From Aureibaculum flavum (GTDB lineage Bacteria; Bacteroidota; Bacteroidia; Flavobacteriales; Flavobacteriaceae): DNA of 64,000 nt. Shown piece after piece: positions 1 to 64,000 of the stretch. Position 1 is the stretch's first letter; each line of letters opens with the position of its first letter. The notes under the pieces are model-generated. The model saw nothing but the letters and a program-made list of their open reading frames with translations, was not told the origin of the DNA and ran no database searches. The translations under genes were made by a program, and so were the position numbers. The DNA lies in the NCBI RefSeq assembly GCF_016406085.1, contig NZ_JAEHFJ010000007.1, positions 62,001 to 126,000 of the forward strand. Reading direction: 5' to 3'.

Positions 1-1
1 T

Positions 2-694
2 TATACTTTTAATGATGATGATTTTCCAATTGAAAGAAATATAGAAATAGAAGCAACAACGAGTGAATATATAGCTGCCTATAGGGCGTTAACTCCGAAA
101 TTCAGTCCTATAGATTTATCAGATTATAACAGTTTGAAATTGAAGGCAAAAGGAACAGGGACGCTAATAATTAGATTAGTGAAAAAAGGTATTTCCAATT
201 GGGAAATTCAATTTAAAACTTCAATTACATTAACCGAAAATTTACAAGATTTTACGGTACCTTTTTCAGATTTCACATCTAATAATGGTGAAAGTTTAGA
301 ATTAACAGATGTAACTTCATTGGTTTTTACGATGCTTGCAGAAAGTGGTGCTAAAGAGACTAAAGAAATGAACTTAAAACAATTGCGTTTTTCAACAGGT
401 AAGACGTTGGCAGTTGAAAATGTAAACAGCAATGATAATTTATTAAACCCTATTGCTGTTCCAAACCCAATGATTAATAGTACAAAGATTCATTTTACCT
501 CAGAGCATGCTGAAAAAGTAACCTTATTGGTATATAGCCAATTAGGTTCATTGATAAAACAGGTGTCAATTCAAACCGTTGTCGGAAAAAATGAGATACC
601 TCTAAACAGAGATAATTTGTCTCCAGGTATTTATCTATGCAAGGTAAAAAGTAATTATGTCAATTATAAAACAACCAAACTAATTGTAAAGTGA
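2..694 (+). CDS. T9SS-exported protein with carbohydrate-binding-like domain, 5' end outside window
   Basis: The frame is open from base 2 to the TGA at 692-694, so only the C-terminal 230 residues are present and the true start lies upstream. The first ~130 visible residues form a beta-rich module with alternating hydrophobic strands, similar in style to the beta-sandwich modules appended to secreted glycoside hydrolases. The last ~80 residues are a type A T9SS sorting domain: VPNPMINSTKIHF, a middle strand ending in SPGIYLCKV, and a terminal TTKLIVK. The protein should therefore be exported through the outer membrane by T9SS. The catalytic part, if there is one, is not in the window, so the substrate cannot be named. 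A strong terminator follows directly. The sorting domain call is firm; the carbohydrate-binding call is an inference from fold pattern. Confidence 0.8.
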   Translation, partial: YTFNDDDFPIERNIEIEATTSEYIAAYRALTPKFSPIDLSDYNSLKLKAKGTGTLIIRLVKKGISNWEIQFKTSITLTENLQDFTVPFSDFTSNNGESLELTDVTSLVFTMLAESGAKETKEMNLKQLRFSTGKTLAVENVNSNDNLLNPIAVPNPMINSTKIHFTSEHAEKVTLLVYSQLGSLIKQVSIQTVVGKNEIPLNRDNLSPGIYLCKVKSNYVNYKTTKLIVK

Positions 695-722
695 TTATTG
701 GGGAATATTCATTAGTGTTAAG

Positions 723-751
723 GCAAAAGAGTTTCTCTTTTGCTTTTTTTT
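723..751 (+). terminator. Rho-independent terminator of the preceding T9SS cargo gene
   Basis: A perfect 9-bp stem GCAAAAGAG / CTCTTTTGC with a TTT loop is followed by a run of T. It ends the plus-strand gene that stops at 694 and does not have a T-run in the opposite direction. Confidence 0.85.
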
Positions 752-784
752 CTTGGATCTAAAAATAAATAGGAGATACTATTT

Positions 785-2845
785 CTACTTTCTAAAGACA
801 GGAGAATCAAATAAATACCATTTAAAACGAATCCCAATTTCAGTAAATGTAAAACCAGCAGCAGTGGCAGAAGCAATATTACTTCGTGTTCCGAAAATAT
901 TAGCTGCAGCACGCGATGAAAATTTATATCCTAATTTAGCTTGGATTCTGTAGGTACTTTGACTACTATCATCTTCAATATATTGCAATCCTGTGGCTGC
1001 AGTTAACTCATAAAACCATTCCTTTGGTTTGGTTATAACTTCATCTTTTATCAAATTAACAAATACCTCAACAGCATTAAATTTATTAGGACTAAAATAG
1101 ACAGTTGGTACTTGATTTTTGAAAGTAATATATTGGTAGTTTAAACCAGCCTTTAAAGAGGGTTTACTTAAAATATTATAGTATAAAGATGTGAACAATA
1201 GATTTCTTGTATTATCGTCATTTTGAGAGGTGTAATAGTATTGTGTAAACCAACCTAATTTAAAATTAGTACTTAAATTATAATTTGCATAATAGTTGTT
1301 TTGTACAATTTCACGATCTAATAATTCAGCATTAAAACTTTGTATTTCACGTTTGTAACCAATATCTAATGTCTGTAATTTAAACGGTTTAATATTAAAA
1401 GACAGGTCTGTTAATAGCTGTGTATAGTCTGTGTCATTTGCATTAGCGGCCATTATACCTGCTGTACCTCTAAAAGTGATGTTGGGTAATAGCTGATAAG
1501 CCAAACCTAAACTAAAATCATTAGAAGTAGCCTTATTATCGGTTACAGAATTACTTGTATTTCTGTAATTGTAACTACCCAATACTTTCAGTTTCGTAGA
1601 TAACGGAAATTCTAAGTTGTTGTTAAAAGCAAATGCTTCATTGTCTCCATTGTCAAAAGTATACGAAGCTTTTCCTTCATACGATGGCGTAAAACTTGTA
1701 TTTAAGTTTTTTATAAAATTTGAGGCATCTTTTTGGTTGTTATAAAACTTTAACGTGTTTTCAGCTGAGGTATATGCACCGTTATAAAAACCCAGTGCTT
1801 TTAAAGCGTTAGCTTTTCCTAAATTACCGTCAAAAGAGGTACTGTCGTTAACTAAAATTTGGTTGTAATCCGTAACACTCTTTTTAAAATCACTTTTATA
1901 AATGTTTAGCGTTGCACGTAAAGCTAATATCCAGTTTTCGTTAGTATTGGTTTTTACTAAATTAGCAATAAGATTATCTGCGGGTTTAAATTTCTTATTC
2001 CAAATTAGGGCTTGAATATGACGTTCTGTAGTAGGTTGTACAAGTGATTTGTCAGTAATTGTATCTAAACTGTTATAGGCTTGTTTGCTAAGTTCTAGAG
2101 CTTCTTTTTCTTTTCCGTTTAGGTGAGATACCAATGCCAATCCATTTAAAGCTGTTATTTTATTATTTGGTTCAGTGGCTAAAAGATCATATGTAGCTTT
2201 TGCATCATCCAACCTGTTTGCAATTAAATAAAGGTTAGCTAAGTTTAACAACGTTTCTTTGTCATTCTTAAAAAGGGTTAGGTTTTCCTTTAAAAGTGAT
2301 TCTGCTTCATTGTATTTTTGTGCTTGTTGTTTTTGATAGGCATAGCCTAAATACATATACTTTTTAGAAGTTAATGCGTTAGGATTTCCTGGTAAAACTT
2401 CTAATGCTTTGTTTACATAAACTAAAGCATCTTCGTATTCTTTTAAATTAGAAAGTGTATTGGCATAACTTAATAAAGCAGGGAAACTTTTCGGGTCTTC
2501 ATCTATCAAACTTTTAAAATAGGTTTTAGCTTTGGTAAAATTGCTATTCCATAATAAGGACTCTCCATAATTAAGTTTTACTTCAAAATCGCTAGGGTAA
2601 TCAGCCAAAAGATTTGTGAATAAGGTATTGGCTTCTTCAGGTTTTCCATTAAGTCCAATGGCACGCCCATAACATAAACGTGCAGTTTTATTATCTGGAT
2701 AGTCTTTTAAAACGGTTTGAAAAAACGTTTCCGCTTCTGCATATTTTCCTGTTTCTAAATACGTAAAACCTTCTTGCATCTCTTGAGAATAGATAACAGT
2801 AGATGCTAAAACGGAAAACAGAAGCAATAGCTTTTTCATAATCAT
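785..2845 (-). CDS. TPR plus outer-membrane beta-barrel protein, putative polysaccharide export porin (PelB/PgaA/BcsC-like layout)
   Basis: 686 residues. The N-terminus has a signal peptide (KKLLLLFSVLASTVIYSQ). Residues ~20-345 are consecutive TPR repeats with the usual pattern (GKYAEAETFFQTVLKDYPDN and relatives). From ~390 to the end come amphipathic, aromatic-rich strands ending in FTEIGIRFKWYLFDSPVF, typical of an outer-membrane barrel. A periplasmic TPR scaffold on a barrel is the architecture of exopolysaccharide exporters such as PelB, BcsC and PgaA. That comparison rests on domain order, not on a sequence match. It lies opposite the STAS, flippase and glycosyltransferase genes, which supports a role as exit pore for the polymer made there. 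The start at 2845 (MIMKK) could equally be the ATG at 2839 (MKK). Confidence 0.7.
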   Translation of the reverse strand: MIMKKLLLLFSVLASTVIYSQEMQEGFTYLETGKYAEAETFFQTVLKDYPDNKTARLCYGRAIGLNGKPEEANTLFTNLLADYPSDFEVKLNYGESLLWNSNFTKAKTYFKSLIDEDPKSFPALLSYANTLSNLKEYEDALVYVNKALEVLPGNPNALTSKKYMYLGYAYQKQQAQKYNEAESLLKENLTLFKNDKETLLNLANLYLIANRLDDAKATYDLLATEPNNKITALNGLALVSHLNGKEKEALELSKQAYNSLDTITDKSLVQPTTERHIQALIWNKKFKPADNLIANLVKTNTNENWILALRATLNIYKSDFKKSVTDYNQILVNDSTSFDGNLGKANALKALGFYNGAYTSAENTLKFYNNQKDASNFIKNLNTSFTPSYEGKASYTFDNGDNEAFAFNNNLEFPLSTKLKVLGSYNYRNTSNSVTDNKATSNDFSLGLAYQLLPNITFRGTAGIMAANANDTDYTQLLTDLSFNIKPFKLQTLDIGYKREIQSFNAELLDREIVQNNYYANYNLSTNFKLGWFTQYYYTSQNDDNTRNLLFTSLYYNILSKPSLKAGLNYQYITFKNQVPTVYFSPNKFNAVEVFVNLIKDEVITKPKEWFYELTAATGLQYIEDDSSQSTYRIQAKLGYKFSSRAAANIFGTRSNIASATAAGFTFTEIGIRFKWYLFDSPVFRK

Positions 2846-2953
2846 AGTGTAATAAATTTAATAGAAATCAGAGTTAATCATTAGTAATTAATCATTCGTC
2901 TATAGAAAACTATCAACTTAACGAAATTCAATTACCTTTTATTCTTTTAGTAT

Positions 2954-2983
2954 TGATATTTGTATCATAAATAAAGCAATATA
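2954..2983 (+). promoter_or_regulatory. Promoter-proximal element A, upstream of STAS gene
   Basis: This 30-bp stretch contains GATATTTG (one mismatch from the Bacteroidota -7 box TAnnTTTG) followed by ATCATAA and CAATATA. It matches 25 of 30 positions of the stretch 4923-4952 upstream of the glycosyltransferase gene at 4967. The ATG is 41 bases downstream of the TTTG. The similarity is seen directly; co-regulation is inferred. Confidence 0.45.
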
Positions 2984-3002
2984 AATTTAATAAATAGAAA
3001 TT

Positions 3003-3281
3003 ATGGACATTAAAATATCAAAAACGGATAATATATTTAACGTAGAAGGACAAATTAACTGGTCTACAGCAAATTATTTTAAAACGCATTTTACTATTAC
3101 GCTTAACTCTTCAAGAGAATTGACTATTGATATTAATAAAGTCTCAGAAATTGATGATAGCGGGATGTTGGCTTTAAAATCAATTTATGCAAATGCTTTA
3201 AAATGGAATAAACCATTTTCTATCGTTGGTACAAGTTCAAATGATCTCTATAAGGAATTTCGTTCTATTGACCGAGCTTAA
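3003..3281 (+). CDS. Stand-alone STAS-domain protein (anti-sigma-factor-antagonist type)
   Basis: 92 residues forming a single STAS fold. The central strand and helix are TIDINKVSEIDDSGMLALKS, and Ser53 in DDSG occupies the position that is phosphorylated in SpoIIAA-type antagonists. There is no other domain and no signal peptide, so it is cytoplasmic. Such proteins switch partners by serine phosphorylation. No cognate kinase, phosphatase or anti-sigma factor lies in the window, so its partner must be encoded elsewhere. Its position at the head of a run of polysaccharide genes recalls SypA of the Vibrio fischeri syp locus, a STAS protein that controls polysaccharide production. That parallel is by context only. 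The C-terminus is slightly short for the family. Confidence 0.75.
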   Translation: MDIKISKTDNIFNVEGQINWSTANYFKTHFTITLNSSRELTIDINKVSEIDDSGMLALKSIYANALKWNKPFSIVGTSSNDLYKEFRSIDRA

Positions 3282-3596
3282 TAAAAAACAAAATTAGGTG
3301 CAGCGTCATTTCTTTTAAACAACATGCTCTAGTTTTTATCGTTATAGAAATAATTAATTTTAGTACAGCTAAACACTTAACATACTTGTTACCATATGGT
3401 AAAGGTATAGCATTAACGAATAAAAGTAAATGCAAACGGATTCCAACTATATTATATAAAGCTTTAAAAACTTTTTATAAAATAAAGTCAAACCTCCTCT
3501 TTAAGTTTATTTAGCTCCAGTTGTAAGACACTGTACGATAGTTTCAATAATAATAAATAATTTTAAGAAGTACACTGTTTTCAAAAAAATAAACAA
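3282..3596. other. 315-bp intergenic region without a gene
   Basis: I see no coding frame, RNA gene or clear terminator here. It holds a 14-bp perfect palindrome at 3389-3402 and is otherwise AT-rich. No convincing -7 box lies directly upstream of the flippase start at 3597, so the flippase may be read through from the STAS promoter. Confidence 0.6.
3389..3402. promoter_or_regulatory. 14-bp perfect palindrome, possible operator
   Basis: TTACCATATGGTAA is its own reverse complement and is followed by AGGT. The same half-sites, spread by six bases, recur at 4859-4878 in the next plus-strand gap of this locus, again followed by AGGT. This may be a protein-binding site, but no regulator is identified. 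Confidence 0.35.
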
Positions 3597-4847
3597 ATGC
3601 AATTTATAGCCTCATTAAAATCTAAAAAAATTACTCCAGAACAATTATTTATGATAAGTGTTTTGATAGTAAATGGAGGTAATTATTTATACAATTTGAT
3701 TCTTGGTCGCTTATTAGGGCCAGCTCAATTCGCTGATGCCGCTGTTTTAATTACGTTCTTATTGGTATTAAGCTTTGCAGCAATGACTTTTCAATTGGTA
3801 ACGGCTAAATTTTCGGTCCTTTTTGAAAATGAAATTTTAAAAAGTTTTATTTCAAAAGTATACAAAAATGCCTTTGTTGTGGGTATTATTATGGGATTAC
3901 TAATAGTTGTTTTTGCCAAACAACTACAAACTCTCTTTAATACTTCATCAGCAAATATGTTTATTGTTTTTGGCTGTGGCGTGCCGCTTTATTTTTTAAT
4001 GAGTGTTAATCGTGGTGTATTTCAAGGTAAAAAGAACTTCAAATCATTATCCATTACGTATCAAGGTGAAATGCTCAGTAGATTAATTATTACGCTAGGA
4101 CTTATTTTGATTTTTGACATACAATCTTCGGTAGTAATTGCTATTGGTATAATCGCTTCTTTTGTGTTCGGACTGATACCTTTTAAGATGCCAACACTTA
4201 TACCAAAGAAAGCTTTAGCATTAAGTAAATCGCATTCAAAAGAAATAAGAGCTTTTTTTATAATCACCGTATTTTATGAATTAACCCAAATCATAATCAA
4301 TAATAGTGATATTCTATTGGTAAAACATTATTTTGAGTCGTATGAGGCAGGTTTATATGCGTCGTTAGCATTAATTGGTAGGATCGTTTATTTTATCGCT
4401 TGGATGTTTGTGATGTTACTCTTACCAACGGTAGTTCAATTAAAAAAAGATGGAAAAGAAACCGCATCTATACTTTTTAAATATGTAGGTTATATAGCCG
4501 CAATATCTATAGTTATAATAGTACTTTGCTTAAGTTTTCCTGAAACTATAATTACACTTTTATTTGGAGATAGTTATATCGCTATGGCTCCATTATTATG
4601 GAAGTATGCCATCGCTACTTCAATGTTTGCCATATCTAATATTTTCGCTTACTACTACTTGTCTTTAGATAAATATGTACCTGTTGTTATTACAGGTGTG
4701 TTTGGTGTATTGCAAATGGGATTGGTTATTTTTTTTCACGACAGTTTAGAGCAAGTAGTTCATATGCAAATAATAGCGATGTTATTATTACTAGGTATTC
4801 AATTAGCATTTTTTAAATACAATCAAATAAAGGAAAAAACGAGTTAA
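3597..4847 (+). CDS. MOP-superfamily polysaccharide flippase (Wzx/PelG-like)
   Basis: 416 residues, almost entirely hydrophobic, with about 12 predicted membrane helices. The N-terminal helix carries NGGNYLYNLILGRLLGPAQF, the LGR-x-LGP-x-F pattern seen at the start of many MOP-family polysaccharide transporters (Wzx, PelG and relatives). No soluble domain is attached. It sits between the STAS gene and a family-4 glycosyltransferase, so it most likely moves a lipid-linked glycan, or the growing polymer, across the inner membrane. The gene is separated from its neighbours by 315 and 119 bases, each gap holding a TTACCAT/ATGGTAA inverted repeat. The substrate cannot be deduced. Confidence 0.8.
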   Translation: MQFIASLKSKKITPEQLFMISVLIVNGGNYLYNLILGRLLGPAQFADAAVLITFLLVLSFAAMTFQLVTAKFSVLFENEILKSFISKVYKNAFVVGIIMGLLIVVFAKQLQTLFNTSSANMFIVFGCGVPLYFLMSVNRGVFQGKKNFKSLSITYQGEMLSRLIITLGLILIFDIQSSVVIAIGIIASFVFGLIPFKMPTLIPKKALALSKSHSKEIRAFFIITVFYELTQIIINNSDILLVKHYFESYEAGLYASLALIGRIVYFIAWMFVMLLLPTVVQLKKDGKETASILFKYVGYIAAISIVIIVLCLSFPETIITLLFGDSYIAMAPLLWKYAIATSMFAISNIFAYYYLSLDKYVPVVITGVFGVLQMGLVIFFHDSLEQVVHMQIIAMLLLLGIQLAFFKYNQIKEKTS

Positions 4848-4858
4848 TCTAAAGAAAA

Positions 4859-4878
4859 TTACCATTCAACGATGGTAA
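4859..4878. promoter_or_regulatory. Inverted repeat with the same half-sites as 3389-3402
   Basis: TTACCAT, six bases (TCAACG), then ATGGTAA, followed by AGGT. The half-sites equal those of the palindrome at 3389. It could act as an operator or form a small hairpin after the flippase stop codon; there is no T-run, so it is not a typical terminator. Confidence 0.35.
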
Positions 4879-4922
4879 AGGTTATTCTAACTAATTGTAC
4901 CTAGTTTCGAATACATAAAGAG

Positions 4923-4952
4923 TGAAATTTGCATCATAATTAATACAATATA
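4923..4952 (+). promoter_or_regulatory. Promoter-proximal element B, upstream of GT4 gene
   Basis: This is the second copy of the 30-bp element at 2954-2983, identical at 25 of 30 positions: GAAATTTG in the -7 position, then ATCATAA and CAATATA. The ATG at 4967 lies 36 bases after the TTTG. Confidence 0.45.
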
Positions 4953-4966
4953 TAAATTAAGAGATC

Positions 4967-6169
4967 ATGAAATTAGCAATCGTTACAGCATATCCTCCTA
5001 GTAAAGTTACTTTAAATGAATACGCATATCATTTAGTAAAACACTTCAGACAAAAAGAAGAAGTAACGGAATTGGTATTATTAACCGATTTTACAGAAGG
5101 TGCAAAGGATATTGAATTTACGGAAGCTGGTTGTAAGATTACGGTTAAGGAATGTTGGAAATTTAATAGCTATACAAACTTGTTTAAGGTAACTAAAGCG
5201 ATAAATAAAATGAAACCAGATGCAGTGTTGTTTAATTTACAATTTATGAAATTTGGTGATAAAAAAGTAGCTGCCGCTTTAGGTTTAATGCTACCATTAG
5301 TATGTAAGCTTAAGAAAATACCTAATGTTGTTTTACTTCATAATATCTTAGAAGAAGTAGATTTAGGAAGTGCTGGTTTTACGACTAATAAATTAATGCA
5401 AAAGATTTACGGATTTATAGGTTCTACATTAACAAGATTAATACTTCAAGCGGATACTGTTGCGGTTACTATGGAGAAATATGTGACTATACTTGAAGCT
5501 AAATATAAAGCAAAAAATGTAAAGTTAATTCCGCACGGTACATTTGAAATTCCTGAAGAACCAGATTATAAAGTACCTACAAAACCAATGCAGATTATGA
5601 CGTTTGGTAAGTTTGGAACGTATAAAAAAGTAGAGGGAATGATTGAAGCCGTTGAGAAAGTTAGAAAATCAACAGGTTTAGATCTAGAAGTTGTTATTGC
5701 AGGAACTGATAATCCAAATGTTCCCGGATATTTAGCAAAAGTGGAAGAAGATTACAAACATATTCCACAAGTACGTTTTACAGGCTATGTGGAAGAAAAT
5801 GAAGTACCAACAATTTTCAACGAAAGTGCAGTAGTTGTTTTTCCATATACTTCTACAACAGGTAGTTCAGGCGTTTTACATCAAGCGGGTAGTTACGGTA
5901 AGGCTGTAATTATGCCAGATTTAGGAGATTTAGCCTTGTTAGTACAAGATGAAGGTTATAAAGGGGAGTTCTTTGAGCCTACTTCTGTAGATAGTTTAGC
6001 AAGTGCTATTGAAAGTATCGTAACTAATGAAGCTTATAGAATAGAATTAGGTAAAGCAAATTATAAAGCGGCAACAGCATTGCCAATGAGTACAATTGCT
6101 GATATGTATTTGAATACTTTTGATACTATTATTGCTAAAAAAACAAAAGGTACTGCGGTGACTGCTTAA
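4967..6169 (+). CDS. Family GT4 glycosyltransferase (GT-B fold)
   Basis: 400 residues, no signal peptide or membrane helix, so cytoplasmic. It has the two Rossmann-like halves of GT-B enzymes: an N-terminal acceptor half (MKLAIVTAYPPSK) and a C-terminal donor half with FGKFGTYKKVEGMIEA near residue 215 and FTGYVEENEVPTIF near 275. The donor-site loop near residues 296-312 reads TTGSSGVLHQAGSYGKAVI, so the usual E-x7-E of GT4 is replaced by T-x7-H. Variants with an SSGVL loop do occur among GT4 proteins. By analogy with PelF it may polymerise or extend the glycan exported by the neighbouring flippase; the sugar is unknown. It ends three bases from the convergent glycosidase gene. Confidence 0.8.
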   Translation: MKLAIVTAYPPSKVTLNEYAYHLVKHFRQKEEVTELVLLTDFTEGAKDIEFTEAGCKITVKECWKFNSYTNLFKVTKAINKMKPDAVLFNLQFMKFGDKKVAAALGLMLPLVCKLKKIPNVVLLHNILEEVDLGSAGFTTNKLMQKIYGFIGSTLTRLILQADTVAVTMEKYVTILEAKYKAKNVKLIPHGTFEIPEEPDYKVPTKPMQIMTFGKFGTYKKVEGMIEAVEKVRKSTGLDLEVVIAGTDNPNVPGYLAKVEEDYKHIPQVRFTGYVEENEVPTIFNESAVVVFPYTSTTGSSGVLHQAGSYGKAVIMPDLGDLALLVQDEGYKGEFFEPTSVDSLASAIESIVTNEAYRIELGKANYKAATALPMSTIADMYLNTFDTIIAKKTKGTAVTA

Positions 6170-6172
6170 TCA

Positions 6173-7690
6173 TTATTGATTAGAAATATATTTGAAAGCA
6201 GGTTTGTTTTCTCCATTTTTATCTATAAAACCATAGAATTCTTGAGCTTTCTTACGCCAAGGAAGGCGGCCTACCACAGCAGTAGGTATTTCATTAAAGT
6301 CATATAAAGTCCAAGATATAAATTGTAAATTATTAGCTGCAATTATTTCTTGGACTTTTTTATGGTAGTTGGCTTGATCGTCATCAGAGCTACCAAAAGG
6401 TTTCCAAAGGCCACTATAAGACGAAATACCAAATTCTTGAAGTACTAACGGTTTGTTAGGTATTTCCGTTCTCATAATTTTTATAGCTGCATCTAATTTA
6501 TCTAAATCTTCATAGTAATGGAATGATACAATATCTACTTTATTTTTTAAAATAGAAGTGCTTTGTGTATTAGACCAACCAATAGTTACTGGGTGTATAC
6601 TGTCTACTGATTTTACTAAATCGATCATGTTATCTAACCAAGCAATTACATTTGTTTTTCCTCGCGATTTGAAATCTAAATTTGGTTCATTTTTAATATC
6701 CCAACCTAACAACGCCTTATGATTCTTTAAGGATGAAACAATAGTAGCTGCATGGTGTTGATTAAGCGTCCAATTTAAAACAGAGTAATCACCAAAAAAA
6801 TCGAAAAGAGTTACGACCACTTTCAAATTTTGAGATTCAGCTAAATCTAATACCTGTTTCAATTTATTTAGTTTCTCAGGTTTAACATGTGCTTTGCCAA
6901 AATCTTCATAGGGTACAAATATTCTGATACTGTTTAAACCTGATTTTTTTATAATTTTAAAATCCTTTTCAATAATACTGGTATCAAATTTATCTCCAAA
7001 CATATCCCATGGTGAATCTTGAGGATAATAGTTAATACCTTTTAATGATTTAAAATCTTTTGAAGCGGATTCAAATTTATTTATATCATCGGCACTTACT
7101 TCTTTTATCATATGCCTGATACGCCATAAACCATCTTCTAATAACAATATGATTTTGTAAGTAGATTTTTCTTTATTTTCTAAAACTAAGGCATCGTCCT
7201 GATAAATTCTTTTATATTCCGTAACATCTTTATCCGTAATAACAGCCAGTTTACCATCTTCACTAAAAAAATCTAGAGTAGGGTTGTGGCTTAAAGTAGT
7301 CCCTACAATTGAAATATTTTTATCATTATTTTGTTCAACAAATTCAATGATGTTTTTCCGAGCAGTTTCGGTATAATAGTCATCAATGCCAGTTAAAGAA
7401 TTGGTTTTAAAAGCAACATGTTTTACATACCATGCATCTAGATAATCATTTTGAATGGCATATAAAGTTTGATCATCCATTACTCGTCCCTCATTATTTA
7501 ATGAAGCCCATTCTAATTGAGGTAAGTATTGATCTATTTTTTTTATTTCCGTGCGTAACATTCCGCTGCGGTCTGCACCTGTATTTAAATAGCTATACAA
7601 ACTGCTAATACCAAACAATATAAAAATAATTACAGCGATGTAAGATAACACTAGAGTACCACGCAATATGTTTCTGTTTATACCTCTCAT
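6173..7690 (-). CDS. Membrane-anchored clan GH-A (GH5-like) glycosidase with NTF2-like N-terminal domain
   Basis: 505 residues. One membrane helix near residues 12-30 is not followed by a clear cleavage site, so the protein is probably anchored facing the periplasm. Residues ~60-200 look like an NTF2-like cone ending in KIILLLEDGLWRIRHMIKE. Residues ~215-505 form a TIM barrel of clan GH-A with the acid/base Glu335 in DIKNEPN and the nucleophile Glu419 in VLQEFG; both are present, so it should be active. Last gene of a three-gene operon, overlapping the Ig-like gene by four bases (ATGA). A polymer-trimming hydrolase inside a biosynthesis locus is common (PslG, PelA, BcsZ). The exact GH family and substrate are uncertain. 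Confidence 0.75.
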   Translation of the reverse strand: MRGINRNILRGTLVLSYIAVIIFILFGISSLYSYLNTGADRSGMLRTEIKKIDQYLPQLEWASLNNEGRVMDDQTLYAIQNDYLDAWYVKHVAFKTNSLTGIDDYYTETARKNIIEFVEQNNDKNISIVGTTLSHNPTLDFFSEDGKLAVITDKDVTEYKRIYQDDALVLENKEKSTYKIILLLEDGLWRIRHMIKEVSADDINKFESASKDFKSLKGINYYPQDSPWDMFGDKFDTSIIEKDFKIIKKSGLNSIRIFVPYEDFGKAHVKPEKLNKLKQVLDLAESQNLKVVVTLFDFFGDYSVLNWTLNQHHAATIVSSLKNHKALLGWDIKNEPNLDFKSRGKTNVIAWLDNMIDLVKSVDSIHPVTIGWSNTQSTSILKNKVDIVSFHYYEDLDKLDAAIKIMRTEIPNKPLVLQEFGISSYSGLWKPFGSSDDDQANYHKKVQEIIAANNLQFISWTLYDFNEIPTAVVGRLPWRKKAQEFYGFIDKNGENKPAFKYISNQ

Positions 7691-8889
7691 AGCTTCGTGT
7701 TAATGAATGATTTTTCAATTTTAGCAGCTTTAATTTTTAAGGTATATGTTTTACTTGGAAACGTGTTTTTATCTAAAGTAAAAATAGCATAACCATTTGA
7801 AGAACTTTTAGAGAGTGTTTTTAGCTTTTGATCATTTTTGTAAACCGAAAGTAATACTTCCAAGCCATCAGGTATCATCTGATCCATAAAGCTTTTTAAT
7901 GGTCCAACGGTTATGGTTCTGTTATCTTCAGCAAACGTTACTTGAAAATCTGAAATAATAGACTTGTATGATAATTCTATCACATCACTTTCTGCCATTC
8001 CTTCGATAATGGCTTTTACAGTCCAATTTTCCTCGTGATCCGGATGAATCATTTTGGCAAATGCAATTCCATTGAGAGTAGTGCCAGATGTTTTTAAAAT
8101 ATTTTTTGAAGTGTTGGTTATAAAAAAGTTAACAAAAGTACCATCACTAACTATATTTCCATAGGTGTCTTTTATAATAGATGTTGAAAAAGTAGTGATT
8201 TGATTACCGTCGGAATAGTCATGATTTCTTTCAGATGAAATACTGAAATTTGTCGGAATTCCTGGCATAACATTGATAGTATTTTCCTTAGAGTTTAAAC
8301 CCAAACACTCAGAAGACACTAAAATTCTTCCTGTTTTTGATTCTGAATATATGTTTGTATAGGCAATTCTATTTTTCATAATGATGGTATCATCATTTTC
8401 ATTTTCCAAAAATTGATGCTTTACGGTCACCTTTGTGCTGTCAGCTAATGGGTTGTCATAAATATCTGTTGGAATAACAACGAACATTGAATAATCTGAA
8501 CCACCAGCAGCGATACTTGGAGGACCTAAATAAATTTCAAGTGTTTCTGTTTTTTGTTTTGGATGTATGTAGAATTTTCCTGAAAGTGATTGATTACCTA
8601 ATAATTTCCAGTTTACAATTCCCGTTTTGTTAGAGATTAACTCAGGGATGTTAAAATTTAATATCTCAGAATCTGTTTCTGATTTAATAACAGTAGAACC
8701 ATAGCTATTACTTACATAGAGTCTAGGTTTTTCTTCATTCGTATTTGAGAATTTTAAAATAATAGGGTTTCCAGCTACATATGCTGTGTTTTTGGTAAGT
8801 AGCTGAAAATTTTCCATAGTACTGCTAGAAGGTATTGCTAGCAAAGCTAACAATCCCGAAATTATCAGATATGTGAATTTTATTTTCAT
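7687..8889 (-). CDS. Exported Ig-like repeat protein of the glycan operon
   Basis: 400 residues with an N-terminal signal sequence (MKIKFTYLIISGLLALLAIP) and no cysteine lipobox. The rest is all-beta: at least two invasin/Big_1-like modules can be seen (PSIAAGGSDYSMFVVIPTD..., and PTNFSISSERNHDYSDG... with DTYGNIVSDGTFVNFFI), the DxxGNxxxDGT signature being typical of such domains. I do not recognise a catalytic site. Both neighbours overlap it (one base upstream, four downstream), so translation of the three genes is probably coupled. A structural or glycan-guiding role in the periplasm next to the GT-C protein and glycosidase is an inference; no specific family name can be given. Confidence 0.65.
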   Translation of the reverse strand: MKIKFTYLIISGLLALLAIPSSSTMENFQLLTKNTAYVAGNPIILKFSNTNEEKPRLYVSNSYGSTVIKSETDSEILNFNIPELISNKTGIVNWKLLGNQSLSGKFYIHPKQKTETLEIYLGPPSIAAGGSDYSMFVVIPTDIYDNPLADSTKVTVKHQFLENENDDTIIMKNRIAYTNIYSESKTGRILVSSECLGLNSKENTINVMPGIPTNFSISSERNHDYSDGNQITTFSTSIIKDTYGNIVSDGTFVNFFITNTSKNILKTSGTTLNGIAFAKMIHPDHEENWTVKAIIEGMAESDVIELSYKSIISDFQVTFAEDNRTITVGPLKSFMDQMIPDGLEVLLSVYKNDQKLKTLSKSSSNGYAIFTLDKNTFPSKTYTLKIKAAKIEKSFINTKL

Positions 8890-11800
8890 TAATTTGGACT
8901 CCCTATATAGGTGTTAATTTCTATTTTTATAAAACTATAATTCGCATTTTTAATAGGCTGTAAAACAGTATTTGTTTGATTGTTAATTCTATTTGGTACT
9001 ACCTTTTTGGAAATAGATTTGTTGGGTAAACCATTGACATAACAGTTTTTCATATCTTCATTTATTAAAGTTATGATGTCATTTTTTAAAACTGAATATT
9101 CAAATGTTTGCTGGCGTTGTTGCCTAATACCTTCCGAAATAAATTGATGGTCTACCCAAAGCATATTTTTATTGGCATCATAATATGTTATCAATAATTG
9201 CGGAATAGTAACTTCTTCAATACCTGAATTAAAAAGCTTTCCAATAATGCTTTCTTCTGAAATATCTAAATCACTTAATGTAGTCCCTTTATATAAATCT
9301 GAACTTGATACATTTCCAGCAACTTGTAAGTTGAATTTGGTGGGTTGTTCTTCAAATTCAATAGGTGTAAACTCATCAGGATTGAATGTTTTTGGAATAG
9401 AATCTTGTGTTTTAGACCATGCAATACCTTCAAAATTGATTTTAAAAGAACTCACTTCTTTCGGCATAAGTTTGTGCTTTACATGGTATTTTGCATTATA
9501 AGTAGCTAATTCCTTATTCTCGTCGTTATATAGAGTACCTTTTAGAACCACATCTGCAGGTACATTGTCAATATTTTGGACTTCACCAATTAATGCATAA
9601 CTCTTATTGTGTTTAACTAATTTAGCTGAAAGAATTTCTAAATTAGGTTGCTTTAAAACATCTTCATGGTGTGTTTGTTCAGTCGTTATTCGCCTCCTCC
9701 CTTGATTGAAATATTTGGTTACATTATCTGAATACAATTGATCTGGAGGTAAGTCTGTACCTATCGCTTCAGGCTGAACATACCATTTACTTTTATGTTT
9801 GACCAAATACTTATAGTCGGTTTTATTAATTTTTTCTAATGGCGTAATCCAATTGGTATTTACCTTTATAGTGGCTAAACTATCTGTTTGAGAAAGGACT
9901 ATGGTTTCAATGGCATCTAATTTGGCATAAGAACTCAATAACCCATCAGTTACTGAAATTTCCAACATATATTGGTCCATTGGTAAATTACTTTCAGGAT
10001 TTATGAGACTATATGCCTTTTCATATTCTTTAAAATCTAAGGCATCGTAATAGGATAACAAAGCATTTTCAGGGGAATGATGTGAATCATTTTTAATGTA
10101 AAATAGATAGACACCATATAATACTATAATAGCGACTATTAAGGACCAAATATGAGTAATTCTAAGAACGCCTACAGAGAATTTTGAGTAATTATTTTTA
10201 AACTTTAAAAAATCAGGTATAGCTTTTATCTTTGTTTTTAAGGCATTTACCATAAACATTTGAATGTTTAAAATAAAAGCGATAATTACGGTTATAAAGG
10301 GCATTAATCCCCATAATATTTTTTGCCATTGAGCAACATCATCTTTAGGAATTATTGACGAAACGGGAGGTACATTTAATTTTTCCCAGACTTGAATCCC
10401 ATTTTCTAGTTGTCGTAAGCGTTGCCAACCACAGAAATATAAAATAGGATCGTAAAACTTATCGTTTGAGAAAATGTATTTAAAATTATATTTTTCAGGA
10501 GTGGTTAAAAATTGTTGCAAAGATCCAACACCTTCAACACCTTTAAATTTTGAATTTTCTAAACGTTCAATAGGCCGTGTGGTTAATTCAGGTAAACGTC
10601 TCGCTGAATGATAATTTCCATCGACACTCATGGCATTGGTTTGTGCGGATAGCCACGCCATTTGATCTCCAAATCCCAACGTCATATAACGCCATTGGTC
10701 GTGCTGGTCTTGATTTAGAAAATTGATTATAGGCAACATCTTTATTTTTTGAGGTTGAGAAGGCCTGAAATAGCTTAAACTCATTGTAAAGATTGTCATA
10801 AATAGGAAGAGGCCTGCTAATATGCCCCCAATCAATCGATGGTAAATTGCACCATATTTTTTTTGAATTAAGTCTTTTAAATCTCCATCAACAAAGCGGT
10901 ATGCAAATTCACCAAAAAGAGGTAAAGACATTATAGATGCCCAGAGTGTAAATCGGTCTAATGTTAAAATATTAAAAGCGGTTTCACCCAAAAACATTCT
11001 AGGAATGGGCGTAGTACCTCCAGTTCCTAAAATAGTAAGAATTGTAATTGAGAGCCCAAAAAACAAATAACGTTTACTATAGTATCTGTAAAATATATAA
11101 GGTAACAGTAGTAATAAAACACCCCAAGGAATTAAAAAAAACACTAATCCAGATGAAGTTATCTCTAAAAAATTATCTCTAGACCCGTGTGGTATAGGTA
11201 CTTGTGTAATTGGGTTTGCTTTAGAATTTATCCAATAAGGTAAGAGGCATCCAACAATTATGGTAAGTGAGAGTATTCCAAAACTCACAATACGCTTAAA
11301 AAGTTGCATAAAACTAGTGAGAAATACTTTGAACGTTATGGCCTTAGCAGAATCTACTTTTTCTCTAGAAACATCCATAATAACCATTCCTATTAATGGG
11401 AATATGAAGAATATCATACCGAAAATAGGGGTAACATGATGTGATGTTACGGTTACTGCAATTAAAGAAAGTGACGTGAATAGGTATTTATAACGACCTG
11501 TTTTTATCCATAAGTATATTTCTGGTAGCGAGTGCATTAGCACGGAAATGCCAATAATACTGGGTAATTGACCAAAAATATGAAGTGTTTCAACGAATGA
11601 TGATGAAAAAACGGCTAAAATGGCAGCATAGCCCGCCACTGTTTTATTTGAGGTGATGAGCAATGAAAACCTATAAACACCCGTTATAAATAATATGATA
11701 CTAATTAAAGCGACGGTAAACATGCCAAATTTAAGCCCTCCAACATAAGAAAGTGCACCGATGGATTGATGTACTAATGGTGGGTAGCTCATTACTGTAA

Positions 11801-11978
11801 AACCCGTGTACCATTTGTCGTTCCAAGGTTCGAACCAACTACCGGCATAATGTTCCGCGAAAAATAGATGTATAAGTGCGTCGTAGGTTGTTTCTAGGGT
11901 AAAGAATATTGAAGTACCGTGAAAGGCAATACCTATAAGTAATGCGACAATTAAGTATTTATTGGTTTTTTCTTTCAT
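8889..11978 (-). CDS. Large GT-C-like polytopic membrane protein with periplasmic NTF2-like and beta-rich C-terminal domains
   Basis: 1029 residues. The first ~400 hold about ten membrane helices; the first periplasmic loop has TTYDALIHLFFAEHYAGSWF, with the acidic and histidine residues expected for GT-C glycosyltransferases or the PTPS-related membrane family (PF10131). A soluble loop (~410-555) with WLSAQTNAMSVDGNYHSARR is followed by two further helices near 570 and 615. Residues ~635-740 look like an NTF2-like domain (ENALLSYYDALDFKEYEKAY). The remainder is beta-rich with a FxLYD-like part (AKLVKHNKSYALIGEVQNID). GT-C enzymes use polyprenyl-phosphate sugars, which fits the GT2 encoded divergently next door. 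First gene of the overlapping operon. Function inferred from fold and context. Confidence 0.65.
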   Translation of the reverse strand: MKEKTNKYLIVALLIGIAFHGTSIFFTLETTYDALIHLFFAEHYAGSWFEPWNDKWYTGFTVMSYPPLVHQSIGALSYVGGLKFGMFTVALISIILFITGVYRFSLLITSNKTVAGYAAILAVFSSSFVETLHIFGQLPSIIGISVLMHSLPEIYLWIKTGRYKYLFTSLSLIAVTVTSHHVTPIFGMIFFIFPLIGMVIMDVSREKVDSAKAITFKVFLTSFMQLFKRIVSFGILSLTIIVGCLLPYWINSKANPITQVPIPHGSRDNFLEITSSGLVFFLIPWGVLLLLLPYIFYRYYSKRYLFFGLSITILTILGTGGTTPIPRMFLGETAFNILTLDRFTLWASIMSLPLFGEFAYRFVDGDLKDLIQKKYGAIYHRLIGGILAGLFLFMTIFTMSLSYFRPSQPQKIKMLPIINFLNQDQHDQWRYMTLGFGDQMAWLSAQTNAMSVDGNYHSARRLPELTTRPIERLENSKFKGVEGVGSLQQFLTTPEKYNFKYIFSNDKFYDPILYFCGWQRLRQLENGIQVWEKLNVPPVSSIIPKDDVAQWQKILWGLMPFITVIIAFILNIQMFMVNALKTKIKAIPDFLKFKNNYSKFSVGVLRITHIWSLIVAIIVLYGVYLFYIKNDSHHSPENALLSYYDALDFKEYEKAYSLINPESNLPMDQYMLEISVTDGLLSSYAKLDAIETIVLSQTDSLATIKVNTNWITPLEKINKTDYKYLVKHKSKWYVQPEAIGTDLPPDQLYSDNVTKYFNQGRRRITTEQTHHEDVLKQPNLEILSAKLVKHNKSYALIGEVQNIDNVPADVVLKGTLYNDENKELATYNAKYHVKHKLMPKEVSSFKINFEGIAWSKTQDSIPKTFNPDEFTPIEFEEQPTKFNLQVAGNVSSSDLYKGTTLSDLDISEESIIGKLFNSGIEEVTIPQLLITYYDANKNMLWVDHQFISEGIRQQRQQTFEYSVLKNDIITLINEDMKNCYVNGLPNKSISKKVVPNRINNQTNTVLQPIKNANYSFIKIEINTYIGSPN

Positions 11979-12032
11979 TTAAAGTGAACGACAATATCCA
12001 CATGGTAAATATAAAAAATTTAATTAGCATAT

Positions 12033-12051
12033 TTTATTTATCTATACAAAT
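12033..12051 (-). promoter_or_regulatory. Promoter-proximal element C, upstream of GT-C operon
   Basis: Read on the minus strand this is ATTTGTATAGATAAATAAA. It equals the core of element A (ATTTGTAT, then ATAAATAAA) except for two bases in place of one in the middle. It lies 69 bases before the GT-C start codon. Confidence 0.35.
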
Positions 12052-12052
12052 A

Positions 12053-12080
12053 AACCATTCATCTAAAGATAGTGATGGTT
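12053..12080. promoter_or_regulatory. Inverted repeat in the divergent promoter region
   Basis: AACCAT and ATGGTT are separated by 16 bases between the divergent starts of the GT-C operon and the receiver-GT2 gene. The half-sites resemble those at 3389 and 4859 but the spacing differs, so this is a weak candidate operator. Confidence 0.2.
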
Positions 12081-12116
12081 TTAACTAAAAAGTAATTTTA
12101 AAGTACTGTGACACTT

Positions 12117-12124
12117 TACATTTG
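12117..12124 (+). promoter_or_regulatory. -7 box (TACATTTG) of the receiver-GT2 gene, element D
   Basis: TACATTTG fits TAnnTTTG exactly, 31 bases before the ATG. The following bases (AATTAATA at 12131-12138) match element B at the same spacing. No clear -33 TTG is found at the expected distance. Confidence 0.45.
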
Positions 12125-12154
12125 TCACACAATTAATAACGTAAATCAATTATC

Positions 12155-13324
12155 ATGAAAATATTAGCAATAGACGACCAGCAATTAGTTTTATTACCCT
12201 TGGAAAAAAGGTTACTAGAATTAGGTTATGATGTTAAAATTGAAACCGATGCCGTTAAGGGCTTAGAATTGTTCGAATCGTTTACTCCTGACTTAGTGAT
12301 AGTTGATATTAATATGCCGGAAATGTCAGGTATAGATGTTGTTAAACATATTAGAATTGCAAAAAAATCTCAGACTCCAATAATGGTATTGTCTGGAGAT
12401 ACAAAAGATGAAACGATTACAGAAGGTTTTGATTTGGGAATTAATGATTACATGAAAAAACCACTAAGTTTAAATGAAATTAGTGCACGTGTAAAGCGGT
12501 TGATTGGTGCTCCTGATGTTGATAGTATAGTTGCCAAAAGCAATGTAATGATACAAGAACGCTGTGTAGGTGTTGTAATACCTTGTTATAATGAAGAAGA
12601 ACGTTTATTTAGTAAGGAATTTACAGATTATATAGATAAAAATTCTGGATACCACTTATGTTTTGTGAATGATGGAAGTAAGGATAAAACGTTAGAGGTA
12701 TTAAAGGAATTACAAAAAGGAAGAGAAGACTTTATTACGGTATATGATTGTGAGAAAAATGGAGGAAAGGCGGAAGCTGTTCGTTTAGGTATGTTGCATA
12801 TGGCTAAAAAAGAAGATTTAGATTATATTGGATTTTTAGATGCTGATTTGTCTACCGATTTAGCAGATTTTGATGATTTGGTTAAAACAATTGAAACTTC
12901 AGAATTTAAAATAGTAAGTGGCTCTCGTATTTCAAGAATGGGAGCAAACATTACAAAAGAATCTGCTCGAAAAATTATTAGTTTAACGATTAATTTTATT
13001 ATCAGAAAGATTTTGAAAATGGATTTTAAAGACACACAATGTGGAGCTAAAATATTTAGTAAAGATGTAATAGAAGTTGCTTTCGGCGAAAAATTTGTAA
13101 CACAATGGATTTTCGATGTTGAGATTTTTAAAAGAATGAGTATCCATTTTGGATTAAAACAAGCAAAAACAATGCTTTGTGAGCAACCTTTAAAAAGATG
13201 GATTCATGCGGATGGATCTAAGTTATCAATGAAAGATTCCGTAAAAATTGTTGGTCAATTGGGACAAATTGCATGGGTGTATAGAAATAAAAAAAGTCAA
13301 ATGGAGCCTAGTTTAACGAATTAA
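12155..13324 (+). CDS. Receiver domain fused to DPM1-like GT2 glycosyltransferase
   Basis: 389 residues, cytoplasmic. Residues 1-118 are a complete CheY-type receiver: acidic pair Asp7/Asp8, phospho-acceptor Asp51 in VIVDINMPEMSG, switch Ser80, Lys102 before Pro103. After a ~20-residue linker, residues ~138-370 are a GT-A family 2 enzyme of the dolichol-phosphate-mannose-synthase type: VIPCYNEEE (142-149), NDGSKDKT, metal-binding DAD (229-231), VSGSRISRMG and DTQCGAKIF. There are no C-terminal membrane helices. DPM1-like enzymes make polyprenyl-phosphate sugars for GT-C enzymes, one of which is encoded divergently. The fusion suggests that donor synthesis is switched by phosphorylation. No histidine kinase is in the window. 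Domain calls are firm, the regulatory idea is inference. Confidence 0.85.
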   Translation: MKILAIDDQQLVLLPLEKRLLELGYDVKIETDAVKGLELFESFTPDLVIVDINMPEMSGIDVVKHIRIAKKSQTPIMVLSGDTKDETITEGFDLGINDYMKKPLSLNEISARVKRLIGAPDVDSIVAKSNVMIQERCVGVVIPCYNEEERLFSKEFTDYIDKNSGYHLCFVNDGSKDKTLEVLKELQKGREDFITVYDCEKNGGKAEAVRLGMLHMAKKEDLDYIGFLDADLSTDLADFDDLVKTIETSEFKIVSGSRISRMGANITKESARKIISLTINFIIRKILKMDFKDTQCGAKIFSKDVIEVAFGEKFVTQWIFDVEIFKRMSIHFGLKQAKTMLCEQPLKRWIHADGSKLSMKDSVKIVGQLGQIAWVYRNKKSQMEPSLTN

Positions 13325-13368
13325 AAAAAGTCAAACTATTAAAGTTGTTATTTATCAATGTTCTTATT

Positions 13369-13403
13369 AAAAGCCCAAAAATCTATGATTTTTGGGCTTT
13401 TTT
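13369..13403 (+). terminator. Terminator of the receiver-GT2 gene
   Basis: AAAAGCCCAAAAATC, a TAT loop and GATTTTTGGGCTTTT followed by further T form a long perfect hairpin 45 bases after the stop codon. Confidence 0.9.
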
Positions 13404-14176
13404 GAATTCATAGAATTTTATGAATGGTAATAACATCATCTTTTTATTACTAAGTGACTCAGCACTTTCTAAATAGAAATTTTTTATCCTGTGTTAAAAT
13501 CACTCATAACTTCTCTTAGTAGACTTGATTTTGGGTTATAAAGGGGAACATAGTGATATTAATAGTTCTATAAATTTTAGAAAAGTTAAAATTGAAAGGA
13601 GGTTTACTTCACGTTTCACTCGTTGATCCTGTTATGGGTTTCTAAAGAGGAAGAATTAACTAATTAATTATTATAAGTATTATTAAAAAAAAAAAGGTAA
13701 TTAACAAGATTTCTCCTCGTTCCTCGTCGTGATCCTGAAGAAGGGGCGTTGCTCATTAAAAGCCTAAAATGTCGATGCCATTTTAACGTCTTTTTTTATT
13801 TGTTTACTTATGCTCAACTTCGTTGGTAGTTTTGCATTTTATTATAATTAACAGGATTACTCCTCGTAACTTATCGTGATCCTGCCGTGGGTTTAAAAGA
13901 AAGGTTTGTTTAATTAACTTTATATGAATTATATAAATTAGGATAATTTACAGGATTACTCCTCGTTCCTCGTCGTGATCCTGTAATGGGGCGTTGCTCA
14001 TTAAAAGCCTAAAATGTCGATGCCATTTTAACGTCTTTTTTCATTTATTACTTATGCTCAACTTCGTTGGTAGTTTTGCATTTTATTGTAATTTACAGGA
14101 TTACTCCTCGTTCCTTATCATGATCCTGTAATGGGGCGTTGCTCATTAAAAGTTAAAATACTATCGTATTTTGATT

Positions 14177-14237
14177 GCTTTTTTTATTTGTTTACTTATG
14201 CTCAACTTCGTTGGCAACGTAAACAAATAAAAAAAGC
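14177..14237. repeat. 19-bp perfect inverted repeat
   Basis: GCTTTTTTTATTTGTTTAC at 14177-14195 and its exact reverse complement at 14219-14237 enclose 23 bases that hold the CTCAACTTCGTTGG motif of the repeat units. The right arm overlaps the T-run of the tRNA terminator, so a second copy of that end has been inverted against it. Confidence 0.75.
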
Positions 14238-14266
14238 CTAAAGAATCAAAGATTCTTTAGGCTTTT
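14225..14266 (-). terminator. Terminator of tRNA-Pro
   Basis: On the minus strand AAAAGCCTAAAGAATC, TTT, GATTCTTTAGGCTTTT is followed by more T; it starts two bases after the CCA end of the tRNA. Confidence 0.9.
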
Positions 14267-14268
14267 AA

Positions 14269-14346
14269 TGGTCGGGGTGGCAGGATTCGAACCTGCGACC
14301 TCCGCGTCCCAAACGCGGCGCGATAACCGGGCTACGCTACACCCCG
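14269..14346 (-). tRNA. tRNA-Pro (anticodon TGG)
   Basis: The minus strand folds as a complete tRNA: acceptor stem CGGGGTG / CACCCCG, an anticodon stem CCGCG / CGCGG around the loop TTTGGGA with anticodon TGG, the T-arm GCAGG TTCGAAT CCTGC, discriminator A and an encoded CCA (14269-14271). The C1-G72 pair is usual for bacterial tRNA-Pro. A terminator follows immediately. Confidence 0.97.
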
Positions 14347-14481
14347 AAAATGGTTATCACTAAAATTAAGAACTCTTAATAGTGTACTCTTAAATTTAGA
14401 GGTGCAAATATATAATTTTTATTAATAGTGACAATACATAATTATTTGTATTTTTAGTCCAATAAAATAAATAAGTTTATT

Positions 14482-15609
14482 ATGAAATCTTTTAAATTCT
14501 TTTTATTAATTTTTATCACTGTAAATTATTCCGCTTGTGCACAACAAGTAGATTCAGAAATAAAAGCAGAGGAACCTATTGGAGTAAATTATACTACTGA
14601 ATTAATTATAGATGAACTTAGTATACCCTGGGGTATGGCATTTTTACCAGATGGTAGTCTATTAATTACGGAAAAATCTGGAGAACTGATTCATTTTAAA
14701 AATAATGAAAGAGTTACAATATCTGGTTTGCCTGAGGTTTATAATAGAGGGCAAGGAGGATTGTTAGATGTAATTATTCATCCTAAATTCAGTGAAAATG
14801 GCTGGATCTATTTTTCTTATGCCTCACAAGAGGGAGATGGAGATGGTGGAAATACGGCTATTATGAGAGCTAAGTTAGATGGAAACACCTTAATTGATAA
14901 ACAAGTATTATATAAAGCGGAACCGAATACCACTAAAGGTCAACATTTTGGTTCGCGATTAGTTTTTGATAATGAGGGGTTTTTATATTTTTCTGTTGGC
15001 GATAGAGGTAATCGTGATGAAAATCCCCAAGATATTACCAGAGATTGTGGGAAAATATATCGCTTAAATGATGATGGTACCGTACCAAATGATAATCCAT
15101 TTATAAGTGAACCTAATGCTAAAACGGCTATTTATTCTTATGGTCATAGAAATCCACAGGGTATGTTCAAGCATCCTGAAACAGGAGAAATTTGGACTCA
15201 TGAGCATGGTCCGCAAGGAGGTGATGAGATAAATATTATCCAGAAAGGATTAAATTATGGTTGGCCAAAAATTAGTTATGGAATTAATTATAGTGGGACC
15301 ACTTTAACTGAAAATACAGCTTTACCGGGTATGGAGCAACCTCTTTTTTATTGGGTTCCTTCTATCGCACCTAGTGGGTTTGCTATTATTTCTTCAGATA
15401 AATACCCTGAATGGAAAGGTGATTTACTAGTAGGCTCATTAAAATTTCAATATTTAGAACGGTTAGTGTTGGAAAATAATAAAGTTGTAAAACGAGAAAA
15501 ATTATTTGAAGGTTTAGGAAGAGTCAGAAATGTTGTACAAGCACCTGATGGTTATATTTATGTGAGCATTGAAAATTTAGGAATTGTTAAAATTGTACCG
15601 AAATCATGA
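14482..15609 (+). CDS. PQQ-dependent aldose sugar dehydrogenase-like lipoprotein (GSDH family)
   Basis: 375 residues. The signal peptide ends in a lipobox (NYSAC, Cys20), so the protein is probably a lipoprotein of the periplasm or outer membrane. The body is the six-bladed propeller of the glucose/sorbosone dehydrogenase family (PF07995): IPWGMAFLPDGSLLITEK at the start, GQGGLLDVIIHPKF, GQHFGSRLVFDNEGFLYFSV, YSYGHRNPQGM and HEHGPQGGDEINI, which carry the usual cofactor and calcium-binding positions. Length fits soluble aldose dehydrogenases such as YliI/Asd. The stop codon overlaps the start of a cytochrome c gene (ATGA), a natural electron acceptor for the reduced quinone. Sugar specificity is not readable. 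Confidence 0.88.
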   Translation: MKSFKFFLLIFITVNYSACAQQVDSEIKAEEPIGVNYTTELIIDELSIPWGMAFLPDGSLLITEKSGELIHFKNNERVTISGLPEVYNRGQGGLLDVIIHPKFSENGWIYFSYASQEGDGDGGNTAIMRAKLDGNTLIDKQVLYKAEPNTTKGQHFGSRLVFDNEGFLYFSVGDRGNRDENPQDITRDCGKIYRLNDDGTVPNDNPFISEPNAKTAIYSYGHRNPQGMFKHPETGEIWTHEHGPQGGDEINIIQKGLNYGWPKISYGINYSGTTLTENTALPGMEQPLFYWVPSIAPSGFAIISSDKYPEWKGDLLVGSLKFQYLERLVLENNKVVKREKLFEGLGRVRNVVQAPDGYIYVSIENLGIVKIVPKS

Positions 15610-16016
15610 GTAGATTAGTAATGTTTAGTGTAGTTTATTTGTTGTGTTTTAATGTTTTTGGGCAAAATAGTGCAAATAATGAAGATGTAATTGATAGTAT
15701 TGATAGAGGTGTCATTATTTATGAAGATTTCTGTATGAATTGTCACTTGGTTGATGGAGAGGGTGTTAAAAATGTGATTCCGCCATTGGCTGCATCAGAT
15801 TTTTTAATGAAAAAGAGATCGGAAAGCTTAAAAGTAGTAAAGTTTGGTCAGTCAGGAAAGATGGTAGTCAATGGAAAAACCTATAATGGTTCAATGGCCG
15901 CTATGGGGTTAACCAATCAAGAAATAGCAGACGTAATGAACTATATAACCAATAGTTTTGGTAACTCAAATGCTATAAAGTTTACGGAACAAGAAGTTTT
16001 AAAAATAGAGAAGTAG
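15606..16016 (+). CDS. Class I cytochrome c, partner of the sugar dehydrogenase
   Basis: 136 residues with a signal peptide ending near FNVFGQ. One haem c site, CMNCH, lies at residue ~43, and the axial methionine is probably in the NGSMAAMGLT segment. The fold is a small class I cytochrome c of the periplasm. It overlaps the sugar dehydrogenase gene by four bases, so the two are translationally coupled, and it most likely takes electrons from that enzyme toward the respiratory chain. No other haem motif is present. Confidence 0.88.
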   Translation: MSRLVMFSVVYLLCFNVFGQNSANNEDVIDSIDRGVIIYEDFCMNCHLVDGEGVKNVIPPLAASDFLMKKRSESLKVVKFGQSGKMVVNGKTYNGSMAAMGLTNQEIADVMNYITNSFGNSNAIKFTEQEVLKIEK

Positions 16017-16033
16017 AATCAGGCATATTTGGT

Positions 16034-16041
16034 TAAATTTG
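16034..16041 (+). promoter_or_regulatory. -7 box (TAAATTTG) for udk
   Basis: TAAATTTG fits TAnnTTTG and lies 33 bases before the udk start codon. No TTG is seen at the usual -33 distance. Confidence 0.45.
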
Positions 16042-16073
16042 CACCAATAAAAATATTAATATTTATATAATTC

Positions 16074-16682
16074 ATGCTCGTAATTGGAATTGCCGGAGGT
16101 ACCGGAAGTGGTAAAACCACGGTTGTAAATCAGATCATTAATGAATTGGCAAATGAGGACGTTACCGTAATTTCTCAAGATTCGTATTATCATGAAACGG
16201 ATAATTTATCTATTACAGAGCGTGCGAAAATTAATTTTGACCATCCTAGAGCTATTGATTTTGACTTATTAGTCAAACATATAGCTCAATTAAAAAAAGG
16301 AAAAACTATTTTGCAACCCGTATATTCATTTGCTATGCACAATAGAACAAAGGATACGGTAAAAACGCATGCAAGTAAGGTGTTAATTGTAGAGGGGATT
16401 TTAATTTTTTCCCATAAAGATTTACGAGATATGATGGATATTAAAGTATTTGTGCATGCAGATTCTGATGAGCGACTTATCCGCAGATTAAAAAGAGATA
16501 TTACAGAAAGAGCGAGAGATATGGATGAGGTTTTACAACGTTATCAGAGCACCTTAAAACCCATGCATGATCAATTTATTGAACCGATGAAAGAGTATGC
16601 TGATATTATAATACCGAATAATAAATACAATACGGTAGCTATTGATATTGTGAGAACCATCATTAATGAAAGACTGCAATAA
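16074..16682 (+). CDS. udk: Uridine kinase
   Basis: 202 residues, cytoplasmic. The P-loop GGTGSGKTT is at residues 9-17, followed by SQDSYYHE, NFDHPRAIDFDLL and the VEGILIF strand, all standard for uridine/cytidine kinases of the PRK/UK family. RLIRRLKRDITERARD is the lid region and YADIIIPNN closes the fold. It phosphorylates uridine and cytidine with ATP or GTP in pyrimidine salvage. It is the first gene of a plus-strand run continuing without a gap into the FtsB/DivIC-like gene (stop at 16682, next ATG at 16683) and the mutase genes. Length is typical. Confidence 0.95.
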   Translation: MLVIGIAGGTGSGKTTVVNQIINELANEDVTVISQDSYYHETDNLSITERAKINFDHPRAIDFDLLVKHIAQLKKGKTILQPVYSFAMHNRTKDTVKTHASKVLIVEGILIFSHKDLRDMMDIKVFVHADSDERLIRRLKRDITERARDMDEVLQRYQSTLKPMHDQFIEPMKEYADIIIPNNKYNTVAIDIVRTIINERLQ

Positions 16683-17003
16683 ATGACCTTTAAAGAGTTT
16701 CGACAATATAAAGTGGTTCGATTTTTAAGCAACAGGTATATTCTTATTTTACTGTTGTTTTTAGTTTGGATGTTGTTTTTTGATGAGAATTCTTATTTGA
16801 ATCATCGAGAATTGAATCGGGAACGAAGTAAAATAAAAAATACGATTGAGTTTTATGATGATGGATCTGAATACGATAAAAAATTAATTAAAAATTTACA
16901 AGATCCAGACTCGTTAGAAAAATTTGCTAGAGAAGAATATAAGATGAAGCGGAAAGATGAAGACATCTTTATTATTGATTTTGATTCAATAAAAGAAAAA
17001 TAA
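16683..17003 (+). CDS. FtsB/DivIC-like septum formation protein
   Basis: 106 residues: a short cytoplasmic N-terminus, one membrane helix (~residues 19-35, ILILLLFLVWMLFF), then a short coiled coil and the family ending KFAREEYKMKRKDEDIFII, which matches the AREKY-M-K-EDVF pattern of FtsB/DivIC. Such proteins belong to the divisome complex with FtsL and FtsQ and help activate septal peptidoglycan synthesis. It starts directly after the udk stop codon and its own stop overlaps the next start by one base (TAATG), so the three genes are one transcription unit. Confidence 0.88.
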   Translation: MTFKEFRQYKVVRFLSNRYILILLLFLVWMLFFDENSYLNHRELNRERSKIKNTIEFYDDGSEYDKKLIKNLQDPDSLEKFAREEYKMKRKDEDIFIIDFDSIKEK

Positions 17004-18382
17004 TGAGCCATTTTTTATTTGACGAATTTTATCAAGTATCTGCCAAAGAATGGAAACAAAAGATTCAATTTGATCTTAAAGGAGCCGATTATAATAAAAC
17101 GTTGGTTTGGGAGTCTAATGAAGGTATAAAAGTAAAACCTTTTTACCATAAAGACGACACCAAGTTTTTACCTATCGTTACTTCTAAAAAGAAATACTCT
17201 ATTTGTCAATCTATATTTATTTCTGACGTTAAAGTCGCTAGTTTTTTAGCAAAAGACGCCCTAAAACGAGGGGCAAAGTCTATTGAGTTTGAAGCTCATG
17301 CTGAATTCGATATTCATCAATTACTTGACCAGATACTTCATTCTGGAGATACAAAAGATAATGTTCAAATTTATTTTAAACTTAATTTTTTATCGGAAAC
17401 GTTTTTAATAAGACTAATTGAGAAATGTGATGACCTACCTGTTTTTCTGAATGTTGATTTAATTGGTAATCTTGCCAAAACGGGTAATTGGTTTAAAAAC
17501 AAAAAAGAAGACTATACTGTTTTAGAAAACATACTTAAAAAAGCTACAACAAATGCCAATGTACTTTCTGTTGATGCTGGACTATACCAGAATGCAGGTG
17601 CAGATATTGTTCAGCAAGTGGCTTATACTCTAGGTCATGGTAATGAATACTTAAATACGATTACTGGTGATACAAAACAAATTGTTGACGCGATCTCATT
17701 TCAATTTGCTATTGGTGGCAATTACTTCTTTGAAATTGCCAAACTGAGGGCTTTTGAATATTTATGGCAATTACTTACCAAGGAATATGATGTTAATATA
17801 AAAGCGGAGTTGTTTGTAAAACCAAGTTTACGCAATAAAACATTGTATGATTCTAGTGTAAATATGTTACGCACTACAACGGAATGTATGAGTGCAATTT
17901 TGGGTGGAGCGGATGTTATTTCTAATGTGTCTTATGATAGTTTATATCATAAAAAAAATGAATTTGGTGAACGAATTGCAAGAAATCAACTTTTAATTTT
18001 ACAGGAAGAAAGTTACTTTAAAGAGGTGAGTCAGGTCGCTGAAGGTTCTTATTATATAGAGTCGTTAACCAAAGAAATTACTGAAAAGGCGTTACAGTTA
18101 TTTAAAAATATTGAAAAAAGTGGTGGTTTTTTAAACCAATTAGAGGCCGGTACAATTCAACGTAAAATTGAGCAAAGTGCAGTAAAGGAACAGCAGCTCT
18201 TTGATAAAGGAGAAATAACCTTGTTAGGAGGCAACAAATATTCTAATGTCGATGAAAGAATGAAGACTGAATTAGAATTGTATCCATTCGTGAAAATAAA
18301 ACCACGTAAAACGGAAATTAGACCAATTATTACGAAAAGATTGGCTGAGAGTTTGGAACAGGAAAGGATAGAAAAAGAATAA
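17003..18382 (+). CDS. mutA: Methylmalonyl-CoA mutase small-subunit-like protein
   Basis: 459 residues. The sequence follows the TIM-barrel part of the mutase small (beta) chain: an N-terminal FDEFYQVSAKEWKQKIQFDLKG, FQFAIGGNYFFEIAKLRAFEYLW in the middle and VAEGSYYIESLTKEITEKAL toward the end. In characterised heterodimers this chain is catalytically silent and supports the large chain. It lacks the C-terminal B12-like domain of the longer small subunits, which are about 620 residues. It overlaps the preceding gene by one base and runs straight into the catalytic chain (stop 18382, ATG 18383). The subunit assignment is firm; the substrate of the complex is doubtful because of the partner's active site. 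Confidence 0.85.
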   Translation: MSHFLFDEFYQVSAKEWKQKIQFDLKGADYNKTLVWESNEGIKVKPFYHKDDTKFLPIVTSKKKYSICQSIFISDVKVASFLAKDALKRGAKSIEFEAHAEFDIHQLLDQILHSGDTKDNVQIYFKLNFLSETFLIRLIEKCDDLPVFLNVDLIGNLAKTGNWFKNKKEDYTVLENILKKATTNANVLSVDAGLYQNAGADIVQQVAYTLGHGNEYLNTITGDTKQIVDAISFQFAIGGNYFFEIAKLRAFEYLWQLLTKEYDVNIKAELFVKPSLRNKTLYDSSVNMLRTTTECMSAILGGADVISNVSYDSLYHKKNEFGERIARNQLLILQEESYFKEVSQVAEGSYYIESLTKEITEKALQLFKNIEKSGGFLNQLEAGTIQRKIEQSAVKEQQLFDKGEITLLGGNKYSNVDERMKTELELYPFVKIKPRKTEIRPIITKRLAESLEQERIEKE

Positions 18383-19915
18383 ATGCCAAGAAAAAACATC
18401 CAACATATAAAATTGAATACAATGAGTTCTGAAGATAGAACGCAAGAGTTTCAACATGAAAATTTTGTGGCAGGTATTGCACCCTTTCTTCGTGGTAATA
18501 ATTCCACAATGTACGTGAGTAACCCATGGACTATTCGTGAATGTGTTGATTTTTCAACTGTTGAAGAAACGAATTCTTTTTATAGAAAAAATATCGCAAA
18601 GGGGCAAAAAGGATTATATGTGATGTTGAACACGACAACACATCATGGTTTTGATTCAGATGCTGAAGAAGGAAGTAAATCAGGTCTTGTCATCGATTCT
18701 ATTGAGGATATGAAAATTCTCTTTGATCAAATTCCTTTAGATGAAATCTCTATTTTTATGTCGATTAATGGAGTTGTATTACCCATTTTGGCATTTTATA
18801 TTGCAGCTGCTAAAGAGCAAGGAGTAAATGTATCACAATTAAGTGGAACTATCCAAAGTGATATTCTTAACGAGTTAACGATGCAAAGTACAGATCTATC
18901 TCTACCAATAGCTTCAATGAAAATTAGTATTGATATTTTTGATTTTACAAGTGAAAATATGCCTAAATTCAGTTCAAGTTCAATATCTGGCTATCAAATT
19001 CAAGAAGTAGGTGCTACACCTGAAATTGAATTAGCATATACATTGGCTAAGGGTTTAGAATACCTAAGAATGGGTTTAAATTCTGGCGAGGATATCGATA
19101 CGTTGGCTTTAAAATTATCTTTTTCATGGTGTATAGGTATGGAGCATTTTAAGGAGATTGCTAAACTTAGAGCAGGAAGAATGTTATGGGCAAAAATTGT
19201 AAAACAATTCAATCCCAAAAAGCAAGAATCAATGGCTCTTCGTTCTCATTGTAGAACTAGTAAAAGTAGTTTAATGACACGAGATCCTTTTAATAATTTC
19301 GCAAGAACTACAATTGAAGCTATGGCTGCTGCTTTTGGAGGTACACAATCTTTGTGTAGTCCTGCATTTGATGCAGGGATAAAATTACCATCTGATATAT
19401 CACACAGAAAAGCAAATTCTACTCAAATTTATATTCAAGAGGAAACCAATATAACAAAAACAGTTGATCCTTGGGCAGGATCTTATTATGTAGAGGAATT
19501 AACTGAAAAGATGGCCAAAGAAGCTTGGAAATTGATTCAAGAAATTGAAGAACTTGGTGGTTTGTCTAAAGCTATTGAACTAGGAATTCCTAAAATGAGA
19601 ATAGAAGTAGCGGCCGCAAAAAAACAAGCTACTATTGATAGTGGAGAAGCTATTAAAGTAGGTGTTCAAAAATATCAATTTAAGGAGAAAGCTGTTTCAG
19701 CTTCTTTAGCTGCAGATAATGACGCTCAAATAAAAAGATTAAAAACCTTGAAATCGAATAGGAATCAACAACTAGTAGATGCCGCACTTTTAAATTTAAG
19801 TACTAATGCCAAATCAGGAACGGGAAATTTATTAGCTTTGGCTGTAGTCGCTGCAGAACACAGAGCTACACTAAAAGAAATGTGTAAAGCATTAGGAATA
19901 GCTGCTGATAAATAA
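18383..19915 (+). CDS. Acyl-CoA mutase catalytic chain (methylmalonyl-CoA mutase family), lacking its B12 domain and with altered active site
   Basis: 510 residues, where usual large chains have about 700 because they include the B12 domain; here that domain is the next gene. The barrel aligns throughout (SNPWTIRECVDFSTVEETN, GTIQSDIL, LSFSWCIGMEHFKEIAKLRA, VDPWAGSYYVEELT). Tyr44 matches Tyr89 of the Propionibacterium enzyme. Other key positions differ: Arg207 becomes Gln168, His244 becomes Gln205 (SGYQIQE), the Arg of THRGYDSD becomes His88, and the Arg of RPWT becomes Asn47. Arg-to-Gln at 207 is also found in isobutyryl-CoA mutase, which is likewise split. The substrate is therefore probably not methylmalonyl-CoA, or the protein is impaired. 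Confidence 0.8.
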   Translation: MPRKNIQHIKLNTMSSEDRTQEFQHENFVAGIAPFLRGNNSTMYVSNPWTIRECVDFSTVEETNSFYRKNIAKGQKGLYVMLNTTTHHGFDSDAEEGSKSGLVIDSIEDMKILFDQIPLDEISIFMSINGVVLPILAFYIAAAKEQGVNVSQLSGTIQSDILNELTMQSTDLSLPIASMKISIDIFDFTSENMPKFSSSSISGYQIQEVGATPEIELAYTLAKGLEYLRMGLNSGEDIDTLALKLSFSWCIGMEHFKEIAKLRAGRMLWAKIVKQFNPKKQESMALRSHCRTSKSSLMTRDPFNNFARTTIEAMAAAFGGTQSLCSPAFDAGIKLPSDISHRKANSTQIYIQEETNITKTVDPWAGSYYVEELTEKMAKEAWKLIQEIEELGGLSKAIELGIPKMRIEVAAAKKQATIDSGEAIKVGVQKYQFKEKAVSASLAADNDAQIKRLKTLKSNRNQQLVDAALLNLSTNAKSGTGNLLALAVVAAEHRATLKEMCKALGIAADK

Positions 19916-19936
19916 AATTAAAATTTAATTATTGAC

Positions 19937-20410
19937 ATGAAAAGTAAGGCAACCAAAAATGATAATCAATTTAAAAAGGCATCAGAATTATCTGATTCAT
20001 TTGCTGAATTAGAAGGTCGTCGTCCGCGAATTATGTTGGCAACAATGGGGCAAGATGATCATTATCTTGAAGTAAAAGTAGTAGCTACGAGTTTTGCAGA
20101 TTTAGGTTTTGATGTAGATATTGGTCCGTTATTTCAAACTCCCAAAGAGGCCGCAAAACAAGCCGTAGAAAATGATGTTCATATATTAGGTGTTTTGTCT
20201 TTAGCTGATGGAAATAAAATTTTAATTCCACAAGTTATAGAAGAACTGAAAAAATATGGTAGAGAAGATATAATGGTTATCGCCGGTGGTGTTATACCTC
20301 CAAATGATTATCAGCTTTTAATTGATAGTGGGGTAATGATCGTATTTAGCCCAGAAACCAATATTTCCGAAGCTGCCATTGATATATTACAATTATTAAT
20401 TGAAAGTTAG
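19937..20410 (+). CDS. Separate cobalamin-binding subunit of the acyl-CoA mutase
   Basis: 157 residues; the first ~27 are a linker, then comes the B12-binding Rossmann fold ([55 protein letters not shown]). The lower-ligand motif D-x-H-x-x-G keeps Asp40 and His42, but its Gly is Glu45. The SxL motif reads LSL and the following AGH is DGN. Base-off binding through His42 is still conceivable. The gap to the catalytic chain is 21 bases with stops in between, so this is a true gene split rather than a simple frameshift. Split chains are known for isobutyryl-CoA and 2-hydroxyisobutyryl-CoA mutases. Confidence 0.8.
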
Positions 20411-20413
20411 ATT

Positions 20414-21250
20414 CTATTTCAATAATCTAACTCCCGACTCTTCTAATGTAATAGCTCTATTTTTATACAGAAACCCTATTGCTTTTTTAAATGCCTTTTT
20501 ACTCATACCTAGAGTGCTGTATATTTCTTCAGGAGAGCTTTTATCCGTTAATGGAAGTAAACCATCGTTTTTAGATAGAGCGGTTAGAATCAAGTTGCTA
20601 TTCGCATCGTTAAATTTTCTATATCCAATAGGTTGAATTGAGATGTCAATATGATTGTCTTCTCTTACTTTTTTTACATATCCTTTTAATTGATCTCCAA
20701 TGTTAATGGTAGTAAAAACTTCATTTTCATAAACAAGTCCTTTGTGTTCATTATTTATAATAACAACATAGCCTAAATCTGTTTGTTGATAGACTAACAA
20801 ATCGACTTCTTCTCCAGCTTCTATAGTAATATTTATATTTTGTAATTGCTTTTCAATATAACTGCTAGCAAACAATCTATTGGTAGCTTCATCTATATCT
20901 AAATACACAACATACCATTTACCTTCAGCCATTTCATCTTTTTGCTCACCAAAAGGTACTAGTAGATCTTTGTCTAATCCCCAATTTAAAAATGCACCAA
21001 CTTTAGTTAAAGCCACTACTTGAAGTAATGCAAATTGATACAATTGTATTTTTGGTTTTTTAAAAGTAGCTACCTTTTTTCCATCATTGTCATGATAAAC
21101 AAAGACTTCAATTGAGGTTCCTATTTCAGAATTTTCTGGCGTAATTTGTTCAGAACAGAACACCTTTTCATCGTCAATATCATTTAAAATGAATCCATCT
21201 TCTGTTTTCTCTAAAATGTTAAGTGTATTGTATTCTCCTAAAGTGATCAT
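20414..21250 (-). CDS. cvfB: CvfB-type S1 RNA-binding protein
   Basis: 278 residues, cytoplasmic. Three S1-like beta-barrels follow one another (~1-65, 70-140, 145-210), e.g. EAGEEVDLLVYQQTDLGYVV and NIGDQLKGYVKKVREDNHIDI, and the C-terminus is a winged-helix module (SPEEIYSTLGMSKKAFKKAIGFLYKNRAITLEE). This is the domain order of CvfB/YitL. CvfB proteins bind RNA; in Staphylococcus aureus the homologue affects virulence gene expression. It ends four bases from the convergent B12-subunit gene and is the last gene of a minus-strand run with the cupin and amidase genes. Confidence 0.9.
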   Translation of the reverse strand: MITLGEYNTLNILEKTEDGFILNDIDDEKVFCSEQITPENSEIGTSIEVFVYHDNDGKKVATFKKPKIQLYQFALLQVVALTKVGAFLNWGLDKDLLVPFGEQKDEMAEGKWYVVYLDIDEATNRLFASSYIEKQLQNINITIEAGEEVDLLVYQQTDLGYVVIINNEHKGLVYENEVFTTINIGDQLKGYVKKVREDNHIDISIQPIGYRKFNDANSNLILTALSKNDGLLPLTDKSSPEEIYSTLGMSKKAFKKAIGFLYKNRAITLEESGVRLLK

Positions 21251-21289
21251 TACTATAATTTTTTGCGAAAGTACTGTTTCTTTTTATAA

Positions 21290-21649
21290 TTAAATTGTAT
21301 CCAACCTTTGTTTCGTTAATTTATCCTTAACCTCTCCGGTATGTTTTATTGAAGAAGGTTCAAAAAGTAAGACCCAAACTTCATTTATGGCAACGGGTTT
21401 ATGGTCTATTCCTTTTGGGATGATAAGCATTTCACTTTCTTTTAATTTTACCTTTTTGTCTCTAAACTCAATTGTTAATGTTCCTTTTATAATAAAAAAC
21501 AATTCGTCTTCCTCTTTATGATTGTGCCAAACAAATTCACCTTTTAGTTTTGCTAACTTTACATCTTGTCCGTTTAATTGACCAATAATTTTTGGTGTCC
21601 AATGCTCTTGAAAAAGCGAAAATTTATCATTTAAATTAATAACTTCCAT
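21290..21649 (-). CDS. Small cupin-domain protein
   Basis: 119 residues, a single cupin barrel. Motif 1 is VWHNHKEEDELFFIIKG (metal ligands His, His, Glu), motif 2 is LIIPKGIDHKPVA. There is no signal peptide. Stand-alone cupins of this size may be enzymes or metabolite sensors, and the sequence does not show which. It starts four bases after the amidase stop codon, so it belongs to that transcript, and the two may act on related compounds. Confidence 0.85.
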   Translation of the reverse strand: MEVINLNDKFSLFQEHWTPKIIGQLNGQDVKLAKLKGEFVWHNHKEEDELFFIIKGTLTIEFRDKKVKLKESEMLIIPKGIDHKPVAINEVWVLLFEPSSIKHTGEVKDKLTKQRLDTI

Positions 21650-21653
21650 TGGG

Positions 21654-23261
21654 TTAATTTTCTAAAAATTGAGGGGCTTTTCTGTGTTGTGTTCCTTGTT
21701 CGTAAGCATAAGCAATTTCTATAAGTATAGGTTCGCTCCAAGCTCTCCCAAAAAAGGAAATTCCTACAGGTAAGGCATCTATAAACCCCATAGGAACAGT
21801 AATGTTTGGATATCCAGCTCTTGCCGCAGGTGAAGAACTTCCTAAACCAAAAGAATCACCATTGATATGATCTGTTTTCCATGCCGGACCTCCAGTTGGT
21901 GAAATTATGGCATCTAAATTATGCTCATCCATAACTTTATCTATACCATTTTCTCTAGCACCACTAAGCATTTTTGATAATGTTTCTTTATAAGCCTCAC
22001 TATCTAAGCCTTTTTTTTCTTGAGCCATTTCTAAATATCTCTGATTATAAAATGCCATTTCGATGGAGTCTTTTTTGTTGAATGAAATTAACGCTTCTAA
22101 GTTTTTGATTTTTCCATCTTTTCCTAATGACTTAAAGTAGTTATTAAGTCCATCTTTGTATTCAAATAACATTACTTGAAAAGATAATCCGCCTACATTA
22201 TTATCTGAGATTTTATTAATTTCCACAACTTCTGCACCTTGACTTTTTATAAATGCTACGGCATCATTAAAAAGGGTATCCACTTTATAATTATTACCCA
22301 GAGGAGCCGTATAAATTCCAATTTTTTTACCTTTTAGTCCATCTTCATTTAAAAACTGGGTATAATCACTTTTAAAATTGTTATGGCTAACTAAGGTCTT
22401 ACTATCAGTAGAATCAACACCTGTTAATGCACCTAAACATATGACAGCATCGGTTAGTGTTCTAGACATGGGGCCTGCTGTGTCTTGTGTAAATGATATT
22501 GGAATAATACCTGAACGGCTTATTAAGCCAACAGTTGGTTTTATACCTACAATACCATTGTTATTCGAAGGGCAAACAATTGAGCCATTTGTTTCTGTAC
22601 CTATGGCTAAGACTGTTAAATTTGCAGAAACAGCGACGCCAGAACCAGCACTTGAACCACATGGGTTTCTATCTAAAACATATGGGTTTTTTGTTTGACC
22701 TCCAATACCGCTCCATCCACTTGATGACATTTCGCCTCTAAAGTTGGCCCATTCGCTTAAATTTGCTTTTCCTAGAATTACGGCCCCAGCTTCTCTTAAT
22801 TTTTTAGCAACGTAGCTATCTTGTAAAGGTTTTGAATTCTGAAGAGCTCTTGAACCTGCTGTAGTAAACATATGATCATTGGTGTCTATGTTATCTTTTA
22901 ATAAAACAGGTATTCCATGCATGGCACCTCTAGATTTTCCAGCTTTTAATTCTTTATCTAGTGCTGCAGCAATTGATAATGCATCTGGGTTTACTTGTAT
23001 GATAGAATTTAAATTCGGCCCACTTTTATCTATACGTTCTATTTGATCGATATAATTCTGAATTACTTCTGTTATGGTGAAATCTTCATTATTATATCCC
23101 TCTTGTAATTCTGCAATTGTAATTTCTTCCAATTCAAAATTATTAGTTGAGCTGTTTGATTTATTTTGATCTTTTTTAGAAGTGCAGGAGATAACTAATA
23201 AGAAAATTATAATAGATGTTATCTTAAAAAAGAAAGTGTTTGAATTTGGTTTTAGTAGCAT
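21654..23261 (-). CDS. Amidase-signature family lipoprotein
   Basis: 535 residues. A lipobox (LVISC, Cys26 region) suggests export as a lipoprotein. The amidase signature fold is complete: catalytic Lys in GIPVLLKDNIDT, the Gly/Ser-rich GSSAGSGVAVSANL, and the nucleophile Ser in ETNGSIVCPS, giving a Ser-cisSer-Lys triad. The C-terminal part (PITVPMGFIDALPVGISFFG) is also typical. These enzymes hydrolyse amides, and the closest familiar group are the exported amidases often annotated as GatA-like; it is not part of a GatCAB cluster here. Substrate unknown. Start codon at 23261 gives the signal peptide. Confidence 0.88.
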   Translation of the reverse strand: MLLKPNSNTFFFKITSIIIFLLVISCTSKKDQNKSNSSTNNFELEEITIAELQEGYNNEDFTITEVIQNYIDQIERIDKSGPNLNSIIQVNPDALSIAAALDKELKAGKSRGAMHGIPVLLKDNIDTNDHMFTTAGSRALQNSKPLQDSYVAKKLREAGAVILGKANLSEWANFRGEMSSSGWSGIGGQTKNPYVLDRNPCGSSAGSGVAVSANLTVLAIGTETNGSIVCPSNNNGIVGIKPTVGLISRSGIIPISFTQDTAGPMSRTLTDAVICLGALTGVDSTDSKTLVSHNNFKSDYTQFLNEDGLKGKKIGIYTAPLGNNYKVDTLFNDAVAFIKSQGAEVVEINKISDNNVGGLSFQVMLFEYKDGLNNYFKSLGKDGKIKNLEALISFNKKDSIEMAFYNQRYLEMAQEKKGLDSEAYKETLSKMLSGARENGIDKVMDEHNLDAIISPTGGPAWKTDHINGDSFGLGSSSPAARAGYPNITVPMGFIDALPVGISFFGRAWSEPILIEIAYAYEQGTQHRKAPQFLEN

Positions 23262-23302
23262 ATTTATTAGATTAATAAAGTATTGTACTAAGGTAATTAA
23301 AT

Positions 23303-23587
23303 TTATTTTATACTATCCATATGTTGTTGCACTTGATCAGAATACTCATCTACAACAACCCATTGATGATTACAAGTTGTTCCATGCTCTTCTTTCCATT
23401 TAGCATATGTACCGTATTCATCTACTTCACGAGTACTAATTAGTTCAACTTTTTTGCCAAATAACGAACGCTCAAAGTCTTGTACTCCACAAACTGAACA
23501 TGTTCTCCAAGTGGTTTTACTCGATAAAATTAACACTAGAAGTAATGCGAAAATTAGTGTTACCAAATACATTGACTTTATTTTCAA
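23303..23587 (-). CDS. Small membrane-anchored protein with CxxC motif
   Basis: 94 residues: one N-terminal membrane helix (MKIKSMYLVTLIFALLLVLI), then a short exported or cytoplasmic part with RTCSVCGVQDFE and a second cysteine in HGTTCNHQW. The two CxxC/CxH-like groups could bind zinc. I do not recognise the family. It stands 41 bases upstream of the amidase start and may be co-transcribed with it. Confidence 0.55.
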   Translation of the reverse strand: MKIKSMYLVTLIFALLLVLILSSKTTWRTCSVCGVQDFERSLFGKKVELISTREVDEYGTYAKWKEEHGTTCNHQWVVVDEYSDQVQQHMDSIK

Positions 23588-23620
23588 ATCTTGAATTTAA
23601 TTTTTGTAAAAGTTAAATAT

Positions 23621-23656
23621 AAAAAAAACCGAAGTATCTATCAAATACTTCGGTTT
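23621..23656 (-). terminator. Terminator downstream of the 23677-24450 gene
   Basis: ACCGAAGTAT, seven loop bases, ATACTTCGGT; on the minus strand a T-run follows, so it ends the minus-strand gene whose stop is at 23677. Confidence 0.88.
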
Positions 23657-23676
23657 AAATTTAGTTATAAATTTTG

Positions 23677-24450
23677 TTATTCTTCACTTTTACTAAGCAT
23701 GGCAGTTTGTAAGGCTGCTTCTTTTGAACTTAAAGTAAATGTGTATTTATCATCTAAAAATACTTGCATAAGCTCTCTTTCCTCACTTACCCAATAGTAC
23801 GCATCTTTCATTCCTTTACCTTGATGAACAAATTTATGAAGTTTCATATCCTTACCATTAATCTTAGTAGTTGTAGTACCTAAGTAATTAACAGTATGGT
23901 TTTTTAAAACATACAATTTCGTTTCGTCTAAAGCATTAAATTTAAATGTACCTCTTCTGTCAAAAGGTAATTTAGGAATAATTGCCCATAAATTAAATGT
24001 AGGAATTGTTCTTGCCGGTATTTTTAAAGTTGCATTGTATTTTGCAAAAGTAAAGCGTTGTACATCTGGATCTGAATCTATTTCGTCAACGTAGTCTCCT
24101 TTGAAATGCCAAAAAGATATATCATTTTTATCGGTCTTGATTTTTGTTCCTGTAAAATTTACAGGTTCAATATTAGAATCTATTGTACCGTGAAATTTAA
24201 ATTCTTTAGCGATTACCATTTTTTCAGATTCGCATGAAGTACTTAAACTGAAATTCAAAACTTCACTATCAAAATTGGCTTTTACTACCGTATTTATTGT
24301 ATTTTGATTGTTAGAATCTAATTTTTGAAAACTAATATAACCTTCAGTGTCTAATGAAGTATACCAATAAATGTTTTCTAAGTTTTCTTGCGAAAAACTA
24401 GTGATACTTAGGCATAACATGCCTAGAAATAAGGGGAGTTTTTTAATCAT
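23677..24450 (-). CDS. Exported protein of unknown function
   Basis: 257 residues with a clear signal peptide (KKLPLFLGMLCLSITSFSQ). The mature part is beta-rich with no catalytic motif I can name. Patterns such as GTFKFNALDETKLYVLKNHTV, TTTTKINGKDMKLHKFVHQG and AYYWVSEERELMQVFL recall the beta-barrel DUF3108-type periplasmic proteins, where a reporter-like line describes conversion of a modified sugar chain, but this is only a resemblance. It has its own terminator and stands alone between the small CxxC gene and the penicillin-binding protein gene. Confidence 0.6.
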   Translation of the reverse strand: MIKKLPLFLGMLCLSITSFSQENLENIYWYTSLDTEGYISFQKLDSNNQNTINTVVKANFDSEVLNFSLSTSCESEKMVIAKEFKFHGTIDSNIEPVNFTGTKIKTDKNDISFWHFKGDYVDEIDSDPDVQRFTFAKYNATLKIPARTIPTFNLWAIIPKLPFDRRGTFKFNALDETKLYVLKNHTVNYLGTTTTKINGKDMKLHKFVHQGKGMKDAYYWVSEERELMQVFLDDKYTFTLSSKEAALQTAMLSKSEE

Positions 24451-24584
24451 AGTGTTTTTTTATTAAGGTTAAAATTTTAAAATTGCATATAATTCTTCAC
24501 TGATAAAACAACTACAAGTCAAAAATTCCTACCTATAAAACTAAATTATTTGTAAATATACTACAATTTTTAATTGATTGTTTA

Positions 24585-26813
24585 TTAATTAGACTTACGT
24601 TCGGCTCGTCTCTGTTCCCTTTTAGCCTTACGTTCAGCTTTACGTTGCTCTTTTTCTAGTGTAGTATTATTCTTGTTAAATAGATTCTCAAAAAATAAAT
24701 TAAATTTTGAGTCTTCTAAATAATCTTCGCAGTCTAAGGCATCTGCATATTGCTCAGGAAGAGGGGGAAACGAAGCACTATATTGCTTTTTTACATTTTG
24801 TAATGTTTTTCCTACTAACGGGAGAGCTAGTTTACTTCCAGATCCGTTTGTACCCGAGTTAAATCGAATGCTTGGTGAGGATGCACCAACTCTAGATACC
24901 ATTACTAATTTTGGCGTATAAGCAGCAAACCAGGCATCTGCATAGTCTTGTGATGTACCTGTTTTACCCGCGATAGGGATATTTATACCATATTTGTTTT
25001 TTAATGAAGTTCCGGTTCCTTCATTTATAGCCTTTTGTAGCATAGCCGAAAGTAAAATCGAGGTGTTTTTACTAATTACTCTATCATTTTCAGATGGCTT
25101 TAATAATTTGTTTTCATAAATTATGTTTCCATCTCCTGTTTTAATACTTAAAACAGTCTTTGGTTCTACTAAATAACCACCATTGGCAAATGCACTATAA
25201 GCTCTGCTCAATTCATAGATACTTGAATTTGCGGTACCTAATGCTACAGATGGTTTTTTAGGTAATTCTGAAGTGAAACCTAAATCTTTCCATAACTTTT
25301 CTAAATTGGCAAAAGGGATATTTAAAAATAAGTTTACTGTAGGAATATTCATAGATTTAGCTAAAGCAGCTGCCATAGAATAATTGCCACCCGTTGAATT
25401 GTCATAATTACTCGGTTGCCAATTGTCAAAATCAGAAATTATTAAGGATTTATTATCCAAATAAGAGCATGGCATAATTCCCTGTTCCAATCCTGAAGCA
25501 TATAAAATAGGTTTAAAGGTTGAAGCGATTTGACGTTGGGCAAATATTTGATCGTAAGGTTGGGTTCCAAAGTCAATACCACCAACCCATGTTTTTACCG
25601 CTCCTGTTTGAGGATCTAAGGCTAGTAAGCCAGCGTGTAATAACGTTAATGATTGACTTATGCTATCACGTATAGATATTGAATCCGTATAAACGCCATC
25701 CCAACTAAACAATTCTCTATTTTGTTTTTCATTGGCTTTATCGGATAATTTTAAACGGTTTAGTTCTTTTGTGATTAGTTTATTTAAGGTTTTTAAACTA
25801 TTTCCTGAATGGTATTGTTTTCGTAAGCGAGTTTGCATTACACTTAAATGGCTTTTAAATGCATTTAGTGCTTGGTTTTGTAATTGTAAATTAAGTGTTG
25901 TGGTAATAATAAGTCCATCCTTGTTCGAAGTGAGTTCTGTGTTGTTTTCACTATTGTAATCTTCTAAAATTTTATTAACTTCATCTTTTACCTGAACTAA
26001 AAAATAATTTGCTGGCCCTTCTGATTCTAAATTGGCATAATCGAGTTGTAAAGGAATATTTTGAAGTGAATCTTTTATTTTTGCTGTTATATAATTGTAT
26101 TTTTCTAATTGTGTTAATACTACGTTTCTTCTTCTTTTAGCGTTGTCTGGATATATTCTGGGGTTATAATAGGTATTTGCCTTTAACATCCCCACAAGTA
26201 TAGCAGCTTCTTCAATTTTTATTTCTTCAATAGGTTTGTTAAAAAAACGTCTAGAAGCAGCTTCAATTCCTAATACATTTTCTCCAAAAGGAACTGTATT
26301 TAAATAAAGTGTTAAAATATCTTCTTTAGAGTATATCTTTTCTAATCGATACGCCAAAAAAGCTTCTTTACTTTTGTTAACGAGCATGCTTAAAGGGCCA
26401 TGATTTTTACGACCATACATGTTTTTTGCTAATTGTTGATTAATGGTACTTCCTCCACCAGAGCTTTTATCACGAAAAAGAATCGTTTTAAAAAGTACTC
26501 TTAATAAGCTCCGAGAATCAACACCGTCATGCTCAAAATATCTCGCGTCTTCAGTAGCAACTAAGGCATTAATTAAGTGTTTTGGTAACTGTTCATATTT
26601 AATGTTTGTTCTGTTTTCTGAAAAAAACTTACCTAATAACTCATCATCTTCCGATAATACTAAGGTGGCTGTCTGATTTTTAAAAGCTTTTAATTCCTCA
26701 ATAGTGTGTATAGGGCCAAAGACGCCATAATATATCGATGTTAAAAAGAGACCAATTAAAACAGCCAGCAACGTCAGGCTTATTATTAAATATTTTAGTA
26801 TTTTTTTTAACAT
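24585..26813 (-). CDS. Bifunctional penicillin-binding protein 1A (transglycosylase and transpeptidase)
   Basis: 742 residues. An N-terminal membrane helix (~8-30) anchors it. The GT51 domain (~50-230) has the signature VATEDARYFEHDGVD and GGGSTINQQLAKNMYG. The transpeptidase domain has SxxK in IASTFKPILY (~435), SxN in AKSMN and KTG in AGKTGTSQDYADAWF (~618). All catalytic motifs are intact. It polymerises lipid II and cross-links the peptides in the periplasm. The last ~25 residues are extremely basic (KEQRKAERKAKREQRR), an extension that could bind anionic polymer or membrane. No neighbouring cell wall gene is adjacent. Confidence 0.93.
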   Translation of the reverse strand: MLKKILKYLIISLTLLAVLIGLFLTSIYYGVFGPIHTIEELKAFKNQTATLVLSEDDELLGKFFSENRTNIKYEQLPKHLINALVATEDARYFEHDGVDSRSLLRVLFKTILFRDKSSGGGSTINQQLAKNMYGRKNHGPLSMLVNKSKEAFLAYRLEKIYSKEDILTLYLNTVPFGENVLGIEAASRRFFNKPIEEIKIEEAAILVGMLKANTYYNPRIYPDNAKRRRNVVLTQLEKYNYITAKIKDSLQNIPLQLDYANLESEGPANYFLVQVKDEVNKILEDYNSENNTELTSNKDGLIITTTLNLQLQNQALNAFKSHLSVMQTRLRKQYHSGNSLKTLNKLITKELNRLKLSDKANEKQNRELFSWDGVYTDSISIRDSISQSLTLLHAGLLALDPQTGAVKTWVGGIDFGTQPYDQIFAQRQIASTFKPILYASGLEQGIMPCSYLDNKSLIISDFDNWQPSNYDNSTGGNYSMAAALAKSMNIPTVNLFLNIPFANLEKLWKDLGFTSELPKKPSVALGTANSSIYELSRAYSAFANGGYLVEPKTVLSIKTGDGNIIYENKLLKPSENDRVISKNTSILLSAMLQKAINEGTGTSLKNKYGINIPIAGKTGTSQDYADAWFAAYTPKLVMVSRVGASSPSIRFNSGTNGSGSKLALPLVGKTLQNVKKQYSASFPPLPEQYADALDCEDYLEDSKFNLFFENLFNKNNTTLEKEQRKAERKAKREQRRAERKSN

Positions 26814-26981
26814 ATAAATAACTAAGGGAGTTTATGCAGTTTTAAACGACAACTTATTGTTCATATTCTTGTTTAGAATGGCAATTATAAACAATTTATA
26901 AACATTTTAAGAAAAAAATCAACCTTTAAAATCATGATAATCTTTAAGGGCTCAATCTTTTAATCTTACAATTAGAATACG

Positions 26982-26989
26982 TAATTTTG
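26982..26989 (+). promoter_or_regulatory. -7 box (TAATTTTG)
   Basis: TAATTTTG fits TAnnTTTG and lies 36 bases before the ATG at 27026. Confidence 0.45.
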
Positions 26990-27025
26990 CAAACCTATTT
27001 TCAAATTAATAAAAAACACGATAAT

Positions 27026-27541
27026 ATGTTTCATAAATTTATAAAATTAGGAATTGCAGCTGCTATTGTAGTATGGGCTGTTTTTCAATTTGCTGACAAG
27101 CACATAGGTAATGGTATAGCTTTATTGTTTTTAGCAGGGATTTTCATTTTCTTTTATTTTAAGAATGAATTTTTGTTGTTGTCATTTATGAGATTGCGTA
27201 AACAAGATTTTCCAGGAGCACAAAAATGGTTGGGTTATATTAAAAACCCTTCAGGTGCCTTAGTACGTAAACAAGAAGGGTATTTAAACTTTTTACATGG
27301 TATTTTAGTTTCTCAAACTAATTTAACACAAGCTGAAAAATATTTCAAAAAAGCATTGAGTTTAGGTCTGTCAATGGATCATGATGCAGCAATGGCTAAA
27401 TTACAGTTAGCTGGTGTGGCTATGACCAAGAGAAGAAAGCGTGAAGCAACTACTTTGATTGCGGAAGCAAAAAAATTAGATAAGCATGGTGTGCTTAATG
27501 ATCAGATAAAAATGATGAAGCAACAAATGAAAAAGATTTAA
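27026..27541 (+). CDS. Two-helix membrane protein with TPR-like tail
   Basis: 171 residues from the ATG at 27026; a TTG at 26987 would overlap the -7 box and is rejected. Two membrane helices (IAAAIVVWAVFQFA and ALLFLAGIFIFFYF) occupy residues ~8-45. The cytoplasmic part contains TPR-like helices (GYLNFLHGILVSQTNLTQAEKYFKKAL and a second pair), and ends in a basic, coiled stretch. Function unknown; a scaffold or adaptor at the inner membrane is possible. Confidence 0.7.
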   Translation: MFHKFIKLGIAAAIVVWAVFQFADKHIGNGIALLFLAGIFIFFYFKNEFLLLSFMRLRKQDFPGAQKWLGYIKNPSGALVRKQEGYLNFLHGILVSQTNLTQAEKYFKKALSLGLSMDHDAAMAKLQLAGVAMTKRRKREATTLIAEAKKLDKHGVLNDQIKMMKQQMKKI

Positions 27542-28047
27542 ATTTAAATCTTTTTAACTTCAAAACGCACAACTACTTAGAATGTAAATCATTATCTAGA
27601 TTAGATGTTAGGTTAGTTTCATTAACTATTTTTCTAGAAGAAGAAGAACCTGAGAAATGACTTATGGTAATGTTGTTACTCAAATAAACATTTGGAAATT
27701 ACTTGAACTTGGTAGGTTAATAGTCTGCAAAGAGTGGGGTAAATACAGAATGTAAATAGTTACTTTTACCATATGCCTTTTAATGATTTATAACTCCTCT
27801 TCAAGAAATGGTTCTCGCTGTTGCTTAGCAAAATAAGATTGTAAACTACGTAGTTATAGAATTGATAATAAAAGGACCTTAGAAACGGTTGTTTTTCAAA
27901 TAATTCAACAGGAGTGGAATATTATAACGAAATCTCTTTGATGCGAAATGAATAAAGATTAAATAGTATGTGTACTATTTAAGAAGTTATTCTTCTTTCA
28001 GTTATTGTAAACTTTAATTTTAAACCATTAAAAAAAGACCACGAAAA
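27542..28047. other. 500-bp intergenic region without a recognisable gene
   Basis: All frames are broken by stops and I see no tRNA, tandem repeat or protein remnant that I can identify. The region ends at the terminator of the L31 gene. A small RNA cannot be excluded from sequence alone. Confidence 0.5.
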
Positions 28048-28080
28048 AAAACCTCGAAATTAATATTTCGAGGTTTTTTT
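28048..28080 (-). terminator. Terminator of rpmE2
   Basis: AAAACCTCGAAAT, loop TAAT, ATTTCGAGGTTTT, with T-runs on both strands, so it can work in both directions. It lies just after the stop of the L31 gene. Confidence 0.9.
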
Positions 28081-28101
28081 AATAGTTGAAAATCAAAAAG
28101 A

Positions 28102-28359
28102 TTATTTTTTCTTTTTGAATTTATCATATTTGTTTTTGAACTTGTCAATTCTACCAGCACTATCAACCAATTTAACTTTACCAGTATAGTAAGGGTGAGA
28201 AGTTCTTGAAATCTCTAATTTAATTAAAGGATACTCAACACCTTCAACTTCTAACGTCTCCTTTGAATCGGCAGTAGATTTTGTTAAAAAAACATCTTCG
28301 TTAGACATGTCTTTAAAAGCTACCATTCTATAATTTTCAGGATGAATTCCTTTTTTCAT
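28102..28359 (-). CDS. rpmE2: Ribosomal protein L31 type B
   Basis: 85 residues. KKGIHPENYRMVAFKDMSN, then SRTSHPYYTGKVKLVDSAGRIDKF, is the L31 core. The zinc-binding cysteines of type A L31 are absent, as in the type B (zinc-independent) paralogues, which replace type A under zinc limitation in some bacteria. The basic tail KNKYDKFKKKK contacts rRNA. It is transcribed from a minus-strand promoter that overlaps the promoter of the divergent glutaminyl cyclase gene. Confidence 0.95.
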   Translation of the reverse strand: MKKGIHPENYRMVAFKDMSNEDVFLTKSTADSKETLEVEGVEYPLIKLEISRTSHPYYTGKVKLVDSAGRIDKFKNKYDKFKKKK

Positions 28360-28421
28360 CTTAGTATTTTTTAATTGTTATAATTTATAAGCCATTTTTG
28401 TAAAATAATCTACTTGGCTAT

Positions 28422-28451
28422 TTTGAGACTGCAAATTTAATACTATTTTTG
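28422..28451 (+). promoter_or_regulatory. Promoter of the glutaminyl cyclase gene
   Basis: TTTG at 28422-28425, 18 bases, then TATTTTTG at 28444-28451. Both boxes fit the flavobacterial consensus TTG-N17-23-TAnnTTTG, and the ATG follows after 30 bases. Confidence 0.65.
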
Positions 28452-28461
28452 AAAATTCAAA
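28432..28461 (-). promoter_or_regulatory. Promoter of rpmE2, overlapping the plus-strand promoter
   Basis: On the minus strand TTTG (28458-28461), 18 bases, TAAATTTG (28432-28439). The 5' leader to the L31 start is about 70 bases. The two promoters share 20 bases, so they may exclude each other. Confidence 0.65.
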
Positions 28462-28481
28462 CATAATCTGAACTATTTTAT

Positions 28482-29501
28482 ATGAAAAAGCATAAAATAA
28501 TTTTATCGCTGGTATTAATTGCATCATTTTTAGGCTCATGTGGTAACACATATAAGCTGAAATTGAGCTCGCCAAAATCAATGAAAATCAATGAAAATCT
28601 AACGTTGTCAGTAACTGAAGAAAATAATAAGCCTATTGATTCTGTTAGATATTATCTAGACGGAAAACGTTTGCCAGGAAATAAGGATGTTAAATTGAAT
28701 ACTACAAAATTAGGTTCTCATGCTATTTCGGCTACTGTTTTTTATGGTGAAGAACAAAAAAAGTTGACCAATACGATTCTTGTTTTTGCTGATAAAGCAC
28801 CTGAAATTTATTCGTATGAAATTGTAAATGAATATCCACACGATGAAAATGCTTTTACGCAGGGTTTAGAGTATCATAACGGATTTTTATACGAAAGTAC
28901 CGGACAAAATGGTGAGTCAACATTAAGAAAAGTGGAACTGAAAACGGGTAAAGTTTTACAAAAGATAGATTTAGATAAAAGTTATTTTGGAGAAGGCATG
29001 ACTATTTATAATGATAAAGTGTACATGTTAACTTGGCAGGCAGGAAAGGGTTTTGTTTTTAATTTAGAAACCTTTGAAAAGGAAAAAGAATTTAAATATG
29101 TGCAAAGTAAACAAGGATGGGGTTTAACGCATAACTCTGAGAAACTCATTAAATCTGATGGAACGGATAAAATTTGGTTCTTAAATCCAGAAACAGGTGT
29201 AGAAGAGTCTCATATAGAGGCTTATGCACACGATAGAGCGGTTCCTAAATTAAATGAATTAGAATTCATTAAGGGAAAAATATATGCTAATGTTTGGCAA
29301 CGTAATAGTATAGTAATTGTTAATCCTGATACAGGTGCATTAGAAGGGATAGCTGATTTAGCTGGGCTACAGGAGAAAGTAGGTCAAAAAGGTGATGATA
29401 ATGTGCTAAATGGAATTGCCTATGATGAAGAAAATGATCGTCTTTTTGTTACCGGAAAAGATTGGAATACTTTATTTGAGATAAAATTAAATAAAAAGTA
29501 A
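28482..29501 (+). CDS. Glutaminyl-peptide cyclotransferase (plant/bacterial type) lipoprotein
   Basis: 339 residues with a lipobox (ASFLGSC, Cys20). After an Ig-like stretch (~25-105) comes the propeller of PF05096 glutaminyl cyclases: YPHDENAFTQGLEY, GENGEST-like GQNGESTLRKVELKTG, KQGWGLTH and LNELEFIKGKIYANVWQ, with LNGIAYDEENDRLFVTGK at the end. The enzyme converts N-terminal glutamine of exported proteins to pyroglutamate. In Porphyromonas, a T9SS bacterium, many periplasmic and outer-membrane proteins carry such ends, which fits the T9SS genes later in the window. Catalytic Glu is in the QGLE motif. Confidence 0.9.
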   Translation: MKKHKIILSLVLIASFLGSCGNTYKLKLSSPKSMKINENLTLSVTEENNKPIDSVRYYLDGKRLPGNKDVKLNTTKLGSHAISATVFYGEEQKKLTNTILVFADKAPEIYSYEIVNEYPHDENAFTQGLEYHNGFLYESTGQNGESTLRKVELKTGKVLQKIDLDKSYFGEGMTIYNDKVYMLTWQAGKGFVFNLETFEKEKEFKYVQSKQGWGLTHNSEKLIKSDGTDKIWFLNPETGVEESHIEAYAHDRAVPKLNELEFIKGKIYANVWQRNSIVIVNPDTGALEGIADLAGLQEKVGQKGDDNVLNGIAYDEENDRLFVTGKDWNTLFEIKLNKK

Positions 29502-29545
29502 TAAATAACTTAGCAAGTAGTTATACCTTATAAATACCCTCAATA

Positions 29546-31096
29546 ATGCGATTATTGTATTCAATTCTTATTGTTTTAATTATTTTAGGGATATCTTCTT
29601 GTCGTAAAGATTTTGGTACAATTGTAAGTTCTGGTAATTTAGAATTTTCAGTAGATACGGTACTGTTAAATAGGGTCTTTGATGATATTAGTTCAAGCAC
29701 ACAAACTTTTAAGGTGTATAATAGAAGTAATGAAGCCATTACTATTCCTACTATTAAATTGGGAAGGGGAGATAATTCTTTCTATCGCTTAAATGTAGAT
29801 GGCGTTCCAGGAAAGTCATTTGAGAATATAGATATCTTGGCAAATGATAGTATTTATGTTTTTGTTGAAGCAACGGTTGATTTTGAGCAAATTACGGATA
29901 CTGAGTTTTTCTATAGAGATTCTGTTGTTTTTCAGTCAGAGTCCAGTGAACAAGATGTGAAATTGGAAGCTTTAGTATTAGATGTCAATTTGATAAAACC
30001 TGATCGAACAGAACAACCAGATGGCAGTTTTGTTTATGAAACTATTATTCTTGGGCAAAACACAGATGGTGATTTGTTAGGTGTTCGAGGGTCAACTTTG
30101 TCAGGAAACAATACATTCACAAATACAAAACCATACCTGATTTATGGGTATGTGGGGGTTGCAGAAAACACAACTTTAACGATTGATGCAGGAGCTACTT
30201 TATATTTTCATGACAATTCAGGGATCGTAGTGGGAAAAAACGCGACTTTAAAGGTAAATGGAGCATTTGAAAATGAAGTTTTGTTTGAAGACGATAGGCT
30301 TGAACCTGAATTTGAGGATGTTTCGGGACAATGGGGAACCATCTGGTTACGGGCTGGAAGTAAAAATAATAGTATCAACTATGCAATAATTAAAAATAAT
30401 GTTATTGGTGTATTAGCTGATTCTATTGGTAATGCAAATCCAACCCTAACAATTAAAAATACAGAGATTTACAATACGTCTAATTATGGTGTTTTAGGTA
30501 GGGAGACCAATATTTTGGGAGAGAATGTCGTAATTGGTAATAGTGGGCAATCTACATTGGCGTGTACTGTAGGTGGCACTTATAATTTTACGCACTGTAC
30601 TTTTGCAAATTATTGGCGTAGTGGTTTTCGGCAATATCCAAGTGTATTGGTGAATAATTTCTTTAGTTATTACGATGAAAGTAATACCGAAGTTATTGAA
30701 ACCCGTAATTTATATGCGGCAAACTTTACCAATTGTATTATTGATGGAAATCAGGATGTAGAATTTGTATTAGATAAAGTTGAAGGAGCAGACTTCAATT
30801 TTAATGTTAAAAATAGCATGTTAAAATTTAATACGACAAATACGGAAGTGTTAGACAACCCTATATTTGATTTTACAAATGCTTCTTTATATCAAAGCGT
30901 GATTCTTAACGGTAATCTTGATTATAAAGACGCTCAAGAAAATGAATTAATCATAGGTGAAGCGTCTGAAGCAATTGGAACTGCAGATGTAAATGCTGCT
31001 TTACAAGTACCTAATGATATTTTAAATGTGAGCAGAACTACTTCACCAGATATCGGTGCATATCAACATATTATTTTTGAAGAGGAAGAAAATTAG
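29546..31096 (+). CDS. Beta-helix lipoprotein of unknown function
   Basis: 516 residues. A lipobox (LGISSC, Cys19) marks an exported lipoprotein. Residues ~30-160 form an Ig-like, cell-surface-type region; residues ~200-430 are right-handed parallel beta-helix rungs (NTTLTIDAGATLYFHDNSGI, NPTLTIKNTEIYNTSNYGVLG). The end reads TTSPDIGAYQHI, a common closing motif of choice-of-anchor beta-helix proteins. No catalytic residues are obvious. It begins 44 bases after the glutaminyl cyclase gene, so the two may share a transcript. Likely a surface or periplasmic structural protein. Confidence 0.75.
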   Translation: MRLLYSILIVLIILGISSCRKDFGTIVSSGNLEFSVDTVLLNRVFDDISSSTQTFKVYNRSNEAITIPTIKLGRGDNSFYRLNVDGVPGKSFENIDILANDSIYVFVEATVDFEQITDTEFFYRDSVVFQSESSEQDVKLEALVLDVNLIKPDRTEQPDGSFVYETIILGQNTDGDLLGVRGSTLSGNNTFTNTKPYLIYGYVGVAENTTLTIDAGATLYFHDNSGIVVGKNATLKVNGAFENEVLFEDDRLEPEFEDVSGQWGTIWLRAGSKNNSINYAIIKNNVIGVLADSIGNANPTLTIKNTEIYNTSNYGVLGRETNILGENVVIGNSGQSTLACTVGGTYNFTHCTFANYWRSGFRQYPSVLVNNFFSYYDESNTEVIETRNLYAANFTNCIIDGNQDVEFVLDKVEGADFNFNVKNSMLKFNTTNTEVLDNPIFDFTNASLYQSVILNGNLDYKDAQENELIIGEASEAIGTADVNAALQVPNDILNVSRTTSPDIGAYQHIIFEEEEN

Positions 31097-31132
31097 TTGG
31101 CATTAGGAAGTTTCCAGTAAAAAGTAATAATA

Positions 31133-31903
31133 TTACTCAAACCGCCCATACCAGCTCCAATCATAGAATAATTCATTATCGAAATCAAACTTACCATAAT
31201 TGGCGGTATCATTTTTATGAACCCTAAAAATTTTCATGTCTGGAAATACATTTAGAATTTTTTTAATGGAGTCAATTTGTTGTTCAGATACATTTTTATC
31301 TGCGATAAGGTTAAAATATAAGATATTTACTTCTTCTTCAAATTGTGCTCTTTCTGAATAAACGATAGATTTAATATTTTTTAATACATTATTATTTTGA
31401 TCATTATACTGAACAATTAATTCTTTATTATTATATCCAACAAATAAATCAATTCCATACTGCATGTAATCACTTTTGATCATCTCAAAATCAGCTACAG
31501 GTAAATCTATTTGAAAATCAAATTGTCTTAAATAATGTTTCCAGTAATCATTGACTTTGAAAAATACGGGATAAGTAAAAGCAGAATCGTCTAAGTTTTT
31601 TATAAATAAAGAATCTCCATTCAGCTTATAATCAAAAATGAAACTAGTCTTGTAGCCTTCGACGAATTTTAACAAAGGTAAATTCATTTTTATTTGACTG
31701 ATATCAGCACTCCATGTTCCTTTTCTTTTATTTCTATGTTCATAAGAAGAAATTGAATCCTTATAAAACCTTATTTCAACCGATCCTCCAGACGGATAAT
31801 TATTCCAAGTGCCAAGTAATTCTTTTTCATACTTATTTTTAGAACAACTTATTAAAGCAAAAAATAAAAATAACTGTACAGTTATTTTAATGAAAAATCT
31901 CAT
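31133..31903 (-). CDS. Lipoprotein of unknown function
   Basis: 256 residues with a lipobox (FFALISC, Cys20). Residues ~28-100 resemble the lipocalin-like check of Bacteroidota lipoproteins (ELLGTWNNYPSGGSVEIRFY, GTWSADISQIKMNLPLL). The second half has no recognisable domain. It lies four bases after the amidohydrolase gene and should be co-transcribed with it. I cannot assign a function. Confidence 0.65.
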   Translation of the reverse strand: MRFFIKITVQLFLFFALISCSKNKYEKELLGTWNNYPSGGSVEIRFYKDSISSYEHRNKRKGTWSADISQIKMNLPLLKFVEGYKTSFIFDYKLNGDSLFIKNLDDSAFTYPVFFKVNDYWKHYLRQFDFQIDLPVADFEMIKSDYMQYGIDLFVGYNNKELIVQYNDQNNNVLKNIKSIVYSERAQFEEEVNILYFNLIADKNVSEQQIDSIKKILNVFPDMKIFRVHKNDTANYGKFDFDNELFYDWSWYGRFE

Positions 31904-31907
31904 AGGT

Positions 31908-33185
31908 TTAGTTTTTATAAACCTTTCCTTCTTTCATTACAAAAACAATATTTTCCATAGTGTTGATGTTTTTAGTAGGGTCTTCGTCCGTAGCCACAAT
32001 ATCAGCTATAAAGCCAATTTTTATTTGACCAATTTCAGTTGACATTTCTAATACTTTTGCATTGGTAATCGTTGCAGACTGAATGGTTTCTATTGCCGGC
32101 ATACCAGCTTCTACCATATAGTCAAATTCTTTACCATTATCACCATGGTCATAAACACCAGCATCTGTACCAAAAGCAATGGAAACTCCTTTTTCATAGG
32201 CTTTGCCAAAAGTACTTTGAATTTTAGGTCCAATAGCTAATGCTTTTGGTACTATAATTTCAGGAAAGTATCCTTTAATTTTTGCCTTATCAGCAACTGA
32301 TTTCCCAGCTGTTATCGTCGGTACATAGTACGCATCATGTTTTATCATGAGTTCCATGGTTTCTTCACTCATTAAAGTACCATGTTCTATGGTTTTAACA
32401 CCACCTATTATGGCTCTTTGCATGCCTTCATCACCATGAGCATGTGCGGCAACATGCATTCCATAATCTTTAGCCGTTTCGCATATTGCTTTTATTTCCT
32501 CTATTGTAAATTGTGGATTTTGCCCACTTTTAGCAACACTTAATACACCACCTGTAGCTGTGATTTTTATGAGGTCAGCACCATTTTTGTAACGCTGTCT
32601 CACTGCTTTTCGAGCATCTTCAACGCTATTTACAACACCCTCTTTAGGACCAGGATTTCCCATAAGTTTCTTGCTAAACCCATTGGTTGGGTCTGCATGA
32701 CCTCCAGTTGTTGCCAACGATTTTTCAGCTGTAAATATTCTAGGACCATCAACCTTTCCTTGATTAATAGCGTTTCGTAAGGATACGTTTACGCCACTTC
32801 CTCCAAGATCTCTAACAGTTGTAAATCCTGCTAATAAAGTAGACTTTGCAAAACCTTGAGCGTCAAAAGCAATATCTGCGTCATTCAATACAAAGGGTTC
32901 TATATAGCTTTTTGGACTCAGTTGTCCTTCTAAATGAACATGCATATCAATTAGACCGGGCATTACAGTCTTAGATTTTAAATCGATACTAATATCTTTT
33001 TTAGATTTCGGATTTATGTATCCGCTTTTTATATCCGTAATTTTATTTCCAGAAACAATAACTGTCATTTCAGTAAGAACTTTACCGTTTTTAGTGTCAA
33101 TCAGCTTACCACAATGTAAATAGGTGTTCTGTGAAGATAAAATGAGACTGAATAAAAGGCAAAAACTAATAAGAAAATTTTTCAT
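31908..33185 (-). CDS. Exported metal-dependent amidohydrolase
   Basis: 425 residues with a signal peptide (LISFCLLFSLILSSQ). The amidohydrolase fold carries the metal sites HVH in GLIDMHVHLEGQ, a probable carboxylated Lys in NGADLIKITATGG, HAHG, the EHGTL histidine and the catalytic Asp in FGTDAGVYDHGDN. The group is the imidazolonepropionase/prolidase-like branch found exported in Bacteroidota, often annotated Xaa-Pro dipeptidase; the real substrate is not readable. Together with the small lipoprotein behind it, it forms a two-gene unit. Confidence 0.88.
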   Translation of the reverse strand: MKNFLISFCLLFSLILSSQNTYLHCGKLIDTKNGKVLTEMTVIVSGNKITDIKSGYINPKSKKDISIDLKSKTVMPGLIDMHVHLEGQLSPKSYIEPFVLNDADIAFDAQGFAKSTLLAGFTTVRDLGGSGVNVSLRNAINQGKVDGPRIFTAEKSLATTGGHADPTNGFSKKLMGNPGPKEGVVNSVEDARKAVRQRYKNGADLIKITATGGVLSVAKSGQNPQFTIEEIKAICETAKDYGMHVAAHAHGDEGMQRAIIGGVKTIEHGTLMSEETMELMIKHDAYYVPTITAGKSVADKAKIKGYFPEIIVPKALAIGPKIQSTFGKAYEKGVSIAFGTDAGVYDHGDNGKEFDYMVEAGMPAIETIQSATITNAKVLEMSTEIGQIKIGFIADIVATDEDPTKNINTMENIVFVMKEGKVYKN

Positions 33186-33209
33186 AATGTAGGTTGCTGA
33201 GTTAATGAT

Positions 33210-33217
33210 TATATTTG
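33210..33217 (+). promoter_or_regulatory. -7 box (TATATTTG) for the SDR gene
   Basis: TATATTTG fits TAnnTTTG and lies 59 bases before the ATG at 33277. No -33 box at the proper distance. Confidence 0.4.
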
Positions 33218-33276
33218 ATGCTTAAAAGTAAGGAATTTTAATTGCTTTTATTGATAATAATATTGAATCAGATAGA

Positions 33277-33969
33277 ATGGTTGTGAAAAACATAGTAGTA
33301 ACAGGAGCAAGTAGAGGTATTGGATATGAGATAGTGAAGCTTTTGAGCAAGGAGGGACATCAAGTGTTGGCAATTTCAAGAAACACATCAACATTAGAAG
33401 CTTTAAAAAAAAGTTATAATAATATATCTGTATTAGGAGTTGACATCTCAGACGATGAACAGTTAAATACGATTTCAACGTTTGTAAAGGATAATTGGAA
33501 TGCTGTTGATGTTTTAATACATAATGCAGGAGCTATTGTCAACAAGCCATTTGCAGAGACGAGTTCAAAAGAATTCTTAGAAGTGTATAAAGTCAACGTA
33601 TTTGCTGTGGCAAGTTTGACTAAAATTATGTTACCTTATTTAAAAGCAGGTAGTCATGTTGTTGCAGTGAGTAGCATGGGCGGTATTCAAGGAAGTATGA
33701 AGTTTCCGGGGTTGTCAGCATACAGTTCTTCAAAAGGAGCTGTTATTACGTTGATGGAATTGTTAGCAGAAGAATTTAAGGATAAACAAATTGCATTTAA
33801 CACGTTAGCATTAGGAGCAGTACAGACGGAAATGTTAGCAGCAGCTTTTCCAGGATATCAAGCACCCACAACTCCTGAAGAAATGGCAGCTTATATTGCT
33901 AATTTTGCTTTAACAGGTAATCAGTTTTATAACGGTAAAGTGTTGCAAGTGTCGTCTTCAACACCTTAA
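33277..33969 (+). CDS. Short-chain dehydrogenase/reductase
   Basis: 230 residues, cytoplasmic. The cofactor loop is TGASRGIG (residues 9-16), followed by NAGAIV and the catalytic SAYSSSKGA with Tyr and Lys in YxxxK; the serine is in VAVSSMGGIQG. All classical SDR residues are present. The usual cofactor choice (Arg after the first strand, AISRNTST) suggests NADP(H). The substrate is unknown. Four bases separate its stop from the next start, so it shares a transcript with the SprT-like gene. Confidence 0.93.
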   Translation: MVVKNIVVTGASRGIGYEIVKLLSKEGHQVLAISRNTSTLEALKKSYNNISVLGVDISDDEQLNTISTFVKDNWNAVDVLIHNAGAIVNKPFAETSSKEFLEVYKVNVFAVASLTKIMLPYLKAGSHVVAVSSMGGIQGSMKFPGLSAYSSSKGAVITLMELLAEEFKDKQIAFNTLALGAVQTEMLAAAFPGYQAPTTPEEMAAYIANFALTGNQFYNGKVLQVSSSTP

Positions 33970-33973
33970 TACA

Positions 33974-34570
33974 ATGAAAGAAAGACAAATTTTAGAAAAA
34001 TATATACCTTTTGCTTCGATTGATTTGGTAATTGATTTACTGAATAAATATCCGTGTAAATTAAAAATTGTAAATAATAGAAAGACAAAACATGGCGATT
34101 TTAGAAAGTTAAATACGGGTCAATTTCAAATTACTATTAATAATGATTTGAATCACTATCGTTTCTTATTGACTTTAATACACGAAATAGCTCATTTGGT
34201 AACACATCAAAAGCAGAAACGTGTAAAACCACATGGGATTGAATGGAAAATGAATTTTCAGCATTTAATGTTGCCATATGTGACTCCAGAAATTTACCCA
34301 ACTGAAATATTACCTTATTTAGCACGTTATTTACAGAACCCAAAGGCAAGTACCGATGCGGATGCAAAATTATCTTTGGCGTTAAAAAAATATGATGAAG
34401 AGAATGAATTAAATTATATTTTTGAATTAGCACCAAAGAATAAATTTATTCATAATAATCGTATTTTTGAAATGATTGAAAAGCGAAGAACACGATATGA
34501 GTGTGTTGAGGTTAAAACGAAAAAAAGATATTTATTTCATCAAAATGCCGAAGTAGAGGTTATTAAATAG
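33974..34570 (+). CDS. SprT-like zinc metalloprotein
   Basis: 198 residues. The SprT domain has the zinc motif HEIAHLVTH (~residues 66-74) and the third ligand is probably in KPHGIEWKMNFQHLM. The C-terminal part (YECVEVKTKKRYLFHQNAEVEVI) looks like the zinc-ribbon end of the family without its cysteines. SprT-like proteins in eukaryotes (Spartan) cut DNA-protein crosslinks; the bacterial role is not established. It follows the SDR gene with a four-base gap and precedes manC by 60 bases. Confidence 0.88.
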   Translation: MKERQILEKYIPFASIDLVIDLLNKYPCKLKIVNNRKTKHGDFRKLNTGQFQITINNDLNHYRFLLTLIHEIAHLVTHQKQKRVKPHGIEWKMNFQHLMLPYVTPEIYPTEILPYLARYLQNPKASTDADAKLSLALKKYDEENELNYIFELAPKNKFIHNNRIFEMIEKRRTRYECVEVKTKKRYLFHQNAEVEVIK

Positions 34571-34630
34571 CAAATTTATTATATTCTTTAAAAAAAATAA
34601 ACACTAGAAATAGTAATTAAACATTAAAAA

Positions 34631-35707
34631 ATGCAACAAAACTATTACGCAGTAATTATGGCAGGTGGTGTTGGCTCAAGGTTTTGGCCGGTGAGTACTA
34701 CACAATTCCCAAAACAATTCCATGACATGTTAGGGAAAGGAGATTCTTTATTGCAACGTACCTTTAAGAGACTCTCAACTTTAATTCCGAAAGAAAATAT
34801 TTTAATAGCAACAAATGCAATTTATAAGGAACTTGTTTTAGAACAATTACCCGAATGTACAGAGAAACAATTATTGTTAGAACCTGCAATGCGTAATACA
34901 GCTCCTTGTATTTTATATGCTGCATTAAAAATTCAACAAAAAGATCCGAATGCGGTTATGGTTGTAGCTCCATCTGATCATTGGATTGATAATGAGCAAG
35001 AATTTATAAATAATATTCAAACCGCTTTTAATGCTTGTGAAAAAGAGGATATTTTAATGACCTTGGGCATACAGCCTAATAGTCCTAATACAGGTTATGG
35101 TTATATTAAATTTGAAAATGATGATTCTGAAATAAAAAAAGTTATTAATTTTACAGAGAAACCTGATTTAGAAACGGCTACTAAATTTGTAGAAAGTGGA
35201 GATTATGTTTGGAACGCAGGAATTTTTATTTGGAGTGTAAAGAGTATTGTTAACGCATTTGAGAATTATTTACCAGAAATGAACACCTTGTTTTGTGAAG
35301 GGAATAATGCTTACAATACCAATTTGGAAGATGATTTTATAAGTAATAATTATCAAAAGGCAGAAAATATTTCCATCGATTATGGGATTATGCAAAAGGC
35401 GAAAAATATTTATACCTTGCCAGTTGAATTTGGATGGAATGATTTAGGAACTTGGAGTTCATTACACGAAAAATTAGAAAAGGACGAAGATAATAACGCC
35501 GTTGTAAATGCAAAAACCATTTTTAATGATTCTTCAGGGAATATGGTGAGTACTACAAAATATAAGCATGTTGTTATTCAAGGTTTAGAAGATTTTATTG
35601 TAGTAGAAAAAGAAGACGTATTGTTAATTTGTCCTAAAAAGAATGAACAGGATATTAAACAAATAGTTTCTCAGGTTAAAGAAAAATTTGGCAAAGATTT
35701 AGTTTAA
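34631..35707 (+). CDS. manC: Mannose-1-phosphate guanylyltransferase
   Basis: 358 residues. The nucleotidyltransferase signature is AGGVGSRFWPVS followed by FPKQF; VVAPSDHWI, FTEKPD and WNAGIFIWS are the usual sugar-phosphate and metal positions. It lacks the fused phosphomannose isomerase domain, so it is the monofunctional type. It makes GDP-mannose from GTP and mannose-1-phosphate, a donor for glycans and a precursor of GDP-fucose. This could feed the glycan machinery at the left end of the window, but that link is not shown by sequence. Followed after 22 bases by the DUF389 gene. Confidence 0.93.
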   Translation: MQQNYYAVIMAGGVGSRFWPVSTTQFPKQFHDMLGKGDSLLQRTFKRLSTLIPKENILIATNAIYKELVLEQLPECTEKQLLLEPAMRNTAPCILYAALKIQQKDPNAVMVVAPSDHWIDNEQEFINNIQTAFNACEKEDILMTLGIQPNSPNTGYGYIKFENDDSEIKKVINFTEKPDLETATKFVESGDYVWNAGIFIWSVKSIVNAFENYLPEMNTLFCEGNNAYNTNLEDDFISNNYQKAENISIDYGIMQKAKNIYTLPVEFGWNDLGTWSSLHEKLEKDEDNNAVVNAKTIFNDSSGNMVSTTKYKHVVIQGLEDFIVVEKEDVLLICPKKNEQDIKQIVSQVKEKFGKDLV

Positions 35708-35729
35708 AAAAGAATAAGTTCTATAAACC

Positions 35730-37157
35730 ATGGAAGAAAACAAAAAGGTTGAAGTTGATCTTGATGTGAAAAATAAAGAAACCCAAAAGAAAGTTACGGG
35801 TATCTTAGGTGGTATAAAAGAGTTTTTAATAGATCTTTTAGACATAAAACACGACACGAATAAGGAAGGAACGGTGCAAGCGATCAAGGATAATATTTCC
35901 ATGAAAGGTCATACGGCTTGGATTTTGGTCTTTTCAATTCTTATAGCTTCCATAGGTTTAAATGCGAACTCAACAGCTGTTGTCATTGGAGCCATGTTAA
36001 TATCGCCTTTAATGGGGCCAATTTTAGGAGTTGGCTTGTCCATAGGTATTAATGATATTGATACATTAAGACGCTCCATGGTTAATCTAGGGGTTATGGT
36101 TGGGTTAAGTTTGCTAACTTCTTTCTTGTTTTTCAGTATCCCTTTGTTTCAAGATCCGACTACTGAAATTTTAGCAAGAACAAGACCTGATGTTCGTGAT
36201 GTTTTTATAGCACTTGCAGGTGGTTTGGCACTTATTATAGCGGTTAGTAGACCTTCTGCTCAAACTAATACTGTTGCTGGTGTTGCAATTGCTACAGCTT
36301 TAATGCCACCATTATGTACGGCTGGTTATGGTTTGGCTACTGGGCAGTTTTCCTATTTTCTTGGGGCTATGTTTTTGTTCACTATCAATACCATTTTCAT
36401 AGCATTAGCAACATTTGTAATTGTTAAGTTTTTAAGCTTTCCGATGGTTAAGTATATAAATTCAGCTAAACGGAAGCGAATTAGTCAATTTGCATCAGTA
36501 GTTGCATTTATTATATTGGCTGGAAGTATATATTCATTTTATAATTTGTTTAGAGAAAATGAATTTAAAAAAACAGCACAGTCTTTTATTTATGAACTAA
36601 AAGAAAATGGAGTGTCCATAATTGGAGAAGACGACAAAAATATTGATTACACTAATAAAAGTATAACATTGCCATTATTCAATCCCGTTTCTGATGCTCA
36701 AGTTGGTATTTGGAAAAACAGGATGGGGGAGTTAGGTTTGGGGGATGTTGAGTTGAAAATTCAGCAGCAGGATGATACAGAAATGTTAGCACAAGTGAAA
36801 AATTTACAGGATCTGTATTCTCAAAATCAAAAAATAATTACTTCTCGTGATGAAAATATCAAAGAAAAAGAGGATAGAATTAGATTGTTAGAAAATGAAC
36901 TTAATAAATTTTATAAAGATCAAATCCCTTTTAAATCGGTCAGTGAAGAAGCGAAAATAAATTATGATGGTATTGAGAAGATGAGCTATGCTAAAAAAGT
37001 GGTAACTGATTTTTCTAAAATCGATTCAATAGCTTTTTTTAGTATAAAATGGAAAGATAAAATGCCAAAAAAGGAGTTGAATATGCAAGAGGAAAAACTC
37101 AAATTATGGTTAAAAACCAGACTAGCATTAGATACTTTGAAAATTGTTAGAGAGTAG
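35730..37157 (+). CDS. DUF389 family membrane protein (TIGR00341-like)
   Basis: 475 residues. The middle holds about six membrane helices with the conserved NSTAVVIGAMLISPLMGPILG, ALAGGLALIIAVSRPSAQTNTVAGVAIATALMPPLCT and FLFTINTIFIALATFVIVKF; the ALMPPL motif is diagnostic of DUF389. The C-terminal ~200 residues are cytoplasmic or periplasmic, with a coiled coil (SRDENIKEKEDRIRLLENELNKF). The molecular role of DUF389 is not known to me. It may be co-transcribed with manC. Confidence 0.9.
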   Translation: MEENKKVEVDLDVKNKETQKKVTGILGGIKEFLIDLLDIKHDTNKEGTVQAIKDNISMKGHTAWILVFSILIASIGLNANSTAVVIGAMLISPLMGPILGVGLSIGINDIDTLRRSMVNLGVMVGLSLLTSFLFFSIPLFQDPTTEILARTRPDVRDVFIALAGGLALIIAVSRPSAQTNTVAGVAIATALMPPLCTAGYGLATGQFSYFLGAMFLFTINTIFIALATFVIVKFLSFPMVKYINSAKRKRISQFASVVAFIILAGSIYSFYNLFRENEFKKTAQSFIYELKENGVSIIGEDDKNIDYTNKSITLPLFNPVSDAQVGIWKNRMGELGLGDVELKIQQQDDTEMLAQVKNLQDLYSQNQKIITSRDENIKEKEDRIRLLENELNKFYKDQIPFKSVSEEAKINYDGIEKMSYAKKVVTDFSKIDSIAFFSIKWKDKMPKKELNMQEEKLKLWLKTRLALDTLKIVRE

Positions 37158-37206
37158 AATAGCGTAATTATTTTTTTAAATCTTTAGCTTTATGAGCATC
37201 ATCTTA

Positions 37207-37983
37207 TTAAGAGCCGCTATTGTCTTGTCTTAATTGTGCTTCTCTTACTTTTTTAAATAAGTTAGAAGAATAAACAAAATCAACCAATGATTCATTATCT
37301 GTTTTAAAAACTTCGTCATTGGTACCTTCCCATTCTTTAACACCATGCTTCAATAATATAATTTTTTCACCAATTTCCATCACAGAATTCATGTCATGGC
37401 TATTAATTATGGTGGTTATATTATATTCTTTCGTAATTTCTTGAATTAAATTGTCAATTACTGTAGAGGTTTTTGGGTCTAAACCTGAATTAGGTTCATC
37501 ACAAAATAGATATTTAGGATTCATCACAATCGCTCTGGCAATTGCTACCCGTTTTTGCATTCCACCAGAAAGTTCTGCAGGAAATTTTTTATTTGCATTT
37601 TGTAAATTTACACGGTCTAAAACAAAATTTACACGCTCAAGTTTTTCTTCATATGGCTGATTTGTAAACATTTTTAAAGGAAACATTACATTTTCTTCAA
37701 CAGTAGAACTGTCAAATAATGCACTTCCTTGAAAGACCATACCAATATCCTTTTTTAAATCACGCTTCTCATTATTGCTCATTTCATTATAGATCTGACC
37801 ATCATAAATAATATCGCCTTTTTCAGGTTGTATTAAACCTAACAAACATTTTAAGAATACCGTTTTCCCAGATCCACTGGTACCAATAACCAAGCTGGTT
37901 TTTCCATTTTCAAAAGTAGCATCAATGCCCTTCAATACTTGAACGCCATCAAACTCTTTATTTAAATTCCTTACTTCAATCAT
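37207..37983 (-). CDS. MlaF-like ABC transporter ATP-binding protein
   Basis: 258 residues from the ATG at 37983. An upstream ATG at 38043 would overlap the permease gene by 64 bases and is rejected; the chosen start overlaps by four bases (ATGA), typical of coupling. Walker A is GTSGSGKTV (~36-44), the Q-loop is MVFQGSALF, the signature LSGGMQKRVAIARA and Walker B LFCDEPNSGLDP. These fit the MlaF type, which drives phospholipid or lipid transport with the MlaE permease. The MCE substrate-binding protein is not next to it in this window. Confidence 0.92.
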   Translation of the reverse strand: MIEVRNLNKEFDGVQVLKGIDATFENGKTSLVIGTSGSGKTVFLKCLLGLIQPEKGDIIYDGQIYNEMSNNEKRDLKKDIGMVFQGSALFDSSTVEENVMFPLKMFTNQPYEEKLERVNFVLDRVNLQNANKKFPAELSGGMQKRVAIARAIVMNPKYLFCDEPNSGLDPKTSTVIDNLIQEITKEYNITTIINSHDMNSVMEIGEKIILLKHGVKEWEGTNDEVFKTDNESLVDFVYSSNLFKKVREAQLRQDNSGS

Positions 37984-38726
37984 TTTCCTAAAAGCATTTG
38001 GGTTAAAAAGTAATTCAATACAATTATTACAATGCTCGTCCATACCACAGCACGTGTACTCGCTTTACCCACTTCAATAGCTCCTCCTTTGACATAAAAG
38101 CCTTGGTATGCAGGTATTGTTGCAATAACAAAAGCAAATACGGAGGTTTTAATCATAGAATAAACCAAATGAAAAGGTTCAAATTCACTTCTAATTCCCA
38201 TTATATAATCTGCAGAGCTAACTAAGCCTGTTAAGTTTCCAGCAACCCATCCACCAAAAATACCAAGCCAAATACTAATAATAATAACGAATGGATAAAA
38301 GAAGACGTTGGCAATAATTTTAGGGAGCACTAAATAGTTTAAAGAATTGATACCCATTACTTCAAGAGCATCAATCTGTTCTGTAACTCGCATCGTACCA
38401 ATACTAGAAGTAATGTACGAGCCTACTTTTCCTGCTAAAATAATTGAAATTAAGGTTGGTGAAAATTCTAATATTAACGATTCTCTAGATGCATATCCAA
38501 TTAAATATTTAGGTGTAATGGGATTGTCCAAATTTAAAGCGGTTTGAATAACCACAACACCACCAACGAAAAAGGATATAAAAGCAACTATTCCTATAGA
38601 GTTAATACCCAAATCTTCAATTTCTTTAAAAATAGATTCTCTAAAAATAGATCCTTTTTGAGGTCTTTTAAAAACCTCTTTAAGCATAATAAAATACTTA
38701 CCAATATATTTAAAATAGTTGATCAA
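37980..38726 (-). CDS. MlaE-family ABC transporter permease
   Basis: 248 residues with five to six membrane helices. VAFISFFVGGVVVIQTALNL, then AGKVGSYITSSIGTMRVTEQIDALEVMGIN, is the MlaE/Ycf38 signature with the E-x-E-G region coupling to the ATPase. It forms the membrane channel of a lipid transporter with the following MlaF-type gene, with which it overlaps by four bases. The family keeps outer-membrane lipid asymmetry in proteobacteria; the partner MCE protein must be encoded elsewhere. Confidence 0.92.
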   Translation of the reverse strand: MINYFKYIGKYFIMLKEVFKRPQKGSIFRESIFKEIEDLGINSIGIVAFISFFVGGVVVIQTALNLDNPITPKYLIGYASRESLILEFSPTLISIILAGKVGSYITSSIGTMRVTEQIDALEVMGINSLNYLVLPKIIANVFFYPFVIIISIWLGIFGGWVAGNLTGLVSSADYIMGIRSEFEPFHLVYSMIKTSVFAFVIATIPAYQGFYVKGGAIEVGKASTRAVVWTSIVIIVLNYFLTQMLLGK

Positions 38727-38780
38727 ATTATAGGTTTCTGTTATTGGAAATGAATTAACATTAATTTAATTTTCAAATAT

Positions 38781-38788
38781 CAAAAATA
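38781..38788 (-). promoter_or_regulatory. -7 box (TATTTTTG) for the MlaE/MlaF pair
   Basis: Minus-strand TATTTTTG fits TAnnTTTG, 54 bases before the MlaE start. Confidence 0.4.
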
Positions 38789-38812
38789 TAATATTAAATG
38801 TAAAAAAAGCCC

Positions 38813-38820
38813 TAATTTTG
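38813..38820 (+). promoter_or_regulatory. -7 box (TAATTTTG) for pafA
   Basis: TAATTTTG fits TAnnTTTG, 22 bases before the ATG at 38843. Confidence 0.45.
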
Positions 38821-38842
38821 ATTTTAATATAAAATATCATCG

Positions 38843-40516
38843 ATGAAAAATTTATTATCTTTTGTTCTAACCTTAGTTTTATTCATTTCTAGTTTCGCTC
38901 AAAATTCTGTTGTAAAAGAACCAACGTTCAGTCTTACTGCAATCGAAATGCAACGCCCTAAATTAGTTGTTGGTATTGTAGTTGATCAAATGCGTTATGA
39001 CTATTTAACACGATTTTACAATAGATATGGAAATGATGGTTTTAAAAGAATAATTGATGGTGGGTTTAGTTGTGAAAATGGGCATTATAATTACATCCCG
39101 ACCTATACAGCTGTTGGGCATACCTCTATATATACAGGTACTACACCAAGTTATCACGGTATAATTGGTAACAATTGGTATGATAAGTTCGCTAAAAAGT
39201 CTATTTATTGTGTAGATGATGGTGATTATAAGAGCGTTGGAGCAGATGATGGAGGTAGAAAGTCGCCACGTAGAATGTTAGTTACCACAATAGGTGATGA
39301 GCTTAAAATGGCACAAAATAAGAGAGGTAAAGTCATAGGGTTAAGTATAAAAGATAGATCAGCTATTTTACCTGCTGGGCATGCCGCGGATGGTTCTTAT
39401 TGGTTTCAAGGAGAAAAAGAAGGTAAGTTTATTACCAGTTCATATTATATGGATAAATTACCGAAATGGGTTCAAGAATTTAATAAGAACGGTAATGCCA
39501 AGAAATATTTGAATTCTACTTGGAATACGCTTTATGATATAAATACATACACTGAAAGTATAGCAGATGATAATAAGTTTGAAGGTTTGTTTAAAGGGAA
39601 AAAAACACCAACATTTCCATATGATTTAAAAAAATTGAAGAGGAATAATGGCAATTACGATCTTTTAAAGGCTGTACCTTATGGTAATACTATTGTAAAA
39701 GATTTTGCAGAGGCAGCTATAGTTGGTGAGAACTTAGGTCAAACACAAAATGTAACTGATTTTTTAGCGGTTAGTTTTTCTAGTACTGATTATGTAGGCC
39801 ATAAATTTGGGGTTGATTCCAAAGAAATTGAAGATACGTATTTAAGATTGGATAAAGAGTTGGCTTCATTTTTTAAGTTTTTAGACGAAAAGGTGGGTAA
39901 AGGTAATTACACCTTATTTTTAACTGCAGATCATGCTGCTGTACAGGTTCCTTCTTACTTAAAGACGTTAAAAATACCTTCAGGTTATTTTGATAATAAA
40001 AATTTTAAAAAGAAAGCAAATGCCTTTCTTTTAGAGAAGTATAAATCTGATGATTTGATTGAAGACATCTCTAATTTTCAAATCTTTTTAAACAAAAGTA
40101 AAATTAAAGAGTTGAAATTAGAGGCGAATGAAGTTGCTCAAAGCTTAGCAGATGAAGTTATTAATTATAAAGGTATTTCTAGAGCAGTAACCGCTCGTAC
40201 CATGCAAACCACCAATTTTACCGAGGGTATAATGCACTTTTTACAAAATGGTTACAATCAAAAATTTTCTGGTGATGTATTGTTAGTGCCAAACCCAGCT
40301 ACAATAAGCTATTCAAAAACAGGTTCTACGCATGGTTCAGGTTATAATTATGATACGCATGTGCCTATAATTTTTTATGGTAAAGGTATTAAGCAAGGCT
40401 CAAGTAAAAGTCTTGTAAATATTACAGATATCGCTCCAACAATGTCAAGTTTGTTGGAAATTACATTTCCTAATGCCACTTCAGGTAAAGTAATACAAGA
40501 GGTTTTAGAGGATTAG
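38843..40516 (+). CDS. pafA: PafA-type alkaline phosphatase
   Basis: 557 residues with a signal peptide (LLSFVLTLVLFISSFAQ). The alkaline phosphatase superfamily fold has the nucleophile Thr in PTYTAVGHTSIYTG, metal sites VVDQMRYDYL, STDYVGHKFG and TADHAA, and the late GSTHGSGYNYDTHVPIIFYG. A threonine nucleophile and length around 550 match PafA of Elizabethkingia/Flavobacterium, a monoesterase that releases phosphate in the periplasm. The terminal ALEITFPNA-like part closes the fold. No phosphate-regulation box is obvious. Confidence 0.92.
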   Translation: MKNLLSFVLTLVLFISSFAQNSVVKEPTFSLTAIEMQRPKLVVGIVVDQMRYDYLTRFYNRYGNDGFKRIIDGGFSCENGHYNYIPTYTAVGHTSIYTGTTPSYHGIIGNNWYDKFAKKSIYCVDDGDYKSVGADDGGRKSPRRMLVTTIGDELKMAQNKRGKVIGLSIKDRSAILPAGHAADGSYWFQGEKEGKFITSSYYMDKLPKWVQEFNKNGNAKKYLNSTWNTLYDINTYTESIADDNKFEGLFKGKKTPTFPYDLKKLKRNNGNYDLLKAVPYGNTIVKDFAEAAIVGENLGQTQNVTDFLAVSFSSTDYVGHKFGVDSKEIEDTYLRLDKELASFFKFLDEKVGKGNYTLFLTADHAAVQVPSYLKTLKIPSGYFDNKNFKKKANAFLLEKYKSDDLIEDISNFQIFLNKSKIKELKLEANEVAQSLADEVINYKGISRAVTARTMQTTNFTEGIMHFLQNGYNQKFSGDVLLVPNPATISYSKTGSTHGSGYNYDTHVPIIFYGKGIKQGSSKSLVNITDIAPTMSSLLEITFPNATSGKVIQEVLED

Positions 40517-40571
40517 ATTTATTGTTTAAGAACGATATGAAAATATTTTAATAGAATAGGAGTTTGACTGT

Positions 40572-41171
40572 TTAGGTGTGGATTTCTTTTTTAAATTCTT
40601 GAATTTTTCTATAGTCATGAACGTTTAATATGCCTATAAGTTCTATCCAGCTAATAATTTCATGTTTATAATAATGAACAAAAATATCTTTAAAGTAAGT
40701 TAGCTTGTAATTTTCAGTTTGTAGAAAGTTATATTCTAGCTTTTTACCATTTTTTAGAGTTAAAATGAGAACATTATCCATTCCATTTGATTTTGAAGGT
40801 GAGAATTCAAGCGTCAAATTTGTATGTATGCCTCTTACATCATACGTTGTAGGAAATGCTAATTTTTCTATTTCAGAAAGTTTGTAGGTGCAGCTTCCCA
40901 ATTGAACACGATCCTCCCAAAATACTATTTTACCAAAATGTTCTCCGATGTCTCTTTCGTAACGAAAAAAGTTGCTTGTAATTAGAATAAATACATAAAA
41001 TAATAAAAGCATTCCAATAACTCTATCCCAACCATCAAAATCAAATCCAAATTGTTTGACTAAATACTCTAATAGAAAAACTAGGATAGTCAAGGAAATA
41101 GCAATACTATTTTCTGGAGAAATATAAATTCCCTTTCTTCTTTTATAAATTTCAAGGCTTCTTGGCCTCAT
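40572..41171 (-). CDS. Two-helix membrane protein with PH-like cytoplasmic part, function unknown
   Basis: 199 residues. Two membrane helices (~24-42, IAISLTILVFLLEYLV, and ~53-65, VIGMLLLFYVFILI) near the N-terminus. The remainder is beta-rich (GKIVFWEDRVQLGSCTYKLSEIEKLAF) and resembles the PH-like bacterial membrane-protein type in its pattern. I do not know its function. The stop is 32 bases after the start region of the neighbouring KAS III gene in the same direction, so it may be co-transcribed behind that gene's operon. Confidence 0.6.
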   Translation of the reverse strand: MRPRSLEIYKRRKGIYISPENSIAISLTILVFLLEYLVKQFGFDFDGWDRVIGMLLLFYVFILITSNFFRYERDIGEHFGKIVFWEDRVQLGSCTYKLSEIEKLAFPTTYDVRGIHTNLTLEFSPSKSNGMDNVLILTLKNGKKLEYNFLQTENYKLTYFKDIFVHYYKHEIISWIELIGILNVHDYRKIQEFKKEIHT

Positions 41172-41203
41172 TGAGGAGTGTCTAAATGATAATAACTTTA
41201 GGC

Positions 41204-42265
41204 TTAATGTTTATAAACTACTGCGTTAATGTTCATGCCAGCACCTACGGATGCTAAAATAATTACATCTCCTTCATTTAGGTTATGATTTTCTATTTTT
41301 CCTTTTAATACTAAATCGAGTAGAGTAGGGATAGTAGCCACAGAGCTATTACCTAATTTATGAATGTTCATAGGCATAACATTTTCTGGAACTTGAGATT
41401 TATATAACCTAAAAAAACGTTTGATGATGGCCTCGTCCATCTTTTCATTGGCTTGATGTATAAATATTTTTTTAACCTCTTCAATAGGGGTTCCACTTTT
41501 GTCTAAAGCCTTTTTCATGGCTAAAGGCACATTATTTAAGGAGTATTCATAAATTTTTCGTCCCAACATTTTTATATACCGAACACCCTCATTGGTGTTG
41601 GGTTTATTTGACTCGCCGAAATACAAATAATTAGATTCTTCAATAGTATCAGATAGTGCAGCATAACTTAATATTCCGTTTTCACTATTTTCTTTGGCTT
41701 CCATAATGCAAGCACCTGCACCATCAGCAAAAATCATTGAATCTCTATCGTGATTGTCAACTACCCTTGATAAGGTTTCAGAACCAATAACCAAACATTT
41801 TTGTGCTTCACCAGATTTTATATAAATATGAGCTTGTATAACACCCTGTAGCCATCCTGGGCAACCGAATATAATGTCATAAGCTACACAATTGGAGTTT
41901 TTTATTTTTAAATTATGCTTTACTCTTGCGGCTAAACTTGGTAAAATGTCAGTTTGAATACTTCCTTTTTTAACGTCTCCAAAATTTTGAGCAACGATGA
42001 TGTAGTCCAATTCTTCAGGATCAATACCAGAGTCATCAATAGCTCGTTGAGCAGCAATGGTAGCAATGTCTGAAGAGTTTATATTATCTTTTACATAACG
42101 TCTTTCTCCGATGCCTGTAATAGATTTAAATTTTTCTATGATTACTTCATTTGATGTAGTAAAAAGTTCTTTATTGTCATCATAAAATTGATGCTCACTA
42201 AAATCACTATTTTTAATAGTTATTGAGGGGATGAAACTGCCGTTTCCAGTGATAACTGACTTCAT
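41204..42265 (-). CDS. Beta-ketoacyl-ACP synthase III-like enzyme
   Basis: 353 residues, thiolase fold. The catalytic Cys135 is in FGCPGWLQGV, the catalytic His in IHQANEKM and the Asn in GNSSVATIPTLLD. The residues around them fit KAS III, which condense acyl-CoA with malonyl-ACP. The rather long N-terminus and FGCPGWLQ (instead of AACAGF) mark it as a variant of FabH seen in Bacteroidota; it may be the initiator for branched-chain fatty acids or belong to a specialised acyl pathway. The adjacent genes do not settle which. Confidence 0.85.
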   Translation of the reverse strand: MKSVITGNGSFIPSITIKNSDFSEHQFYDDNKELFTTSNEVIIEKFKSITGIGERRYVKDNINSSDIATIAAQRAIDDSGIDPEELDYIIVAQNFGDVKKGSIQTDILPSLAARVKHNLKIKNSNCVAYDIIFGCPGWLQGVIQAHIYIKSGEAQKCLVIGSETLSRVVDNHDRDSMIFADGAGACIMEAKENSENGILSYAALSDTIEESNYLYFGESNKPNTNEGVRYIKMLGRKIYEYSLNNVPLAMKKALDKSGTPIEEVKKIFIHQANEKMDEAIIKRFFRLYKSQVPENVMPMNIHKLGNSSVATIPTLLDLVLKGKIENHNLNEGDVIILASVGAGMNINAVVYKH

Positions 42266-42350
42266 ATAAAAAAGGTCTAGGGTGCTGAATTACAACCAAC
42301 GGCTAAATTAATTATTTTAAGCTTAGTAATTAAATTTTAAAAAGAATATT

Positions 42351-42740
42351 TTAAGAATTACTACTCATTTTTATTTCCATAACTGTAGCAATAGACAAGG
42401 CTCTTGTCTTTGCCATTTCTGATTTTTCACCTTTAAAGTTGTCGTCAATAGACGAAGTGAAATGTAATAACCACCTTTTAAAGTGTTCATGCTTAAAAGG
42501 CTTACGTTCATTGAGAATTAAATGAGGTTGCATGGCATTTCTTTGGTAATCAGTGGCACTAAATAAAATTCCATTCCAAAAATCAGTTACAATATTCAGG
42601 TGTTCTTCTAAATGATTTTCATTAATAACATCTTCAAAGAAATGCTTAACAATATCATCTGATAACAATTTCTTGTATAGCTCAGTAATTATAAAATGGA
42701 TGTCTTCTCTAGTTTTAATATCTTGCATAAGATGGAGCAC
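42351..42740 (-). CDS. Group III truncated haemoglobin
   Basis: 129 residues, all-helical. The proximal histidine is in FKHEHFKRWLLHF, and DFWNGILFSATDYQRNAMQPH is the usual E-to-F region of the trHb3 group. No signal peptide. These haem proteins bind oxygen or nitric oxide in the cytoplasm; the physiological task is uncertain. It sits in a minus-strand run between cdd and the KAS III gene with short gaps (30 and 85 bases). Confidence 0.85.
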   Translation of the reverse strand: MLHLMQDIKTREDIHFIITELYKKLLSDDIVKHFFEDVINENHLEEHLNIVTDFWNGILFSATDYQRNAMQPHLILNERKPFKHEHFKRWLLHFTSSIDDNFKGEKSEMAKTRALSIATVMEIKMSSNS

Positions 42741-42770
42741 TTAATCGTTTATCTAATAAAAGAAAATTAA

Positions 42771-43253
42771 TTATAAAAAGCTACTGTCAAAACCAAAAGG
42801 TAATAAATCTTTTAAGGCATTTACTTTAACAACTTTTCCTTCTTCTCCCATAAAATAAATTTCTATGGCTTGCTTTTGTTTGTGCTCGTATTCTGCAATA
42901 CTTTGTCTGCAAGCACCACAAGGGCCAACAGGGTTGGTTACTTTATGTTTCGAAGAACTTGCTGAAATGGCAATAGCTAAAATTGTGCATTCCGGGTAAT
43001 TGGCACCTGCATTATAAATAGCAACACGTTCTGCACATAAGCCAGAAGGGAAAGCAGCATTTTCTTGATTGTTACCTAGTACTATTTCATTATTGTCAAG
43101 TAAGATAGCGGCACCAACATTAAAATTGGAATATGGGGCATAGGCTTTCTCACGAGCTTTTATCGCCTCGTTCATTAAACTACGAGCATTCGTGTCGAGT
43201 TCATCAATATTTTCGAATAATAGATATTCAATTTTACTTTGTATTTTTTGCAT
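42771..43253 (-). CDS. cdd: Cytidine deaminase
   Basis: 160 residues. The zinc-binding and catalytic motifs are AFPSGLCAERVAIYNAG (Cys and the proton-shuttling Glu) and GPCGACRQSIAEY. NFNVGAAILL is the substrate strand. The enzyme deaminates cytidine and deoxycytidine to uridine and deoxyuridine in pyrimidine salvage. Length and motif order are those of the tetrameric type. It is the next gene after the T9SS block on the minus strand and separated from it by a terminator. Confidence 0.95.
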   Translation of the reverse strand: MQKIQSKIEYLLFENIDELDTNARSLMNEAIKAREKAYAPYSNFNVGAAILLDNNEIVLGNNQENAAFPSGLCAERVAIYNAGANYPECTILAIAISASSSKHKVTNPVGPCGACRQSIAEYEHKQKQAIEIYFMGEEGKVVKVNALKDLLPFGFDSSFL

Positions 43254-43343
43254 AAAAAGCTACACTTTGGGGATGATACTATTTCTTACTTAAAATTACC
43301 TCTTTAAATTTCATTATTGGTACTTTTAAATAAGAATTGAAAT

Positions 43344-43381
43344 AAAAAAATCATTTTAGCTAAAATACTAAAATGATTTTT
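43344..43381 (-). terminator. Terminator of the porV transcript
   Basis: AAAAATCATTTTAG, loop, CTAAAATGATTTTT. Located 26 bases after the porV stop; the hairpin with flanking A/T-runs can function on either strand. Confidence 0.8.
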
Positions 43382-43406
43382 GAAATTATATTATTTAATA
43401 TGAATC

Positions 43407-44546
43407 TTAATAATCAAAGATGTCACCAAAATTAAATGTTAAAGAAAAGCGTAAGGTGTTTTCTAAAGGATTGTTAACGTCAGATGAGTTTATCAAGTAG
43501 GACATATCTAAATTTAAACTTTTAAATTTAAATCCAGCTCCTAGTGTAAAATATTTTCGAGCTCCTTTCAATTCGTTTTCGTTAAAATATCCAAGACGAA
43601 GTCCCAATGTATTGTCATACATATATTCAGCACCTAATGCCCAAGTAAATTCTTTGAGTTCTTCACTAAATCCGTTTGGAGCATCGCCAAAAGATTGAAA
43701 CATACCTGGTAAAAATCCAACATCATCATCTTTTCCTTCGAGAATTTCTTCTGTTGAAGAATCTCTAATAGGAGGTGTCGGTACTAATAATTTATTGAAT
43801 TCAAGGTTGGTCGTTACAGAGTTCATATCATCTAAGATAAATTCAAATCCACCACCTAATTTTAAATTCGTAGGTATAAAACTTTCTCTACCTCCATCAG
43901 ATAAAGTTACTTTGGGGCCAATGTTAGATAAATTAAATCCACCACGCCAAATACCATTAAAATTACCGTAATTTTTCTCTGGAGATTGATAGTAACCAGC
44001 AATATCAACAGCAAAAGTATTTACAGTTTTTAAGTCAGAATTTTCTACTCTTAATGCATAATCCGAACGTATATAACGGACACCAACGGCCAATGCAAAT
44101 GTTTCATTTAATTTTAATGAATAAGAACCATCAAAAGATAATTCGTTAGGGTTTTCAGTTCCAATTGGATTTCCGCCCGAATCAGTTAAATCTATGGTTC
44201 CAAGTGAAAAGTATTTTAAACTTGCACCCCAAGCACTTTGTTCATTAATTTTATTTGAAAACGTTAAACTACTAACAAATACATCGTTCGTTAAGTTACG
44301 TAACCATGGTGTATAATTTACACCTACTGCGAACTGAGTATCCGAAAAAGCAAACTTAGCAGGGTTATGATGTTGAGAATTGGCATCAGGTTTGGTAGCT
44401 ACACCAATATCGCCCATACCTCCAGCACGAGCATCTGGTACAATTGTTAAAAATGGAGCGGCCGTGGTTATCGGATTTGGTTCGTCTTGTGCGTTAGCTA
44501 CATGTAAGCATAAGAATGCTATAAGTAGTAATAATGAGTTTTTCAT
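43407..44546 (-). CDS. porV: PorV, T9SS outer-membrane shuttle/attachment protein
   Basis: 379 residues from the ATG at 44546, which gives a good signal peptide (KNSLLLLIAFLCLHVANAQ) and starts 37 bases after the porU stop; the ATG at 44609 lies inside porU. The mature part begins PFLTIVPDARAGGMGDIGVAT, the hallmark of PorV/LptO, and continues as an FadL-like 14-strand barrel. In the T9SS PorV carries cargo from the translocon to the PorU sortase. With porU it forms the usual flavobacterial porU-porV pair. Confidence 0.95.
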   Translation of the reverse strand: MKNSLLLLIAFLCLHVANAQDEPNPITTAAPFLTIVPDARAGGMGDIGVATKPDANSQHHNPAKFAFSDTQFAVGVNYTPWLRNLTNDVFVSSLTFSNKINEQSAWGASLKYFSLGTIDLTDSGGNPIGTENPNELSFDGSYSLKLNETFALAVGVRYIRSDYALRVENSDLKTVNTFAVDIAGYYQSPEKNYGNFNGIWRGGFNLSNIGPKVTLSDGGRESFIPTNLKLGGGFEFILDDMNSVTTNLEFNKLLVPTPPIRDSSTEEILEGKDDDVGFLPGMFQSFGDAPNGFSEELKEFTWALGAEYMYDNTLGLRLGYFNENELKGARKYFTLGAGFKFKSLNLDMSYLINSSDVNNPLENTLRFSLTFNFGDIFDY

Positions 44547-44583
44547 CAGAATAGTTAAGTTAGGGATTTTGAACATTTTGATT

Positions 44584-47500
44584 TTACTGTAAAATGACAA
44601 GTTTTTCAAATTTTTCGTTTTTAGTATTTGTTAATGTCGATTTAACATTGAGTTTATAAATGTAAACCCCTTTTCCAATTTTATTACCAAAGTCATCTAA
44701 ACCATTCCATGATATGGAACGTGATAGATTTTCAGACTGTACGTTTTGGTTAATGGTTTTAATTAATTTACCAGAAACTGTAAATATCTGAACTTGAACC
44801 TCTAACGGTTCATTTGGTTTGTTGTGATTAAACCAAAACTCTGTATAATTTATAAAAGGATTAGGATAATTAAGAACATTACTCAATACCAAATCGCTGT
44901 TATCTACTACAACAAAATTTAACGTTGCTTCTGATGAATTATTGTATGTGTCCCAAACTTTAAAATTTAGGGTATGTAAACCAGGTTCTAAATTTCGAAA
45001 AGGGAATTTCACTTTTCCTGTAGTAAAGTCGTCCAGTTCGGTCTCGTAAAAATCATTTAATATATAAGGGTTGGCTTGGTCTCCATCTAAAATGGCAACT
45101 ATATCATGGTCAACGGCAGTAATTGAAGTATTAATACCTGAGCTATCTTCTAAAATGGCAATTAAATTTGGAGATTCACTTGTGTTACCTCCATCTGCAA
45201 AAGATTCATCATCCATAAAAAGCTGAATGGTTGGGCCAATATTATCTTCTGGAGCATTTTCATCTATACCTCCAATAATTATTTCTTGATTTACACCGCC
45301 TTTGTCAATTAGTTCATTGTCTGCATATAAACTAATTTTAGCATTTCCGTACGCAATTCTTATATCTTTCGGAACAATAAAATCAAAATTAAAAATACCA
45401 TTTTTTATAGAAGCTCTTCCTGTAAAAATTTTACTTTCAATAGCATCAAAAGAAAGTTTGTTACCAAAATTATTATTATCTAATGTAATTCGGTCTACTG
45501 ATTTATCATAAATGGTTGCAGACAACTCGCCATTAAAATCTGTTAAATTATTTCCTAGAGCATCTTTTACAACTCCTTCTAAACTTATTTTAGATAAGGC
45601 TTTTAATGTATCGGTTGCTGAGGTAATGTTTTGTCCGTTTAATTTAGTAAGCTCAATACTTGGTTTTGGACGTGCGAGTTTCATTGCGGGGTCACCTAAA
45701 TAAAAAACAAATAAACGTTGCGTGGTATTTGGAGCTGTGGGGTCATTTTTCATGGCCATCAGAGCTTCAGCAATGGTATAGTCTTCTCCGTTGAATCCAA
45801 AAAGTTTTTTGGTTAATATGTCGTTAAAACGTTGCCCAACACTGATAAAAATTTCACGCGTTGTAGTAATTAAACTTGTGGCACCTCCATAAGGATTTAA
45901 AAAAACAAACTCGCCGGCAGTGGGTCTAAGTGGGTTATCAAATTTGGAAAACTCACACGTAACAGTTATAAAGAGCGGTAATTTGTTGGGGTTGTTCCAA
46001 TCATTTATAGCTGAGGTTTCCAGAATACGCTCGTTAGCCCAACCATCTTCCCCGCCATGCCCGAAATAATTTATGACTAAAGATCCTGTTTCAACAGCGT
46101 TATTTATAGCTTCGTTTACATCAGGATAGCGTTCGCCACCAGCAGAAGTTTCCTGCACATAGGCATCAGCATAGATCTTTGACAAATTATAAATAGGTCG
46201 TCTGTTTTTAAGCGTATCGGCTAATTTTTCTACGGTTTCTTGAAGTATAAACTCACTAGCCACATCAGGATCATCAGCCACTAACGTAATTCTATTACGC
46301 CAATCTCCAAAAGATTCTATATTATAATAGTTTAAGGTTTTATCAACAGTAGTCTTGGCTTCACTTACTGTAGATATTGGAAACCTTCCTGTTGCCACAT
46401 CTTGATTATCAGCATTACTCAATTCACCTTCATCATCATCCATCATACCATAATAATCATCTGTAACATAAGAACGTGCTAAATCAAAACTTTCTAAAGA
46501 TTGAAAAGAGGGTACGATATTATTGTTATCGTTAATCCGATCTTTAAAATCATAAGAAGCATCGCCAAATAGACAGACATATTTAATTCTAGATTCTTGA
46601 CTAGATGCATTTAAATACAAATGTCTAATAAAATCGCGAATAGCGGTTAAATCAGGTGAGCCAGAACCAAATTCATTATATATATGGTCTAAATTAATTA
46701 CCCGAACCACTAAGTTAGAATTCTCCCTATGGTATGTAGCCAATCTTTCTGCTTCATTCATTAAAAAATCTTGAGTGATAATTACATAATCGATATCTTT
46801 TAAAGCCTGTAAATTTTGATTAGGAATTTTGGTCTGCTCAATAATTTTTGGTTTGTAATAATCATTTTCGTTCAGTACGATAAATTCTTGTAATGAACCT
46901 CCATACATATTAAAACTAAATAGATCTAAATTTGATTGATTGGTGATGATTTTTGGATTAATACCATCTGTAACATTCCAGACTTGATCAATTTTCAAAT
47001 TGTTTTCTATTTGATAATTAAAAAGCGTAGAATTTGATTGGGATTCAAAATTTCTAAAGGAAAATTGGTTGCCATTTGCAGTTAGCTTTTTAACTCCAAT
47101 TAGTTCTACATAATCTAAATAGGCTTTAGCCGAAGGGTTACCATTATTATTGTAAGTAATTTCTACTGCTATACTTGAGGTGTTCACAGTTGCATTCTGA
47201 GAACTTTCACGTGGAATGGCAAGTGTTAAATTACCTGAAGTTGAAGGTACTGCAGGTAAGCTAATGTTCATTAAATTCTGACCATTCACTTTTATATCAA
47301 ATGAAGATGCTGTAGAGGATATGGCTACACCTCTTACTCTTATCGTAATAGGTTGTGAAACGTCTAGGTTCTCAAATTGAAATATTTTCGTTGTAGTATT
47401 CTCAAAACTTAATTCCTTACCAAACCATTGTTGTCCGTTTGCAAATAAATTTGTTATGTCATTTTCAATAAAATCATAATCATTATATGTAGTTATTGTT

Positions 47501-48057
47501 TCTGTTGCGGTTGCTAAAATATCAGGAGCAGTTGTAATGCGTTTACCCAAACCATTATCAACGGTTAAGAAATAATAGGCCTTATCACTATAAATATTAT
47601 TAATGTGTTTAGATTGGGAAGGTTGTGACGGAATAATATTCCAACCATGTGGCCCTATACCATAAAAGAGGATATAATCATTAGTATCAAAACTACTATC
47701 TTCTTCACCATTTACAAAAATTGCATTTTCTTGCAATCCATCATATCTGAAATCAGCATTTTTTTGAGGTAGTAATTGTCCACCATTTCCAAAGATCCTG
47801 ATGTTTTTAGGATTTATATCAGTTGTGTTTACTCCTAGGTTTTGTAAAAACTGTTTGTCTATTTTAAAAACACCAGTAGTATCAATTGAAAATTTGTACC
47901 AGGTACCTTGAGATAATACAGCGTTTTTAACCGTTGAATAAGATTTTGTATTGGATACAGTATTTCTATCAATGTTTTGAGAGTAAACAAAGAAAGGGGC
48001 TATATATAATAGGTGTACTAATGATCTAAAAAACTTTTTCAAATGAAATGACTTCAT
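44584..48057 (-). CDS. porU: PorU, T9SS C-terminal signal peptidase (gingipain-like C25)
   Basis: 1157 residues. A signal peptide (SLVHLLYIAPFFVYSQ) precedes the Ig-like/jelly-roll N-terminal part. The gingipain-like caspase fold carries catalytic His667 in NYFGHGGEDGWANE and Cys701 in FITVTCEFSKFDNP. The end is a T9SS-type CTD with NYPNPFINYTEFWFNHN and GKGVYIYKLNV. PorU cleaves the sorting domain from cargo and attaches it to A-LPS or leaves it free. It stands directly before porV and opposite gldJ, the standard flavobacterial arrangement. Confidence 0.95.
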   Translation of the reverse strand: MKSFHLKKFFRSLVHLLYIAPFFVYSQNIDRNTVSNTKSYSTVKNAVLSQGTWYKFSIDTTGVFKIDKQFLQNLGVNTTDINPKNIRIFGNGGQLLPQKNADFRYDGLQENAIFVNGEEDSSFDTNDYILFYGIGPHGWNIIPSQPSQSKHINNIYSDKAYYFLTVDNGLGKRITTAPDILATATETITTYNDYDFIENDITNLFANGQQWFGKELSFENTTTKIFQFENLDVSQPITIRVRGVAISSTASSFDIKVNGQNLMNISLPAVPSTSGNLTLAIPRESSQNATVNTSSIAVEITYNNNGNPSAKAYLDYVELIGVKKLTANGNQFSFRNFESQSNSTLFNYQIENNLKIDQVWNVTDGINPKIITNQSNLDLFSFNMYGGSLQEFIVLNENDYYKPKIIEQTKIPNQNLQALKDIDYVIITQDFLMNEAERLATYHRENSNLVVRVINLDHIYNEFGSGSPDLTAIRDFIRHLYLNASSQESRIKYVCLFGDASYDFKDRINDNNNIVPSFQSLESFDLARSYVTDDYYGMMDDDEGELSNADNQDVATGRFPISTVSEAKTTVDKTLNYYNIESFGDWRNRITLVADDPDVASEFILQETVEKLADTLKNRRPIYNLSKIYADAYVQETSAGGERYPDVNEAINNAVETGSLVINYFGHGGEDGWANERILETSAINDWNNPNKLPLFITVTCEFSKFDNPLRPTAGEFVFLNPYGGATSLITTTREIFISVGQRFNDILTKKLFGFNGEDYTIAEALMAMKNDPTAPNTTQRLFVFYLGDPAMKLARPKPSIELTKLNGQNITSATDTLKALSKISLEGVVKDALGNNLTDFNGELSATIYDKSVDRITLDNNNFGNKLSFDAIESKIFTGRASIKNGIFNFDFIVPKDIRIAYGNAKISLYADNELIDKGGVNQEIIIGGIDENAPEDNIGPTIQLFMDDESFADGGNTSESPNLIAILEDSSGINTSITAVDHDIVAILDGDQANPYILNDFYETELDDFTTGKVKFPFRNLEPGLHTLNFKVWDTYNNSSEATLNFVVVDNSDLVLSNVLNYPNPFINYTEFWFNHNKPNEPLEVQVQIFTVSGKLIKTINQNVQSENLSRSISWNGLDDFGNKIGKGVYIYKLNVKSTLTNTKNEKFEKLVILQ

Positions 48058-48162
48058 ATATAAATTAAATGTCTCGCAAGATAATCATACTTATTTTATA
48101 TTAAGCATATATCAAATCTAAACAGTATAGAGCTTGTTTGGACGGTTTGTTTTAAATGCTTG

Positions 48163-48170
48163 CAAATTTA
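48163..48170 (-). promoter_or_regulatory. Possible -7 box (TAAATTTG) for porU
   Basis: Minus-strand TAAATTTG fits TAnnTTTG, about 105 bases before the porU start. No -33 partner found. Confidence 0.3.
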
Positions 48171-48320
48171 AATAGAATTAATCTCATTTTTTATAACATA
48201 ACATATAATAAAGAAATAAAACTATCGTTATACTAGCATTAACAGGCATAATGTGTCAAAAAAATACACCCCTAATGCCGAATGATTCAACTCTAAAAGA
48301 ATAAATTAAGAAGTTTAAAT

Positions 48321-50090
48321 ATGAGAAGGTATATCGGAAACAAAGTTTTGTTAACAGTATTAGTAGCTGCTACTTTAATAAGTTGTGGTAAAAAGTCCAG
48401 AACACATTCTGAACTTACAGGTTGGAAATTTAACGATCCAACTTATGGTGGTTTTACAGCTAATACAAACTATGCTGGTCAAAAAGTTCCACCAGGAATG
48501 GTACTAATTGAAGGAGGTACATTTACCATGGGTAGTGTAACTGATGATGTAATGTTCGACTGGAACACTACACCAACAAAACAACAAGTACGTTCATTCT
48601 ATATGGATGAAGCTGAGGTTACAAACTTAGAATATTTGTTTTATTTACAATATTTAGAGAAAGTATATCCTCCATCAGATGATAGTTATAGAAAAATTTA
48701 TCAATCTGCATTACCAGATACATTAGTTTGGAGAGATGCTCTTGGTTTTAATGAGTTATTATCTGAAGCATATTTACGTCACCCATCATATTCTGATTAT
48801 CCAGTTGTAGGTGTATCTTGGTTGCAAGCTACTGAATACTGTAAATGGAGAACGGATAGGGTTAATGAAAAAATATTAATGGATAAAGGTGTACTTAAGT
48901 CTTTATTTGATATGGATTCTGTAACTGTAGAAGGTAAAAATAGATTTGATACAGGTACTTATTTAGCAAATCCTGATTTGTTATTTGATGGTAACGAAGA
49001 TATTTATGGCAGAGGTTTGTATGATCCAAATGCTCAAGTAAAGAAACAAAGTAAAAAAGAAAGAAAGGCAGCTAAAAATGCTGACGATGCCGCTGGAGAT
49101 GATGGTGAAAAATTATCAAGAAAAGATAGAAAGTCTAAAAAATCTGATCAAGGTTTTACAGGTCGTCACGTTAAAACGTCTGATGGTATGTTAACACAAC
49201 GTTTTAGATTACCAACTGAAGCTGAATGGGAGTATGCTGCAAAAGCTGAAATTGAAAATAGAGAATACAATACTATTAGAGGAAGAAAAAAATATTCTTG
49301 GAATGGTTCAACAACTAGAGATGATTCAAGAAGAAGAGGTGGTGACCAATTAGCCAACTTTAAACAAGGTAAAGGTGATTATAGTGGTTTAGCAGGATGG
49401 AGTAATGATGGTGCTGACATCACAATTAGAGTTAAATCTTATGATTCTAATGCATTTGGACTGTATGATATGTCTGGTAATGTGGCAGAATGGGTAGCTG
49501 ATGTTTATAGACCAATTATAGATAACGATGCAAATGACTTTAACTATTTTAGAGGAAATGTATTTAAAAAACCTTTAATTGATGAAGAAGGTAAGGTAGT
49601 TGTTGTTGATTATAACAGTATAGAGTTTGATACATTGGATAATGGTAAAATTGTACCTAAAGATTTACCAGGTAGTATTAAATATGTGCCAATTACTAAG
49701 CGTGATGCTTTTATGAGACCTAATTATGAAAAAGCTGATAATATTGCTATCGGTGATGGAGATATGGCTTCAACTAAAAACTACTATCAAGATGAGGAAG
49801 ATATGGAAAATCAACCAAGAATGTATAATTCACCTAAAACACCAAAACAAATTGGAGAAAGTGGATTAATCATTCAACAATATGATACGAAAACTAGAAA
49901 CACTTTAATTAGTGATCAAGCTAGAGTTTATAAAGGAGGTTCATGGAAAGATAGAGCTTATTGGTTAGACCCAGCTCAACGTAGATATTTGCCAGAATAT
50001 ATGGCTACAAATTATATCGGATTTAGATGTGCAACTGACAAGTTAGGTGCTATGTCTTATAAAAGAAGACGTAAGGAACCACAAAGATAA
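48321..50090 (+). CDS. gldJ: Gliding motility/T9SS lipoprotein GldJ
   Basis: 589 residues. The lipobox is LISCGKK (Cys22). The core is the formylglycine-generating/sulfatase-modifying fold: PPGMVLIEGGTFTMGSV, YPVVGVSWLQATEYCKWR, RFRLPTEAEWEYAA, GNVAEWVADVYRP and YIGFRCATDK. A lysine- and aspartate-rich insertion (~240-285) interrupts the fold. GldJ is needed for gliding and for stability of the T9SS motor proteins in Flavobacterium johnsoniae, where it forms with GldK an outer-membrane ring. It is divergent from porU and followed by a terminator and murF, the usual synteny. Confidence 0.95.
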   Translation: MRRYIGNKVLLTVLVAATLISCGKKSRTHSELTGWKFNDPTYGGFTANTNYAGQKVPPGMVLIEGGTFTMGSVTDDVMFDWNTTPTKQQVRSFYMDEAEVTNLEYLFYLQYLEKVYPPSDDSYRKIYQSALPDTLVWRDALGFNELLSEAYLRHPSYSDYPVVGVSWLQATEYCKWRTDRVNEKILMDKGVLKSLFDMDSVTVEGKNRFDTGTYLANPDLLFDGNEDIYGRGLYDPNAQVKKQSKKERKAAKNADDAAGDDGEKLSRKDRKSKKSDQGFTGRHVKTSDGMLTQRFRLPTEAEWEYAAKAEIENREYNTIRGRKKYSWNGSTTRDDSRRRGGDQLANFKQGKGDYSGLAGWSNDGADITIRVKSYDSNAFGLYDMSGNVAEWVADVYRPIIDNDANDFNYFRGNVFKKPLIDEEGKVVVVDYNSIEFDTLDNGKIVPKDLPGSIKYVPITKRDAFMRPNYEKADNIAIGDGDMASTKNYYQDEEDMENQPRMYNSPKTPKQIGESGLIIQQYDTKTRNTLISDQARVYKGGSWKDRAYWLDPAQRRYLPEYMATNYIGFRCATDKLGAMSYKRRRKEPQR

Positions 50091-50113
50091 GTCTTGCTAT
50101 AGAATAAATATTT

Positions 50114-50147
50114 AAAACTCAATACATTTTGTATTGAGTTTTTTTTT
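50114..50147 (+). terminator. Terminator of gldJ
   Basis: AAAACTCAATAC, short loop, GTATTGAGTTTT and a T-run, 24 bases after the gldJ stop. Confidence 0.92.
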
Positions 50148-50245
50148 AGTTTTAACCCATGGAATGTCAAGATAAAAATTATAGAAATTGTTAAAGTGAT
50201 AATTTATACATTCCATTTGACCATAAAAATAATATACATTGACAC

Positions 50246-51523
50246 ATGAATATTTCAGAACTCTATTTAATTTATAAACAGACCTATCAAGTATCTACAG
50301 ATACTAGAAAAGTGGAAAAAGGTTGTGTTTTTTTTGCATTAAAAGGTGATAATTTTAATGGTAATAAATTTGCTGAAGATGCTTTAAAAAAAGGAGCAGC
50401 TTTTGCGGTTGTAGATGAAGCTGTATATCAAACAAAACCAACTATTATTTTAGTAAATGATGTTTTGAAAACGATGCAGGCATTAGCTTCTTATCATAGA
50501 AATGAACTTGGGATACCGATTATTGGTCTAACAGGGAGTAACGGTAAAACCACAACTAAAGAGTTGATTAACGCTGTTCTTTCTGAGAAATACAATACAA
50601 CTGCGACAAAGGGTAATTTAAACAATCATATTGGTGTGCCGTTGACACTACTTTCAATGACACCAAAAACTGAAATTGGTATCGTTGAAATGGGGGCGAA
50701 TCATTTAAAAGAAATTGAATTTTTATGTAACATTGCCCAACCTGATTACGGTTATATTACGAACTTCGGAAAGGCTCATTTAGAAGGGTTTGGTAGTATT
50801 GAAGGTGTAATAGAAGGTAAGTCAGAATTATACACTTATTTAAAAAGTAAAAATAAAACTGCTTTTGTAAATGCCAACGATCCTATTCAATTAGAAAAAT
50901 CAACAGCTATTAATCAAGTAACATTTGGTGGAGAAAATGGTGACGTTCCTGTTCGTTTTGTAGAGGCTAATCCGTTTGTTCATGTTCAATTTAATAATGA
51001 AATTGTAAAAAGTCAATTGATTGGAGCTTATAATTATAATAATATTTCGGCGGCATTAGCTATTGGTAATTTCTTTAAAGTGAAAAGTGAAGATAGTATT
51101 AAGGCTATAGAGAATTATGTACCTAGTAATAATCGCTCTCAAATAATTCATAAAGAATCTAATAAAATTGTTTTGGATGCCTATAATGCCAATCCGAGTA
51201 GTATGGAAGTTGCTTTAGAAAATTTATCAAATTTAACGGATTCTCATAAAATTGCAATTTTGGGTGATATGTTTGAATTAGGAAAAACAGCTGAAGCTGA
51301 GCATCAATTTATTGTTGATTTGTTAAGTAAACTCTCAATTACAAAAGCATACTTAATTGGAGAGAATTTTTATAAATGCAGTGTTAATGAAGATAAGATT
51401 CAACTATTTAATTCTTACGAAGCGTTTAAAGCGTATTTTTCAACTCTCAATATTATGAACACAACACTATTAATTAAAGCATCAAGAGGTATGGCTTTAG
51501 AGCGAGTATTGGAAATAGTTTAA
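50246..51523 (+). CDS. murF: UDP-MurNAc-tripeptide-D-alanyl-D-alanine ligase
   Basis: 425 residues. N-terminal UDP-MurNAc binding part with STDTRKVEKGCVFFALKGDNFNGN, the P-loop GLTGSNGKTTTKEL (~92-105), a catalytic region VEMGANHLKEI, and the C-terminal ADP-binding region with LDAYNANPSSMEVAL. This is the complete Mur-ligase fold. It adds D-Ala-D-Ala to the UDP-MurNAc-tripeptide in the cytoplasm. It is convergent with the alpha/beta-hydrolase gene, with only two bases between the stops. Confidence 0.95.
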   Translation: MNISELYLIYKQTYQVSTDTRKVEKGCVFFALKGDNFNGNKFAEDALKKGAAFAVVDEAVYQTKPTIILVNDVLKTMQALASYHRNELGIPIIGLTGSNGKTTTKELINAVLSEKYNTTATKGNLNNHIGVPLTLLSMTPKTEIGIVEMGANHLKEIEFLCNIAQPDYGYITNFGKAHLEGFGSIEGVIEGKSELYTYLKSKNKTAFVNANDPIQLEKSTAINQVTFGGENGDVPVRFVEANPFVHVQFNNEIVKSQLIGAYNYNNISAALAIGNFFKVKSEDSIKAIENYVPSNNRSQIIHKESNKIVLDAYNANPSSMEVALENLSNLTDSHKIAILGDMFELGKTAEAEHQFIVDLLSKLSITKAYLIGENFYKCSVNEDKIQLFNSYEAFKAYFSTLNIMNTTLLIKASRGMALERVLEIV

Positions 51524-51525
51524 TC

Positions 51526-52263
51526 TTACTTTTGTTTTAATAAAAATTCTTTAAAAGCGTTCCAATAATTTTCATGACCGTCATTCTTTTTCCATAAGGC
51601 TTTAGAACCGTGGTATCCTTTTAACTTAGGCTTAAATTGTGTAATTAAGTTTGGCTTAATTTGACTTAATAGTTTTTCCACAGGTTTGATTTCTCGTTTA
51701 GAAGACGTTGCAAATACAGGGATACTTATTGATTTTATAGTTTGCTTTAATTTTATACCTGTTAAATATTCTCCTGGGCTAAAGACAGCAATAGCCTTTG
51801 TTTTTAAATTCTCACTACCAATCCACAAAGCTAACGAAGCAGAGTAGGAGCTACCTACTAAAATAACAGGTTGTTCTCCATTTATTTTATACAAATAATC
51901 TATAGCGGCCTCAACATCTTGTTTGGCTCCAGCATAACCAACATTTCTTAATTTATTGTTTGCATCAATCGCAGTTTGGTTAACAATTCCATTTATTTCT
52001 TGACCAGAACGCTGATCTATTGCCATGCAAGAAAAACCTAATGCATTCAGCTCTATCGCGGTATTTAAATATTCACCACGACTATAGCCTGCCTGATGAC
52101 ATAACAAAACTGTTGGGGGTATGTTTTCTAGAAAGTAAGTGTCAGCCGTAATAATTACAGAATCTTTGGCATAAAATGTAATCGTTTTAGAATCTAAAAT
52201 AGATTCTTGGGCCGGAATATCTGATAAATATAAAAGACCAATAAGTAAAATATAAAAACGCAT
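51526..52263 (-). CDS. Exported alpha/beta hydrolase
   Basis: 245 residues with a signal peptide (FYILLIGLLYLSDIPAQ). The fold has VLLCHQAGYSRGEY (oxyanion region), the nucleophile Ser in VGSSYSASLAL, the acid near ATSSKREIKP and His in DGHENYW. It belongs to the dienelactone hydrolase/esterase type in pattern; the substrate is unknown. It faces murF tail to tail. A pseudogene lies upstream on the same strand. Confidence 0.8.
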   Translation of the reverse strand: MRFYILLIGLLYLSDIPAQESILDSKTITFYAKDSVIITADTYFLENIPPTVLLCHQAGYSRGEYLNTAIELNALGFSCMAIDQRSGQEINGIVNQTAIDANNKLRNVGYAGAKQDVEAAIDYLYKINGEQPVILVGSSYSASLALWIGSENLKTKAIAVFSPGEYLTGIKLKQTIKSISIPVFATSSKREIKPVEKLLSQIKPNLITQFKPKLKGYHGSKALWKKNDGHENYWNAFKEFLLKQK

Positions 52264-52316
52264 AGTATAGATTTATGTTACCAAGATAATAAATTTAAAT
52301 AACTAATTTTATTGTT

Positions 52317-52736
52317 CTAATTAACTATTTTTTCAAACTTTTTAGCACAACCTTCAGTACATGGATATCATAATTGTAGCTTATTTTCAATAAGCTTATA
52401 ATTAATATTATACTCAGAAGAATTACATTCGTTTTTTACAAAAATAATCTCAGTTTTATCATTAGATAAGCCAACGGTATCCTTTTTCGTATCACTATTC
52501 GTAGAGTAAAAAGACTCAATTGATATGATTTTTTTATTTTTAAAGAATTCAATAATTTTCTCATTTACAATGGGTTATAATTACCACTGCCATCACCTGG
52601 ATCTCAATATTGTTCAATCAATTTACATCTGCCAATTAATTCTTCATTTTATAAGATTACATCTTCTTCTTTTGTACAAGAAGAAAGAATAGCTATTGTA
52701 AGTACCAAAAATATAGGTCGATTCGTTGTTTAATTT
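52317..52736 (-). pseudogene. Decayed lipocalin-like lipoprotein gene
   Basis: Reading the minus strand gives a lipoprotein-like start (FLVLTIAILSSCTKEEDVIL), then a stop, NEELIGRCKLIEQY, a second stop, DPGDGSGNYNPL and a third stop; from there a shift of frame restores NEKIIEFFKNKKIISIES to KLIENKLQL, a fourth stop, and YPCTEGCAKKFEKIVN before the final TAG. A lipobox followed by LIG-W-KLIE and DPGDGSG is a common plan among Bacteroidota lipoproteins, so this was once a gene of about 135 codons. The start codon is lost or unclear, so the left boundary on the minus strand is approximate. Four stops and one frameshift exclude expression of the full protein. Confidence 0.7.
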
Positions 52737-52837
52737 TGAATAATAAATGCTATTGGTCGAAAAAAGTTGTGTACGAATAGTATTTTGGTTTATTTTAGAT
52801 TTTTATATTTAAATTTTAATCTAATCAACCCCGTATC

Positions 52838-53974
52838 ATGAATAAAATCTTAAGTTTTTTATTAATAACAATTTTATTTATTTCTTGTAAAGACAAATCA
52901 GATACAGAAATATTGAAAACTAAAGTTCCTGTTTATGCTTGGACAGGAGGGCCTGGTGAAGCTACAGATGCAGAGCTTTTGGCCAGTTTTAAAGGTTTTA
53001 AAGATCATGGTGTTGATGGGCTAATGTATAATGGAGGTCAAAACCCTGAAACATATAAACGGGTGGGTAAAATAGCCAAAGAGGCAGGTTTAGAATTCCA
53101 TACTTGGATTCCAACAATGAGACAAGACCCAAGTGACACATTAACTGCCGATTTGTTTGGTGTTAATGGAGAAGGCGATTCAGCTTTTGATAAACCAGTA
53201 TATGTTAAGCATTATACATTTTTATGCCCAAATAAAGAAAAAGTAGTTGATTATTTAACAGATTTATATAGTAAGATCGCTGATGTTGATGAGGTCGATG
53301 GTATTCATTTAGATTATATCCGTTTTCCAGATGTAATATTAGCAAACGGTTTATGGGAAAAATATAATTTGGTAATGGATAAAGAGTTTCCAAAATACGA
53401 TTATTGTTATTGCGATAAGTGCGTGTCCGATTTCAAAGCGAAATCAGGTATTGATATAAAAGAAGTTGAAGATCCTTCACAAGTGGAGGAATGGAAACAA
53501 TTCAGATATGATTTAATTACAAATATGGTGAATAAAATTGCTGAGGTAGTCCATGCAAAAGGAAAGCAATTAAATGCAGCCGTTTTTCCGGGACCTTCAT
53601 TAGCGAAAAAAATGGTGCGTCAAGAATGGGAAAAATGGGACTTAGATGCAATTTTTCCAATGAATTACAATGATTTTTATTTAGAAGATACCAAATGGGT
53701 TGGTGAAATGGTAAAAGAAGAGGTGGCGTCAGTTAATAACGCCAAACCAATTTATAGCGGACTATTTATAACACCATTTCCTAATGAAAAGGCAGAACAT
53801 CCAGATCCTGAAGATCACGGTGTTTCTCCAGAAGAATTAGTGGATGCTATTGAACAGTCTATGATAAACGGAGCTGCGGGAATTTGTTTATTTACACCAG
53901 GGCGTATGACTGATGAGCACTGGAAAGTATTTAAAGAAGCTATTTATAAGGACTATAGTAAAATTGAAGATTGA
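52838..53974 (+). CDS. Lipoprotein with GHL/GH-like TIM barrel
   Basis: 378 residues with a lipobox (LFISC, Cys17). The rest is a TIM barrel: VPVYAWTGGPGEATDAEL at the start, DGLMYNG, the motif VDGIHLDYIRFPD, CYCDKC, LNAAVFPGP and AIFPMNYND. DGIHLDYIRFP is the signature of the glycosyl-hydrolase-like GHL families (PF02638/DUF4015 type), whose members act on glycans. The Asp of LDYIRF is probably catalytic, but no activity is proven for this sequence. The protein is likely surface- or periplasm-exposed. No obvious promoter precedes it. Confidence 0.72.
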   Translation: MNKILSFLLITILFISCKDKSDTEILKTKVPVYAWTGGPGEATDAELLASFKGFKDHGVDGLMYNGGQNPETYKRVGKIAKEAGLEFHTWIPTMRQDPSDTLTADLFGVNGEGDSAFDKPVYVKHYTFLCPNKEKVVDYLTDLYSKIADVDEVDGIHLDYIRFPDVILANGLWEKYNLVMDKEFPKYDYCYCDKCVSDFKAKSGIDIKEVEDPSQVEEWKQFRYDLITNMVNKIAEVVHAKGKQLNAAVFPGPSLAKKMVRQEWEKWDLDAIFPMNYNDFYLEDTKWVGEMVKEEVASVNNAKPIYSGLFITPFPNEKAEHPDPEDHGVSPEELVDAIEQSMINGAAGICLFTPGRMTDEHWKVFKEAIYKDYSKIED

Positions 53975-54061
53975 TGGATTTTATATTTATTGAAAAAAAA
54001 TCATTTTTGTAAAAAATTAAGCATAACATATTACTATATAACCTGTTCGAAAGAAGATGAA

Positions 54062-54583
54062 TTAATATGAATTAATAGTATTAAAGAAGTATGGGAATAA
54101 TTCTGGAGAAATAGAAACATTTCCGTAATCTAAATCTTTTCTAACTAAGTCAAGATAAATACCCCAATCAGCAGCTGAAGATTGAGTTCCAAATATTTTG
54201 AAATACTGCTTTAATACTTTTTCATCATCAACAAATATGCATAATTTGCCAAAACAATCGTTGATTTCGGATTCTGTCGGTCTTTTTTCGTCAATTTTCC
54301 TATTTTTTGGAACTTGTTTACCAATCCACTTTTTCGAAGCAAATTCTCTTGACATCAAATTAACAGATTGATATATTATATCTCTTTTTGAATTTAAATA
54401 ATTTTCTTTTTTTAGAATTTCGGATGCGGTAAATGGTTGCATATTATTTATTTTTTTTAAGTATTCATGTTTTACTTTTTCAATTTTTTTATTATTATAA
54501 TAATTTATGATACTTGGGATTATAGCAACGACTAAACCAATAATAATACCTTGAATTAATTGGTTGTTAAAAATATTTTCCAT
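54062..54583 (-). CDS. Membrane-anchored protein of unknown function
   Basis: 173 residues: one N-terminal membrane helix (LIQGIIIGLVVAIIPSII), then a cytoplasmic alpha-helical part with a charged coiled region (NNKKIEKVKHEYLKKI). I recognise no domain. It stands alone between the GHL lipoprotein gene, which is convergent, and the phospholipase-D-like gene, and could be accessory. The AT content is even higher than that of its neighbours. Confidence 0.5.
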   Translation of the reverse strand: MENIFNNQLIQGIIIGLVVAIIPSIINYYNNKKIEKVKHEYLKKINNMQPFTASEILKKENYLNSKRDIIYQSVNLMSREFASKKWIGKQVPKNRKIDEKRPTESEINDCFGKLCIFVDDEKVLKQYFKIFGTQSSAADWGIYLDLVRKDLDYGNVSISPELFPYFFNTINSY

Positions 54584-54648
54584 AATAAGTATATTTTTTA
54601 TTTAACGACTTTACTAATTTATTTAATTAATAGTTTTTTAATTTAGTA

Positions 54649-56196
54649 TTACAATATCTCTTTGGGTACAATTTTTCGAGTCCATGCCTTAATACGTTTG
54701 GCTGTTTTAACTTCACTATCAGGATTAAAGTCTGTAGTAGTTTGCCATGAATTTTCGGGTTTAAACTCAATTTCCATGCCTTTTAAAACATTGTTAGATA
54801 TCTTTTTATTGTTGATAATTGCCAAACATTCTGTATTAAGATTGGCACTTCTTGGGTCTAAATTAAAAGTTCCTATCACTGTTGTTTCACCATCAACTAC
54901 CATTGATTTTGAATGTAAGCCAAAAATGGGTTTAAAATCTAACTTGGCTTGTAAATGGCCTGTCATTATTTTAAAACGCTCTTCGGCATCTGGTTTGAAT
55001 TCATAGATTTCTACACCAGTTTCTAACAACGCTTTTCTATCTCGTTGATAGCCGCTAAAAGCTTCTAGATTATCTGTAGAGGCTAAACTATTGGTCAAAA
55101 TTCTAATTTTCACACCGCGTTCTACAGCATTTTTAAACAGGTTACGACTCAATGTTGTCGTAATTAAATAGGGCGTTTGAATGTCTAAAGACGTTTTTGC
55201 ATTTTTCACTAATTTAATCAATGCATCTGTAGTATATCCGCCACCACCTAAACCTTCAGAGCCATCATTTTTTCCTGGTGCGTCAGAAATAAATGCTACT
55301 TCTTTAGTCCAAACTAAACCGCCTGACTCTATTATTTTTTTAAAGGTAGTAGGTAAATTTTCAATTTGTGTCCTTATCTGTGGCCAAAAATTGTCTGGAT
55401 TACATGCATATTGATGTAATTTTTCAAACCGGTTAGGGTCATTAAATTTTTCGGGTAACTCATCAGCTAAATTTTTAATGGGTACGCTTAAATTATTATT
55501 CCAAAACTGTTCAAAGGACTGCTCCACTTTTGGAGCAATTTTGCCAAGCAGTAATACATCTCTATCCCTAAAATTATATTCATGGTCATAATCAAAATAT
55601 TCATCAGCAATATTTCGGCCTCCCGTAATCACTACTTTATTATCAACAATAAAGGTTTTATTGTGCATTCTTAAGTTTGCAGATCTAAAGTCAGTTGCAA
55701 ACTTTTTAAGTTTACTAACTATACTTTTACCAAAATTTACACCAGGATTATAGACTTTTATAGAAATGTTTTCATGGCTTTCCATCATTAATATATCCTC
55801 TAACTCTGCATCAACCATAATATCATCAACCAAAATTCTGACTTTTACACCACGGTCAGCTGCTCTAATCAAATAATCACATGCTATAAGTCCTACATTA
55901 TCAGTTGAAAATATAAAATACTGTATATCAATTGTTTTTTCAGCATTTTGTGTAAGCCAAGCTCTTGTGGTCAAAGATCCACCACCATCTTCTAAAACAT
56001 AAACACCAGTTTTCGTTTGCATTTCCCCCTCAATAGCTGCTAATTCTTTAGAAAGACTAGTGCTGTCATTACTATGAATTGTTTCGCAGAAGTTTTGACT
56101 ATTAACTATTTCGGGAATTGGTTTTTTGCAATTGCTAAGTAATAGAATGAGTAAAATCGTTGCTGAATAATACTTCGAATAGCTTATATGAGTCAT
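54649..56196 (-). CDS. Phospholipase D/cardiolipin-synthase-like lipoprotein
   Basis: 515 residues. A lipobox (LLLSNC, Cys23) precedes the PLD fold. Two HKD motifs are present and intact: HNKTFIVDNKVVITGGRNIADEYF (first ~200) and HSKSMVVDGETTVIGTFNLDPRSANLN (second ~430). The order and the GG-RN-x-DEYF continuation fit cardiolipin synthases of the YmdC/ClsC type more than nucleases. An extracytoplasmic lipoprotein of this family is unusual because cardiolipin synthases normally act at the inner membrane. Its substrate could be phospholipid, or another phosphodiester in the envelope. Confidence 0.8.
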   Translation of the reverse strand: MTHISYSKYYSATILLILLLSNCKKPIPEIVNSQNFCETIHSNDSTSLSKELAAIEGEMQTKTGVYVLEDGGGSLTTRAWLTQNAEKTIDIQYFIFSTDNVGLIACDYLIRAADRGVKVRILVDDIMVDAELEDILMMESHENISIKVYNPGVNFGKSIVSKLKKFATDFRSANLRMHNKTFIVDNKVVITGGRNIADEYFDYDHEYNFRDRDVLLLGKIAPKVEQSFEQFWNNNLSVPIKNLADELPEKFNDPNRFEKLHQYACNPDNFWPQIRTQIENLPTTFKKIIESGGLVWTKEVAFISDAPGKNDGSEGLGGGGYTTDALIKLVKNAKTSLDIQTPYLITTTLSRNLFKNAVERGVKIRILTNSLASTDNLEAFSGYQRDRKALLETGVEIYEFKPDAEERFKIMTGHLQAKLDFKPIFGLHSKSMVVDGETTVIGTFNLDPRSANLNTECLAIINNKKISNNVLKGMEIEFKPENSWQTTTDFNPDSEVKTAKRIKAWTRKIVPKEIL

Positions 56197-56226
56197 TTAT
56201 TTTTAATAGAAGATTGGTTAAAGGTA

Positions 56227-56781
56227 TTATAAATCATCAGTAAAATGACCTTTGTGTTTATCTTTTTCAAATTTACTCTTATTATATGTTGAAGACTTAT
56301 TTTTAGCTATTGAAAGGCTTTTCCATTGTTCACCTTTTATTAATTTACCAACAAAAACGAGTTGACCTATATGATAAGAATAATGACACAATTGTCTATT
56401 AATAGCTTCTAGAGCGGTGTGGCCTTCGTTTCTGATATAAATAATTCGTTGTAAATCTTTCGCTTTTAAGTTGTCAATTATAAGAAATAAACAAGCCCAT
56501 CCCTTTTCCCATGCTCTAGTCATTTCGGTTTTTGAAGTATAACTGTCCTCAAATTCTGAATCTCTATGTCTCCAATCTTTTTCACCATCTTCAGTGTAAA
56601 AATATGTCCAACGAGACAACATATTACCTACGATATGTTTTACGATAATGGCAATGCTATTGCTATCTTTATGGAGAGACCAATGAATTTCAGTATCACT
56701 AACTTGATCAAAAGTCTTATCGCCTAAGCTTTTGTAATAATTAAATTGTTTTTGAATGCTGTCTATATAATTTTTGTTCAT
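56227..56781 (-). CDS. DinB/DUF1572 family protein
   Basis: 184 residues, a four-helix bundle. The metal-binding histidines fit VKHIVGNM and LCHYSYHIGQLVFVGK, a DinB/DUF1572 pattern, and IHWSLHKDSNSIAI is the preceding conserved helix. Members bind a divalent metal; some are thiol-dependent transferases (bacillithiol transferases), others unknown. No signal peptide, so cytoplasmic. It sits between the PLD-like gene and msrB and has no clear functional link to either. Confidence 0.82.
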   Translation of the reverse strand: MNKNYIDSIQKQFNYYKSLGDKTFDQVSDTEIHWSLHKDSNSIAIIVKHIVGNMLSRWTYFYTEDGEKDWRHRDSEFEDSYTSKTEMTRAWEKGWACLFLIIDNLKAKDLQRIIYIRNEGHTALEAINRQLCHYSYHIGQLVFVGKLIKGEQWKSLSIAKNKSSTYNKSKFEKDKHKGHFTDDL

Positions 56782-56786
56782 ATTTT

Positions 56787-56817
56787 AAAAAAAAAGAGTC
56801 CTCGCTACAAGGACTCT
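56787..56817 (-). terminator. Terminator of msrB
   Basis: AGAGTCCT, seven loop bases, AGGACTCT; on the minus strand followed by a long T-run. Confidence 0.88.
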
Positions 56818-56839
56818 AAATTTAATAAAATAATATTAG

Positions 56840-57340
56840 TTATTTTTTCTCTGCGGGAACAAACTTTATAGAGCTTGTATTCACGCAATAACGTTGTCCT
56901 GTGGTCTCTTTAGGACCATCATCAAAAACATGACCCAAATGTCCATCACATGTTGTACACGTTATTTCCGTTCTAATCATACCAGCACTATTGTCCTTTT
57001 TAAAATCAACCGTTCCAGGAATCGCATCATCGAAAGAAGGCCAGCCGCAGTGACTTTCATATTTACTTCCTGATTTAAATAACTGGGCATTACAAGCTCT
57101 ACAAACATAAGTGCCTTTTTCAAAATGTTTTGTATAGCCAGTGTCACCTGGTCTATCAGTACCTTTTTGACGTAATACATAGTATTCTTGATCAGTTAAT
57201 TCAGCTTTCCATTCTGCGTCTGTTTTTACAATTTTATCTTTATTGTCTGTCATGTTTTTGTTTTCTTTTTTTGATTTTTGAGCATTACCAGTACAGCTAG
57301 CCAGTACCGTAATACATAATAAAGTGATTATACTTTTCAT
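56840..57340 (-). CDS. msrB: Exported peptide methionine-R-sulfoxide reductase
   Basis: 166 residues from the ATG at 57340, which gives a lipoprotein signal (ITLLCITVLASCTGN); the upstream ATG at 57412 adds a basic tail before the signal and is less likely. The MsrB fold has the zinc cysteines in YVCRACNAQLF and CTTCDGHLGHVF, SHCGWPSFDD, and the catalytic cysteine in GQRYCVNTSSIKF. It reduces methionine-R-sulfoxide in exported proteins, a repair of oxidative damage in the envelope. All catalytic positions are intact. Confidence 0.92.
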   Translation of the reverse strand: MKSIITLLCITVLASCTGNAQKSKKENKNMTDNKDKIVKTDAEWKAELTDQEYYVLRQKGTDRPGDTGYTKHFEKGTYVCRACNAQLFKSGSKYESHCGWPSFDDAIPGTVDFKKDNSAGMIRTEITCTTCDGHLGHVFDDGPKETTGQRYCVNTSSIKFVPAEKK

Positions 57341-57423
57341 ACTTTTAAAATGTTTATTCTTAGCATTTATATGCTTTAAGAAAGTGATTTTTTTAGTGGT
57401 GAAGCGGTTCAAATAGTTTACAA

Positions 57424-58272
57424 TTAGTTTTTTATAAATTTAATTATTTTCCCAATTATTTTAGGTTCTCTAAGAATCCTTCTATGTCCTAAACCATTTG
57501 AAATTAAAAGCTCACCATTACTTAGGTTTTGTCGTATTTTATAAGCGGAACTTACATCGGCATCATAATCTTCCATATCATGTACTACCAAGGTAGGGAT
57601 GGTTACTTTTTTAGAACTAGTATTGGCAGCTAATGATTCCAAATCTACTTTAAATTTAGCTCTTATTTGTGCTTTCATTAATTCCGAAATTTTTGGCTTT
57701 AGCTTTAATTTTTTTACAAAAAGATCTAAAAATTTGTTGTTTGAACTTTCTACGCCAATGACAATCAGTTTGTTTATAAATGTTTTTTTAGCTAATGCTG
57801 CTAATAAAGAAATGCCTCCGAAAGAATGACCTATTGCAGCTTCAAATGGCCCAAATTTTTCATTTAGATATTCAATAGTTGCTATTGCTTCTAACATATT
57901 GGTAATTTTACCAGAAGAAAGCCCGTGTGCGGGTAAATCAAAACTAACAACCATCATGCCGTTTTCAAGAAGTTTATCAGCTATTTCGTAGAGTTGAGTG
58001 CCCCGTCCGGCCCATCCATGTACTAAAAGAACTTTTGTTTTTGAAAATCCATATTCATAAACATTTACATCTTTTTGGATTGATGGAATATTTACTAAAA
58101 TATTTTTAGCACTCTTTCGCATCATTTCCTCTCGTTCAGGAGTTTTAAATTTGGGAGGAGTCGTAAATAGTTTTATGGCAAAATTTGCAGCTAATTTGTT
58201 AGAAAATAATTGTAATATTTTTCCTGTTCGAATAATAGAACTCGGTATTTCAAAATTGTTTTTTTTTGGCAT
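57424..58272 (-). CDS. Alpha/beta hydrolase
   Basis: 282 residues without a clear signal peptide. The fold has LLVHGWAGRGTQLYEIAD (oxyanion loop), the nucleophile Ser in AIGHSFGGIS, the acid in VVHDMEDYDADV and the His in GLGHRRILRE. It belongs to the esterase/lipase-like alpha/beta hydrolases; the substrate is not evident. The gene stands between msrB and the divergent M48 peptidase gene. Confidence 0.85.
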   Translation of the reverse strand: MPKKNNFEIPSSIIRTGKILQLFSNKLAANFAIKLFTTPPKFKTPEREEMMRKSAKNILVNIPSIQKDVNVYEYGFSKTKVLLVHGWAGRGTQLYEIADKLLENGMMVVSFDLPAHGLSSGKITNMLEAIATIEYLNEKFGPFEAAIGHSFGGISLLAALAKKTFINKLIVIGVESSNNKFLDLFVKKLKLKPKISELMKAQIRAKFKVDLESLAANTSSKKVTIPTLVVHDMEDYDADVSSAYKIRQNLSNGELLISNGLGHRRILREPKIIGKIIKFIKN

Positions 58273-58332
58273 TATTTTGGATTAATTACAATAAATATTA
58301 GCAAATACGAAGTTAATCATTTTTTGTATATT

Positions 58333-58340
58333 TATATTTG
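58333..58340 (+). promoter_or_regulatory. -7 box (TATATTTG) for the M48 peptidase gene
   Basis: TATATTTG fits TAnnTTTG, 25 bases before the ATG at 58366. Confidence 0.45.
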
Positions 58341-58365
58341 CATTCTTAAAACTTAAAAAAACAAG

Positions 58366-59187
58366 ATGAAAAAAATTATTGCATTAACTATTGTGACCTT
58401 ATTTTTAATTAGTTGCAGTACAGTGCCAATTACTGGAAGGAAAAGAGTGAACTTTGTAAGCGATGCTGAAGTTTTACCTATGGCCTTCGCTCAATACAAG
58501 GGGTTTTTGGAAGAAAATAAATTATCTACCAATGCTTCGAAAACTAAAGAAATTAAAGATATAGGTGCTAGAATATCTCAAGCTGTTGATCGATTTATGC
58601 GTGTAAATGGTATGAAAGCAGAAGCTGATAGTTACCAATGGGAGTTTAATTTAGTTGAAGATGAAACGGTTAATGCTTGGTGTATGCCAGGTGGAAAAGT
58701 CGTTTTTTATACAGGTATTTTGCCTATTTGTAAAAATTCCGATGGAATTGCTGCTGTAATGGGACATGAGGTTGCTCATGCCTTCGCTAAACATGGTCAA
58801 GAACGTATGTCAACTGGTCAATTACAACAGTTAGGTGGCGTTGCAGTTGCTGTTGCAACTGCAAACAAATCAGCTGAACAGCAGCAAATATGGAATACTG
58901 CTTATGGTTTAGGTTCTCAAGTTGGAATTATGTTGCCATTTAGTAGAACTCACGAACGAGAAGCTGACAGATTAGGACTAGTATTTATGATTATGGCAGG
59001 TTATAATGGTGAAGAAGCAGCCGAAGTGTGGGTGAGAATGAGTGAACGTGCAGGAGGAGAGGCTCCGCCTCAAATTCTAAGTACGCACCCATCTAATGAA
59101 TCAAGAATAGCCGATTTGAAGGCTTATTTACCTGAAGCAAGAGCTCATGCAAAAAAGTATAATGCGAAAGCATTGACAAGTGAATAA
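58366..59187 (+). CDS. M48 family metallopeptidase lipoprotein
   Basis: 273 residues with a lipobox (FLISC, Cys17). The zinc site is GHEVAHAFAKHG (~127-138) with the third ligand Glu in THEREADRLGL. NAWCMPGGKVVFYTGIL is the usual strand before the active site. This is the YcaL/LoiP/BepA type of periplasmic M48 peptidase that degrades misfolded outer-membrane proteins in E. coli. It lies divergently from an alpha/beta-hydrolase gene and is followed by a strong terminator. Confidence 0.92.
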   Translation: MKKIIALTIVTLFLISCSTVPITGRKRVNFVSDAEVLPMAFAQYKGFLEENKLSTNASKTKEIKDIGARISQAVDRFMRVNGMKAEADSYQWEFNLVEDETVNAWCMPGGKVVFYTGILPICKNSDGIAAVMGHEVAHAFAKHGQERMSTGQLQQLGGVAVAVATANKSAEQQQIWNTAYGLGSQVGIMLPFSRTHEREADRLGLVFMIMAGYNGEEAAEVWVRMSERAGGEAPPQILSTHPSNESRIADLKAYLPEARAHAKKYNAKALTSE

Positions 59188-59298
59188 AGATGAATGAATT
59201 GATTGGTTTTGATCACATAAAACGATATTTTATATCTGAAAAAATTTAGGATTGGTTAATGTATTTTCCCCAATCTTTTAAAATTATTAGTACATTGT

Positions 59299-59329
59299 AA
59301 GCCGTATTTCATCAGAAATACGGCTTTTT
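59299..59329 (+). terminator. Terminator of the M48 peptidase gene
   Basis: AAGCCGTATTTC, loop ATCA, GAAATACGGCTT and a short T-run, 111 bases after the stop. Confidence 0.85.
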
Positions 59330-59349
59330 ATTTACAATCAACCAACCCT

Positions 59350-60654
59350 ATGTTAAAAAAAGGAGACAAGAAACTAATCAATGCGTGGTCATTTTATGAC
59401 TGGGCAAATTCGGTATATTCTTTGGTAATTGGTACCGCTGTTTTTCCTATTTATTATGAGTCTGTTACAGAAGGTGGTAACGGTGTAGTCCAATTTTTAG
59501 GTTCTGAATGGTATAACACAACGATTTATTCGTATGCTCTCGGATTTTCTTTCTTAATTGTGGCTTTATTGTCCCCAATACTTTCTGCTATCGCAGATTA
59601 TACCGGTAATAAGAAACGATTTTTAAAATTTTTCTGTCTGTTAGGTTCCCTATCTGTAATGATGTTATTTTTTTTCACAGGTAAGGAAAACGTATGGATT
59701 GGAATTGTCTTCACTATTTTAGCCAGTATTGGTTTTTGGGGCAGTATGGTTTTTTATAATGCCTATTTACCTGAAGTTGCTTTTCCTGAACAACAAGATA
59801 AAGTGAGTGCTAAGGGATTTATGCTGGGCTATGTAGGTTCTGTAATTTTATTAGGATTTAACTTATCAATGGTTATGATGCCTGAGTTATATGGTATAAC
59901 TGATGCCACACTTCCGGCTAGAATATCATTTTTAACCGTAGGTCTTTGGTGGATAGGGTTCGCACAGTATACTTTTAAAAATCTCCCTAATAACCCTTAC
60001 AAACGAAAACCAGAAAAAGATTTCATTTTTAAAGGCTACAAAGAGTTGCGAGTGGTTTTGAAAGAAATAAAAACGCAATCGCAATTGAAAATATTATTAA
60101 TTTCATTTTTTTTATATAGTGTAGGTGTACAGACAATAATATTATTAGCATCTATTTTTGGTACTAAAGATCTAGGCTTAGAAACAAGTAATTTAATTAT
60201 TACAATTTTACTCATTCAAATTGTTGGAGTAGTGGGGGCTTACTTTTTTTCCAGACTGTCTACTAGAATTGGAAATATAAGTGCGTTAAAAATAACAATA
60301 ATAATTTGGGCTTTTGCCTGTGTTGGAGCTTATCTTTTAAATAGAGAAGATCCTAATGTGTATTTAAAGTTTTATGTTTTGGGTGCGTTTTTAGGTTTTG
60401 TGCTAGGTGCTATTCAGACCTTGTCTAGATCTACATATTCTAAATTAATACCAGATGAAACACAAGATCATGCAACCTATTTTAGCTTCTTTGATGTAAC
60501 AGAAAAGCTTGCTATAGTTGTAGGGATGGTTATTGCTGGTGTTGTAACTTCATATACGAGTTCTCTTAAATTATTTATTTTAATCTTAGGAGTATTTTTT
60601 ATTGCAGGATTTATTGTGTTAAGTTTTATGAAAGCATCTAAGTATGTTAAATAA
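59350..60654 (+). CDS. MFS transporter, UMF1/Atg22 type
   Basis: 434 residues with about 12 membrane helices. The start LINAWSFYDWANSVYSLVIGTAVFPIYY is the UMF1 (unknown major facilitator) signature, followed by LSPILSAIADYTGNKKRFL, the loop between helices 2 and 3, and GFVLGAIQTLSRSTYSKLIP. These proteins export amino acids in yeast vacuoles (Atg22); the bacterial substrate is unknown. It is in its own transcription unit downstream of a terminator. Confidence 0.9.
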   Translation: MLKKGDKKLINAWSFYDWANSVYSLVIGTAVFPIYYESVTEGGNGVVQFLGSEWYNTTIYSYALGFSFLIVALLSPILSAIADYTGNKKRFLKFFCLLGSLSVMMLFFFTGKENVWIGIVFTILASIGFWGSMVFYNAYLPEVAFPEQQDKVSAKGFMLGYVGSVILLGFNLSMVMMPELYGITDATLPARISFLTVGLWWIGFAQYTFKNLPNNPYKRKPEKDFIFKGYKELRVVLKEIKTQSQLKILLISFFLYSVGVQTIILLASIFGTKDLGLETSNLIITILLIQIVGVVGAYFFSRLSTRIGNISALKITIIIWAFACVGAYLLNREDPNVYLKFYVLGAFLGFVLGAIQTLSRSTYSKLIPDETQDHATYFSFFDVTEKLAIVVGMVIAGVVTSYTSSLKLFILILGVFFIAGFIVLSFMKASKYVK

Positions 60655-60732
60655 GGAGCCGTTGTTCTAGTTTATAATGATAAAGCAACCTATCTTAACT
60701 TTGGACATCTAAGATAAAATAGACACGCTAAT

Positions 60733-61254
60733 ATGATGTTTAAAACGATAAAAATTATATGTTTCTTTATAGTTAGTATATTATTTATTTCATGTCAAAA
60801 AGATGAGGATCCTGAAGAAAATCAGGAAATTTATTTTGAGCAATTTAGTATTAATTATGCATGGGGTTTAAATTATAACCATTGGATAATTGATAATGAA
60901 GGTAATGTAAGGGTAAATAAAGAAAGAGATTCAATCATTTGGATTGATACAGATAACTTGAATAGTTATAAAGAAATGTTCGACGCTATAGTTTTTAGAA
61001 TTGATAAAAGTGAGCTTGAACAATATGTAGCTTTAATTTCAAAAGCAGCTAAGGGGAAAGTTGTTGAAAGCAAACAAAATCGTGCTGATTTTGGAAGTGT
61101 GAGGTTTAATTGTTTTATAAAAAACAATCATAATTATAAAACAGTTGTGCTTACTGAAATGAGTGATCTTTTAGATAAGAAAAACCTGAGTACAGAAGCT
61201 GAAAAACTTGCAATTTGGTTAAAAGAATTGAATCTTAAGATGAATTCTAATTAA
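60733..61254 (+). CDS. Lipoprotein of unknown function
   Basis: 173 residues with a lipobox (ILFISC, Cys20) and a following acidic linker (QKDEDPEENQE) that is typical for surface-sorted Bacteroidota lipoproteins. The rest is a mixed alpha/beta region without a recognisable motif. It lies 78 bases after the UMF1 transporter gene in the same direction. Function unknown. Confidence 0.6.
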   Translation: MMFKTIKIICFFIVSILFISCQKDEDPEENQEIYFEQFSINYAWGLNYNHWIIDNEGNVRVNKERDSIIWIDTDNLNSYKEMFDAIVFRIDKSELEQYVALISKAAKGKVVESKQNRADFGSVRFNCFIKNNHNYKTVVLTEMSDLLDKKNLSTEAEKLAIWLKELNLKMNSN

Positions 61255-61315
61255 AAAACACACCTTAAGATTAAATTCTAATAATTTGATTGTTAGTTCT
61301 TAACAGAGATTATTA

Positions 61316-63115
61316 TTAACGTTTACCACTTCTCTTACCTCCACTAAAACCTCCACTTTTCTTACCACCTTTATATCCACCTCCACTAGAGCTTTTTCCT
61401 TTATATCCGCCACCAGAGCTGCCTCCAGAACGTCTTTCTCTTCCGCCACCGCCTGAATTTCTATCACCACCACCGAAGCTGCGTTTTTTACCACTTCTTC
61501 GTCCACCGCCACCTTTTGGTTTAGTGGTTACCTCTACAATTACAGACCTACCTTCAAATTCTGCATGTTGAAATGCTTCAACGGCTTGTTCTGCAAAAGC
61601 TTTATCAATTTCGAAGAATGAGAAACTTTTAAGAATTTCTATTTGCCCAATTTCAACATCACTCTTTTTAAGATTTTCGTTGATTAATCCTATCAATCTG
61701 GCAGGATTTAATCCGTCCATTTTCCCTAAATTGATATAGAATCTTGTAAAATTCTCATCAGTACTTCTAGTTCTTCGTTCTCTAGAATCGTCACCATTAA
61801 GGTCTTCAGCACCTTGGTAATAGGATAAGAATTGATTAAACTCTATAGAAACAAATCGTTTTATTAATTCGTCATGTTCAATATCTTTCAATTGAGCATA
61901 AATACCTTCTAAATAAGGATTTATTTGATCCTCATTTACTTCAACATCTTTTACCTTTTCAATCAGTTTGAATAATTGCTTTTCGCAAATTTCTTTACCG
62001 CCAGGTACCTGTTGAGCTATGAATTTTTTACCAATTTTACTTTCAATTGGTCTAAGAGAATTCTTCTCTCTGTTCGTAATTATTGCAATAGAAATACCTT
62101 CTTTACCAGCTCTACCCGTTCTACCACTTCTATGTGTATAGTTTTCTGCTTGATCTGGTAATTTATAGTTGATAACATGTGTTAAGTCATCTACATCTAA
62201 ACCTCTTGCTGCTACATCAGTAGCCACTAAAATTTGTAAATGTTTAGCTCTAAACTTCTCCATCACTATATCACGCTGAGCCTGTGATAAATCACCATGT
62301 AAAGCATCTGCATTATAACCATCATCAATTAAATTGGCGGCTACACTTTTTGTTTCTCTTCTTGTTCTACAAAAAACGATTGCATATATGTTAGGGTTAA
62401 CATCTGCTAATCTTTTCAAGGTTGGGTATCTATTTTTTTCAGAAACTAAATAGTATTCATGTGAAACTTTATCTGCACCAGCATTCTTTTTTCCTGCACT
62501 AATTTCTACAGGTTTAGTCATGTAGTTTTTAGCAATAGCATCTACTTCTCTAGGAAAAGTAGCTGAAAACAATAGCGTTTGTTTTTCTTTTGGTGTTACT
62601 TCTAATATCTGGTCTAAATCATCTTTAAACCCCATATTTAACATCTCATCGGCCTCATCTAATACGACCCACTTAATGTCTTTCAGTTTTAACTGTTTAC
62701 GTTTAATTAAATCTACAGTTCTACCTGGAGTACCTACTACAATTTGAGCACCTCTTTTTAATCCACGAATCTGCTCGTCAATATTGGCTCCACCGTAAAC
62801 GGTAACCACATTAACACGTTTCATGTATTTACAGAAATCTTCAATGTTTTTTCCTATTTGAATAGCTAGCTCCCGTGTAGGAGACAAAATAATAGCTTGT
62901 GTAGCCTTACTTTCTAAATCTAATTTTTCAAGAATTGGTAAACTAAATGCGGCAGTTTTTCCGGTACCCGTTTGTGCAAATGCTTTTAAGTCATTAGAAG
63001 CATTAATAATTTGCGGTATCGCTTGTTGTTGGATTGGTGTAGGTTTTTCGTAACCTAGATCGGTCAAAGCATTGACAATTTCTTGGCGTAGGCCAAGTTC
63101 ATTAAATAAAGACAT
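61316..63115 (-). CDS. DEAD-box RNA helicase with RNA-binding domain and Gly/Arg/Ser-rich tail
   Basis: 599 residues. The N-terminal helicase core has Q-motif PTPIQQQAIP, AQTGTGKTAAF, DEAD in VVLDEADEML, SAT, ARGLDVDDLTHVI and HRSGRTGRAGKEG. After a linker (~380-460) comes a small RNA-recognition-like domain (TRFYINLGKMDGLNPARLIGLI), as in CsdA/DbpA relatives. The last ~60 residues are GGGGRRSGKKRSFGGGDR-like, RGG-type repeats that bind RNA. It should unwind structured RNA at low temperature or in ribosome assembly. The 5' leader of ~80 bases contains a possible hairpin (63137-63178). Confidence 0.95.
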   Translation of the reverse strand: MSLFNELGLRQEIVNALTDLGYEKPTPIQQQAIPQIINASNDLKAFAQTGTGKTAAFSLPILEKLDLESKATQAIILSPTRELAIQIGKNIEDFCKYMKRVNVVTVYGGANIDEQIRGLKRGAQIVVGTPGRTVDLIKRKQLKLKDIKWVVLDEADEMLNMGFKDDLDQILEVTPKEKQTLLFSATFPREVDAIAKNYMTKPVEISAGKKNAGADKVSHEYYLVSEKNRYPTLKRLADVNPNIYAIVFCRTRRETKSVAANLIDDGYNADALHGDLSQAQRDIVMEKFRAKHLQILVATDVAARGLDVDDLTHVINYKLPDQAENYTHRSGRTGRAGKEGISIAIITNREKNSLRPIESKIGKKFIAQQVPGGKEICEKQLFKLIEKVKDVEVNEDQINPYLEGIYAQLKDIEHDELIKRFVSIEFNQFLSYYQGAEDLNGDDSRERRTRSTDENFTRFYINLGKMDGLNPARLIGLINENLKKSDVEIGQIEILKSFSFFEIDKAFAEQAVEAFQHAEFEGRSVIVEVTTKPKGGGGRRSGKKRSFGGGDRNSGGGGRERRSGGSSGGGYKGKSSSGGGYKGGKKSGGFSGGKRSGKR

Positions 63116-63136
63116 ATATTAAAAATTTATCAAACT

Positions 63137-63178
63137 AAGGCTTCCCAATAGTGCTGTCTTAGCAGATAAATAAGCCTT
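63137..63178 (-). promoter_or_regulatory. Inverted repeat in the leader of the helicase mRNA
   Basis: AAGGCTT and AAGCCTT, with a nested TGCT/AGCA, can form a hairpin in the leader about 22-63 bases before the start codon. Cold-shock helicases in other bacteria have structured leaders; here it is only a possible secondary structure. Confidence 0.3.
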
Positions 63179-63194
63179 TTCGTTTATGAATGTG

Positions 63195-63202
63195 CAAAAG
63201 TA
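63195..63202 (-). promoter_or_regulatory. -7 box (TACTTTTG) for the helicase gene
   Basis: Minus-strand TACTTTTG fits TAnnTTTG, ~80 bases before the start codon. Confidence 0.45.
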
Positions 63203-63264
63203 GTCTTAATTTAATGATTATGAGAGGTTTTTAAGATTAATTAGTAAAATAGACGAATCAATCT

Positions 63265-64000
63265 TTATTTAATTTGCCTGATTTGTTTCTCAAAACTACG
63301 ATTGGAGAGATGTGTCATATTGTTTTGAATTCTCCCATCTTTGTCTATTAAAATAGCTCTAGGGAAATTAATGTCTAACCAATCAATGCCTTCATCAATA
63401 CGGTATTGATTGACTTTATTTAGCTTTTTAAGTTTGATTAAACTTTTCCACTCGGCTTCTTGATAAGCAGAAGTAAGACCAATAAAATTATATTCTGGAT
63501 ATTTTTTTTCTAAATAATTAAAACGTTTAGCAAAATTTTCCATTTCACTAGAGTTGGAAGGCCAAGTACATATTACCGTTTTTTTATTTTTAATAATGGT
63601 ATTTAACTGAATGGATACACCATTTATATTGTTAGGTGAAATATTTGGTAACTTAAAGCCTTTAGCTAATTTTTTTGAAACCTCTATTAAATTTGAAATT
63701 TCAGCTACACTTTTTTTATCCGTAGAATGATCAAAAAATAAGCGTACAGCTCTTTCTTTTTCTACAATAGGGGTATCTTCATTTAATAGGGCATACCAAA
63801 TACCCATATATAAAAAGTTGTTTTTAACCGATTCTGTTTTAATGTTTTCCAGTGCCGCTTGCATCATGTTAACATCTATGTCGCTTTTAAAACTATCTAA
63901 AACTTGTTTTTCATAGGCTAAATGATGTAAATAGGCTCTTACATAACTTTGATGTGGATAAAATCCAGTTAACTCTTTATCGTCGAGATCTATATTTTTT
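63265..64000 (-). CDS. Thioredoxin-fold protein without redox cysteines, 5' end outside window
   Basis: The frame stays open beyond the internal ATG at 63867 up to the window edge (YPHQSYVRAYLHHLAYEK... precedes it), so the gene continues past base 64000 and at least 245 residues are visible. The C-terminal ~130 residues follow the TlpA/thioredoxin-like plan (KKTVICTWPSNSSEMENFAKRF, YPEYNFIGLTSAYQEAEW, NFPRAILIDKDGRIQNNMTHLS), with the CxxC replaced by SNSS. The preceding helical part is like that of Bacteroidota TlpA-type lipoproteins, but no signal can be seen because the start is missing. Disulphide chemistry is therefore unlikely; the role is unknown. Confidence 0.7.
   Translation of the reverse strand, partial: KNIDLDDKELTGFYPHQSYVRAYLHHLAYEKQVLDSFKSDIDVNMMQAALENIKTESVKNNFLYMGIWYALLNEDTPIVEKERAVRLFFDHSTDKKSVAEISNLIEVSKKLAKGFKLPNISPNNINGVSIQLNTIIKNKKTVICTWPSNSSEMENFAKRFNYLEKKYPEYNFIGLTSAYQEAEWKSLIKLKKLNKVNQYRIDEGIDWLDINFPRAILIDKDGRIQNNMTHLSNRSFEKQIRQIK

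Follow-up and report, generated by a model that had tools for sequence, protein, structure and literature searches.

A gas/NO-sensing phosphorelay and a shared LytTR-type promoter motif probably control a conserved surface-polymer locus of Aureibaculum flavum

Eight genes for glycan assembly and export lie near the left end of a 64,000-nucleotide stretch of the Aureibaculum flavum genome (the window). They are best explained as the output half of a single unit for regulation and biosynthesis, which begins ca. 8 kb left of the window. We consider it probable (roughly 0.65) that a gas/NO-sensing phosphorelay encoded in the left half controls the output of a surface polymer through a LytTR-type response regulator and through a receiver domain fused to a GT2 glycosyltransferase. 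The evidence is computational: gene content, conservation, linkage, a motif together with its phasing to promoters, and intact catalytic and phosphorylation residues.

Results

Gene content and conservation

An initial reading of the DNA made without database searches (the sequence-only reading) had placed eight genes of a glycan assembly line in this region. An ORF check found all eight at the coordinates and strands it had given, and Pfam matches fit the proposed roles (Table 1). As a check, that reading had proposed to look for the genes of the GT-C-like membrane protein, the barrel porin and the receiver-GT2 together in other genomes. In 15 of 15 loci (our own and 14 relatives), genes for GT-C, the Ig-like protein, the hydrolase, GT4, the flippase, the barrel protein and a GT2 homologue are all present together. 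Co-occurrence of all eight genes held for this core set but not throughout, since the STAS gene is found in 9 of the 15 loci and the receiver part of the GT2 is missing in three. In a set of 80 named loci, contig ends cut 13 to less than 22 kb; GT-C is present in 80, the Ig-like protein in 78, the hydrolase in 77, GT4 in 71, the flippase in 66 and the barrel protein in 63, and a STAS protein of the same family as ours is encoded somewhere in 52. Loci with the core glycan set belong nearly all to Flavobacteriaceae. The assignment as a glycan assembly/export locus thus stands, with conservation as a unit in all 15 loci and in most of the 80. Beyond the unit, the flanks are not retained: a GALM-like neighbour occurs in 2 of the 14 relatives and the downstream UDK gene in none of the 14, some of whose contigs end nearby.

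The 867-aa secreted protein, whose gene crosses the left edge of the window, has homologues in 8 of the 15 loci and in 37 of the 80 (many of them cut by locus ends). The DDSG motif at residues 51–54 of the STAS protein was considered as a serine switch and rejected because its serine is not conserved at 85% among 54 homologues.

Table 1. Genes and motif copies of the output half (window coordinates)
Feature	Position	Strand	Remarks
Secreted 867-aa protein, 3′ end	1..694	+	DUF6923, weak CIA30, type IX secretion C-terminal signal; whole gene G000:C38:60091-62694, start left of window
Predicted TPR + 16-strand beta-barrel outer-membrane polysaccharide export porin	785..2845	-	Pfam TPR repeats, AlphaFold2 model; 15/15 loci
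LytTR-type direct-repeat motif	2892..2924	+	Divergent porin/STAS promoter region; PWM 26.3
Single-domain STAS protein	3003..3281	+	STAS 1.7e-7
MOP-type flippase	3597..4847	+	Polysacc_synt_3 7.6e-15
Motif, GT4 promoter	4862..4894	+	PWM 20.6
GT4 glycosyltransferase	4967..6169	+	Glycos_transf_1 1.1e-18
Clan GH-A glycoside hydrolase, GH5/GH158-like	6173..7690	-	Cellulase/GH5 6.4e-13; membrane-anchored (by inspection)
Ig-like exported protein (Big_1-like)	7687..8889	-	Big_1 3.1e-6, under Pfam cut-off; overlaps operon neighbours
Multi-spanning membrane protein, 1029 aa, putative GT-C	8889..11978	-	Soluble C-terminal region (weak NTF2-like match)
Motif between GT-C and receiver-GT2 genes	12055..12087	+	PWM 21.3; TANNTTTG box 62 bases on
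Receiver domain fused to polyprenyl-phosphate-sugar synthase-type GT2	12155..13324	+	Response_reg 7.3e-23, Glycos_transf_2 1.6e-21

One promoter motif across the unit

The shared promoter elements proposed earlier turned out to be real: one 21-bp direct-repeat motif of the LytTR type is located at five promoters of the superlocus. The motif was described by a position weight matrix (PWM) learned from other genera, and none of its sites is a promoter of RR1 or of the secreted protein. The five best matches in our own 76 kb are these five promoters, that of the sensor operon included, with scores from 41.1 to 20.6, and the strongest copy is in front of the gene of the 867-aa secreted protein (41.1). 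The next-best scores are 6.5 (adjoining one of the five promoters) and 2.6, and the maximum over five Markov shuffles was 4.9. A 33-nt direct-repeat pattern is found at two places genome-wide, both at this superlocus, with no match in the control. Downstream of 226 sites, those from related genomes not being independent of one another, the sequence TANNTTTG occurs 90 times, in 71 cases at an offset of 61-62.

The long direct-repeat form is the only specific form of the motif. The short motif CCATTCRTCTA (1 mismatch), tried as a specific marker, gave 157 genome matches versus 99 for a reversed control and was rejected, and the near form of the short half-site occurs 5 times in the window versus 4.9 expected, no more commonly than by chance.

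In three genomes (G139, G182 and G018) the sensor and glycan halves are unlinked and the motif is present on both. There are also exceptions. In G027 the cluster is present with no site scoring at least 8, and the LytTR gene is on a different contig; in G161 LytTR adjoins the cluster with no site of at least 12, and G202 has none. No site of at least 15 was found in 12 of the 80 named loci, four of which are shorter than 10 kb, the other eight being from five Kordia, two Tenacibaculum and one MAG.

The sensor operon codes for a response regulator with a receiver and a LytTR domain (Pfam), and both hallmarks of a LytTR regulator with direct-repeat operators, these domains and repeats of 21-bp period 5′ of promoters, were found. 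According to the available part of PMC6193735, known LytTR sites are repeats of ~9 bp with 12-bp spacing located 5′ of promoters, including that of the regulator's own operon. The sites described here resemble them in repeat length and spacing, with a period of 21, in their position upstream of promoters and in the inclusion of the own operon. The systems in that part of the report are LytTR/membrane-protein pairs, whereas here the receiver-LytTR protein is encoded with kinases and Hpt. The LytTR protein would be expected to bind the motif.

The sensor operon

The seven-gene operon left of the window codes for a stand-alone receiver, a putative H-NOX haem sensor, a PAS kinase, a FIST/NosP-like protein, a second kinase, an Hpt protein and the LytTR regulator. 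The H-NOX protein matches the HNOB domain (PF07700, 3.2e-40), and its residues H102, P117, Y133, S135 and R137 are invariant in 11 of 11 sequences; we take the proximal histidine and YxSxR to be the haem motif. By domain and haem residues the product belongs to the H-NOX family, binding of haem and NO is predicted, and NO is probably its ligand. The FIST protein matches PF08495 (7.7e-40) and PF10442 (1.1e-36), and a kinase gene adjoins it. NosP proteins consist of FIST N and FIST C domains and are encoded beside a histidine kinase; by this gene-level definition the protein is NosP-like, with haem binding predicted.

Genes of this operon are regular neighbours of the glycan genes. In the 15 loci, kinase and Hpt are found in 13, LytTR in 12, H-NOX in 12 (11 as an ORF and G034 by tblastn) and FIST with the second kinase in 8. 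In raw counts that ignore kinship, 79 of 299 family genomes contain GT-C, 105 contain H-NOX and 70 contain both. The two genes share a contig in 60 genomes and are at most 35 kb apart in 59 of these. H-NOX is missing in 9 of the 79 GT-C genomes; in two of these nine the GT-C itself is just a fragment, and four have a completeness below 85%. Conversely, 35 of the 105 H-NOX genomes have no GT-C.

Since G161 and G021 keep kinase, Hpt and LytTR next to the cluster and have no H-NOX, it follows that NO cannot be the sole input. One can imagine that the sensor half responds to oxygen, redox state or some other ligand, and that the kinase network controlling the polymer takes H-NOX as an optional input among others. 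The PAS domains of the first kinase would suit such an arrangement, as would the presence of FIST in just 8 of the 15 loci. However, the haem-binding residues are kept in the H-NOX of 11 of 11 loci, and the FIST/NosP-like gene beside its own kinase looks like a second module of the NO type, so we regard a ligand other than NO as unlikely, though worth keeping in mind.

The receiver-GT2 fusion

The GT2 domain matches ArnC, GtrB (sll0501) and dolichol-phosphate mannose synthase with E-values of 2.4e-7 to 9.4e-5, in agreement with its earlier assignment to the polyprenyl-phosphate-sugar type, and its DAD sequence (DxD motif) is retained in 13 of 13 proteins. The likeness to these enzymes is in the GT2 domain; unlike them, the protein has an N-terminal receiver, and no C-terminal membrane helices are apparent on inspection. 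Receiver residues D7, D8 and D51 and the lysine are conserved in 10 of 10 aligned fusions, and the full set of an active receiver (acidic pair, phospho-acceptor Asp, Ser/Thr, Lys) is complete in every one. If functional, the receiver would place the supply of glycan precursor under direct phosphorylation control. Such gating is not essential, as the three loci with a receiver-less GT2 indicate.

Export, hydrolysis and the nature of the product

The AlphaFold2 model of the barrel protein (pLDDT 90.5) contains TPRs and 16 strands, and by this model the protein is of the TPR-barrel polysaccharide export porin type, close to PelB, PgaA and BcsC, with which it shares 9-14% identity. The proposed resemblance to PelB held at the level of fold, where PelB gave the best VIA Z (28.1), but was not specific, since the PgaA barrel (26.9) and BcsC (25.7) follow closely and Foldseek ranked BcsC top.

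Residues E335 and E419 of the hydrolase do not vary across the 15 loci, and the protein has sequence matches to mannanases and GH158. In 29 of the 80 loci there is a protein family for which Pfam, run on one member, gives phosphomannose isomerase domains; the window has no such gene. The isomerase family and the hydrolase matches hint at mannose or beta-glucan as the polymer sugar.

The best Pfam match of the 1029-aa membrane protein is PTPS_related (E 0.0088, 15.4 bits versus a cut-off of 26.4), for which it is the top match in the genome. A PDB profile search with an 11-sequence alignment returned nothing at E<=1, and the AlphaFold2 model from a 46-sequence alignment (pLDDT 58.9) was too weak for a fold search.

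The same genes could make a lipid- or protein-linked glycan, attached, for example, to the 867-aa secreted protein or LPS, with GT-C as the transferase onto the carrier. A polyprenyl-phosphate-sugar GT2, a membrane protein that is possibly GT-C-like, and the flippase suit a glycosylation pathway, and the secreted protein, of the T9SS type, carries the same promoter motif. Against this stand the TPR-barrel of export-porin fold and the hydrolase with intact catalytic glutamates; a TPR-barrel export porin and a glycoside hydrolase usually accompany an exported polymer. We consider a linked glycan improbable.

The sequence-only reading had likened the porin, flippase, GT4 and hydrolase to PelB, PelG, PelF and PelA. 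Apart from the barrel, this likeness was not borne out. The flippase is of the Polysacc_synt_3 family, and a search of the whole genome for PelG-type flippases (PF16933, E<=10) gave no matches. DUF3492 (PF11997), an N-terminal domain that we take to be the PelF marker, matches only a different gene on contig C20 and not the GT4 of the locus. PelA hydrolases are of another family than GH5/GH158. To our knowledge, Pel systems include neither a lipid-donor GT2 nor a GT-C. The porin, moreover, is matched nearly as well by the PgaA barrel and BcsC. On these grounds taken together, we regard an exopolysaccharide system of a divergent Pel type as very improbable. That unrelated glycan and signalling genes lie side by side by chance would fit their spread over both strands and several transcription units, but it is hardly credible given the conserved set, the 59/60 linkage and the single motif across the unit.

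Discussion

We infer the following mechanism, whose predicted elements are NO as the ligand, the sign of the response, LytTR binding to the motif, receiver gating of the GT2 and the polymer itself. H-NOX (probably responding to NO), the FIST/NosP-like protein and two histidine kinases would feed the relay, with the signal passing from kinase to Hpt to LytTR. LytTR would bind the 21-bp repeats at its own operon and in front of the secreted-protein, porin/STAS, GT4 and GT-C/GT2 genes and set their transcription. In a parallel branch, the relay may phosphorylate the GT2 receiver and thereby gate the supply of polyprenyl-phosphate sugar to GT-C. GT4, the flippase, GT-C and the Ig-like protein would build the surface polymer, the membrane-anchored hydrolase would trim it, and the TPR-barrel porin would export it.

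The nearest analogue, as a working likeness only, is the HnoX-HahK-SypF-SypG/SypE pathway of Vibrio fischeri, which controls the syp polysaccharide locus, as outlined in the available parts of PMC12369376 and PMC8738867. There, too, H-NOX, a kinase and an Hpt relay lead to a response regulator driving a polysaccharide locus; a second branch runs via a response regulator together with SypA, a STAS protein, and a STAS protein is also encoded here. In contrast to the V. fischeri system as presented there, the genes of the present relay lie next to those for the glycan, its regulator is of the LytTR type, it includes a FIST/NosP-like module, and one glycosyltransferase carries a fused receiver; the phylum differs as well.

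Control of biofilm by NO through H-NOX and NosP is, in the portion of PMC8738867 at hand, mainly a proteobacterial matter and mostly proceeds via c-di-GMP. The same sensor families stand beside histidine kinases here, but in contrast to those circuits a search of this genome for GGDEF proteins gave none at E<=0.001, and the output is thus probably something other than c-di-GMP. In the open-licence literature, no title among the matches listed describes the locus, a search combining Flavobacteriaceae, nitric oxide and H-NOX returned none, and there is no description of it in the available parts of PMC8776716 and PMC4603819. Within that literature, NO-type sensor wiring of a surface-polymer locus appears to have no earlier description in marine flavobacteria.

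Two genomes that lack the GT-C cluster have the module next to a Wzy-type operon bearing the same motif. The receiver-like domain on the priming sugar transferase there (L170/L173) is degenerate and was rejected as a working receiver, since inspection showed no phospho-acceptor Asp in it. We tentatively suggest, at somewhat less than even odds, that Flavobacteriaceae possess a modular, c-di-GMP-free gas/NO phosphorelay regulon (receiver, H-NOX, kinase, Hpt and LytTR, often with the FIST/NosP-like protein and second kinase) that recognises a single operator and can be coupled to surface-polysaccharide operons that are exchangeable; in the window it would also end on the GT2 receiver, so that NO would set output both directly and transcriptionally. 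If true, a conserved H-NOX phosphorelay tied by one operator to the polymer genes of Flavobacteriaceae would link NO to surface polymer by a different route.

Glycan gene cluster and adjoining signalling operon

The sequence-only reading had taken eight genes of the window for an exopolysaccharide locus with mixed Pel-like and lipid-donor parts, and all eight open reading frames are present, with domains matching that description. The putative GT-C protein is large, spans the membrane many times and has no confident Pfam family; its match to PTPS_related (E = 0.0088, 15.4 bits) lies below the cut-off of 26.4, and it ranks first among three places in the genome matching this profile at E ≤ 10. 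A densely packed seven-gene operon (hereafter, the module) is located on the same contig left of the window, which spans G000:C38:62001-126000, and is followed by the gene of an 867-aa secreted protein. Two further observations concern a DUF3492 (PelF-type) glycosyltransferase (7.8e-52) encoded away from the locus, and noncoding DNA before tRNA-Pro in which two repeat families (39-nt and 64-nt units) overlap, each with four copies, at 64-95% identity, possibly a REP-like family.

Features of the locus and of related loci (G000, own genome; L numbers, loci of other genomes)
Feature	Location	Strand
Operon: receiver, H-NOX, PAS kinase, FIST N/C protein, kinase, 105-aa Hpt, LytTR response regulator	G000:C38:53849-60003	
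Secreted protein (gene end)	window 134-694	
Porin	window 785-2845	-
STAS	window 3003-3281	+
Flippase	window 3597-4847	+
GT4	window 4967-6169	+
Hydrolase	window 6173-7690	-
Ig-like protein	window 7687-8889	-
Putative GT-C	window 8889-11978	-
Receiver-GT2	window 12155-13324	+
Repeats	window 13600-14152	
DUF3492 glycosyltransferase	G000:C20:365270-366115	
Degenerate GT2	L045:7729-8217	
Stand-alone receiver	L045:9446-9817	
Priming sugar transferase	L170:12273-13460	
Priming sugar transferase	L173:8595-9827	

Conservation and linkage

The GT-C protein was found in 15 of 60 searched genomes, own counted, and the proposed grouping recurs elsewhere, homologues of the porin, flippase, GT4, hydrolase, Ig protein and GT2 being present in its neighbourhood in all 15 loci. 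GT2 carries the receiver in 12 loci (not in G021, G035 and G026), while STAS is present in nine and the secreted protein in eight. The first kinase and Hpt adjoin the cluster in 13 loci, LytTR in 12, receiver and H-NOX as ORFs in 11 each (tblastn adds both in G034), and FIST and the second kinase in eight; in G035 and G018 the module is located elsewhere in the genome. In a number of relatives, a degenerate GT2 of ~160 aa, absent from the window, lies next to receiver-GT2; the copy in L045 lacks the DAD motif, and in L045 receiver-GT2 is also adjoined by a stand-alone receiver with 63% identity to its own.

Of the 542 stretches confirmed in named genomes, the 80 best were analysed further (13 of them < 22 kb). 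These contain the Ig protein in 78 loci, hydrolase in 77, GT4 in 71, flippase in 66 and porin in 63; matches to receiver-GT2 begin in its receiver part in 64, a count that may include stand-alone receivers. The genera are Algibacter, Flavivirga, Winogradskyella, Olleya, Lacinutrix, Formosa, Tamlana, Dokdonia, Tenacibaculum, Kordia, Polaribacter and others, and three loci come under names of Saprospiraceae type. Of 395 genomes sampled across the phylum, 12 matched, 11 of them, own included, from the same family. Portibacter lacus YM8-076 (L086), with a Saprospiraceae-type name, has a complete cluster with 78% GT-C identity; it is probably the same place as that in G484, a genome of another family, which would point either to recent transfer or to an assembly that is misnamed or contaminated.

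Among 299 family genomes, 79 have GT-C (four partial), 105 H-NOX and 70 both, leaving nine with GT-C only and 35 with H-NOX only (Fisher's p = 1.6e-31, phylogeny ignored). The two genes share a contig in 60 of the 70 genomes and lie on different contigs in ten. They are within 35 kb in 59 of the 60, on opposite strands in 58 of these close pairs, as in the own genome; the one distant pair (G139) is 2.3 Mb apart. Just outside the unit, a GALM-like gene is kept in two of 14 relatives and the downstream UDK gene in none, with the contigs of two of them (G007, G024) ending nearby.

A shared promoter element

The word ATTCGTC occurs in 140 of 397 regions upstream of cluster genes, which are interrelated, vs 3 of 395 other upstream regions of the 80 loci. 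To train a 46-nt PWM, the four closest loci were set aside and 100 sites were taken from the GT2, GT4, STAS, porin and GT-C promoters of the others. In 76 kb of the own genome, the PWM scored highest at the secreted-protein promoter (41.1) and that of the receiver/H-NOX operon (26.9), both outside the training set, followed by those of porin/STAS (26.3), GT-C/GT2 (21.3) and GT4 (20.6). The sixth match (6.5) lies beside the GT-C/GT2 site and the next scored 2.6; the maximum in five Markov shuffles was 4.9. The promoter element anticipated by the sequence-only reading is common to the glycan and signalling unit, whose promoters make up the five best matches.

A 33-nt direct-repeat pattern with at most three mismatches occurs at two places in 4.75 Mb, both at the locus (reversed control, 0), while the 11-mer alone is unspecific genome-wide (157 matches vs 99 for control). 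Downstream of 226 motif sites, TANNTTTG, the Bacteroidota -7 box, lies at 61-62 bases in 71 of its 90 occurrences; a control word occurs four times in total. The motif halves repeat with a period of 21 bases. LytTR sites described in PMC6193735 are ~9-bp repeats, spaced mostly by 12 bp, upstream of the regulator's own operon.

The 80 named loci contain 189 sites scoring at least 15, 180 of them intergenic and most resembling the training set; such sites are absent from 12 loci and from Markov shuffles. In G139, G182 and G018, whose signalling genes are not linked to the glycan genes, the motif is present at both places, the cluster sites of G018 being weak (9.9 and 13.0). No PWM sites were found in G027 (at least 8), in G202 (at least 12) or in G161 (at least 12), where LytTR adjoins the cluster.

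The module beside other operons

Eight of the 35 H-NOX loci without GT-C were inspected. In L170 and L173 (five and four motif sites), the module adjoins a Wzy-type set comprising UDP-glucose dehydrogenase, epimerase, sugar transferase, outer-membrane protein and Wzy_C, assigned by Pfam in L170 and by gene order and transferase sequence in L173. The priming sugar transferase next to the module (Bac_transf, Pfam on L170) has an N-terminal degenerate receiver-like domain that has lost the phospho-acceptor Asp. In L169 and L172 (five and four sites), the module adjoins another kind of operon; L171 has one site, and no sites scoring at least 12 were found in L168, L174 and L175.

Comparison with known systems

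The nearest working analogue is the Vibrio fischeri HnoX-HahK-SypF-syp circuit, which also has a STAS branch. Known H-NOX/NosP circuits are described as acting mostly via c-di-GMP (PMC8738867). Among the literature matches listed, no description of such a unit was found. What is new compared with these circuits is that a single superlocus joins the relay to the glycan genes, with a putative LytTR-type operator throughout the unit and a receiver fused to a predicted lipid-sugar synthase, in a genome where no GGDEF protein was found (E ≤ 0.001).
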